DNA of 34,442 nucleotides from Anaerolineae bacterium (GTDB lineage Bacteria > Chloroflexota > Anaerolineae > Anaerolineales > Villigracilaceae), in NCBI GenBank assembly GCA_017303655.1, contig JAFLCE010000046.1, forward strand, positions 1 to 34,442, written 5' to 3'. Under the pieces are notes generated by a model, which was given only the letters and a program-made list of their open reading frames with translations, was not told where the DNA came from and made no database searches. The translations under genes and the position numbers were made by a program. This document shows, in pieces, positions 1-34,442 of the stretch. Position 1 is the stretch's first letter. Each line of letters starts with the position of its first letter.

Positions 1-239
1 ACTGTATCCGCTGCGTTTCGATCAAACCTCTTGTGGATGATCTTGAATTGGAACTCGGCGATCAAATTCATATCATTCGCTTGAACGTCCAGGAACAAGT
101 GGGCATGGAACTCTCGCCTGTTTATGGGTTTGAATTTACCCCAACCTTTATTTATTTCGACTCAGCTGGGAATGAAATCTGGCGCACCATCGGCGATTTC
201 AACCCGCAACAAGTCCGCGATACTATAGCTAATGAGTAA
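1..239 (+). CDS. Thioredoxin-like protein, 5' end cut by window
   Basis: The reading frame is open from base 3, so the gene starts before the window. The first codons give C-I-R-C, a CxxC redox motif, followed by an alpha/beta pattern. The F-T-P-T-F motif (Pro codon at 141-143) matches the cis-proline loop that faces the active-site disulfide in thioredoxin folds. About 79 C-terminal residues are present. The family carries out thiol-disulfide exchange or presents reductant to partners; whether this one is cytosolic or membrane-anchored cannot be seen because the N-terminus is missing. Its stop overlaps the start of the next methyltransferase gene by 8 bases, so the two are probably translationally coupled. 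Fold assignment is fairly safe; specific role unknown. Confidence 0.8.
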   Translation, partial: CIRCVSIKPLVDDLELELGDQIHIIRLNVQEQVGMELSPVYGFEFTPTFIYFDSAGNEIWRTIGDFNPQQVRDTIANE

Positions 240-825
240 TATCCTTCATCGTTTAAAATTCAACTTCTCTTACTTAACCAAGAAAGCTCCCTGGGATAGC
301 GGCATCTCGCCACCAGAGCTTTATGATTTCATGGCAGCACACCCTGCGGGTCGCGCTCTCGATATTGGTTGCGGCACAGGCACCAACCTCATCACACTTG
401 TCAATGCAGGTTGGCAGGCACAGGGGTTCGACTTTTCATCACAAGCCATTAAACTGGCAAAGAAAAAGATCAAAAAGGCAGGCATGCAAATCCCCGTCTT
501 CACCGATGACGCTACCCAAATGAAACAGGTCACGTCAACTTTCGACCTGGCACTTGACCTCGGCTGTTTCCACGGCATCGAAAACAAAGCAGGTTATCTA
601 AAGCAATTGACTCGTGTCCTCGCCCCACATGGATTCTGGCTCATATACGGATTCTTCAAATCTGCTGCGGATCCTTCCGGTCCCGGGCTTGTGGATTCGG
701 ACCTGAGCCTGATCGAACACCATGGCTTGACCCTCATCTCCCGCACAGACGGCTTCGACAAACGCGAACGTTCTTCTGCCTGGTTCTTATGGCAGATGAG
801 TCCCGAGTTGACGAGTAACAAGTAA
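232..825 (+). CDS. Class I SAM-dependent methyltransferase
   Basis: A 197-residue protein with a Rossmann methyltransferase signature: motif I A-L-D-I-G-C-G-T-G (about residues 42-50) for S-adenosylmethionine, a probable acidic loop near G-F-D-F (65-68), and a D-L-A-L-D-L-G-C-F segment as motif IV. The architecture resembles the small TehB/UbiE-like group; the methyl acceptor cannot be predicted. The start overlaps the upstream thioredoxin-like gene. The last residues and the stop codon (T-S-N-K-stop) are encoded inside a 7-base-period repeat at 804-832, so the natural C-terminus may have been changed by repeat insertion. It is probably cotranscribed with the phosphomutase-like gene 27 bases downstream. 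Confidence 0.85.
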   Translation: MSNILHRLKFNFSYLTKKAPWDSGISPPELYDFMAAHPAGRALDIGCGTGTNLITLVNAGWQAQGFDFSSQAIKLAKKKIKKAGMQIPVFTDDATQMKQVTSTFDLALDLGCFHGIENKAGYLKQLTRVLAPHGFWLIYGFFKSAADPSGPGLVDSDLSLIEHHGLTLISRTDGFDKRERSSAWFLWQMSPELTSNK

Positions 826-832
826 CGAGTTC
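804..832. repeat. Heptamer-period repeat at methyltransferase stop
   Basis: CGAGTTG plus one extra A is followed by three phased 7-base units from 812: CGAGTAA, CAAGTAA (819-825) and CGAGTTC. The stop codon TAA (823-825) is the end of the CAAGTAA unit. The array lies between two same-strand genes and leaves the downstream gene at 853 without a clear Shine-Dalgarno sequence. It belongs with the other 7-base-period arrays in this window although its unit sequence differs from theirs. Confidence 0.65.
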
Positions 833-852
833 CGCTCGTCTCACATCTCCTT

Positions 853-1770
853 ATGAAAATCCTCTTTCTATTTCTCGATGGCATCGGGCTCGGCGAAGAC
901 AACCCCGAGACCAATCCCTTTTTGCGCGCAAACATGCCCTATCTGGAATCTTTGCTTGGCGGCAAAAAACTGACCAAGTCCGCTGCGCCCTTTGAGGGAG
1001 AATCTATTTCACTCAAAGCGGTCGACCCGAATCTCGGCGTCAAAGGTCTGCCGCAATCTGCTACTGGGCAGGCAGTGCTTTTAACTGGCATCAACATCCC
1101 TGCCGAGTTGGGCTATCACTACGGACCCAAACCCAACTCTGAAGTAGCACAATATTTAAGCGATCACACTTTATTTTCAAAGACCGTGAATGCCGGGAAA
1201 AAAGCCGCCCTGCTCAACGCCTACCCGCCACGCTATTTCGACGGCATCGACTCGGGCAAGCGTTTGTATTCCTCCATTCCGCTTGCTCTCACCAATGCAG
1301 GCATTCCGCTCTTCACAGAAAAAGACTATTTTGCAGGCACTGCCCTCTCTGCCGACTTTACCGGCGAAGGCTGGCGTGACTTCCTTGGCTTCTCAGACGC
1401 CCCGCTGTTCGAGCCGAAACCCGCAGGAAAAGAACTTGCCCGTCTTGCCAAACTCTATGATTTCTCCTTCTTTGAATATTGGGCAAGTGATTACGCCGGT
1501 CACAAACAGGATATGCCCTGGGCAGTCAAACAACTCGAAACATTTGATGGTGTTCTAAAAGGTCTGCTCGCCAATTGGGATATGTCTAATGATCTCATTC
1601 TGCTCACCTCTGACCACGGCAATATGGAAGACCTCGGCACACGGAAACATACAGCAGCGCCTGTGCCACTGCTTTTATTCGGGGACAAAACAAAACGAGA
1701 CGCCTTTAAAGACGTCTCACTATTAACTGAAATCGCGCCTGCGATCAGCAGGTCTCTGCAAGTGGACTAG
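853..1770 (+). CDS. Alkaline-phosphatase-superfamily metalloenzyme, phosphoglyceromutase-like
   Basis: A 305-residue protein with the metal-ligand pattern of the alkaline phosphatase / cofactor-independent phosphoglycerate mutase superfamily: D9 in F-L-D-G-I-G-L-G, the nucleophile region S-A-T-G-Q (69-73), D213 and H217 in D-Y-A-G-H, D254-H255 in S-D-H-G-N-M-E-D, and H266. It is much shorter than true iPGM (about 510 residues) and appears to lack the transferase insert, so a phosphatase or phosphopentomutase-like role is possible; the substrate is not predictable. No clear Shine-Dalgarno precedes the ATG (a heptamer repeat lies just upstream). Its 3' end also contains a terminator-like hairpin that reads on the opposite strand (1686-1718), probably serving the convergent gene. 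Confidence 0.8.
   Translation: MKILFLFLDGIGLGEDNPETNPFLRANMPYLESLLGGKKLTKSAAPFEGESISLKAVDPNLGVKGLPQSATGQAVLLTGINIPAELGYHYGPKPNSEVAQYLSDHTLFSKTVNAGKKAALLNAYPPRYFDGIDSGKRLYSSIPLALTNAGIPLFTEKDYFAGTALSADFTGEGWRDFLGFSDAPLFEPKPAGKELARLAKLYDFSFFEYWASDYAGHKQDMPWAVKQLETFDGVLKGLLANWDMSNDLILLTSDHGNMEDLGTRKHTAAPVPLLLFGDKTKRDAFKDVSLLTEIAPAISRSLQVD
1686..1718 (-). terminator. Minus-strand intrinsic terminator inside the convergent phosphomutase gene
   Basis: Read on the minus strand, GAGACGTC pairs with GGCGTCTC around a TTTAAA loop (8 bp with one T-G wobble, 1697-1718), followed by GTTTTGTTTTG (1696-1686). It lies 90 bases past the stop of the minus-strand membrane protein gene ending at 1808. On the plus strand no T-run follows the hairpin, so it should terminate only the minus strand. 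Confidence 0.6.
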
Positions 1771-1807
1771 CCAAACCACTTACGCATTCACTCCAATTTG
1801 TCTACAT

Positions 1808-3115
1808 TTAATTCTTTTTTATTGATTTTACAAGTCTACGCACTAGCGCAACGACAATAATTACCCCACATGAGGCTGGATATGCCACAAGGGCAGAATT
1901 TCTCAATATATCCAAATTGTCATTAAAAACGGTGAACAACCATACAATTATTGATAAAGTAACAAAAGAGACGAAGAGAACAAAAAAGGCATTTCCTCTT
2001 TTTGTTTGACGCATACGCGCTATTGCATCGATCTCAACAAGAATGAACCATACCATAACAGTCACCAGAGGAAGTACAAAAAATATCTGGGCGAGTCCTT
2101 TTACTAAAGGCAAATCGGTTGGGTTAACAAAGTATCGATCTGAGTAAAACCAAGCCCAAAAGGTTAAACCAACTGGCACAAAATAATAACATTGGGTATA
2201 AAAAACTTCCTTTAGGTCATTTTTTACATCCTGCTTATTTACACCATATAAGGATAGAATGAACAAAGAGAAAATCAGAGGGAAGGATAAAAATACAAAA
2301 CCAAGCAAAATCGATTCTTCACTTTTAAGCCTTTCGCCCCAACTTTTTGGCTGTTCAACTTGAAAGCCGTAAAACGGATCAGTGGAGCCAATCTTTCTGC
2401 TACGTATGGACCCGTAATTACCGTAAATACTGTAAATCTGAATACGTTCTTCAATATCTTCTGGAACAATAATACGAAAAGCATCATAAACTATCTCGTC
2501 AGTGTAATTAGTACAAAACACAGAGAGCGAGTAAACACCTGGCTTGAATTCGTACTCAAATGTGTTACTTACTGTATTTCGATCTAATGTCTCAAATTTT
2601 GACTGCTCAGCAAGAAGAGGATTTTCTACCCTCAGAAGCTTCGCAAAATCCTCCTCATTTAAAATCCGGTCACCAATCCAATCGCTATGAGATTCAGCAT
2701 ACATATATTTTCCTGTAGAACAATCATCTGGGCTATTGCATTCATAAATAGACCACTGAAATTCTGTAAAGTTTGAGTATGTATCCGCGCGAAAACGTGC
2801 CTCGGCTTTAAAATCCACATTACGATCCAAGATCAGTGCATCTTGGGCGGGGCGCACTAGATTTACACCAAACACAGGAATAAAATAGGTTGACAGCGCC
2901 GGAATCAAGATAACAATGAGAAACAAGAGCATAGGGGACATATATACAGCAAAAGGGGCTTCCACATCCTTTTCCAATTGCTGCTTAACGTATTCAGGGG
3001 CAAAACGAGGTTCAAAAATTATTTTGAATACCGTCTTCGGAATCAAAACCACCCACATTAGAATCCGATAGGCAAGTTTTTCCAAACCTTCTAAAAAACT
3101 GATCATTGAACCCAT
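1808..3115 (-). CDS. Multi-pass membrane protein of unknown function
   Basis: A 435-residue protein I do not recognise. It has one hydrophobic segment near residues 58-80, a polar region (about 85-260) with several Cys (C-N-S-P-D-D-C and an F-C-T-N-Y segment) that may lie outside the membrane, then four or five hydrophobic segments between about 270 and 425, ending in a basic tail (V-R-R-L-V-K-S-I-K-K-N). The N-terminus begins with an amphipathic helix-like stretch. AAGGATG upstream is a plausible ribosome binding site; Met4 is an alternative start. The gene is visibly richer in A and T than its neighbours, which suggests recent acquisition. It could be a sensor or a transport-related protein; nothing in the sequence decides. 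Confidence 0.7.
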   Translation of the reverse strand: MGSMISFLEGLEKLAYRILMWVVLIPKTVFKIIFEPRFAPEYVKQQLEKDVEAPFAVYMSPMLLFLIVILIPALSTYFIPVFGVNLVRPAQDALILDRNVDFKAEARFRADTYSNFTEFQWSIYECNSPDDCSTGKYMYAESHSDWIGDRILNEEDFAKLLRVENPLLAEQSKFETLDRNTVSNTFEYEFKPGVYSLSVFCTNYTDEIVYDAFRIIVPEDIEERIQIYSIYGNYGSIRSRKIGSTDPFYGFQVEQPKSWGERLKSEESILLGFVFLSFPLIFSLFILSLYGVNKQDVKNDLKEVFYTQCYYFVPVGLTFWAWFYSDRYFVNPTDLPLVKGLAQIFFVLPLVTVMVWFILVEIDAIARMRQTKRGNAFFVLFVSFVTLSIIVWLFTVFNDNLDILRNSALVAYPASCGVIIVVALVRRLVKSIKKN

Positions 3116-3177
3116 AAATAAATACCATCCTTAAATTGAGACGTCCAAATCTATTAGTACTTATTTGCAACACTGGT

Positions 3178-4335
3178 TCAACGGGCTAGTTTCGAAACTA
3201 CCTCCTTGGCAAAGGCAGCCAACTCCCGGTCGGTACGGCTGGCAGCGACTTCCTGTAAAGCAGGGATTGTACTTACATCTTTCAAGTCACCAAGAGATTG
3301 AATGGCTTGTCGCTTAACCTCTCGATCTGGGTCGTGCAGCATCTCGATTAGATATGGAGCGATGCGTTCATCGTGTATTTTTCCCAGCCCAAGGACAGCA
3401 CGCTCACGGACACCTGCTTCTGGATGAGTCAACGCCTCCGCCAACACGTCGATGGCGGGTGCGCCAAATTGAGCTAACGCCTCCGCTGCGGTGCGGCTGA
3501 CTTCGTGATGCAGGTCATACAACGCCATACCAATCTCTTCAATGGCGCGGGGATCGCGCAGATTCCCCAAAATGGTGATGGCAAATTTGCGGACTGTTTT
3601 TTCACGGTCGCCAAGTGCCTCGATCAGCGGCTCAACAACCGGCTCGCCCATGTTCTCAATAGTGGCAAGCAACTCACGGGTGACTTGTTCACGCTCGAAC
3701 CACCAGAAAGAATCTCGCAAGGCTTCCATCAAAAATGGAATCGCAGCCGGGTTGCGTGAACTTCCCAATGCCTTCACCGCCGCCTGGCGGACCTCGATCT
3801 TGAGGTCGTCAAGGGCAACGTTTGCGAGTTCATCAAAGGTAGATGGATCTTGAAATTTTTCAAGTGCCGTGCAAGCCGAAATACGGACTTCGTCTTCGCG
3901 ATCCTTTAAGAGAGGTAATAATTGAGGGATAACTCTGGCATCGCCAATGTTCGCAAGGGCAAGAGCTGCTCTTGAACGGACAGTGAAAAACTCTCCGTGC
4001 AAAGCTTCGACCAAAGCAGGCAGGGCGTTTTTATCTTTGCTAATGGCAAAGACTTCAGCGACCCGTCCGCGGATGAGCGGATGGGCAGAGCGAAGAGCTT
4101 TGATCAACTCGGGAGAGGCGGCAGGGATTCGGGCGAGAATCTGCTGATAGATGGCGACCAAGTTCAAGTCTTGAGTCTGAAGCGCTTCCATCAATGGAAA
4201 AACGGCATCCGCGCCCAAGTGAATCAGCTCTTGCATGATCTGGTCATGCTTTGTCCCACCGGGTAAGAGGGAGATCAGCTTTTTTGCTTCGCCTTGTTTA
4301 GAGTTCGTGAACCAATCCATAAAGATATTGTACAT
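3178..4335 (-). CDS. HEAT-repeat protein (PBS lyase HEAT-like)
   Basis: A 385-residue protein built almost entirely of about 30-residue helical repeats. The recurring pattern is A-hPALhEAL ... D-xxxVRxxAAxALGxhxD, for example D-A-R-V-I-P-Q-L-L-P-L-L followed by D-E-V-R-I-S-A-C-T-A-L. Such HEAT solenoids bind proteins, or in phycobilisome lyase relatives act on bilin attachment; here a scaffold role is more likely because no phycobiliprotein gene is near. No signal peptide, so cytosolic. Start is uncertain: Met1 (M-Y-N-I-F) or Met6 (M-D-W-F), neither with a good Shine-Dalgarno. It is divergent from the lipoprotein gene at 4409 and the two promoters probably overlap. Confidence 0.8.
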   Translation of the reverse strand: MYNIFMDWFTNSKQGEAKKLISLLPGGTKHDQIMQELIHLGADAVFPLMEALQTQDLNLVAIYQQILARIPAASPELIKALRSAHPLIRGRVAEVFAISKDKNALPALVEALHGEFFTVRSRAALALANIGDARVIPQLLPLLKDREDEVRISACTALEKFQDPSTFDELANVALDDLKIEVRQAAVKALGSSRNPAAIPFLMEALRDSFWWFEREQVTRELLATIENMGEPVVEPLIEALGDREKTVRKFAITILGNLRDPRAIEEIGMALYDLHHEVSRTAAEALAQFGAPAIDVLAEALTHPEAGVRERAVLGLGKIHDERIAPYLIEMLHDPDREVKRQAIQSLGDLKDVSTIPALQEVAASRTDRELAAFAKEVVSKLAR

Positions 4336-4363
4336 GAAATTAAAATTGAATGAACAGGTGAAG

Positions 4364-4392
4364 TGTATAATAATTGAATATCAGTTCGCCAA
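4364..4392. promoter_or_regulatory. Overlapping divergent promoters
   Basis: Minus strand: TTGGCG (4392-4387), 17-base spacer, TATACA (4369-4364), placing the start about 22 bases before the HEAT-repeat gene. Plus strand: TATAAT at 4366-4371, 37 bases before the lipoprotein start at 4409, but without a well-spaced -35. The two -10 elements share the same TATA bases, so the promoters would compete. Confidence 0.4.
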
Positions 4393-4408
4393 TTCTTAGG
4401 AGATGCGT

Positions 4409-5131
4409 ATGAAAGCTAGAAGAGATATTTCGCTTGCCAGTGCCATTTTGATCATTTCGATCCTTGCCTGTAACATGCCGGGCAGTACTCCTGCTGAAAA
4501 TACCAATGAAGATGTTCCGCCTGCCCAAATCACTCCGGAGGTGACGTATGTGGTTGTGGTTGAAAATACGTCCACACCCGCGCCTACGGATACTCCCATT
4601 CCGCCTACAGCGACGGAACAAATCCCTGCCGAGATCACGTTGACGAAAAATTCCAATTGCCGCGTGGGACCCAGTGCGTTCTATAACGTTGTGGATCAAA
4701 TCGCCTCTGGCAAAGAAATGCCGGTGATCGGTCGCAGTGAAGATAGCGAATGGTGGCAGATCGTAAATGACACCGGGCGCGAATGCTGGATCTTTTTTGA
4801 AAATGCCACTCCAAATACGGACTTTAGTTCCCTCAGCATCGGCGAAGCCCCGCCCTTGCCGGGAATCCCTTTGAACTTTTTCGTGACCGACCAGCAATGT
4901 CTTTCAGCGCAGAAAAAATTCTCGGTGACGTTGAGTTGGTCTAGCGGCGGTGGCGAAACCGCTTTCCGGCTCTATCGTGACGGGAACCGGGTCGGCGAAT
5001 TCAAGCCGACGAGGTTCGTATACAAAGACCCTGCCGCTCCTTATAACAAAGTGGTGACATATGAGATCGAAGCCGTGAATGAGAACGGCACGTCAGAAAA
5101 GGCGATCCAGATCATCCCTGCCTGTAAGTAA
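4409..5131 (+). CDS. Lipoprotein with bacterial SH3-type domain
   Basis: The start at 4409 is chosen because AGGAG (4398-4402) is 6 bases upstream; the in-frame ATG at 4403 is too close. The 240-residue product opens with a lipoprotein signal: K-A-R-R, a hydrophobic run, and lipobox I-L-A-C. A Thr/Pro linker (T-P-A-P-T-D-T-P-I-P-P-T) follows, then an SH3b-like domain with N-C-R-V-G-P-S ... S-E-W-W-Q-I-V, and a C-terminal fibronectin/Ig-like module ending in V-V-T-Y-E-I-E-A-V-N-E-N-G-T. It is likely anchored at the cell surface, binding cell-wall or glycan material. It is a single-gene unit closed by a strong terminator. Fold calls are by eye; ligand unknown. Confidence 0.78.
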   Translation: MKARRDISLASAILIISILACNMPGSTPAENTNEDVPPAQITPEVTYVVVVENTSTPAPTDTPIPPTATEQIPAEITLTKNSNCRVGPSAFYNVVDQIASGKEMPVIGRSEDSEWWQIVNDTGRECWIFFENATPNTDFSSLSIGEAPPLPGIPLNFFVTDQQCLSAQKKFSVTLSWSSGGGETAFRLYRDGNRVGEFKPTRFVYKDPAAPYNKVVTYEIEAVNENGTSEKAIQIIPACK

Positions 5132-5136
5132 AAATG

Positions 5137-5168
5137 AAAACTCCCCGCATTTCTGCGGGGAGTTTTTT
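5137..5168. terminator. Bidirectional intrinsic terminator
   Basis: A 13-bp perfect stem (5137-5149 with 5154-5166) and a TTTC loop, flanked by T-runs on both strands. It lies between the lipoprotein gene (+) and the small membrane protein gene (-) and can serve both. Confidence 0.92.
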
Positions 5169-5192
5169 GTCTGTCAGCGAATAAAAAAAGAT

Positions 5193-5363
5193 TTAGAGCC
5201 CTTTCACCATCAAACTGACGGCGAGTAAAACAAACGCAATGAACAAAAGCCAGAACGCCTCGATGGGAAGCAGAGTGAAAGCACCCAGAAAGCTGAGCAA
5301 AGCAAGAAAAGCAAGTAATACGGAAATTCCAAAAGTAATCGTTTTAGGCGGGGTAAGTTTCAT
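5193..5363 (-). CDS. 56-residue membrane protein, unrecognised
   Basis: This gene is too short for many gene callers. ATG at 5363-5361, stop TAA at 5195-5193. The product starts M-K-L-T-P-P-K-T-I-T-F and has two hydrophobic helices (about residues 12-30 and 36-52) joined by a short P-I-E turn, ending M-V-K-G-L. Support comes from position: AAGGAG stands 6 bases before the ATG and a near-consensus sigma-70 promoter lies about 50-75 bases upstream. A bidirectional terminator follows. Two-helix proteins of this size often sit in, or modulate, membrane complexes; nothing identifies the partner. It is probably transcribed alone. Confidence 0.75.
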   Translation of the reverse strand: MKLTPPKTITFGISVLLAFLALLSFLGAFTLLPIEAFWLLFIAFVLLAVSLMVKGL

Positions 5364-5410
5364 TTCATTCTCCTTTAAAAAGCGATAATAAATCTGACAG
5401 ACACAATATA

Positions 5411-5438
5411 TTTATATCACGCGAAAAGGAATTGTCAA
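5411..5438 (-). promoter_or_regulatory. Sigma-70 promoter of the 56-residue membrane protein
   Basis: On the minus strand, TTGACA (5438-5433), a 16-base spacer and TATAAA (5416-5411). The predicted start near 5404 gives a leader of about 40 bases containing AAGGAG before the ATG at 5363. Confidence 0.72.
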
Positions 5439-5504
5439 ATAGCTGGGCGCGCCTTATTTCTGACTCGCAAAATCTATCAACCCTGAAATCGGGCTTTTTT
5501 TCTC

Positions 5505-5513
5505 TGATATAAT
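5505..5513 (+). promoter_or_regulatory. Extended -10 promoter of the PDH operon
   Basis: TGATATAAT is a TGn-TATAAT extended -10 element; no good -35 is seen. A start near 5520 would give a leader of about 113 bases before pdhA. The leader holds GATTC/GAATC arms near its 5' end and a hairpin with a UUCG loop at 5591-5606. Confidence 0.55.
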
Positions 5514-5590
5514 CCCCGATTCGATTGAGAGGAATCAGAACGCCAGAGCGAGTTTGGTGTTTCTTCCTTAGATATTTTTCAACCAAAAAT

Positions 5591-5606
5591 TACGCCTTCG
5601 GGCGTA
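5591..5606 (+). other. UUCG-tetraloop hairpin in the pdhA leader
   Basis: TACGCC, loop TTCG, GGCGTA: a 6-bp perfect stem closed by the very stable C(UUCG)G loop, 26 bases before the pdhA ATG and 14 bases before its GGAG. No T-run follows on the plus strand, so it is more likely a leader-stabilising or ribosome-spacing structure than a terminator. On the minus strand an ATTTTT run follows but no minus-strand gene lies upstream. Confidence 0.5.
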
Positions 5607-5632
5607 TGAACCTTGTAATTGGAGTTCCTTTA

Positions 5633-6592
5633 ATGAAGAAAGAACAATTGCTCGACTTGTATTACCAGATGGTCTTGATCCGACGTGTGGAAGAACGCGG
5701 CGCGGAACTGTACCAGGCTGGCAAGATCGGTGGCTTCATGCACCTGTACATTGGTCAGGAAGCCGTTTCGACTGGTTTGATCGCGGCGCGGGAACCCCGT
5801 GACCGTGTCATCACCGCCTACCGCGACCATGGCGTGGCACTGAATTGTGGCATCTCTGCGGATGCGGTGATGGCAGAACTGCTCGGCAAAGCGACAGGCA
5901 TGTCCAAGGGCAAAGGCGGCTCGATGCACATGGCAGATACGTCCAAGAACATGTGGGGCGGACATGCCATCGTCGGCGGGCACCTGCCCATTGCTTCGGG
6001 TTTTGCGCTTGGCGATCAATATGCCAAGAATGACAACGTCACCATCTGTATGTTCGGTGACGGCGCGACCAACATTGGCTATTTCCATGAAGCATTAAAC
6101 CTAGCCAAGACCTGGGGATTGCGAGTGTTGTGGGTTTGTGAAAACAACCAATACGGCATGGGAACCACCGTTGAACGCGCTTCGGCTGTGACCGAGATCC
6201 GCCAAAAGGCGGAAGGTTACGGTATGAAGAACGGTCAAGTAGACGGCATGGATGTGACCAAAGTCTACGAAGCCGCAAAGGAAGCGATCGATTTCGTCCG
6301 TAAAGAAGGGCAGCCTTATTTACTGGAAATCGACACCTATCGTTTCCGCGGTCACTCAATGGGCGACCCGGAACGGTATCGCAAAGCGGAAGAAGTAAAG
6401 CAGTGGCAGACGAACGATCCGATCGGCATCTTCAACAAGTATCTTCTCGATAAAAAGGTTGCCACCCGCAAGGCATTAGACGAGATCGAAGCCCGCGTGG
6501 AAGAGGAAGTTGTGAAAGCAGTTGAATTCGCCGAGACTTCTCCCGACCCTGCACCCGAAGAATTGTATACGGATATTTTTGTAGATAATTAA
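5633..6592 (+). CDS. pdhA: Pyruvate dehydrogenase E1 component, alpha subunit
   Basis: Start chosen at 5633 (M-K-K-E-Q-L-L-D-L-Y) with GGAG 8 bases upstream; a longer frame from 5525 would translate the leader and is not family-like. The 319-residue product has the thiamine diphosphate motif G-D-G (142-144) to N-N (171-172), the H-G-V-A-L region, and the G-G-S-M-H-M and R-x-R/R-F-R-G-H-S-M phosphorylation-loop motifs typical of E1 alpha. With E1 beta it decarboxylates pyruvate (or a branched-chain 2-oxoacid) and transfers the acyl group to lipoyl-E2. Gene order alpha, beta, E2 supports a complex; substrate choice between pyruvate and acetoin cannot be fully settled by eye. Confidence 0.93.
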   Translation: MKKEQLLDLYYQMVLIRRVEERGAELYQAGKIGGFMHLYIGQEAVSTGLIAAREPRDRVITAYRDHGVALNCGISADAVMAELLGKATGMSKGKGGSMHMADTSKNMWGGHAIVGGHLPIASGFALGDQYAKNDNVTICMFGDGATNIGYFHEALNLAKTWGLRVLWVCENNQYGMGTTVERASAVTEIRQKAEGYGMKNGQVDGMDVTKVYEAAKEAIDFVRKEGQPYLLEIDTYRFRGHSMGDPERYRKAEEVKQWQTNDPIGIFNKYLLDKKVATRKALDEIEARVEEEVVKAVEFAETSPDPAPEELYTDIFVDN

Positions 6593-6673
6593 CGAACCTC
6601 GATATTCGATAATTCGAGCCTCGGAAACCAACCCGACAATCGAGTATCGAATAACGAATATCGTATCACGAGG
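6591..6673. repeat. Heptamer-period repeat filling the pdhA-pdhB gap
   Basis: Almost the whole intergenic gap consists of 7-base units with CG in fixed phase (xxCGxxx). Run 1 is 6591-6611 (AACGAAC, CTCGATA, TTCGATA) and continues one base out of phase to 6626. Run 2 is 6639-6673 (five units, from ATCGAGT to CACGAGG). The final CACGAGG unit supplies the Shine-Dalgarno GAGG of pdhB. CGATATTCG (6600-6608) is perfectly complementary to CGAATATCG (6655-6663), and CCTCG (6597-6601) to CGAGG (6669-6673), so the array could fold and mask that site. Confidence 0.7.
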
Positions 6674-6679
6674 AACACA

Positions 6680-7654
6680 ATGGCAAAAATCACAATCCGC
6701 GAGGCAATCTCGCAAGCATTAATGGAAGAAATGGACCGCGACCCTTCTGTCTTTATCATGGGTGAAGAGGTCGGCGTTTGGGGCGGCACGTACGCTGTCA
6801 CCAAAGGTTTTTATGACAAATACGGACCTGACCGCATCAAGGACACCCCCATTGCAGAAAACGCCATCATCGGCGGCGCGATCGGCGCAGCAATGGTCGG
6901 TCAACGCCCGATTGCAGAGCTCATGACCATCAACTTTGGTTTCTCCGCGATGGACTACATCGTCAATCAAGCACCGAAGCTTCACTACATGTTCGGCGGA
7001 CAGTTCAAAGTACCGCTGGTCATCCGCGCGGTCGGCGGTGGCGGGCGTCAACTCGGTGCGACCCACTCACAAACTCCCGATGCCATCTTCGCGCATTTCC
7101 CCGGCTTGAAAGTGGTCAGCCCCGGAACGCCGGAAGATGCCAAAGGATTGCTCAAATCAGCCATTCGGTCGGATGATCCGGTGCTCTTCCTCGAACACGC
7201 CACCATGTATCAAGTCCGCGGTGAAGTGCCCGAAGGCGAATACACCATCCCGATCGGAAAATCCAAAGTACAGCGACCCGGCAAAGACCTCACCATCGTT
7301 ACTTACTGCAAAGGTCTTGAGCTTTCGATGAAAGCCGCCGAGGAACTCGCCAAGCAAGGCATCGAAGCCGAGATCGTTGACCTGCGCACTCTGCGCCCGC
7401 TTGATATGGAACCCGTACTTGAATCGTTCAAGAAGACCAATCGTGCTGTGGTTGTTGAAGAAGGCTGGAAATCTTACGGTGTCGGCTCTGAGATCGTCAG
7501 CCGTATCTATGAAGAAGCCTTCGACTATGTCGATGCACCCATCATCCGCGTTGCACAAAAGGAAGTTCCGCTTCCATACAACCGCACCCTCGAACAAGCC
7601 GCACTCCCACAAGTTGCCGATATTATCGCCGCGGCAAAGGAGGTTTTGAAATAA
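6680..7654 (+). CDS. pdhB: Pyruvate dehydrogenase E1 component, beta subunit
   Basis: A 324-residue protein starting M-A-K-I-T-I-R-E-A-I. Typical E1 beta features are G-E-E-V-G-V-W-G-G (about 28-36), the D-T-P-I-A-E-N-A region, G-G-G-G-R-Q-L-G-A-T-H-S-Q, and the C-terminal transketolase-type half with V-V-V-E-E-G-W-K. It completes the alpha2beta2 decarboxylase with pdhA. The ribosome binding site GAGG at 6670-6673 is 6 bases from the ATG and is part of a heptamer repeat. The E2 gene starts where this gene stops (TAATG, 1-base overlap), indicating translational coupling. Length is normal for the family. Confidence 0.93.
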   Translation: MAKITIREAISQALMEEMDRDPSVFIMGEEVGVWGGTYAVTKGFYDKYGPDRIKDTPIAENAIIGGAIGAAMVGQRPIAELMTINFGFSAMDYIVNQAPKLHYMFGGQFKVPLVIRAVGGGGRQLGATHSQTPDAIFAHFPGLKVVSPGTPEDAKGLLKSAIRSDDPVLFLEHATMYQVRGEVPEGEYTIPIGKSKVQRPGKDLTIVTYCKGLELSMKAAEELAKQGIEAEIVDLRTLRPLDMEPVLESFKKTNRAVVVEEGWKSYGVGSEIVSRIYEEAFDYVDAPIIRVAQKEVPLPYNRTLEQAALPQVADIIAAAKEVLK

Positions 7655-8901
7655 TGGCTGAAACAATTTCCATGCCCAAACTTGGCTTCGACATGGCGGA
7701 AGGTTTGCTCGTCCGCTGGGTGAAACAAGTTGGCGAAAACATCAACAAAGGCGATATCCTCGCCGAAATCGAAACCGACAAAGCCACCGTTGAAGTGGAA
7801 TCATCCGCTACAGGTGTTGTGCTACAACTCATCGTCGACCAGGGCACGATGGTTCCCGTCAACGCGCCGATTGCAGTCGTTGGGCAAGCCGGTGAAAAAG
7901 TAGATACGCCAGTAGCAGACAGCGGAAAGCAGAAGGTAGAAGTTAAAGCGGATGAAAAGCCTGCGGCTCCATCTGCGCCGACAGCTGCTCCTGTTACTCA
8001 AGCCTCTACCTCCGCTGAAAGCGGACCTGTCAAAGCCAGCCCGCTCGCGCGCAAAGTTGCCAAAGATAATGGCGTCAATCTCACTTCTGTTCAAGGCACC
8101 GGTCCTGGTGGACGTGTAGTGCGTAAGGATGTGGAATCGGCAATGACGAGCGGTCAGCCGTCAGCGGTCAGCCGTCCATCCACTCCAATTACCAATTACC
8201 AATTACCAATCTCCACCGAAGACAAAGTGATCGCAACCACAAAACTCCGCCAAGCTATTGGGCGCAGACTGGTTGAATCCAAACAAACCATCCCGCATTT
8301 CTACGTCACCCACGAATACAAAATGGATGCGCTGATGGACATGCGCAAGCAAGCCAATGCCTACCTGCCCGATAATGAAAAACTTTCGGTCAACGATTTC
8401 ATTCTCAAAGCTGTGGCGTTGTCGCTACGTCAATTCCCCAATCTAAATGCCACCATCAAGGGCAATGAAGTAATCCAATTCGGGCATGTCAACGTGGGCG
8501 TGGCGGTCACCGTTCCTGGCGGACTCATGACCGTTGTTGTCAAAGACACCGATCAGAAATCCATGCGCCAGATCTCCAGCGAAGTCAAAACCATGGCTGG
8601 GCGCGCACGCGACGGCAAGGTCAAGCCGGAAGATGTGGATGGCTCGACCTTCTCCACTTCCAACCTCGGCATGTATGATGTCGAAGAATTCATCGCTATC
8701 GTCAACCCGCCTGAGGCTGCTATATTGGCAATCTCTTCCGCAAGGGAAGTCCCCGTCGTCGAAGGCGGACAGATCAAACCGGGCTGGCGCATGAAAGCCA
8801 CCATCTCGGTCGACCATCGCATCAGCGACGGAGCCGAAGCCGCCCAGTTCATGCAAGCGCTGGCAGGCTTCCTAGAAAATCCCGTGCGAATGTTGGTGTA
8901 A
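7654..8901 (+). CDS. pdhC: Dihydrolipoamide acyltransferase, E2 of the PDH complex
   Basis: A 415-residue protein in three parts: one lipoyl domain (1-82, lipoylated Lys43 in E-T-D-K-A), a Pro/Ala-rich linker and peripheral-subunit-binding domain (about 127-165, A-S-P-L-A-R-K-V-A), and the catalytic acyltransferase domain ending with the active-site motif D-H-R-I-S-D-G (H388, D392). It moves the acyl group from lipoamide to CoA and forms the complex core. The second linker (about residues 164-186) is encoded by two heptamer arrays (8145-8179 and 8182-8209), so its sequence is repeat-derived. E3 (lipoamide dehydrogenase) is absent from this cluster and must come from elsewhere. A strong terminator closes the operon. 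Confidence 0.93.
   Translation: MAETISMPKLGFDMAEGLLVRWVKQVGENINKGDILAEIETDKATVEVESSATGVVLQLIVDQGTMVPVNAPIAVVGQAGEKVDTPVADSGKQKVEVKADEKPAAPSAPTAAPVTQASTSAESGPVKASPLARKVAKDNGVNLTSVQGTGPGGRVVRKDVESAMTSGQPSAVSRPSTPITNYQLPISTEDKVIATTKLRQAIGRRLVESKQTIPHFYVTHEYKMDALMDMRKQANAYLPDNEKLSVNDFILKAVALSLRQFPNLNATIKGNEVIQFGHVNVGVAVTVPGGLMTVVVKDTDQKSMRQISSEVKTMAGRARDGKVKPEDVDGSTFSTSNLGMYDVEEFIAIVNPPEAAILAISSAREVPVVEGGQIKPGWRMKATISVDHRISDGAEAAQFMQALAGFLENPVRMLV
8145..8179. repeat. Heptamer array GGTCAGC/CGTCAGC inside pdhC
   Basis: Phased 7-base units GGTCAGC (8152-8158), CGTCAGC (8159-8165), GGTCAGC (8166-8172), flanked by partial units GACGAGC and CGTCCAT. It encodes part of the flexible linker (S-G-Q-P-S-A-V-S-R-P) between the subunit-binding and catalytic domains of E2. 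Confidence 0.75.
8182..8209. repeat. Heptamer array TTACCAA inside pdhC
   Basis: Three perfect copies of TTACCAA (8189-8195, 8196-8202, 8203-8209) preceded by the variant ACTCCAA (8182-8188). It lies 2 bases after the GGTCAGC array and encodes the linker segment P-I-T-N-Y-Q-L-P-I. Two adjacent arrays with unrelated units but the same period are notable. Confidence 0.8.
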
Positions 8902-8904
8902 ATC

Positions 8905-8945
8905 AAAAAAGGTCTGGCTCAAAGAAACTGAGCCAGACCTTTTTT
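8905..8945. terminator. Bidirectional intrinsic terminator after the PDH operon
   Basis: A perfect stem of about 16-17 bp (8905-8921 with 8929-8945), A-run on one side and T-run on the other. It separates pdhC (+) from the convergent TIR-WD40 gene (-), whose stop is 10 bases away, and should terminate both. Confidence 0.93.
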
Positions 8946-8954
8946 ATTAGTGGG

Positions 8955-11894
8955 TTATTCCAAATCGGGGCAGAGCTTTCGATATTTCTCTTGCTCGAAA
9001 AACGAAGTCCATTCTTCAGGGGTGAAGTTCCGCAATAGACGGCTGCACGCAGCTGTGACCAAGTCCTCATCCATGATGCTAGTCAGACCGCTGGCATTGT
9101 AGTATTGCAGGGATTTTTGCGAGACCATCAACAATGTACCATCTGTCAGGAAAGTGATTCTACTTACCGCGCCTTTCTGACGAATTCGGTAGACCTCTTC
9201 GCCAGTCTTTGAATTCAAGACCAACACTTGATTCCCTAACCCGATCAAGAGATGATTTGTGACTGGCTGAAATGCCAGGGAATACCCCAACTCACCGGGC
9301 AGGCTGTAGGTCTCATTGAAAGATTGCCCGTCATATTCCCAAATATAAGTAGTACCGGTATTCGTATTCGATGCCAACGTTAGCCCGGTTGCATCGAAAG
9401 CAAGCGTTTTATTGATGCCAGGGGCGCGTAACTCTTGAAGCACAGTGCGTGATGAAAGGTCAATGACGATCACTCTACCTTCAACACCAATGGCAGCCAA
9501 CCCGCTTTGAGAAACAACCATCGAAACGATAGCACTATCCACAGTTAAGAGCGTGCCACTCTCTGCGCCATCGAGGCTGCGATATTGCACCAAGCCCTCA
9601 CTTCCAGCCATGATGAGATAACTGCCATCCGGAGGAAAAGCAAGCCATTGCTCCGTTCCTGATTTTGATAGAACTTCTTGGCTTTGGTTACGAGTATTTA
9701 AGATCGTAACTCTGCCATTCTTTGTAGAGATCGCTATATGAATACCATCTGGATGGAATGCCATATGTGCCACATTTTCTGTAAAAAAGTTGACCAGCGG
9801 CTGGCGTTCATTCACCGTCCGCGTGGTATCAGGCTGGGAGTTCAGCAACCAGACCTGCCCTTCGACAGAGGCGGCGAAGGTTTCTCCGCTTGGGCTTAAT
9901 TCCAAGTTTGAGATCGGTCCGCTAAATTGCAGGTATCCGATCGCTGATTTAAGTTCAGAGAGGTTCCAGATCGAAACGATGCCTTTCGCATCGCCAACCA
10001 CCAGTTGAGAACCATCTAGGTTGAAATCCAGATGTTTGCCTTCAGACCCAAGCGGGATCTGATACGCCTCGGCTCCATCGGCGACACGCCAGACATGCAC
10101 CGAAGTATCGGGACCCGTAGTGGCGATCCACTGACCATCGGGGCTTACCTTGATCTCACTCGCCAGGCTGTCTTGCAAAATACGCAAGCGTTCTGTGCCG
10201 GTCTTGGTATCCCAGATACGAATACGAAAATCATCAGAAGCTGTAACGAACCAACTGCCATCCGGGCTGAAGGCTACATCGCGCACTGAGTCTTCATTGA
10301 GGATCGGCGCATAAAATGGTCTGCCGGTTTCAACCACGCTCAAAATCGCATTTTTATCACTACCACCTGAAAGCAGGCGTTGACCATCCGGGCTGAAGGC
10401 AATATCCAAAATATCACCGCCGCGATGTGTAATGCTCGCCACGGGTCCGCCTTCTTCGGTCAAATTCCAAATATTAACCACGCCCTGATTTGAACCGACC
10501 GCGAGCCATTCGCCATCGGGGCTAAAAGCAGTCAGGCGAATGCTGCCAGTTGCATAAAACTCATTGACTTGTTTAAATGTGACCATGTCAATAAAAGTCA
10601 CACGCCCATCATTGCGAGCGATCACAAGGAATTTTCCATCCGGGCTGATGTTCACATCCAAGATCGGAACGCCATACTTGATCGCATTCAGAACTTCTCC
10701 AGAAGTTGAATCAAGAATCTGGACTAAACCCGTGTCATCAGACACTGCCAAAACGGAGCCATCGGGATGATACGCCGCATCCACAACGGACCCGGGGTTG
10801 GTTGCACAAAATAGAACTTCACCATCCTCAAAGCGGTTGAGACATAATTGCCCGTCATTACTGCCGGAAGCAAAGGTAAGTCCATCCGGGTTGACTTCAA
10901 GGGTGGTAATCGCTCCACCTTGTTCTACATTTGAAACCGGAGCAGGCAACAAGCTGACGTTGGCACGCAGGATCTCCTCCGCCTCTGCATTCGGGCTTTT
11001 TGTCCATGAATCAATTGCAAGCAAGGTACTGGTAAACAACCCGCCCGTTCGAGATTGAAATATCTGTGCGCGAGCAGCACTACGCTGGGCTTGGGCAATA
11101 TAGGCACTTTCTACAGCTTCTTCTTTTGCCTTATTGGCTTCGTCTCTGGCTGTTTCCGCCTCGCCCTTTGCGAATAGGGCTTCCTGTGCATTTGCATCCG
11201 CTTCACCTTTAGCTACCAGAGCTTCCTGACGCTGTTGCAGTGCTGCATAAGAGAGAAAGATCATAATGAGGACAGCCAGCGCCGCTGAGATCCAAGTGAA
11301 CGTTCGCACACGCTCATTGCGGCGGCTGGATACAATATACAATTTCTGTAAGTCAGAAGTCTTCGGGTCGCCTGCTTCATGTTGAGAGGTCATCTGCAGC
11401 GCATTGCGCAGGTCGCTGCCACGCAGTAACAGACTGGGGTCTTTCTTGCGGTCCCACTCCAGCGCGCGAACCTGCAAGCGGCGATGTTCTTGCAGCCAGT
11501 TCACATCCAAATTGACGGCTACTTTGATCAACCCCATCCCCGCATCAAAATCATCGGTCTCACGAATAAAGACCCAGTTTAGGTCACGAATTATGGAAAC
11601 TGTACTCCTTGGGTCCACATCGCGCACCACGATCGGGATGATGCGTTTGGCGTTTTTATAGGCATGCTCCAGTTCCACTTTACACACTTCTGAAGCGATC
11701 GAGTCAGGACTGACGAGAAAAAGAAAAGCATCTGCCGCTTCAATCCCTTGCAAGATCTGGTCGAGCCAACCCACAGCGGGCGGAATATCTTCCCAGTCCA
11801 CCCACACATCCAAATCCAGGGCGGTGATAGATGTGATCAGTTTTTTTGCGACAGCTGAGTCTTTTCGGGAATAAGAAATAAAAATGCCGGTCAT
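8955..11894 (-). CDS. TIR-transmembrane-WD40 repeat protein
   Basis: A 979-residue protein. Residues 1-130 are a TIR domain: G-I-F-I-S-Y-S-R-K-D at the start, then V-D-W-E-D-I-P, and V-C-K-V-E-L-E with E74 at the position of the catalytic glutamate of TIR NADases. Residues 135-195 contain a linker (R-A-L-E-W-D-R-K ... L-L-R-G-S-D-L) common in such bacterial proteins. A transmembrane helix spans about 199-219, followed by an Ala/Glu/Lys-rich coiled coil (220-275). From about 325 to 940 come WD40-type repeats (x-F-S-P-D-G-x-x-L-A-x-G-S-x-D). The TIR domain should be cytosolic. It is probably a single-gene unit acting as a sensor or scaffold; an NAD-cleaving defence role is possible but unproven. 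No partner effector gene is adjacent. Confidence 0.85.
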   Translation of the reverse strand: MTGIFISYSRKDSAVAKKLITSITALDLDVWVDWEDIPPAVGWLDQILQGIEAADAFLFLVSPDSIASEVCKVELEHAYKNAKRIIPIVVRDVDPRSTVSIIRDLNWVFIRETDDFDAGMGLIKVAVNLDVNWLQEHRRLQVRALEWDRKKDPSLLLRGSDLRNALQMTSQHEAGDPKTSDLQKLYIVSSRRNERVRTFTWISAALAVLIMIFLSYAALQQRQEALVAKGEADANAQEALFAKGEAETARDEANKAKEEAVESAYIAQAQRSAARAQIFQSRTGGLFTSTLLAIDSWTKSPNAEAEEILRANVSLLPAPVSNVEQGGAITTLEVNPDGLTFASGSNDGQLCLNRFEDGEVLFCATNPGSVVDAAYHPDGSVLAVSDDTGLVQILDSTSGEVLNAIKYGVPILDVNISPDGKFLVIARNDGRVTFIDMVTFKQVNEFYATGSIRLTAFSPDGEWLAVGSNQGVVNIWNLTEEGGPVASITHRGGDILDIAFSPDGQRLLSGGSDKNAILSVVETGRPFYAPILNEDSVRDVAFSPDGSWFVTASDDFRIRIWDTKTGTERLRILQDSLASEIKVSPDGQWIATTGPDTSVHVWRVADGAEAYQIPLGSEGKHLDFNLDGSQLVVGDAKGIVSIWNLSELKSAIGYLQFSGPISNLELSPSGETFAASVEGQVWLLNSQPDTTRTVNERQPLVNFFTENVAHMAFHPDGIHIAISTKNGRVTILNTRNQSQEVLSKSGTEQWLAFPPDGSYLIMAGSEGLVQYRSLDGAESGTLLTVDSAIVSMVVSQSGLAAIGVEGRVIVIDLSSRTVLQELRAPGINKTLAFDATGLTLASNTNTGTTYIWEYDGQSFNETYSLPGELGYSLAFQPVTNHLLIGLGNQVLVLNSKTGEEVYRIRQKGAVSRITFLTDGTLLMVSQKSLQYYNASGLTSIMDEDLVTAACSRLLRNFTPEEWTSFFEQEKYRKLCPDLE

Positions 11895-11933
11895 ATCGAT
11901 CGTACCGCCTTGGTTTAGTAGATGGTTTTAGAA

Positions 11934-11954
11934 ATTATACCCGTTATGATAACG
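11934..11954 (-). promoter_or_regulatory. Promoter of the TIR-WD40 gene with spacer palindrome
   Basis: TATAAT on the minus strand (11939-11934) would start transcription near 11928, 34 bases before the ATG. Directly upstream, in the spacer, lies a perfect 13-base palindrome CGTTATCATAACG (11942-11954, 6-1-6). The expected -35 position reads TGGTAG, a poor match, as in promoters that need or are blocked by a regulator. The palindrome is a candidate operator. Confidence 0.5.
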
Positions 11955-12028
11955 TGCTACCACGCTCGTGCAGGGTCACAGACCGCTGCTCAGCCTACTG
12001 TGTGAAGAATGTTTTTCCGCACAATAGA

Positions 12029-15000
12029 TTAAGGCACGTAATACTTGATGGTCAATTGTGGACGCGCTGAAAGTGTACCGAAGTTTCCACTAAAGAAAGA
12101 TACATAATCTTCCAGCCGGTCATCGTCATCATCCAACTGAAAACCGAGGCGGAACTGGGTCACACCCTTTAAGTTGATATAGGGAAAAGCAGGAGTCCCA
12201 AAACTCGTCCAATACCAGCCACCAACGGCATTATCCGTCACCCAACCGGCAGTATACAGACTGGCTGGCGCTTGAAAGTCTGAATTTTGCAAAGCACCGA
12301 TCTGAAATGGACCAAAGCTGCCGAAGGCGCCCTGACGAATATCAACCCACATATTCCGATGGGTGGAAAAAGGATTTTTCCCCACCACAGACTCCAACTG
12401 CATGGTCAGGAGTATCTGCGTGATCACGGCATTATCAGGCAGTGTACCGGTTGAAAATTGCAAGATAGAACGATACTGGCTATCCTGTCCGTTATCGCCA
12501 ATTCTCAACGTTGCAGAATTGGCATTGCTTGTACCACCTTTGTTACTGGTCTCTTTCGACTCAAGTACCCAGCCATCCTGCGCACCATCTGACGTGAACA
12601 TCGTAGTCAGGATCACTGGCGTTGTCCGGTCAATGATATAGGTTTCACCTGTTGTGAAATTTCCGTTTCCAGTTCCAGCGCCGCCAAGCGGACTGCCTGC
12701 CGAATCCAGGATGCTGTCGTTATCGAGCAAGTCTAAACGGAGGGAGCCATTCCCCGCGCCAGAATTGACCGTGACAATATAATTCAGATCGAACCCGACC
12801 ACGGATGCAATGCTCGCCTCGCTCAAGCCCGAAGTTGACAGCGCAAAGTCAGCCGCGTCTACGCCGCTAACCGATTCAGAGAACGTCACCAGAAAGCGCA
12901 CACTCGCAGCGGCAGAGGGGCTTGGGTCGGCACGCAGGTTCGAGATTAAGAATGGAGCGTTCTTGTTGATGACATAACTCTCGCCCGTAGAAAAATCCCC
13001 ATTCCTAGCGCCAGCCCCGCCCAACGGCATCGATGTTGAATCGAGAATGGTATCGTTATCCAAAAGATCAAGCCGCAGAGTTCCATCACCGCTACCTGTA
13101 TATACCGTAACCGTATAGGAAGAACCTGAGCCGTAAGTATCAATGATCGAGTAATTTGCAATTGCGCCCGTCGCAGCTAACACGAAGTCACTGACATCTA
13201 CGCCACTGACATCCTCTGAAAAATTCACCATAAAGCGGATGAGTTCGGCGTTGTTCGGCGTTGGGTCTGCCCGCACAATGGATATGACAAACGGCATGGC
13301 ATCAGGCGGCAATGTTGGAGTGATAGACGTTGGAGTAATAGTTGGGATCGGCAACGGTGTGGAGGTTGCTGTAGGCGGCGCGCCAAATGCTGATTCAAAC
13401 GCACCAAGATCTGGCGCGCTGCCCATAAATTGATCGTTGATACCCGGCAGTAGAATCCCCCGATCTATGTTCGGGCTGTTCGCCAAAAGAGACATATCCG
13501 GCGCAAGACCGGGCGAGCCTTCATGCCCGCTGCAATCCAACCCGGCTGCCCGGCACAATTGACCCAGGTTGGCATACTCCACACCTTCCCAGCGGAAGCG
13601 GTTGCCCGCACTCAAGGTAAACCAATTGTTGTAGTTCCAGTCATTTCCTGCTGCACCGGGGTTACGCGCTTCAACAGAGTAACCATTCGTATGAAAAATA
13701 TTGTTGCGCAAAATCGAATTTTGCACCGCGCTGATCAATTCGACAGAGTGGGTATTGGGATACGTGGTAAAGCTGGTGTTGTGATACATAAAGACCCAGC
13801 CATCAGAGCCTCGATCCCACTTTACACTGCGGGCTGTGAAATTCGTAAACGTATTGCGCAATACCCAGACCGGTCCTATTGTCACTGGTGCAAGGGAGAT
13901 ACCCACCAATACAGAGTCGATCTTGTTATTCCGAAAGCGATGATTGACACAAGTCCCTTCGGGCTCAAGCGCATCATCTCCAATATGGTGGAAATAGTTA
14001 TTGTAAATATCAGCATCGAACGCCACACCAGGGTCCGTTAGCGCGGCAGAAGAACTGGTGTAAATGCCATTGAAGTAATGATGAATGGTGTTTCCACGCA
14101 CGATCGCACCTGTGTGCCCACGCAACACAATCGCAATCGACTCCATCGAAGTGCCTTTTACAGCTTCCCATGCCCATTCGCCATCGAGACCATCATACAT
14201 TTCGTTATATTCGATGCGGGTATCATTGCCGCGATCTTCACCACCTGTCCATTCCACAAAGACCGGGTTCTGAATGTGATGGATTCTGTTTTTGCGAATC
14301 ACAATATGAGATGAATTCTTCGAGCAAACTCCGCAGGCATAGCCCGTGCCGTAGTAACGCATCTCAAAACCTTCCACCCAAATCCAATCTCGTCCTTCTA
14401 CGGTAAACGCCGCATTGAAGATCGGGACTTGCCAGGTGTATTTCCGCGGCTCACGGTTAATGCGGACATATAAACGACCATTGATCGGGTCGTAAAACCA
14501 GCCTTCACTGATCGAAACGTTGTTATGACCACGCCCATCCAGCAGGTCATTCAAAAAATCATATTGATAAAAGCGCATTCCATTCCGCGCCAAATATTTG
14601 ATGCCCGGGTTGATCTTCGTAAACCAGACATTGGCTTTGCCATCATAGGGCTTCCATTCTTCTTCAGGGATGGATGTAGAGCCATCAAGTACTGCGCCTC
14701 CACCCTGCGCCCGCACCTGAATCCAATTTCCAGCCGTTCCCGAAGCTGGGAATGTGACCGACTCTTTGTACACGCCATCTGCTACCAAAACTTGTGTCCC
14801 TGGCAATGCACGATTGACGCCTTCTTGAATCGTGCGAAATGGCGCCGTACTGGAACCATCCCCGCCCACTGGCGAATTAGTATTAACGTAGATCGTATTA
14901 GTCGGTGCAAAAAAGAGTTCATCTGCTTGAGTGGTAAAGGAACCGATGATCTCCGTTGCGCCGTCGGTTACTTTCACATCATATGCTGCAGACGGTGAAA

Positions 15001-15298
15001 GGTTGAACAGGCTGCCCACCAAACGTCCATCATCAATGCGCACCAAGTAATGCGCGGCACGCCAATCCAATTCACCGCTGCGACGAAAAAAGAGTTGAGC
15101 CGTGCCCGGCAGGCTGACCCCACTCACCGCAACGCCTGCGGTTTCGATATTTGCGACAAAACTGATCTGGCTAAATGCTTTCGCCGAATCGGCTCCGACC
15201 CCATCGATAGGCATGAAGAAAGAACTGATAATTATTACGATCAAGCTGAAAGATACAAAACGACTAATGTTTTTAAGAACGACCGGATGTGCTTTCAT
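12029..15298 (-). CDS. Secreted parallel beta-helix protein with tandem Ig-like repeats and DNRLRE-like end
   Basis: A 1089-residue protein. Residues 1-36 are a Sec signal peptide. Residues about 40-125 form a fibronectin-like beta domain. Residues about 135-635 are a right-handed beta-helix that opens with T-I-Y-V-N-T-N-S-P-V-G-G-D-G-S (DUF1565-type) and has many N-N/R-N-N turns. A Thr/Pro linker (T-P-T-A-T-S-T-P) follows. Two tandem repeats of about 111 residues each start R-A-D-P-T-P-N and R-A-D-P-S-P-S and share F-S-E-x-V-S-G-V-D-x-x-D-F and L-R-L-D-L-L-D-N-D. The last 160 residues resemble a DNRLRE carbohydrate-binding domain (S-A-T-L-R-I-G-D-N-G-Q-D-S-Q-Y-R-S). It is probably a surface or secreted polysaccharide-interacting protein; lyase activity cannot be claimed. 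Confidence 0.82.
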   Translation of the reverse strand: MKAHPVVLKNISRFVSFSLIVIIISSFFMPIDGVGADSAKAFSQISFVANIETAGVAVSGVSLPGTAQLFFRRSGELDWRAAHYLVRIDDGRLVGSLFNLSPSAAYDVKVTDGATEIIGSFTTQADELFFAPTNTIYVNTNSPVGGDGSSTAPFRTIQEGVNRALPGTQVLVADGVYKESVTFPASGTAGNWIQVRAQGGGAVLDGSTSIPEEEWKPYDGKANVWFTKINPGIKYLARNGMRFYQYDFLNDLLDGRGHNNVSISEGWFYDPINGRLYVRINREPRKYTWQVPIFNAAFTVEGRDWIWVEGFEMRYYGTGYACGVCSKNSSHIVIRKNRIHHIQNPVFVEWTGGEDRGNDTRIEYNEMYDGLDGEWAWEAVKGTSMESIAIVLRGHTGAIVRGNTIHHYFNGIYTSSSAALTDPGVAFDADIYNNYFHHIGDDALEPEGTCVNHRFRNNKIDSVLVGISLAPVTIGPVWVLRNTFTNFTARSVKWDRGSDGWVFMYHNTSFTTYPNTHSVELISAVQNSILRNNIFHTNGYSVEARNPGAAGNDWNYNNWFTLSAGNRFRWEGVEYANLGQLCRAAGLDCSGHEGSPGLAPDMSLLANSPNIDRGILLPGINDQFMGSAPDLGAFESAFGAPPTATSTPLPIPTITPTSITPTLPPDAMPFVISIVRADPTPNNAELIRFMVNFSEDVSGVDVSDFVLAATGAIANYSIIDTYGSGSSYTVTVYTGSGDGTLRLDLLDNDTILDSTSMPLGGAGARNGDFSTGESYVINKNAPFLISNLRADPSPSAAASVRFLVTFSESVSGVDAADFALSTSGLSEASIASVVGFDLNYIVTVNSGAGNGSLRLDLLDNDSILDSAGSPLGGAGTGNGNFTTGETYIIDRTTPVILTTMFTSDGAQDGWVLESKETSNKGGTSNANSATLRIGDNGQDSQYRSILQFSTGTLPDNAVITQILLTMQLESVVGKNPFSTHRNMWVDIRQGAFGSFGPFQIGALQNSDFQAPASLYTAGWVTDNAVGGWYWTSFGTPAFPYINLKGVTQFRLGFQLDDDDDRLEDYVSFFSGNFGTLSARPQLTIKYYVP
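12640..13300 (-). repeat. Two tandem in-frame repeats in the beta-helix protein gene
   Basis: Two copies of an about 333-base unit coding for the Ig-like repeats, with matching motifs such as the GESYVI/GETYII ends about 333 bases apart (near 12970 and 12635). The copies have diverged at DNA level, so the duplication is not recent. Boundaries are approximate. Confidence 0.7.
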
Positions 15299-15382
15299 AG
15301 GCTTCCAAACCAGGAAAGATAAGCCTTCCCTGCCTTTTCACTATAGCACGCGCCCCGTCAAATACAATTCCCATACCATGAC

Positions 15383-15420
15383 AAAAAACTGCCCCGGCTT
15401 GTGACAGCTGGGGCAGTTTT
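15383..15420 (-). terminator. Intrinsic terminator after the esterase gene
   Basis: An 11-bp perfect stem AAAACTGCCCC / GGGGCAGTTTT (15385-15395 with 15410-15420), followed on the minus strand by six T. It is 17 bases past the esterase stop and upstream of the beta-helix protein gene, insulating the two. Confidence 0.88.
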
Positions 15421-15436
15421 ATCAATACAGGTCTGG

Positions 15437-16072
15437 TTATAAACGTTTTTCGATCAATTCTCTTGCCAGTTCGAGCTCTTCATCAATAATGGTATGGTCC
15501 ATATTGGGGTAGACCCGCTCGGTCACTTCAGCGCCAAGGGATGTAAGCAAAGCAGTCGTCTCTTTCATACGTTCCAGCGGAATGAATGGGTCCACATTGG
15601 AACAGCCGTTAAAGACCGGCATGCCATTTAAATTTCCGGTCGCTTCGCGCGGTTTTCCACTTTGCCAAATGTAACCACCGCTGAAAATGAGCAAGCCGCC
15701 ATACAAACGCGGATTGCGAATGACGTATTCACTTGCAAGGCTAGCACCTTGTGAGAACCCGCCGATAAAAATCTTTTCTACCGGGATGCCGCTCGCTTCG
15801 ATATGCTTAACCAGCCCATCAATTTTGGCGATGGCAGCTGAAAGATAGGGCTCATTCGATTCGACCGGGGCGATCAATCGATTCGGGTACCAGATGGAAC
15901 CTTCTGCTTGGGGGGCGAAGTAAGCAACCCCGGGGAAGTTCAGAGACGATGACAGGGAGAGAATATCCTGCGCCGAAGCGCCGCGCCCGTGGACGAGGAT
16001 CATCGCGGCTTTGGCATCTTCCAATTTTGCGCCCGCTGTGTAAACAGGCGATGTTGCGTGAGGCATGGTCAT
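15437..16072 (-). CDS. Phospholipase/carboxylesterase family hydrolase, MhqD-like
   Basis: A 211-residue alpha/beta hydrolase. The oxyanion region is L-V-H-G-R-G-A-S (27-34); the catalytic triad is S107 in G-F-S-Q-G, D161 in N-V-D-P-F-I-P and H193 in M-D-H-T-I. Family members hydrolyse carboxylic esters. The start overlaps the stop of the upstream dioxygenase gene by one base (TAATG), so they are coupled; Met3 is an alternative start. Pairing of an MhqO-like ring-cleaving dioxygenase with an MhqD-like esterase occurs in quinone/aromatic stress operons of Bacillus, which suggests a role in detoxifying quinone-like compounds. The gene symbol is not given because orthology is inferred from context only. 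Confidence 0.83.
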   Translation of the reverse strand: MTMPHATSPVYTAGAKLEDAKAAMILVHGRGASAQDILSLSSSLNFPGVAYFAPQAEGSIWYPNRLIAPVESNEPYLSAAIAKIDGLVKHIEASGIPVEKIFIGGFSQGASLASEYVIRNPRLYGGLLIFSGGYIWQSGKPREATGNLNGMPVFNGCSNVDPFIPLERMKETTALLTSLGAEVTERVYPNMDHTIIDEELELARELIEKRL

Positions 16073-17031
16073 TATAGGCTCGCCTTTTCAATGGGATTAA
16101 GAGTAAGTGGCAACAGGCTGGCTTCGATCTCGGCACGCTGAGGTTCAACCCACGCCGGGAGTTTCAAGGCTTCACCCAGCGATTCTTTTGGCTCGTCGAT
16201 CAAAAAACCGGGAGTATCCGTTGCGATCTCGAACAAGACGCCGCCCTGCTCGCGGAAATAAATGGAATGGAAATAGCTGCGGTCCATGACCGGGCTGACG
16301 CGAAAGCCCGCCTCATTCAACGTGGATTGATACGTCAACTGCTCCTCATCGTTCGCCACGCGGAAAGCGATGTGATGAATAGAGCCCGCGCCAAAGCCCG
16401 CCTGAATCTTGCCGGGGCGATGAACCAGATCCACGATGTGACCGAGCGCATTGACATCTCCCTGAAAACGATGGCGGTTCTCTTCCACACCCGTGAATCG
16501 ATAACCCATCTCCTGCGTCAGTAACGCGGACGTCGGTTCAACTTCGTCCAACCACAGGGTGACACTGTGAAATCCGCGCAAGGCATGAGCTTGTGGAATG
16601 GGACCCTCTTCCCAGTGTTGAACCGTGGGAAGGTTTTCCACTTCCACCAATTCCACGCCCATGCCATCTGGGTCGCTAAAGGCAAGGACGTTCTGTCCAA
16701 AGCGCGCCTGAATGGGAGTGGTTGTAATCTCAGCCTGTTTGAGCCGCGCCTGCCAAAATGGAAGCGAGCCAATCGGGACGTTGTACGCCACGACATTCGT
16801 TTCGCCATTGCCGCGCACTCCGCGCCGCATATTGGGCCAGGCGAAGAAGGTCAACACGCTACCGGGGTTGCCCGTTGCATCAGCGAAATAAAAGTGATAG
16901 GTATCGGGCGAGTCAAAATTGACCGTGCGTTTGACCAGCCGTTGACCCAACACATTTCGATAAAAGTCCACATTACGCTGTGGGTCGCGTGCCACCGCAG
17001 TGACATGATGTAAACCTCTAATGGGATTCAT
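16072..17031 (-). CDS. Ring-cleaving dioxygenase, glyoxalase family, MhqO-like
   Basis: A 319-residue protein with two vicinal-oxygen-chelate (glyoxalase) modules. The first begins R-G-L-H-H-V-T-A-V-A-R-D; the second contains S-I-H-H-I-A-F-R-V. The metal ligands are probably the His in H-H-V-T, the His in I-H-H-I-A and the Glu in L-F-E-I-A-T-D. This matches putative Fe(II) ring-cleaving dioxygenases of the LinE/MhqO type acting on hydroquinone-like aromatics. TAGGAG lies 6 bases before the ATG. Upstream (about 17065-17085) an imperfect palindrome built on AAATTT could be a MarR-type operator, but this is weak. The downstream esterase is translationally coupled. Confidence 0.85.
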   Translation of the reverse strand: MNPIRGLHHVTAVARDPQRNVDFYRNVLGQRLVKRTVNFDSPDTYHFYFADATGNPGSVLTFFAWPNMRRGVRGNGETNVVAYNVPIGSLPFWQARLKQAEITTTPIQARFGQNVLAFSDPDGMGVELVEVENLPTVQHWEEGPIPQAHALRGFHSVTLWLDEVEPTSALLTQEMGYRFTGVEENRHRFQGDVNALGHIVDLVHRPGKIQAGFGAGSIHHIAFRVANDEEQLTYQSTLNEAGFRVSPVMDRSYFHSIYFREQGGVLFEIATDTPGFLIDEPKESLGEALKLPAWVEPQRAEIEASLLPLTLNPIEKASL

Positions 17032-17091
17032 GTTTTACTCCTATTTTTTAGACGCAGCTACAAAGAAGAAATTTCGTTAAATTTGTATATG

Positions 17092-17124
17092 AAAAAGTCT
17101 CCGGTTGTAGACCTCGGAGACTTT
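17092..17124 (-). terminator. Intrinsic terminator after speE
   Basis: A 10-bp perfect stem AAAGTCTCCG / CGGAGACTTT (17094-17103 with 17115-17124) with an 11-base loop, followed on the minus strand by five T. It is 7 bases past the speE stop and separates speDE from the dioxygenase gene. Confidence 0.87.
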
Positions 17125-17131
17125 GTTTATA

Positions 17132-17962
17132 TTACCCGTACAATTCTTTTCGGAAAAACTCAGGCAGGGCAAATGCCGCTTTGTGAATGTCAGGATTGAT
17201 ATATTGATTCTCTCCGGGTGGAAGCGGCGTCTTTAGTCCATTCTCCCAGGGAGTGTCCGAGACATACATAAAACCGATCCCGCCACCAGGGTAGGTGGGG
17301 ATATTGGCATAGTAATAAGCAGGATTCTTCGTCAACTTTTTGGCAGATTGATAAATGGTCTTGATCAGCGCCGTGTCGAAGTAGGGTTGCTCACATTGAG
17401 TCGCCGCCGCGCCGCCGGGGGCGAGGGCACGCACCACCAACTTTTGGAATTCATCTGAAAAAAGTCTCTCTGCCATGCCGATGGGATCGGTCGTATCGGA
17501 GATGATGACATCGAATTGACCGGGGTTTTCTTCTAAGTAGCCAAAGGCATCCCGAACGAGCAGCTTGGAGCGTGAATCAGACCACGGGTCCCCGAAGGAG
17601 GCGGCGAAGTGTTCGCGTGAGAGATCCACTACGCGCTGATCCAACTCACAGACCACAGCTTCCGTTACGGATGGGTATCGCAATACTTGTTTCAGCGAAC
17701 CGCCATCTCCACCACCGACAATCAAGACTCGCTTCGGCGCACCGACCGCGAGCATGGGCACATGCACGATCATTTCGTGATAGCCCATGTTGTCGCGCTC
17801 AGTGAGTTGGATGATGCCATCAAGGATCATGGCGTTGCCAAAAAATTCAGTTTCAACAAGTTGCAGATGCTGATACTGAGTCTGCTCGTCGGCAAGCACG
17901 CGTTTAACGCGGATGCCTTTACGATAGTAAGGGTGTAATTCTTCTGTAAACCAGATACTCAT
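17132..17962 (-). CDS. speE: Spermidine synthase
   Basis: A 276-residue aminopropyltransferase. The N-terminal beta region reads M-S-I-W-F-T-E-E-L-H-P. The nucleotide-binding motif V-L-I-V-G-G-G-D-G-G (about 89-98) and the catalytic-loop motif I-S-D-T-T-D-P-I-G (about 154-162) bind decarboxylated SAM and putrescine. It also has Y-Y-x-x-x-I-P-T-Y-P-G-G, a family signature. It transfers the aminopropyl group from decarboxylated SAM to putrescine. It follows speD with a 9-base gap, so the two steps of spermidine synthesis form one operon driven from the promoter upstream of speD. The acceptor could be another diamine; family assignment is safe. Confidence 0.93.
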   Translation of the reverse strand: MSIWFTEELHPYYRKGIRVKRVLADEQTQYQHLQLVETEFFGNAMILDGIIQLTERDNMGYHEMIVHVPMLAVGAPKRVLIVGGGDGGSLKQVLRYPSVTEAVVCELDQRVVDLSREHFAASFGDPWSDSRSKLLVRDAFGYLEENPGQFDVIISDTTDPIGMAERLFSDEFQKLVVRALAPGGAAATQCEQPYFDTALIKTIYQSAKKLTKNPAYYYANIPTYPGGGIGFMYVSDTPWENGLKTPLPPGENQYINPDIHKAAFALPEFFRKELYG

Positions 17963-17971
17963 TCAATGTCC

Positions 17972-18355
17972 TTAAGCCGCAATCGGCATTTTGGTTTCGA
18001 CAGAAGCTTCGCGGTCGAGCTTGCGAACCGCGAAATCATCTGCACCAAAGGCTTCTTTGAGGCGCATCAGCACGGGCATAAAATCCTGACCGATGGCACA
18101 GGTAAAGAGGTCAATGGCACAGTAATTATACTCAGGCCAGGCGTGCAGACTGGCATGCGATTCTGCCAGCAGTAGGAAACAGGTAAAACCATGCGGGCTA
18201 AATTTATAAAATCCTTCATCAACGACGGTCAGACCGCTATCACGCACAGCCTGAGCAAACAACGCGTAAGCCTTCTCACTATCCATGAGCACTTCGCGGT
18301 TGCAATCGGAAAGATCAAAAATATAATGTTCACCTAATTTTAAACTAGCGTTCAT
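17972..18355 (-). CDS. speD: S-adenosylmethionine decarboxylase proenzyme
   Basis: A 127-residue prokaryotic-type (SpeH-class) AdoMetDC. The self-cleavage site is E65-S66 in L-A-E-S-H-A-S-L-H, where Ser66 becomes the pyruvoyl cofactor; H71 and C86 in L-F-T-C are the usual processing and catalytic residues. Length is normal for the class. It makes the aminopropyl donor used by SpeE, encoded next. The start has GAGGTG upstream. A consensus-like promoter lies about 115-140 bases upstream and the intervening leader contains a hairpin, so post-transcriptional control is possible. Confidence 0.93.
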   Translation of the reverse strand: MNASLKLGEHYIFDLSDCNREVLMDSEKAYALFAQAVRDSGLTVVDEGFYKFSPHGFTCFLLLAESHASLHAWPEYNYCAIDLFTCAIGQDFMPVLMRLKEAFGADDFAVRKLDREASVETKMPIAA

Positions 18356-18411
18356 TCACACCTCGGGGGTTAAAAAGTAAAGAACCCGCCTAAAAACCTT
18401 TTCCATTGATC

Positions 18412-18430
18412 CGCAGGATGTATCCCTGCG
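18412..18430 (-). other. Hairpin in the speD leader
   Basis: CGCAGG and CCTGCG (18412-18417 and 18425-18430) form a 6-bp perfect stem with a 7-base loop, in the predicted 109-base leader of speD. No U-run follows, so it is not a simple terminator. Another short GTCT/AGAC pair lies next to it (about 18444-18457). It could be a polyamine- or SAM-responsive leader, but no known riboswitch class is recognised. Confidence 0.4.
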
Positions 18431-18470
18431 TAACAAATGAAACCGTCTCTAAGCAGACTCTGTTGAAGTA

Positions 18471-18498
18471 GTTATACTCTGCACTGGCGGAGTGTCAA
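18471..18498 (-). promoter_or_regulatory. Sigma-70 promoter of speDE
   Basis: On the minus strand, TTGACA (18498-18493), a 16-base spacer, TATAAC (18476-18471). Predicted start near 18464, leaving a leader of about 109 bases before speD. Confidence 0.7.
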
Positions 18499-18521
18499 TC
18501 TTTTTGGGCGGTGAATATTAT

Positions 18522-18533
18522 TGATTGCAATCA
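18522..18533. promoter_or_regulatory. Perfect 12-base palindrome upstream of the speDE promoter
   Basis: TGATTGCAATCA stands 23 bases upstream of the speDE -35 and 148 bases before the divergent methyltransferase gene. It is a possible regulator site. The rest of the 325-base gap (18356-18680) holds the speDE promoter and leader; I see no gene in it. Confidence 0.35.
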
Positions 18534-18680
18534 TTCTTTGAAATCAAAAACATTATCTGCGTAATCACATACGTCATTATCATGATTCGAGAAGGTTTTT
18601 GGTTGCTGATTCTGCGAAGCCCGCAATAACCCTAAAATTTTCTCGAATTGTGGTTAAATCGAAAACTACGAGGAGCCACA

Positions 18681-19487
18681 ATGACTAATCCCCTGAATGC
18701 CTTAAACGCAGAAACACTCAACGCCTGGAATGCCAATGCCGAAGTATGGGACAAACGCATGGGCGACGACGGCAACGATTTCTTCAACATCCTGTGCTGG
18801 CCCGCCCTCGCCTCTTTTCTCGACGCTCAACCTGATTCTAAAATCCTAGACATCGCCTGTGGAAATGGCTTAACCACCCGCCGCCTCGCCGAATTGGGAT
18901 GCACAGTCACAGCCTTCGACTTCTCTGCCAATCTCATTGAATATGCAAAACAAAGAACCGCTTTTCACGCTTCACTCATCACGTATCACATTTTAGACGC
19001 CACCAATGAGGAACAACTCCTCTCCCTCGGCGAAGCCAAATTTGACTCCGCTCTCTCCAACATGGCACTCTTCGACATGGCAGAGATCGAACCGCTTTTC
19101 CGAACCCTACCCAAACTCCTCAAACCCGGCGGGACCTTCGTCTTTTCTATCACCCATCCCTGTTTCAACAATGCCTCATCCATGCACGTGGTCGAAGAGA
19201 TGGATGATGGTGAGATCAAGACGGTCTACTCCATAAAAACCTCGCGCTACATGACTCCATACTCTATGCGCGGACTCGCTCTGCGCAACCAGCCCAAGCC
19301 GCAAGTTTATTTTGAACGTCCGCTTCAAGCTTATCTCAACCTCGCCTTCCAAAACGGCTTCGTCCTCGACGGTTTCGAAGAACGCGCCTTCCCACCCGAA
19401 ACGCCGCAAACCACTCCGCTTGGCTGGGGCGGCAAATTCAGCGAAATCCCCGCTGTGATCGTGGCAAGGTTGAGATTGAAAACCTGA
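18681..19487 (+). CDS. Class I SAM-dependent methyltransferase
   Basis: Start at 18681 chosen because AGGAG (18671-18675) is 5 bases upstream; an in-frame ATG at 18648 has no such site. The 268-residue product has motif I I-L-D-I-A-C-G-N-G-L (about 55-64), an acidic loop A-F-D-F-S-A-N (74-80), motif IV region D-S-A-L-S-N-M-A-L-F-D-M and a post-motif L-L-K-P-G-G-T-F-V-F. It resembles small-molecule methyltransferases of the UbiE/COQ5-like group (Methyltransf_11/25); the acceptor is unknown. Part of a variable loop (A-F-H-A-S-L-I-T-Y-H) is encoded by a heptamer array at 18962-18989. No clear operon partner; hemW follows after 120 bases. Confidence 0.85.
   Translation: MTNPLNALNAETLNAWNANAEVWDKRMGDDGNDFFNILCWPALASFLDAQPDSKILDIACGNGLTTRRLAELGCTVTAFDFSANLIEYAKQRTAFHASLITYHILDATNEEQLLSLGEAKFDSALSNMALFDMAEIEPLFRTLPKLLKPGGTFVFSITHPCFNNASSMHVVEEMDDGEIKTVYSIKTSRYMTPYSMRGLALRNQPKPQVYFERPLQAYLNLAFQNGFVLDGFEERAFPPETPQTTPLGWGGKFSEIPAVIVARLRLKT
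18962..18989. repeat. Heptamer array xxxTCAC inside the methyltransferase gene
   Basis: Four contiguous 7-base units ending in TCAC: TTTTCAC, GCTTCAC (18969-18975), then TCATCAC and GTATCAC (18983-18989). It encodes a loop before the D-A-T-N motif. Three bases vary per unit while TCAC is fixed. Confidence 0.65.
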
Positions 19488-19593
19488 TCAGAGACCTTCA
19501 TCTTTTTCTATATCTGTTCAATACAGCTGGCATCCCATCTGACAAGTACGGTTATACTCGAGTCTTCATCGGCTTACCCAAAACACCTCCCGC

Positions 19594-19621
19594 CTGACAC
19601 TTGATACATGACCCCTGACAC
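19594..19621. repeat. Heptamer array containing the hemW start codon
   Basis: Four contiguous 7-base units: CTGACAC (19594-19600), TTGATAC (19601-19607), then ATGACCC (19608-19614) and CTGACAC (19615-19621). The third unit begins with the hemW ATG; an in-frame TGA at 19602-19604 in the second unit blocks any longer start. No Shine-Dalgarno is present. Confidence 0.75.
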
Positions 19622-20822
19622 CTCCATTTACCTCCACATTCCCTTCTGTAAACATCGCTGCGCCTATTGCGATTTCAACACCTACGCCGGTCAAGAATCG
19701 TTGATTCCCGCCTATGTCGAAGCTTTGATTCAGGAAATAGAATCTATCGGGTCACATCCCAACCTTCCAACCTTCAACGTGCCAACTGTATTTTTTGGAG
19801 GAGGAACCCCCTCGCTTCTTTCGGGAACTCAATTTGCTTCCGTTATGTCTGCCTTATCCTCCGCCTTCAACATTTCCGCTGACGCGGAGGTGACGATAGA
19901 AGCCAACCCCGGCACTATCTCGCCCGAAAAACTCGAGTCGATTCACAAGGCAGGCATCAACCGCATTAGTTTTGGTGTGCAATCTTCCAACACCGAAGAA
20001 CTACGCATGCTCGAACGTGAACATGACTTCTTCACCGTCATCGAAGCCGTATCCACAGCACGACAAGCCGGATTCGACAATCTTAACCTTGACCTGATCT
20101 ACGCTTTACCTGAGCAAACTTTAGAATCGTGGCAGACCACCGTCAAACGCGTTTTGGAATTACAACCCGAACACATCTCCGCTTATGCACTCACCCTTGA
20201 ACATGGTACTCCCTTCGGCAAATGGGCAGACAAAGGCATCCTTCCGCTCCCCGACCCAGACCTTGCTGCTGACATGTACGAATGGACGATGGACTACTTG
20301 CAACAATCTGGCTACACGCAGTATGAGATTTCAAATTGGGCGAAACAGAGTTCAGAAGGCGGAAGGCGGAAGGCAGACTTTACTTGCAAACATAACCTTC
20401 AATATTGGCGCTCACTCCCCTATCTTGGTCTTGGCGCTGGCGCACATGGTTATGCAGGCGGATATCGTTATTCAAATGCGCTAAGAATCAAAACTTATAT
20501 TGACCGGCTGACCGCTGACAGCCAACCGCTGACCGCTGCTTTTCCGTTAACTCCCGCCACCGTCAACCAGCACAAACAGACTCTCAAAGACGACATCTCC
20601 GATTACATGATCAACAACTTACGGCTGGTACAAGCCGGTGTCGCTGAATCAGATTTCAGATTAAGATTCGGAAGCGGGCTTTTGGACGTCTTCCCCAAAG
20701 AGATCGAGGAACTCATCCGCGATGGTCTGTTAGAAAAAAAGACCTCCGATGGCTCGGAGGTCTTCAGGCTTACACGGCGTGGAAGATTATTGGGAAATCA
20801 AGTCTTCCTGCGCTTCGTCTAA
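19608..20822 (+). CDS. hemW: Heme chaperone HemW (radical SAM, oxygen-independent coproporphyrinogen oxidase-like)
   Basis: A 404-residue radical SAM protein with the 4Fe-4S motif C14-x3-C18-x2-C21 in I-P-F-C-K-H-R-C-A-Y-C, the G-G-G-T-P-S motif, the G-V-Q-S segment, and a C-terminal HemN-like region ending F-L-R-F-V. HemW proteins bind heme and deliver it to acceptors; older annotation as coproporphyrinogen oxidase is often wrong. The start codon lies in a heptamer array and no Shine-Dalgarno is seen, so initiation may be leaderless or inefficient. Two further heptamer arrays create extra residues: one after S-N-W-A-K where relatives go almost directly to C-x-H-N-x-x-Y-W, and one near L-T-A-D-S-Q-P. 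The 3' end carries the terminator of the convergent PPDK gene. Confidence 0.88.
   Translation: MTPDTSIYLHIPFCKHRCAYCDFNTYAGQESLIPAYVEALIQEIESIGSHPNLPTFNVPTVFFGGGTPSLLSGTQFASVMSALSSAFNISADAEVTIEANPGTISPEKLESIHKAGINRISFGVQSSNTEELRMLEREHDFFTVIEAVSTARQAGFDNLNLDLIYALPEQTLESWQTTVKRVLELQPEHISAYALTLEHGTPFGKWADKGILPLPDPDLAADMYEWTMDYLQQSGYTQYEISNWAKQSSEGGRRKADFTCKHNLQYWRSLPYLGLGAGAHGYAGGYRYSNALRIKTYIDRLTADSQPLTAAFPLTPATVNQHKQTLKDDISDYMINNLRLVQAGVAESDFRLRFGSGLLDVFPKEIEELIRDGLLEKKTSDGSEVFRLTRRGRLLGNQVFLRFV
20354..20374. repeat. Heptamer array GGAAGGC inside hemW
   Basis: Three contiguous units: AGAAGGC (20354-20360), GGAAGGC (20361-20367), GGAAGGC (20368-20374). Twenty-one bases equal seven codons, so the frame is kept. 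It encodes E-G-G-R-R-K-A within an insertion between the S-N-W-A-K and C-K-H-N motifs. Confidence 0.75.
20502..20537. repeat. Heptamer array GACCGCT-like inside hemW
   Basis: An 8-base unit GACCGGCT is followed by four 7-base units: GACCGCT (20510), GACAGCC (20517), AACCGCT (20524), GACCGCT (20531-20537). The total is 36 bases, a multiple of three, the extra base in the first unit keeping the frame. It encodes the variable linker with L-T-A-D-S-Q-P-L-T-A. Confidence 0.7.
20734..20764 (-). terminator. PPDK terminator embedded in the hemW 3' coding region
   Basis: Read on the minus strand: an 11-bp perfect stem (20754-20764 with 20739-20749), 4-base loop, and a T-run formed by seven A at 20734-20740 on the plus strand. 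It is 58 bases past the PPDK stop. On the plus strand no T-run follows, so hemW transcription should not be cut. It corresponds to hemW codons for K-K-T-S-D-G-S-E-V-F. Confidence 0.88.
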
Positions 20823-23642
20823 TTACTTCTTCTTGGCGACTTTTTTCACAGCCTTCTTAACCGGTTTTTTGGCAGCTGGTTTTTTGGCGACCACTTTTTT
20901 CACAGGCATGTGCTTCAACGCAGCATGAGCAGCCGCAAGGCGAGCAATCGGCACGCGGAAGGGCGAGCAGGAAACATAGTTGTTGCCAATCATGTGACAC
21001 CACTCGATGGACTCAGGGTCGCCGCCGTGTTCACCGCAGATACCCACTTCGAGTTCAGGGCGGATGGCGCGTCCTTCAAAGATAGCGCGCTGCATCAACT
21101 TACCCACACCGTTGCGGTCGAGGGTCTGGAAGGGATTCTTGACGAGGATGCCTTCCTGTACATAGGTGATGAGGAAGTTGCGTTCGGCATCGTCACGCGA
21201 ATAGCCAAAGGTCATCTGTGTGAGGTCGTTTGTGCCAAAAGAGAAGAACTCTGCTTTGGTTGCGATATGGTCGGCAGTAATGGCGGCACGCGGGATCTCG
21301 ATCATGGTGCCGAACTTGTAGGCAAACTTAACCTTCTTCTCCTGCATTACCGCCTTACCGATGCGTTCGAGGCGCGGCTGGATCCATTCAAGTTCTTTCA
21401 CGGTTCCGGTCAACGGGATCATGATCTCCGGCTTGACCTTGATGCCACGCAGGGTGCAATCCGCAGCAGCTTCAAAAATAGCACGGACTTGCATTTCCAC
21501 GATCTCGGGCATCGAGATGCTTAAGCGCACGCCGCGCAAGCCCATCATCGGGTTGGATTCGTGCATACCCTTGATGGATGCAAGCAGTTTTTCTTTCGCT
21601 TCCAAGCCTTCGGTTTCACCTTTGACGTGCATGGTGATAACTTCTTCCGTGAGTTTTTCTTCATCGGGCATGAACTCATGCAGAGGCGGGTCGATCAAGC
21701 GGATGATGACCGGATAGCCATCCATCGCTTCGAAGAGACCGTCAAAGTCCTTGCGCTGATGCGGTAGAAGCAGGTTGAGTGCCGCGGTGCGAGCTTCGCT
21801 GGATTCAGCGAGGATCATACGCTGTACGATCGGCAGGCGTTCTGGCTCAAAGAACATATGCTCAGTACGGCACAGACCAATCCCTACGGCACCATACGCG
21901 CGGGCACGGCGTGCATCCTGCGGATAATCGGCATTTGCCCAAACCTGCAAACCGCGGGTCGGATAACCCGGCACAACCTCTTCGCGGACATTCTTGCGCG
22001 CGGAGATTTCATCTGCCCATTTGAGCAGGGTCATCAATTCCTTCTGTTCTTCAAGAGAAGGCTCAGATGTGGGGATTTTTCCGGCAAAGACTTTACCAGT
22101 CGTGCCGTCCACAGAGATCCAGTCGCCTTCGTTCAGAACGATTTCACCCACGTGCATGATACGTTTCTCAAGGTCGATCTTGATCGTAGACGCGCCTACC
22201 ACACACGGAATACCGAACTGACGCGCCACAACCGCTGCATGAGAGGTCGCGCCGCCTTCACTGGTCAATACGCCTTTGGCAGCGATCATACCGTGGACAT
22301 CATCCGGCTTGGTAAACGGACGCACCATGATGGTATCTTGCTTGTGTGCCTTGGCATACGATTCGGCTTTGTCGGCATCGAAATAGATCTGTCCAACCGC
22401 CGCACCGGGAGAGGCGTTCACGCCCTTAGCGAGGAACTTGCCTTCCTTTTCGGCGGCATCCATAGCTGCGTCATTGAATTGCGGGTGAAGCAGGGCATCC
22501 ACCTGATCGGGTGTAACGCGTGATACTGCCTGGTCGCGGGTGATGAGCCCTTCATTCGCCATATCCACGGCAATCTTCACTGCAGCTTTGGCAGTGCGCT
22601 TTCCCACGCGGGTTTGTAACATCCACAACTTTCCACGTTCAACCGTGAATTCGACATCCTGCATGTCGGTGTAATGCTTTTCAAGGCGAGCGGTGATCTC
22701 CATAAACTGCTTGTAGGCTTGGGGCATATATTTTTTGAGATTCGCAACTGAATCCGCATTGCGGATACCAGCCACCACATCTTCACCCTGCGCATTGAGC
22801 AAGTACTCACCCATCATCACTTTTTCGCCAGTCGATGGATTACGAGTGAATGCCACACCAGTAGCACAGTCATCGCCCATATTACCGAAAACCATCGTAC
22901 AAATATTTACAGCGGTTCCGAGCGTATCAGAGATACCTTCCTTGCGACGGTATGCCACGGCGCGTTTACCGTTCCATGACTTAAAGACGGCTTCTGTCGC
23001 TAATTGAAGTTGTTTATAGGGATCTTGTGGGAATTCCTGACCGCATGCCTTCTTGTATGCTGCTTTATACATCCCCACTACTTCAAGCCAATCTTCCGCC
23101 CTCATTTCAATATCGAGTTTATAGCCTTTTTTATTCTTGAACTCTTCCAATGGATGTTCAAAAGCTTCATCATCGATATCCATCACCACAGTTCCGAACA
23201 TTTCAACGAGACGACGGTACGAGTCCCAAACAAAGCGATCGTTGCCCGTTGCCTTGATCATGCCTTCTGCAACTCCGTCGGTCAAACCGATGTTGAGAAT
23301 GGTATTCATCATGCCAGGCATCGAGAACTTAGCACCCGACCGGCACGAAACCAAAAGCGGATTCTTACTATCCCCGAATTTTTTACCAGTCGCTTTTTCG
23401 ATCGCTTTGAGCGCTTTTAGTTCCTGCTCCCAGAGATCTTTGGAAAACTTGCCAGCCTTCTGATAGGCAATACAGGCTTCCGTTGTTACGGTAAAGAACG
23501 GCGGAACCGGCACATTCGCGCGGGTCATATCCATCAACCCGGCACCTTTGCCACCGACGATGGTTTTCACACCATCCCATGAACCATTAACTCTTTTTTC
23601 AACTTGCTTCACCTCATTATAGAGATAAACCCATTTAGACAT
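20823..23642 (-). CDS. ppdK: Pyruvate, phosphate dikinase with Lys-rich tail
   Basis: Start at 23642 (M-S-K-W-V-Y-L-Y-N) chosen because GGAGG lies 5 bases upstream; a longer frame from 23705 lacks support. The 939-residue product has the N-terminal ATP-grasp region (G-G-K-G-A-G-L, C-R-S-G-A-K-F-S-M-P-G-M-M), the phosphohistidine loop G-G-A-T-S-H (His about 468), and the PEP/pyruvate domain with G-I-C-G-E-H-G-G-D-P. It interconverts pyruvate, ATP and phosphate with PEP, AMP and pyrophosphate. Unusually, the last 28 residues are a Lys/Ala/Pro tail with repeated A-K-K-P and V-K-K, reminiscent of histone-H1-like tails; typical PPDK ends near the A-A-H-A-A-L segment. Its terminator lies inside hemW. 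Confidence 0.93.
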   Translation of the reverse strand: MSKWVYLYNEVKQVEKRVNGSWDGVKTIVGGKGAGLMDMTRANVPVPPFFTVTTEACIAYQKAGKFSKDLWEQELKALKAIEKATGKKFGDSKNPLLVSCRSGAKFSMPGMMNTILNIGLTDGVAEGMIKATGNDRFVWDSYRRLVEMFGTVVMDIDDEAFEHPLEEFKNKKGYKLDIEMRAEDWLEVVGMYKAAYKKACGQEFPQDPYKQLQLATEAVFKSWNGKRAVAYRRKEGISDTLGTAVNICTMVFGNMGDDCATGVAFTRNPSTGEKVMMGEYLLNAQGEDVVAGIRNADSVANLKKYMPQAYKQFMEITARLEKHYTDMQDVEFTVERGKLWMLQTRVGKRTAKAAVKIAVDMANEGLITRDQAVSRVTPDQVDALLHPQFNDAAMDAAEKEGKFLAKGVNASPGAAVGQIYFDADKAESYAKAHKQDTIMVRPFTKPDDVHGMIAAKGVLTSEGGATSHAAVVARQFGIPCVVGASTIKIDLEKRIMHVGEIVLNEGDWISVDGTTGKVFAGKIPTSEPSLEEQKELMTLLKWADEISARKNVREEVVPGYPTRGLQVWANADYPQDARRARAYGAVGIGLCRTEHMFFEPERLPIVQRMILAESSEARTAALNLLLPHQRKDFDGLFEAMDGYPVIIRLIDPPLHEFMPDEEKLTEEVITMHVKGETEGLEAKEKLLASIKGMHESNPMMGLRGVRLSISMPEIVEMQVRAIFEAAADCTLRGIKVKPEIMIPLTGTVKELEWIQPRLERIGKAVMQEKKVKFAYKFGTMIEIPRAAITADHIATKAEFFSFGTNDLTQMTFGYSRDDAERNFLITYVQEGILVKNPFQTLDRNGVGKLMQRAIFEGRAIRPELEVGICGEHGGDPESIEWCHMIGNNYVSCSPFRVPIARLAAAHAALKHMPVKKVVAKKPAAKKPVKKAVKKVAKKK

Positions 23643-23851
23643 TACAGCCTCCTGATGGAATATAAATTTCAAATGTGTTGTTTCAATTGTGAAATATTGT
23701 ACCAAAAACAGTCCAATTCGTACCTGACAAATATCACTTCATAGGAGGATTTCATTCTTGTTATTTCCCATAAATAAGAAAAACTAACCTGTTAATACAC
23801 TGCAAAGTTCACAAACAGGCAAATCAGGGATAATGGGCTCACAGGAAATCT

Positions 23852-24286
23852 ATGACAACAAAAATTCTCGTAATCGACGACGACACAGCCATCACTGAAC
23901 TCATGAGCATGCTCTTGAAAACCTTTGGCTTCGATGTGATCACTACCAACATCGGCGCGCAGGGTATTCAACTTGCCCGTGAGACCAATCCAAATGTTGT
24001 GCTGCTCGACCTCATGATGCCAGACGTGGACGGTTGGCAAGTCTGCAAGTCCATTCGCCAGACCAGTAATGTCCCCATTCTCGTTCTCTCGGCCATCAAC
24101 GACCCACGTATGGTTGCCAGCGTGCTGGATGTCGGCGCAGATGACTTCCTCGTAAAACCTGTTCCCAGTGGCGTCCTGGTTGCCCACATCAAGAAATTGA
24201 TTCGGCGCAACACAGGTTCGCTGGATAAATCCGGATTAAAAAAAACTAGCCCTCTCACCCGAGCAAATCAAGCGCTTCCCTCCTAG
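23852..24286 (+). CDS. Single-domain response regulator
   Basis: A 144-residue CheY-like receiver. It shows D9-D10-D11 acidic pocket residues in V-I-D-D-D, phosphoacceptor D53 in L-L-D-L-M-M-P-D, S80 and K102 in L-V-K-P-V. There is no DNA-binding domain, only a short tail with a Ser/Thr/Lys-rich end. It would relay phosphate from a histidine kinase to a partner; no kinase is encoded in the window. AGGA is 6 bases before the ATG. It is a monocistronic gene, closed by a bidirectional terminator. Confidence 0.9.
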   Translation: MTTKILVIDDDTAITELMSMLLKTFGFDVITTNIGAQGIQLARETNPNVVLLDLMMPDVDGWQVCKSIRQTSNVPILVLSAINDPRMVASVLDVGADDFLVKPVPSGVLVAHIKKLIRRNTGSLDKSGLKKTSPLTRANQALPS

Positions 24287-24309
24287 CCGAAAATTGGTAC
24301 CGTTAAATA

Positions 24310-24346
24310 AAAATGACCGCCCTCTAACATGGAAGGCGGTCATTTT
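24310..24346. terminator. Bidirectional intrinsic terminator
   Basis: A 12-bp perfect stem AAAATGACCGCC / GGCGGTCATTTT (24310-24321 with 24335-24346), between the response regulator (+) and the convergent hydrolase gene (-), whose stop is next to it. T-runs are short on both sides. Confidence 0.87.
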
Positions 24347-24347
24347 G

Positions 24348-25115
24348 TTACTTCAACAGTTTCAAAGCTTCTGCGGTTTGCTGCGGCTGCTCCATCATCG
24401 GCATGTGCCCCACGCCCGCCAACTCCACCAAATGAGCAGAAGGCACCAGCGCCTTGACCTCACGCGCCCGGTCAGGTGGAATTAATTCATCAGCAGTGCC
24501 ATGTACCAAAACCAACGGATGCGTAAACGAAGCCAGAAAAGACGGTAAATCCTCTCGTTCTGCCATGGCTTTTAGAGTCCCCATTACACCTGCCACACTC
24601 TGCTTCCCCATCAACGGGCGGATGATGTCACGCACATGCTGATTGGGTGAAAGCTTATCTGTCATGGCAGCCGCAGCGATCTGAACACCCTTCTCGGCAA
24701 CTTCTGCCGCCGTTTTATATCTACCTTCTTTACGGTCAGGAGCATCTCCAGCAACTTGCGAAGCGAGCAAAGATAATCCACTGATTCGGTCAGGGAATGC
24801 TTTGGCAAATGCCAGAGCCACATACCCGCCCATCGAATGTCCTGCAAATGCTGCCTTCTCAAGCCCAAGCGAATCTAATATGGCAGCCATATCACCTGCG
24901 AGGTCTGTCATCGTATATGGCTTATCCACCGTGGTTGATTCGCCAAATCCGCGCACATCCGGAATGATCAAGTCAAAATCATTTTCCAGCAATCCGGCAA
25001 CCTCATTCCAAATCGAATGATCTAAGGGGTAGCCATGAATGAGCACCAACGGCGTCCCACTTCCGCGGCGGTCATATGCCAAGTCAATGCCAGCATGAGT
25101 TAGTTTTTTCATCAT
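24348..25115 (-). CDS. Alpha/beta hydrolase
   Basis: A 255-residue alpha/beta hydrolase with L-I-H-G-Y-P, nucleophile S94 in G-H-S-M-G-G, D209 in H-G-T-A-D-E and H237 in G-V-G-H-M-P. It resembles 3-oxoadipate enol-lactonase/BioH-like esterases, but the substrate is not predictable. The ATG overlaps the stop of the upstream exonuclease-like gene by 4 bases (ATGA), marking it as the last gene of the long minus-strand run from rplU. Met2 is an alternative start. Confidence 0.85.
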   Translation of the reverse strand: MMKKLTHAGIDLAYDRRGSGTPLVLIHGYPLDHSIWNEVAGLLENDFDLIIPDVRGFGESTTVDKPYTMTDLAGDMAAILDSLGLEKAAFAGHSMGGYVALAFAKAFPDRISGLSLLASQVAGDAPDRKEGRYKTAAEVAEKGVQIAAAAMTDKLSPNQHVRDIIRPLMGKQSVAGVMGTLKAMAEREDLPSFLASFTHPLVLVHGTADELIPPDRAREVKALVPSAHLVELAGVGHMPMMEQPQQTAEALKLLK

Positions 25116-25654
25116 TTTTTACTCCAATTAACAACCACTTTCAGTTTACTACCTAATTTGGATTTGTAATACACAAATCCATTATCCTGTCCAAATTCAA
25201 AAACACGGCGGGTAATATCAACGTCCGCTTTGCAATAGTCTGCTACTTTGTCTAATTCGCCTTTACGAAACCACTCTACAGACTGAATACCATCCGCGCT
25301 TTTAGCGGCACCAAGGGATGCTCCTGCCACATTATCCAAGCTGACGCGAAAGCCAAGCACCTTTTGAATATCGGCGAGCATATCAATTGTAGGGATGGAA
25401 GCTAGCCGAAGGTGAGTCGCATACGGCTGAAGGACGCGATAATCAAAATGCAGTACATTAAATCCCACGACTTTGGTTGCCGATTTAAGCTCTGCCATTA
25501 AAGCAGGCACATCCTTTTCCCAATAAATGGTGAAGTCGTTCTTCATGGTCGAGTAGGTCACAGCACACGCGACCTTTAATTGATCTACATGATCGCGTCC
25601 GCCAACATCTTCGAACAGGTTCTGAGTTTCAAGGTCGAAGAAAACATAGTTCAT
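25112..25654 (-). CDS. DEDD-type 3'-5' exonuclease-like (RNase H fold) protein
   Basis: A 180-residue protein with three exonuclease motifs: Exo I F-F-D-L-E-T at the N-terminus, Exo II V-V-G-F-N-V-L-H-F-D-Y, and Exo III Y-C-K-A-D-V-D-I-T, consistent with the YxxxD (DEDDy) form. Family members are metal-dependent 3'-5' nucleases acting on DNA or RNA. The start overlaps the stop of the upstream CCA-type gene by 4 bases (ATGA), so translation is coupled and a role in tRNA 3'-end processing next to the CCA enzyme is worth considering, but it is inference. Confidence 0.78.
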   Translation of the reverse strand: MNYVFFDLETQNLFEDVGGRDHVDQLKVACAVTYSTMKNDFTIYWEKDVPALMAELKSATKVVGFNVLHFDYRVLQPYATHLRLASIPTIDMLADIQKVLGFRVSLDNVAGASLGAAKSADGIQSVEWFRKGELDKVADYCKADVDITRRVFEFGQDNGFVYYKSKLGSKLKVVVNWSKK

Positions 25655-27318
25655 GTTTCACTCATGCCTTTCGTAAGTTCTTCGCGAGCAAACAACAGGG
25701 CTTGTTCTCTGTCAGTGATCTTGCCTGCCGCTTGATTCTCACGGATCACCTCAAGCAACTGTCCGACAATCTTGCCCGGTTTGAGTTGCAATTCCTTCAT
25801 CAGATCATTGCCGTTTATCAAGCGCGGCGGATCGACGACCTCTTGTGGGCGTTCCCAATAATTTTCAAACAGAATTCGGGCAATTTCGAGATATGCAGTC
25901 CAGGTATCTTGAGTGATGTCATTGCCTCGCGTGCCGCGCACATCTGCCAGAGCCAGCAAAACCAAGTCCACCCCTGCGGCGCCACTGTCACGGAAAAAGC
26001 GATAGATGGCTTTTCGTGAAGGTGGTTGTTTTTCCTTTTCAAGCCGGTCTGCAAAAAAATGTATGCGCATGTGATGGAGTACGATCTTATGCAAACGTTC
26101 GATCTCGTCGTTGCTTAGGTTTAAGGAGCGGGCACGCTCGGCAACCGCATCAGCGCCTTTGGTATCATGGTCAAAGAAGCGAATACGACCATCCTCGTCC
26201 ACCGACTTCGTCTCCGGCTTGCAAACATCATGATAGAGCGCCGCAAAGAATAAAAGCGAGCGGTGGGAGCGATTTGGGTTAAGCACGTTCGCAAAATGAC
26301 TGGCAAACTGTTCGCGATAACGCCCGATCTTCAAACTGACCAAGCCCATGAACATATCGCTGGTCTTTTCGGGGTCAAAGTCGAGCCGTAGTGAGGAAGT
26401 CAGCAAATAATCCAACTGGTCAAGCACAGTTAGCGTGTGCGTCCACACATCATGGATATGTGGAGGAGATTGCACCACACCCTTCATTTTTAGCAATTCG
26501 GGCATGAGATACGGAAACACGCCCAACATTTCCAAAGCGCGGATGGCGGCGCTGGCTTTCGGTCCGCCCAACATTTTGAAAATTTCATCTCGCAATCTTT
26601 CAATTGAAACGTTTCCAAGCTGACTGGCAGCTTGTTTCATTAACTCGCGGGTATTCTTATCGATAGTAAAGCCAAACGCGGCAGCTTGCCGCACGGCGCG
26701 CAGAATACGGACGGGGTCATTTGATAACGAAGTTGGCGAGCAGGCACGGATGACTTTAGCACGAATGTCTGCGCCGCCGTTGAGCGGGTCAATGATTGTA
26801 ATGTCACGCAAATTTAGTGCCAGAGCGTTGATGGTGAAATCGCGGTCACGTAGGTCTTCTTCCAAAGTTGCACCGCGGTAGGCTGCAAAATCTAAGTAGA
26901 TCAAAGATTGATTCTCACTGGTAAGAATCACACGCCCGGTATCGCGTTCGTCATCTAATACCATGAAGTCAGCATTCAGTGAGTTGGCAACGGTTCGAGC
27001 GAGGGAAATGCCCCCAGAAGGCACGACAAAATCAAAGTCGGGAGAGAGGCGGTTCGTTAGCATATCCCGCACAGCACCGCCCACCAGGTGAACATCCACT
27101 TCGGGCGGGAAGGCTGCGATTATTTTTTCTAGTATGGGGGGGAAGTTCAGCGGAAGAGGCATAAATTTTATCTCGGGTTTTTCTTTATGGCGAGTGGCTT
27201 GAGAAGCGCGCAAGGCAGATTCAGGCGTGCCGCCTTGTGCGACTACCCTGCCGCGAACGATAGCCACCCAACGTCCAGCGTATGGAGAGTGAAGGTTTTC
27301 TGCGGACGGCTTATCCAT
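25651..27318 (-). CDS. CCA tRNA nucleotidyltransferase / poly(A) polymerase family with N-terminal extra domain
   Basis: A 555-residue protein. Residues 1-50 resemble a DUF5678-like module (A-G-R-W-V-A-I-V-R-G-R-V-V-A-Q-G). Residues 55-300 are the class II nucleotidyltransferase head with L-V-G-G-A-V-R-D-M-L, the metal-binding D-F-D-F, R-D-F-T-I-N-A and N-D-P-V-R-I-L-R-A-V-R. Residues about 310-480 form an HD domain with Y-H-D-V-C-K-P. The family adds CCA to tRNA ends or A-tails; some bacteria split A- and CC-adding enzymes, so the exact activity is uncertain. The start follows hpt by 21 bases. Confidence 0.85.
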   Translation of the reverse strand: MDKPSAENLHSPYAGRWVAIVRGRVVAQGGTPESALRASQATRHKEKPEIKFMPLPLNFPPILEKIIAAFPPEVDVHLVGGAVRDMLTNRLSPDFDFVVPSGGISLARTVANSLNADFMVLDDERDTGRVILTSENQSLIYLDFAAYRGATLEEDLRDRDFTINALALNLRDITIIDPLNGGADIRAKVIRACSPTSLSNDPVRILRAVRQAAAFGFTIDKNTRELMKQAASQLGNVSIERLRDEIFKMLGGPKASAAIRALEMLGVFPYLMPELLKMKGVVQSPPHIHDVWTHTLTVLDQLDYLLTSSLRLDFDPEKTSDMFMGLVSLKIGRYREQFASHFANVLNPNRSHRSLLFFAALYHDVCKPETKSVDEDGRIRFFDHDTKGADAVAERARSLNLSNDEIERLHKIVLHHMRIHFFADRLEKEKQPPSRKAIYRFFRDSGAAGVDLVLLALADVRGTRGNDITQDTWTAYLEIARILFENYWERPQEVVDPPRLINGNDLMKELQLKPGKIVGQLLEVIRENQAAGKITDREQALLFAREELTKGMSET

Positions 27319-27339
27319 AGTAATCCCCTTTATACGGCG

Positions 27340-27909
27340 TTAAGCGGGTTTTTGATTGTACTTATCCAGATCGACGACACCAACAAAAGGCAGGTTGCGA
27401 TAATATTCGTCAAGGTCTAGCCCATAACCAAATACAAATTTATTGGGAATGGTAAAGCCAAGATAATCAACAGGCACGTGCGCTTCGCGTCGTTCGGGTT
27501 TATCCAACAAGGCACAAACTTTGAGCGTTTTCGGCTGGCGGGTGCCAAGCATTTGCAAGACCGCTGCGATGGTATGTCCGCTATCGACGATATCTTCCAC
27601 CAAGACCACATTGCGGTCACGAATATCCATGGTCAGGTCAAGGCTGACACGAGCCGAGCCGCTGGATTCACGCCTGCCAACTCCATACGACGAGACTGCC
27701 ATAAAATCCATCATGTGCGGAACCGTGATGTTCCGGCTCAAGTCAACCATAAATGGGACGCCACCACGCAGGATACAAATTAACAAAAGGTCTTCGCCTT
27801 GATAATCCGCGCTGATCTGTGCGCCTAATTCGGCAACGCGAATTTGAAGCACATCTGCTTCGATGAGGATTTCAGCGAGTATATCTTGATAATTTTGCAT
27901 GGAGTTCAA
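27340..27909 (-). CDS. hpt: Hypoxanthine phosphoribosyltransferase
   Basis: A 189-residue type I phosphoribosyltransferase. The PRPP-binding motif V-L-V-E-D-I-V-D-S-G-H-T is present, with the S-S-Y-G flexible loop upstream and a C-terminal D-Y-L-G-F-x-I-P-N-x-F-V-F-G-Y-G-L-D characteristic of HPRT. It salvages hypoxanthine and guanine to IMP and GMP. It lies between tdk (70 bases upstream) and the CCA-type gene (21 bases downstream). A candidate internal promoter in the tdk-hpt gap could drive it separately. Confidence 0.93.
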   Translation of the reverse strand: MNSMQNYQDILAEILIEADVLQIRVAELGAQISADYQGEDLLLICILRGGVPFMVDLSRNITVPHMMDFMAVSSYGVGRRESSGSARVSLDLTMDIRDRNVVLVEDIVDSGHTIAAVLQMLGTRQPKTLKVCALLDKPERREAHVPVDYLGFTIPNKFVFGYGLDLDEYYRNLPFVGVVDLDKYNQKPA

Positions 27910-27931
27910 TTCCTGGTGATCTTATTTTTTT

Positions 27932-27959
27932 ATTGTAATCAAATTTTCGTTCTATACAA
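27932..27959 (-). promoter_or_regulatory. Candidate promoter for hpt and downstream genes
   Basis: On the minus strand, TTGTAT (27959-27954), 16-base spacer, TACAAT (27937-27932). It lies in the tdk-hpt gap, 23 bases before the hpt ATG. The -10 matches five of six bases; the -35 is weak. Confidence 0.45.
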
Positions 27960-27979
27960 CTTTTTTTCGGCGAAATAAA

Positions 27980-28549
27980 CTATCGTGGAACTTCGTGATG
28001 CAAACGGCAGCGGGCTTCGTACATTTCAGATGCCCCTACGATAACTACCGGTTCATCATAACGGGCGGGCTTTCCATTCACCAGACGTTGAGTACGTGAG
28101 GCATCATCGCCACAAACCATGCAAATGGCATGCAGCTTCAAAACCTCTTCTGCTTTCGCCATCAGCTCAGGCATTGAGCCGAATGGTTCACCGCGAAAGT
28201 CCATATCCAACCCGGCGACAATAACGCGAATACCGCGTTCTGAAAGGATGTGAGCAACGTTCACGATTTCACTATCAAAGAATTGTGCTTCATCGAGACC
28301 CACAACCGTGGTATCCGCAGCGATCTTTTCAAGGATATCATTGGCTTTCGTAATCGGTATGGCATCGAAGGTGGAACCGGTATGCGAGGCTACTTTCTCC
28401 ACTGCGTACCGAATGTCGATGGAAGGTTTGAACACTTGCACCTTTTGTTTTGCAATGGTCGCCCGTACCAGACGGCGAATAAGCTCATCCGTCTTACCAC
28501 TGAACATCGAACCACAGACAACTTCGATCAAGCCATGCGTATGCATCAT
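27980..28549 (-). CDS. tdk: Thymidine kinase, type II
   Basis: A 189-residue protein with the P-loop G-S-M-F-S-G-K-T near residue 13, Walker B-like [10 protein letters not shown], and a zinc-ribbon lasso region (C-M-V-C-G-D and a later C-R-L-H). It phosphorylates thymidine in pyrimidine salvage. Two adjacent ATGs (28549 and 28546) could start it; the ribosome binding site AGGAG in a purine run fits either. A terminator hairpin lies upstream between it and rpmE, so tdk may have its own promoter or be read through. Confidence 0.93.
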
Positions 28550-28600
28550 ACAAATTCTCCTCCCCCTCCATACGGGGACCTATCGTTGGGATTTATCATA

Positions 28601-28633
28601 AAAACAGGCAGACGCTTTTGCATCTGCCTGTTT
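28601..28633 (-). terminator. Intrinsic terminator between rpmE and tdk
   Basis: An 11-bp perfect stem AAACAGGCAGA / TCTGCCTGTTT (28602-28612 with 28623-28633), 10-base loop, followed on the minus strand by a run of T. It is 52 bases past the rpmE stop and should end the ribosomal protein operon. Confidence 0.85.
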
Positions 28634-28684
28634 AGTTTACCTGATAAAAGGCTGGCTGACAAAGAGCCGCCTCCGGCTACATTA

Positions 28685-29239
28685 TTACTCGCCTGCTTCG
28701 GGGGTTTCTGTTGTCTCTGTTGTCTCAGCAGCAGTCTCAGCTGGTTTTTCAGCTTTAACTTTTTCGACCTTCTCAACCTTAGGAGGTTCAGGAAGTTCGA
28801 TCTCCAAAGCGCGCAGTTTCTTCTTGGCAGCCGTCAATGCAGACTGACCAAAACCGCTGATCGCAAGGAGAGCAGCATCGCCTTCAGCAAACTTTTCCAC
28901 GAGCTGACCAATGTTCAAAACACCAGCGCGCTTGAGTCCTTCAGTTGCGCGCGGGGTCAGACCAAGATCGTCCACAGAGCGGTTGTTGATGTTGGTGGAT
29001 TCTTCACGAGTCTTTTGATCTTCCACATAGGTCTGGCGGGCAGAAAGCTTCTTGTAAAAGCGATCAACCTGACCTTCCACATCGAGCAGCTTCGCAGACT
29101 CGCCAGTGTAAAAGGGATGGCAGTTGGAACAAACGTCGATGCGCAGTTCCTTCTTGGTCGAGGTCGTCGTCCAAGTGGTGCCACAGGATGCACAAGTGAC
29201 CTTGGCATCAAACACAGTAGGATGAATATCAGTCTTCAT
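28685..29239 (-). CDS. rpmE: Ribosomal protein L31 fused to an RNA-polymerase alpha-CTD-like domain
   Basis: A 184-residue protein, versus about 70 for ordinary L31. Residues 1-70 are zinc-type L31: M-K-T-D-I-H-P, C16-x2-C19 and C37-x2-C40, then Y-T-G. Residues about 86-150 match the alpha C-terminal domain of RNA polymerase: [11 protein letters not shown] (compare R-P-V-D-D-L-E-L-T-V-R of E. coli), G-L-K-R-A-G, then I-G-Q-L-V, and S-G-F-G-Q-S-A-L. The equivalent of R265 is kept, but N268, K298 and S299 are replaced, so UP-element DNA binding may be lost. Residues 150-184 are a low-complexity Glu/Lys/Thr tail. Start overlaps the rpmA stop (TAATG). Ribosome-RNAP contact is an inference. Confidence 0.85.
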
Positions 29240-29499
29240 TATTCTGCCTCAACAGGAACGATGTTGACACGCTTGCGTCCGTGAAAAACATCAAACATTA
29301 CGACGCCGTCTGCAACAGCAAACAAGGTATCGTCCTTGCCAACCATCACATTGATACCCGGCTTGATCTTGGTTCCGCGCTGGCGCACTAAAATGTTGCC
29401 AGAGAGCACGAACTGACCAGCATAACGCTTGACGCCCAAGCGCTGGGAATTACTATCTCTACCATTACGGGTTGAACCGCCACCAGTTTTATGTGCCAT
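29239..29499 (-). CDS. rpmA: 50S ribosomal protein L27
   Basis: An 86-residue protein starting [16 protein letters not shown], the L27 N-terminus that reaches the peptidyl transferase centre; no cleavable N-terminal extension as in Firmicutes. The middle has [11 protein letters not shown]. It is 13 bases after rplU and overlaps rpmE by one base, so L21, L27 and L31 are made together. Normal length. Confidence 0.96.
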
Positions 29500-29512
29500 T
29501 GTCTACCTGCCT

Positions 29513-29986
29513 TTACTTCTTTTCCGTCTTTTTTGACGTTGATTTCTTTTCAGTGGAAGGCTTCGCCGCCGCTTCTTTCGGAGCCTTGGCTGGTTTCTCA
29601 GCCTTGGGCTTCGGTTCCGCCTTGACCTTTACCGGCTTCTCCGCCTTGGCAGGAGCTTCCTTCTTATCACCCGGCTTGCCGATGAAATCGATCATCAAAC
29701 GGGTATAGTGAGCGCGGTTCCCGCCACGAACGCGGATGCGTTTCTTCGGGCGATACTTAAAGGACAGAACCTTGGGACCCTTGGTGTGCTCCACCACAGT
29801 CGCAGAAACGATAATTCCGCCGACAGTGGGTGTACCCACCAAAACAGCGTCTCCATCTGCCATGAGCATAACGCGCTCGAAATCAAACGATGTACCCACT
29901 TCACGGGCGAGGCGATCCACATCAACTGTGGTGCCTTCGACGGCACGATATTGCTTGCCGCCGCTTTCAACGATTGCAAATTTCAT
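29513..29986 (-). CDS. rplU: 50S ribosomal protein L21 with long C-terminal tail
   Basis: A 157-residue protein. Residues 1-104 are L21: M-K-F-A-I-V-E-S-G-G-K-Q-Y, G-T-P-T-V, F-K-Y-R-P-K-K-R and R-V-R-G-G-N-R-A-H-Y-T. The last 52 residues are a Lys/Ala/Pro/Glu low-complexity tail (repeated A-E-K-P and P-K-A) that ordinary L21 (about 103 residues) lacks. It leads the rplU-rpmA-rpmE operon. A near-consensus promoter and a 130-base leader with a stable hairpin precede it, where L21-type feedback control could act. Confidence 0.94.
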   Translation of the reverse strand: MKFAIVESGGKQYRAVEGTTVDVDRLAREVGTSFDFERVMLMADGDAVLVGTPTVGGIIVSATVVEHTKGPKVLSFKYRPKKRIRVRGGNRAHYTRLMIDFIGKPGDKKEAPAKAEKPVKVKAEPKPKAEKPAKAPKEAAAKPSTEKKSTSKKTEKK

Positions 29987-30085
29987 TTTCTATTTTCTCC
30001 AGTCATTCACTTCGCCAAGATAGTGTGCGGGGATCTTGCGCCCTTCGCCTACTTCTGGGGAAGCTGGGGTTGTAAACAAACAACT

Positions 30086-30109
30086 ACCCCGGAATTTGAC
30101 CTCCGGGGT
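30086..30109 (-). other. Hairpin in the rplU leader
   Basis: ACCCCGGA and TCCGGGGT (30086-30093 with 30102-30109) form an 8-bp perfect stem with an 8-base loop, starting about 7 bases after the predicted transcription start. A T-rich stretch (GTTGTTTGTTTAC, with GTTG/CAAC arms) follows. It may be an autoregulatory or attenuator structure; L21 leaders are known in other phyla, but this one does not match one I recall. Confidence 0.5.
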
Positions 30110-30122
30110 GGAAGCGGACGAT

Positions 30123-30152
30123 ATTATACATGTAAAAATGCGGACTTGTCAA
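30123..30152 (-). promoter_or_regulatory. Consensus sigma-70 promoter of rplU-rpmA-rpmE
   Basis: TTGACA (30152-30147), 18-base spacer, TATAAT (30128-30123): both hexamers perfect. Predicted start near 30116, giving a leader of about 130 bases. Confidence 0.82.
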
Positions 30153-30213
30153 CGAGTTTTCGGTGTGAAAAATGCCTGGTGCCGAGGCAGGTTGCAGGTC
30201 CAGAAAGAAGCGT

Positions 30214-30693
30214 TTACGCTTTAGGGATAATCGACGTAATAGTCCTCGTCACCGCCTGCAATTGACCCGCATGTGCCTTGAGTTTATTGGCATCGCCAGT
30301 CTTCAAACCAGCGTTGACATCTGTGATCGTCTTGGTGGTAGCAACTTCGTTGTCGATGATCTTCTGGGTCAGGCTTTCGAGATTGATCAGCATCTGCATT
30401 ACATTCTTGGGGATGAGTGGCAGATTCTTCAGGATCGGCAAAAGCACATCCAAGATCTGATTGGCAGTGCGGGCGTATTTGACCGTGAGGGTATGCAGTG
30501 AGCCGATGGAAGAGGTTAATTCGATGGCAACTTCCTGAATCGAGTCGATCATTTCCTTGTGCTGCTCGATGATCTTGGAAATATCCGTGATCGAAGCGGT
30601 CAGCTTGTCTGAAAACTTTACATACGATACAGCAGCACCTGGTTTGGAAGCTGATGCGCCGCTGCGGGCGACACCTTTGATGGGAGTGGGCAT
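30214..30693 (-). CDS. Helical protein of unknown function
   Basis: Start at 30693 (M-P-T-P-I-K-G-V-A-R-S) chosen because AGGAGG lies about 9 bases upstream; an upstream in-frame ATG at 30744 overlaps the promoter. The 159-residue product is unrecognised. It has a Ser/Gly-rich N-terminus, then heptad-like helices (about 25-75 and 75-155) rich in I/L/T/K, such as I-I-E-Q-H-K-E-M-I-D-S-I, with a hydrophobic L-L-P-I-L-K-N-L-P-L-I-P turn in the middle. No signal peptide. It might form an oligomeric coiled coil or a membrane-associated scaffold. It is transcribed alone, divergent from the SppA-like gene. Confidence 0.72.
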   Translation of the reverse strand: MPTPIKGVARSGASASKPGAAVSYVKFSDKLTASITDISKIIEQHKEMIDSIQEVAIELTSSIGSLHTLTVKYARTANQILDVLLPILKNLPLIPKNVMQMLINLESLTQKIIDNEVATTKTITDVNAGLKTGDANKLKAHAGQLQAVTRTITSIIPKA

Positions 30694-30744
30694 GGGAAAA
30701 TACCTCCTGAAAAAGTTTATTTCTGCCAAGGCAGATGATGCCAT

Positions 30745-30807
30745 ACTATACTTTAATTTGTTCTGTAAAACAACCTTGTTGACAAAGCCCGACTTCTCGT
30801 ATATCCT
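30745..30807. promoter_or_regulatory. Back-to-back divergent promoters with shared inverted repeat
   Basis: Minus strand, for the helical protein: TTGTTT (30773-30768), 17-base spacer, TATAGT (30750-30745). Plus strand, for the SppA-like gene: TTGACA (30779-30784), 17-base spacer, TATCCT (30802-30807). Between and overlapping the -35s is AACAA-CC-TTGTT (30769-30780), a perfect inverted repeat that could be an operator. Confidence 0.5.
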
Positions 30808-30845
30808 GAAACCAATGTACTTTCCAGTTAATTAAGGAGCACACC

Positions 30846-31694
30846 ATGAGCGAAGCTGATACACGTTGGGAAAAGATACGAAACATATTCCTCTGGCTGG
30901 CACTCCCATTGATCATTGGATTATTGGTTGCCTCAGCCGTACCGCAACCGGTCATTGGGGTGATCCGGCTTGAAGATGCGATCTATGCCTACTCGGCACA
31001 GAACACCATTAAACAGATTCAATACGCTATTAATCATCCTGAAATTAGCGCCGTGGTGTTGGTGATCGACAGCCCTGGCGGCACTGTCGTGGATACTGAG
31101 TCTATTTATATGGAACTCACCCGCTTGCGCGCCAAAAAACCGGTGGTAACAGTAGTGAATGCCATGTCTGCCAGCGGTGGCTATTATCTCTCTGCAAATA
31201 CAGATTATATTTTTGCCAAGCCTACTTCTCTGGTTGGGAACATCGGCGTGATCGGATACCTGCCGCCTTCTCCCTTCATTATCGAAGACATCATTACGAC
31301 GGGTCCGTATAAGTTGTGGGGTTCGCCGCGCGACTCAGACATGCGTCAGATCGAAATGATCAAAGAAGGTTTCTTTCAAGCCGTGAAACTGGGACGGGGC
31401 GATAGGCTCACAGCTGGAGACGAAGTCATCTTTAATGGACAGATCTGGGTCGGTGTGGATGCGTTGCGTTTGGGCATCATCGATGAACTTGGCACTGAAA
31501 ACAATGGCACCCAGAAAGCCGCAGAGTTAGCAAAGATCGCCAATTATGCAGTACTGGACCTGGCTGCCCCAGCAGGTATTGATTCGTTGAACGGGTTGTT
31601 CTTCATAGAAAGCCCAGACGGCATGAGCCTGCCTTATCCAAAAGAAGCAGGTGTTTACATGCTTTATATTCCGCCCTTGCCGGTTAAGAAATAG
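30846..31694 (+). CDS. Signal peptide peptidase SppA-like, serine/lysine protease (S49)
   Basis: A 282-residue protein with one transmembrane helix near 13-33 and an extracytoplasmic protease domain. The catalytic Ser110 sits in S-A-S-G-G-Y-Y and the general base Lys156 in G-P-Y-K-L-W-G-S-P; D75-S-P-G-G marks the oxyanion region. Spacing is near that of Bacillus SppA (147 and 199). The family degrades leftover signal peptides or membrane peptides. AAGGAG is 7 bases before the ATG. The next gene follows after 12 bases with AGGAGG, so it shares the transcript. Confidence 0.88.
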   Translation: MSEADTRWEKIRNIFLWLALPLIIGLLVASAVPQPVIGVIRLEDAIYAYSAQNTIKQIQYAINHPEISAVVLVIDSPGGTVVDTESIYMELTRLRAKKPVVTVVNAMSASGGYYLSANTDYIFAKPTSLVGNIGVIGYLPPSPFIIEDIITTGPYKLWGSPRDSDMRQIEMIKEGFFQAVKLGRGDRLTAGDEVIFNGQIWVGVDALRLGIIDELGTENNGTQKAAELAKIANYAVLDLAAPAGIDSLNGLFFIESPDGMSLPYPKEAGVYMLYIPPLPVKK

Positions 31695-31706
31695 GAGGAT
31701 GAAATA

Positions 31707-33149
31707 ATGAAACGTCCATACCTGATCCTTGCACTCCTTGCTTTAATCCTCCCTACCCTATTACGTGTCGCATGGTTCTACCGCGGCACACCAGACCGGG
31801 CAGAAATCCCGACACCTGACTATGCCTCATTTACCCGCCCTGAAGTGACTGTGAATCAGCCTAATCTTGATGATGTGCCGCAGCTAAAAGGCACGGTTCT
31901 CCTTGACGGCTATCACGCCAATCAATTTTACTTAAACGAAATCGAATCGCTCACAGCTTCCATTCTCGCGCGTGGCGGCAATGTGGAAACCGTCACAGAT
32001 TCATATTCATTCGAAACACAGTTGAAGTATGCCAGTGCTTTCATCTCCATTTCGCCGGGGCTCTCATTCAGTACATACGAAGCTCAACTACTCAAAACCT
32101 TCACAGAACGCGGCGGCAGAATCTTGGTCTTGACCGATGCAACCCGCAATGCCATATATTTCGATTATTTTAGCGGCAACCCTGTAGCGGCAAGTGACGC
32201 CACGGCGGCAAATTCCCTGCTGAAACATTTCGATATATCCATTAATAATGATTATCTGTACAACACATCAAGCAATGAAGGCAACTTCCGAAACGTATTC
32301 TTTGGTGAGTTTGCCAAAAATGAATTGACCTTCGGTCTCGATACCGTGGCGCTGTATGGCGCACACTCGGTCGAGTCGCCTTCAGGGATGGTTCTGCTGA
32401 AGGGTGAAGAGACCAATCTCTCGTCCGCGAATGATGCGCATAATTCCAATGCGGGGGGCGCTGCCCTGAGTGCAGATGGCAACGTGGCGGCATTCGGTGA
32501 CCTCACCTTCCTTTCCTCGCCGTATAGCACCTACAACGACAACGCCGCGCTGATCCAAAACCTGGCAGACTTTGTGCTTTCGGGTGAACGCAGCCAGACC
32601 TTGGACGTGTATCCGTTCATTTTCGCAAGTGATACGGTCAAGGTTTATATTTCGCCAAATATTCAAAAAACGCCAACTCTTGTAACCGCCATGGCAGCTT
32701 TGCAAAACTCAATGCGCTATCTCGACATCACTGTTGAGTTTGTGGATGAGCTGCCCTCCTCTGGTGATGTGATCCTAGTCGGCACCTTTGACGATGCAGC
32801 CGAAGACTTGAACTCACTGAGAAAAATCGGCGTGGAGATCGACAGCGAAACGATCAACTCAATTGAGTTCGGTGAAATCAGTCGCTTTGGAAATGGCTTG
32901 GTCCTTTTTGAAACAGGCAGCAAGGGCAATCGCCTGGCGTTATTAGCTGACACTACCGAAGACCTGCTGACTTTGATGGGAGTTGCCGGGGGAGGCAGCC
33001 TTACATCCTGCCTCACGAGCGCACAAGTTGCAGTATGCAGCGTCGGCTTTGGTGATTATGGGTTTGATACCGGCGAAACTTTCGAAGAAACGCCAGTTGA
33101 CGCCATAGAAGAAACCGACCCTGAAGCCACACCCACCCCAAGCGGATAA
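31707..33149 (+). CDS. Membrane-anchored DUF4350-like protein
   Basis: A 480-residue protein. An N-terminal hydrophobic segment (about 5-25) could be an uncleaved signal anchor. The region after it resembles the DUF4350/GATase-like fold (L-L-D-G-Y-H-A-N-Q-F, then F-T-E-R-G-G-R-I-L-V-L-T-D-A), followed by a second alpha/beta portion (V-K-V-Y-I-S-P-N-I-Q) and an Asp/Glu/Pro/Thr C-terminal tail. Such proteins usually act with ABC transporters or surface assembly; no transporter is adjacent here. It is cotranscribed with the SppA-like protease, suggesting linked roles at the membrane. Function not known. Confidence 0.72.
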   Translation: MKRPYLILALLALILPTLLRVAWFYRGTPDRAEIPTPDYASFTRPEVTVNQPNLDDVPQLKGTVLLDGYHANQFYLNEIESLTASILARGGNVETVTDSYSFETQLKYASAFISISPGLSFSTYEAQLLKTFTERGGRILVLTDATRNAIYFDYFSGNPVAASDATAANSLLKHFDISINNDYLYNTSSNEGNFRNVFFGEFAKNELTFGLDTVALYGAHSVESPSGMVLLKGEETNLSSANDAHNSNAGGAALSADGNVAAFGDLTFLSSPYSTYNDNAALIQNLADFVLSGERSQTLDVYPFIFASDTVKVYISPNIQKTPTLVTAMAALQNSMRYLDITVEFVDELPSSGDVILVGTFDDAAEDLNSLRKIGVEIDSETINSIEFGEISRFGNGLVLFETGSKGNRLALLADTTEDLLTLMGVAGGGSLTSCLTSAQVAVCSVGFGDYGFDTGETFEETPVDAIEETDPEATPTPSG

Positions 33150-33162
33150 ATCATCTGACTCA

Positions 33163-33198
33163 AAACGACCCCAGTCAACAGAATGACTGGGGTCGTTT
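33163..33198 (+). terminator. Intrinsic terminator after the DUF4350-like gene
   Basis: A 14-bp perfect stem (33163-33176 with 33185-33198) around an 8-base loop; only three T at its end, so termination may be leaky. It lies 14 bases past the stop and directly upstream of the helicase promoter. Confidence 0.72.
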
Positions 33199-33200
33199 CA

Positions 33201-33229
33201 TTGACAAAACATCCGCGATACTTTACATT
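33201..33229 (+). promoter_or_regulatory. Promoter of the helicase gene, placed for a leaderless transcript
   Basis: TTGACA (33201-33206), 17-base spacer, TACATT (33224-33229). The expected start, 6-7 bases past the -10, falls at or next to the ATG at 33236, and there is no Shine-Dalgarno sequence. Confidence 0.7.
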
Positions 33230-33235
33230 CGCTTC

Positions 33236-34442
33236 ATGACTACTTTCAGCCTGCTTCAGCGTCAGATCATTGAGTCGCCTCTGAATGCGCGTCTCTTCGT
33301 CTATGGCAGGGCTGGGACGGGGAAAACCACAGCCGCAGTCGAACGCGTTCGTTTCATGCTGGCGCAAGGCATTCCTGCCGATTCTATTTTGCTGCTCACC
33401 CCACAACGGACTTTACAAGAACCCTATCTTGATTTGCTTGAAAGCCCGGAACGCCTGGCAGGTGGCGAAGTGACACCCGCCACCATCGGCGGTTTGGCAA
33501 GACGTATGTGCGACTTGTTCTGGTCGCTGGCAGCTAAACAAGCTGGCTTCAAAAACCCGGATCAGCCGCCTGTCTTTCTGACCCTTGAAACCGCGCAATA
33601 CTATATGGCGCATGTAGTCCGCCCGTTGATCGAAGAACGGGGCTATTTTGAATCCATCACCATCAACCGCAATCGGTTGTATTCCCAAGTGATCGATAAC
33701 CTCAACAAAGCCGCCATCGTTGGCTTTCCTCATAGCGAGATCGGCGCCCGGCTAGACTCTGCCTGGTTTGGCGACCCTGCCCAACGGCGGGTATATCAAG
33801 ATGCGCAGGAATGTGCCAATCTGTTCCGGCAATATTGTTTGGATAACAACCTGCTCGATTTTTCACTGCAACTTGAGGTATTTCGAAATTTCCTCTGGCA
33901 AAACGAACAGGTACGCAATTTTCTATCACAATCCTATCGTCACCTGGTTTACGACAATGTTGAAGAAGATGTCTCTTGTTCACAAGATATCATATTCGAA
34001 TGGATTAGTGATTTCGACTCGGCGCTGCTGCTTTACGACGAAGCTGCAGGATATCGAAAATTCCTGGGCGGCGACCCAGTTTCCGGCTGGGAATTGAGCC
34101 GGGCTTGTGATCAAGTCATTGAATTAAATGAATCCTTCGTTTCTTCGGAGCATGTCATCCAGTTATCCAATGCGCTTGTTTCTGCTGTGACGGGTGAACC
34201 TGAGTTCGACGCGCGCAGCAGTGAACCGGCAATGGAATTCATCCTAAGCCATTTTCACCCGGAAATGTTAGATGAGGTTGTGGAAAAAATTCGCGCCCTG
34301 ATCGAAGACGGAGTGCCGCCCGCTGAGATTGTTGTGCTTGCGCCTTATCTTTCAGACTCGCTGCGCTTTTCGATCTCGAATCGTTTGGAGCTTGCCGGGA
34401 TTCCGTGGCGCAGTAATCGTCCGTCCCGGTCTTTGCGAGATG
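33236..34442 (+). CDS. UvrD/AddB-like helicase-nuclease, 3' end cut by window
   Basis: The frame is open from ATG 33236 to the window end (402 codons, no stop). It has a Q-motif-like L-L-Q-R-Q-I-I-E-S-P and Walker A G-R-A-G-T-G-K-T (24-31), then I-L-L-L-T-P-Q-R-T as motif Ia. Superfamily I helicases of the UvrD/AddB group unwind DNA for repair or recombination. The expected Walker B D-E-x-Q-D appears instead as L-V-Y-D-N-V-E-E-D-V-S-C-S-Q-D, so the catalytic Glu is displaced or altered. The C-terminus, where a PD-(D/E)XK nuclease domain might lie, is outside the window. Probably a stand-alone repair or AddB/Cas4-like gene. Confidence 0.82.
   Translation, partial: MTTFSLLQRQIIESPLNARLFVYGRAGTGKTTAAVERVRFMLAQGIPADSILLLTPQRTLQEPYLDLLESPERLAGGEVTPATIGGLARRMCDLFWSLAAKQAGFKNPDQPPVFLTLETAQYYMAHVVRPLIEERGYFESITINRNRLYSQVIDNLNKAAIVGFPHSEIGARLDSAWFGDPAQRRVYQDAQECANLFRQYCLDNNLLDFSLQLEVFRNFLWQNEQVRNFLSQSYRHLVYDNVEEDVSCSQDIIFEWISDFDSALLLYDEAAGYRKFLGGDPVSGWELSRACDQVIELNESFVSSEHVIQLSNALVSAVTGEPEFDARSSEPAMEFILSHFHPEMLDEVVEKIRALIEDGVPPAEIVVLAPYLSDSLRFSISNRLELAGIPWRSNRPSRSLRD

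Follow-up and report, generated by a model that had tools for sequence, protein, structure and literature searches.

A ribosomal protein bL31 fused to an RNA polymerase alphaCTD-type domain in the class Anaerolineae

The stretch of DNA analysed here as a whole, hereafter the window, comprises positions 1-34,442 of contig JAFLCE010000046.1 (assembly GCA_017303655.1) from an Anaerolineae bacterium of the Villigracilaceae. The rpmE open reading frame was found on its minus strand at 28685-29239, running from ATG to stop (frame checked) and encoding 184 residues. The genes and parts of the locus are as follows.

29513..29986, minus strand: rplU (bL21), lying upstream in the cluster, without an alphaCTD-type domain in this window (profile search)
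29239..29499, minus strand: rpmA (bL27), its stop codon sharing one base with the rpmE start (TAATG)
28685..29239, minus strand: rpmE, bL31 with an alphaCTD-type (HhH)2 domain, 184 residues plus stop (open reading frame and profiles)
29042..29239, minus strand: zinc bL31 domain, residues 1-66, with C16/C19/C37/C40 (PF01197, E 6.7e-26; cysteines invariant in alignment A1)
28985..29041, minus strand: linker, residues 67-85, mainly helical (model helix 57-82; pN/pS 0.29)
28790..28984, minus strand: alphaCTD-type domain, residues 86-150 (PF03118, 33.6 bits; Foldseek and VIA-align; pN/pS 0.25)
28949..28951, minus strand: R97, corresponding to alpha R265 (retained by 83 of the 95 L31 domains)
28838..28855, minus strand: GFGQSA hairpin, residues 129-134 (Gly at the alpha N294 position in 95 of 95)
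28811..28825, minus strand: KKKLR, residues 139-143, conserved basic patch of L31 domains (A1 and 95-domain comparison)
28688..28789, minus strand: disordered K/E/A-rich tail, residues 151-184, of variable length (pLDDT below 50 over 154-178)
27980..28549, minus strand: tdk (thymidine kinase), a common downstream neighbour (profile search and neighbourhood comparison)

Elsewhere in the window (8955-11894, minus strand) lies the gene of a 979-residue protein with a TIR domain at its N-terminus, followed by WD40-type beta-propeller repeats.

The product of rpmE is a bL31 fused to an alphaCTD-type (HhH)2 domain, and profile, fold, conservation and origin marker agree on this. Pfam family PF01197 (Ribosomal_L31) covers residues 1-64 (E 6.7e-26, 90.7 bits against a cut-off of 27), in keeping with the standard zinc L31 that a preliminary description had placed at residues 1-70. 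For the block at about residues 86-150, which the same description had read as alphaCTD-like, PF03118 (RNA_pol_A_CTD) gave a match above the gathering score of 23.8 over residues 78-143 (33.6 bits, E 3.2e-8), and the motifs quoted for it are present in the sequence. The isolated tail of the product scored 33.4 bits with PF03118 and retrieved RNA polymerase alpha chains from the PDB (best E 2.7e-6), while NCBIfam L31 models matched the first part of the protein and several rpoA models its tail. The predicted structure of the domain matched alphaCTD in both Foldseek and VIA-align, with the (HhH)2 fold; the predicted full-chain model is of modest confidence (mean pLDDT 71, pTM 0.38) and does not fix the placement of the domain on L31. 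In alignment A1 (28 members, the window sequence among them), PF03118 was matched at E<=0.01 in 26 members, C16, C19, C37 and C40 were invariant in all 28 rows, and G129, G131 and L102 were likewise invariant. A chance match is ruled out by the curated cut-offs, the fold and the conservation, and an assembly artefact by the presence of the fusion in independent genomes.

Purifying selection acts on the fused protein: among 30 same-genus sequences compared in pooled pairs, pN/pS was lowest in L31 (0.12), followed by the domain (0.25) and the linker (0.29), and highest in the tail (0.43). The corresponding dN/dS values (L31 0.05, domain 0.12, linker 0.14, tail 0.13) are rough, since synonymous sites are near saturation (dS 1.5; tail 3.2), and alone do not separate the domain from the tail.

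A match spanning both L31 and the domain was obtained in 57 of 61 genomes, the source genome included, and the remaining four (G003, G017, G035 and G041) gave an RpoA match only. In the sample of the phylum, L31 was matched in 148 of 151 genomes and fused in 14, all belonging to the class of the window; no fused L31 was detected among the 129 L31-bearing of 132 genomes from other Chloroflexota classes. The class sample yielded L31 in 145 of 150 genomes, of which 33, spread over 12 family labels, were fused and 112 unfused, with one mixed label, f92 (G255 fused, G228 unfused). A named genome collection gave 549 confirmed matches, and of the best 80 of these, 34 loci cover at least 144 query residues; the titles of 33 name Chloroflexi, Chloroflexota or Anaerolineae groups and the last is Candidatus Mesolinea (Anaerolineaceae). 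The other 46 of these best 80 match over 100 residues or fewer. When the frames of the best 80 of 549 were fetched, 34 displayed the domain, and those without it stop early or carry unrelated tails. Fused relatives thus possess the same folded domain and not the unrelated low-complexity extensions of L31 that the preliminary description had named as the outcome speaking against it. The gene order rplU-rpmA-rpmE was present at 33 of the 34 fused loci (best 80 of 549 matches), the exception, L050, ending at a contig edge. Plasmid records found by tblastn (four) each matched the L31 part only, and a plasmid-borne origin was rejected on that ground.

In the source genome (assembly 93.6% complete, 5.8% contamination), rpmE is the sole bL31 above the family cut-off: PF01197 gave a single such match, the next one scoring 18.5 bits (E 0.0097) in a frame of 59 residues. 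A second L31 was considered on account of a weak match (E 0.78) and dismissed, as this match has no L31 frame. The genome carries two copies of RpoA, located on two other contigs, and the presence of both may stem from the 5.8% contamination. A further contig, C133, encodes two proteins of 251 and 195 residues (L010:910-1665 and L010:2052-2639, minus strand) that begin with an alphaCTD-like domain. We also observed bL31 proteins without the zinc cysteines at L242:639-1085 (minus strand), L227 and L230; the alphaCTD-type domain is present in L242 and L227 and absent in L230.

Domains of the same type were found at the C-terminus of two other ribosomal proteins of the class, namely bL21 (L049:4017-4661, plus strand, 26.4 bits with PF03118; L284:182-913, plus strand, in genome G269, 43.6 bits) and bS16 (L285:678-1298, minus strand, in G293, 60.0 bits; L286:664-1278, minus strand, in G329, 40.1 bits). 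Counting as fused those proteins in which match coverage reached the query end or came within 6 residues of it, a fusion was scored for bS16 in 5 of the 137 genomes with a match, out of 150 (G293, G209, G329, G239 and G312; G209, G239 and G312 by coverage alone), and for bL21 in 4 of the 113 with a match, again out of 150 (G269, G209, G329 and G293; all but G269 by coverage alone). The six genomes that carry fused bS16 or bL21 by this coverage belong to labels f73, f102 and f106; L31 is unfused in five of them, and none was matched in G312. At L284 the fused bL21 stands beside an unfused bL31, and L049 is exceptional in that both bL21 and bL31 are fused. An alphaCTD-like domain was furthermore seen mid-way in an RNA polymerase beta' frame (G252, L238, plus strand, frame residues about 746-810), and L236 (minus strand, G255) and L203 (plus strand, G330) encode long proteins in which several alphaCTD-like repeats precede stretches resembling sigma-type helix-turn-helix.

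As a marker of origin we measured the loop lying between the residues that correspond to alpha L270 and N294. All 23 distinct RpoA domains of the class have a loop of 27 residues, and all 17 RpoA domains from other Chloroflexota classes and other phyla have one of 24. Among 95 distinct L31 domains (identical ones dropped, G255 left out) the length is 27 in 70, 28 in 14 and 29 in 11, and it is 27 in each of the 20 NusA domains taken from the class, where part of the NusA proteins, not all, bear an alphaCTD-like domain. Since the loop length is common to RpoA and NusA of the class, the L31 domain derives from transcription proteins of this class, and capture in situ at the bL31 C-terminus within Anaerolineae is the best explanation of its presence. 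The donor could equally have been RpoA or the NusA C-terminal domain, which neither profiles nor loop tell apart: the NusA profile outscores the RpoA profile in 38 of 44 L31 domains but is the broader of the two, and hhalign of the L31 domains against the two donor profiles ended in a tie (120.0 and 119.6).

In a combined tree, 37 L31 rows formed one group (99/91) apart from NusA (37/43), five rows of f83, f103 and f107 lay near NusA (89/84), the divergent L227 fell among NusA, and the G255 domain grouped with the NusA of its own family (97/93). The G255 domain is 82% identical to the second copy in its own NusA, and the L31 of G228, from the same family, is unfused (96 residues). AU tests were compatible with a single clade of 44 L31 domains (p 0.24; p 0.43), and the likelihood with 43 of them constrained to one clade was better than that of the unconstrained tree. 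As a single clade is not rejected, the sequence comparison suggests, and does not go beyond suggesting, several separate captures onto L31, with G255 as the best case. At that locus, a NusA ending in two strong alphaCTD domains (L237:1619-3667, minus strand) lies 0.8 kb from the fused bL31 (L237:4499-4990, plus strand), with rplU and rpmA between them; the NusA of G228 has one alphaCTD-type copy beside its unfused L31.

The surface of the L31 domains departs from that of alpha. We use the E. coli alpha numbering, mapped via motif columns, and the DNA-contact set R265, N268, N294, G296, K298, S299 and E302. In the window sequence, R265 is kept (R97) and N268, K298 and S299 are changed (E100, S133 and A134), exactly as the preliminary description had proposed; beyond those positions, the alignment mapping gives N294 and E302 as changed (G129 and A137) and G296 as kept (G131). 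Across the 95 distinct L31 domains, R265 is retained in 83, G296 in 89, K298 in 48, S299 in 33, N268 in 23, E302 in 4 and N294 in none, its place being taken by Gly in all 95. In RpoA of the class, all seven residues occur in 23 of 23 distinct domains. The hairpin reads G-h-G, as opposed to N-h-G in alpha, and G-h-G is typical of phosphate-binding HhH motifs. Positions 304, 305 and 308 are K or R in 97, 93 and 94% of L31 domains, compared with 61, 0 and 43% in RpoA of the class; the mean net charge of the L31 domain is -0.9, so that the domain as a whole shows no basic shift. With its promoter-DNA face degraded throughout the L31 family, the domain is unlikely to be a direct copy of alphaCTD in its DNA-binding role.

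In our best reading the domain would be an extra ribosomal docking arm and not a promoter-binding domain, a function to which we give a probability of roughly 0.4. According to the available parts of one study, bL31 connects, at bridge B1b, uL5 in the central protuberance of the 50S with uS13 in the head of the 30S, and has its C-terminal part on the head side (PMC10931766). As that part reaches the head, the linker would place the added domain near it, where the G-h-G hairpin and the KKxLR patch could take hold of RNA phosphates or of an adjacent protein. A strong rRNA binder is disfavoured by the mean net charge, which is not the positive one usual for such binders, and it counts against a docking arm that, among the domains of f83, f103 and f107 and the G255 domain, not all have retained the basic patch. 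bL21 and bS16 lie elsewhere on the ribosome than bL31, and the same type of domain on them makes a role specific to bridge B1b less likely. The preliminary description had proposed that the ribosome is connected to transcription in this way, or that L31 acts outside the ribosome, either of which may hold. For the former, we regard it as only slightly less probable than the docking arm that the ribosome-borne domain binds the NusA C-terminal domain or the RNA polymerase alphaCTD and tethers the ribosome to the polymerase. Such a putative link would agree with the loop length that L31 domains share with those of RpoA and NusA in the class, with the 82% identity of the G255 domain to the copy in its own NusA, and with the occurrence of the domain on bL31, bL21 and bS16, which fits a tether independent of any one ribosomal site; E. 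coli offers a precedent, as its NusA-AR2 binds alphaCTD according to the accessible portions of two papers (PMC4642336, PMC12297416). By coverage among the matches listed, and ignoring kinship, a NusA domain was found in 26 of the 33 genomes whose L31 is fused, compared with at least 14 of the 112 whose L31 is unfused (G228, G216 and G269 being added from separate examination of those genomes). However, this co-occurrence tracks clades, L31 is fused in f83, f103 and f107 where the NusA domain was not seen, the profile score of the NusA domain in G251, one of the 26, is 0.0 bits, and G248 and G278 among the 33 gave no NusA match. RNA polymerase, moreover, probably docks elsewhere on the 30S. 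In its broadest form, the proposal would be that the class moved an alphaCTD module onto the ribosome as a built-in NusA/RNA polymerase dock, making a link independent of NusG-uS10 and carried mostly by bL31, and by bL21 or bS16 where the bL31 of the family is without the domain; this we hold to be rather unlikely.

An extra-ribosomal regulator, in which free L31 would bind its own mRNA or DNA via the domain and control rplU-rpmA-rpmE or other genes, is putative and improbable. bL31 is an autogenous repressor in gamma-proteobacteria, and R265 and K298 persist in the numbers of L31 domains given above, but the repressor part in those bacteria is the N-terminal segment (both points from the accessible text of PMC10931766), most of N268, N294, S299 and E302 have been lost, and an Rfam scan of the window returned no family at the gathering score. 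We give equally little credence to an extension without function, merely tolerated because the surface-located bL31 C-terminus takes added sequence. Unfused relatives do show many unrelated tails, and the dN/dS of the tail, whose synonymous sites are saturated, is barely above that of the domain; on the other hand, a folded domain has been kept in 12 family labels, pN/pS is lower in the domain than in the tail, and G129, G131 and L102 are invariant in A1.

Should the domain be ordered on the ribosome, it would represent a lineage-specific ribosomal element made from a polymerase-type domain. If instead the domain binds NusA or alphaCTD, it would provide a covalently built-in route of transcription-translation coupling, the evolution of which would be testable through fused and unfused relatives. 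More generally, alphaCTD emerges as a module that moves among proteins of transcription and translation in one class, occurring on bL31, bL21, bS16 and NusA and as an insert in beta'.

Compared with known systems, the rpmE product resembles zinc bL31 (PF01197, rpmE) in its full zinc L31 domain, in adjoining rpmA and in being the one copy above cut-off, and differs from it by the folded domain after L31, most L31 chains in the PDB search having about 40 to 100 residues. With the alphaCTD of RNA polymerase (PF03118) the domain shares the profile, the (HhH)2 fold, the R265 and G296 equivalents and the loop insert common to RpoA of the class; it differs in that N268, N294, S299 and E302 are mostly lost, KKxLR is gained, and the domain sits on a ribosomal protein without the alpha N-terminal domain. 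The NusA C-terminal domain (AR1/AR2) is similar in loop length (20 distinct domains) and has Gly at 294 in 17 of 20, but it resides on a transcription factor, and position 305 is mostly Glu, in contrast to Lys in the L31 domains. The bL21 and bS16 proteins of the same class are alike as ribosomal proteins with a C-terminal alphaCTD-type domain, and are scarcer as fusions (4/113 and 5/137 matched genomes compared with 33/145 for bL31, by coverage). No published L31-alphaCTD fusion was identified under the literature terms searched. A ribosomal protein with an added domain is already known in kind from the extended bL21 models NF008916/NF008915 of NCBIfam (presumably PRK12278); the new points are the pairing of L31 with alphaCTD, the fact that in many families it has become fixed on the only L31, the changed surface, and the parallel fusions of bL21 and bS16.
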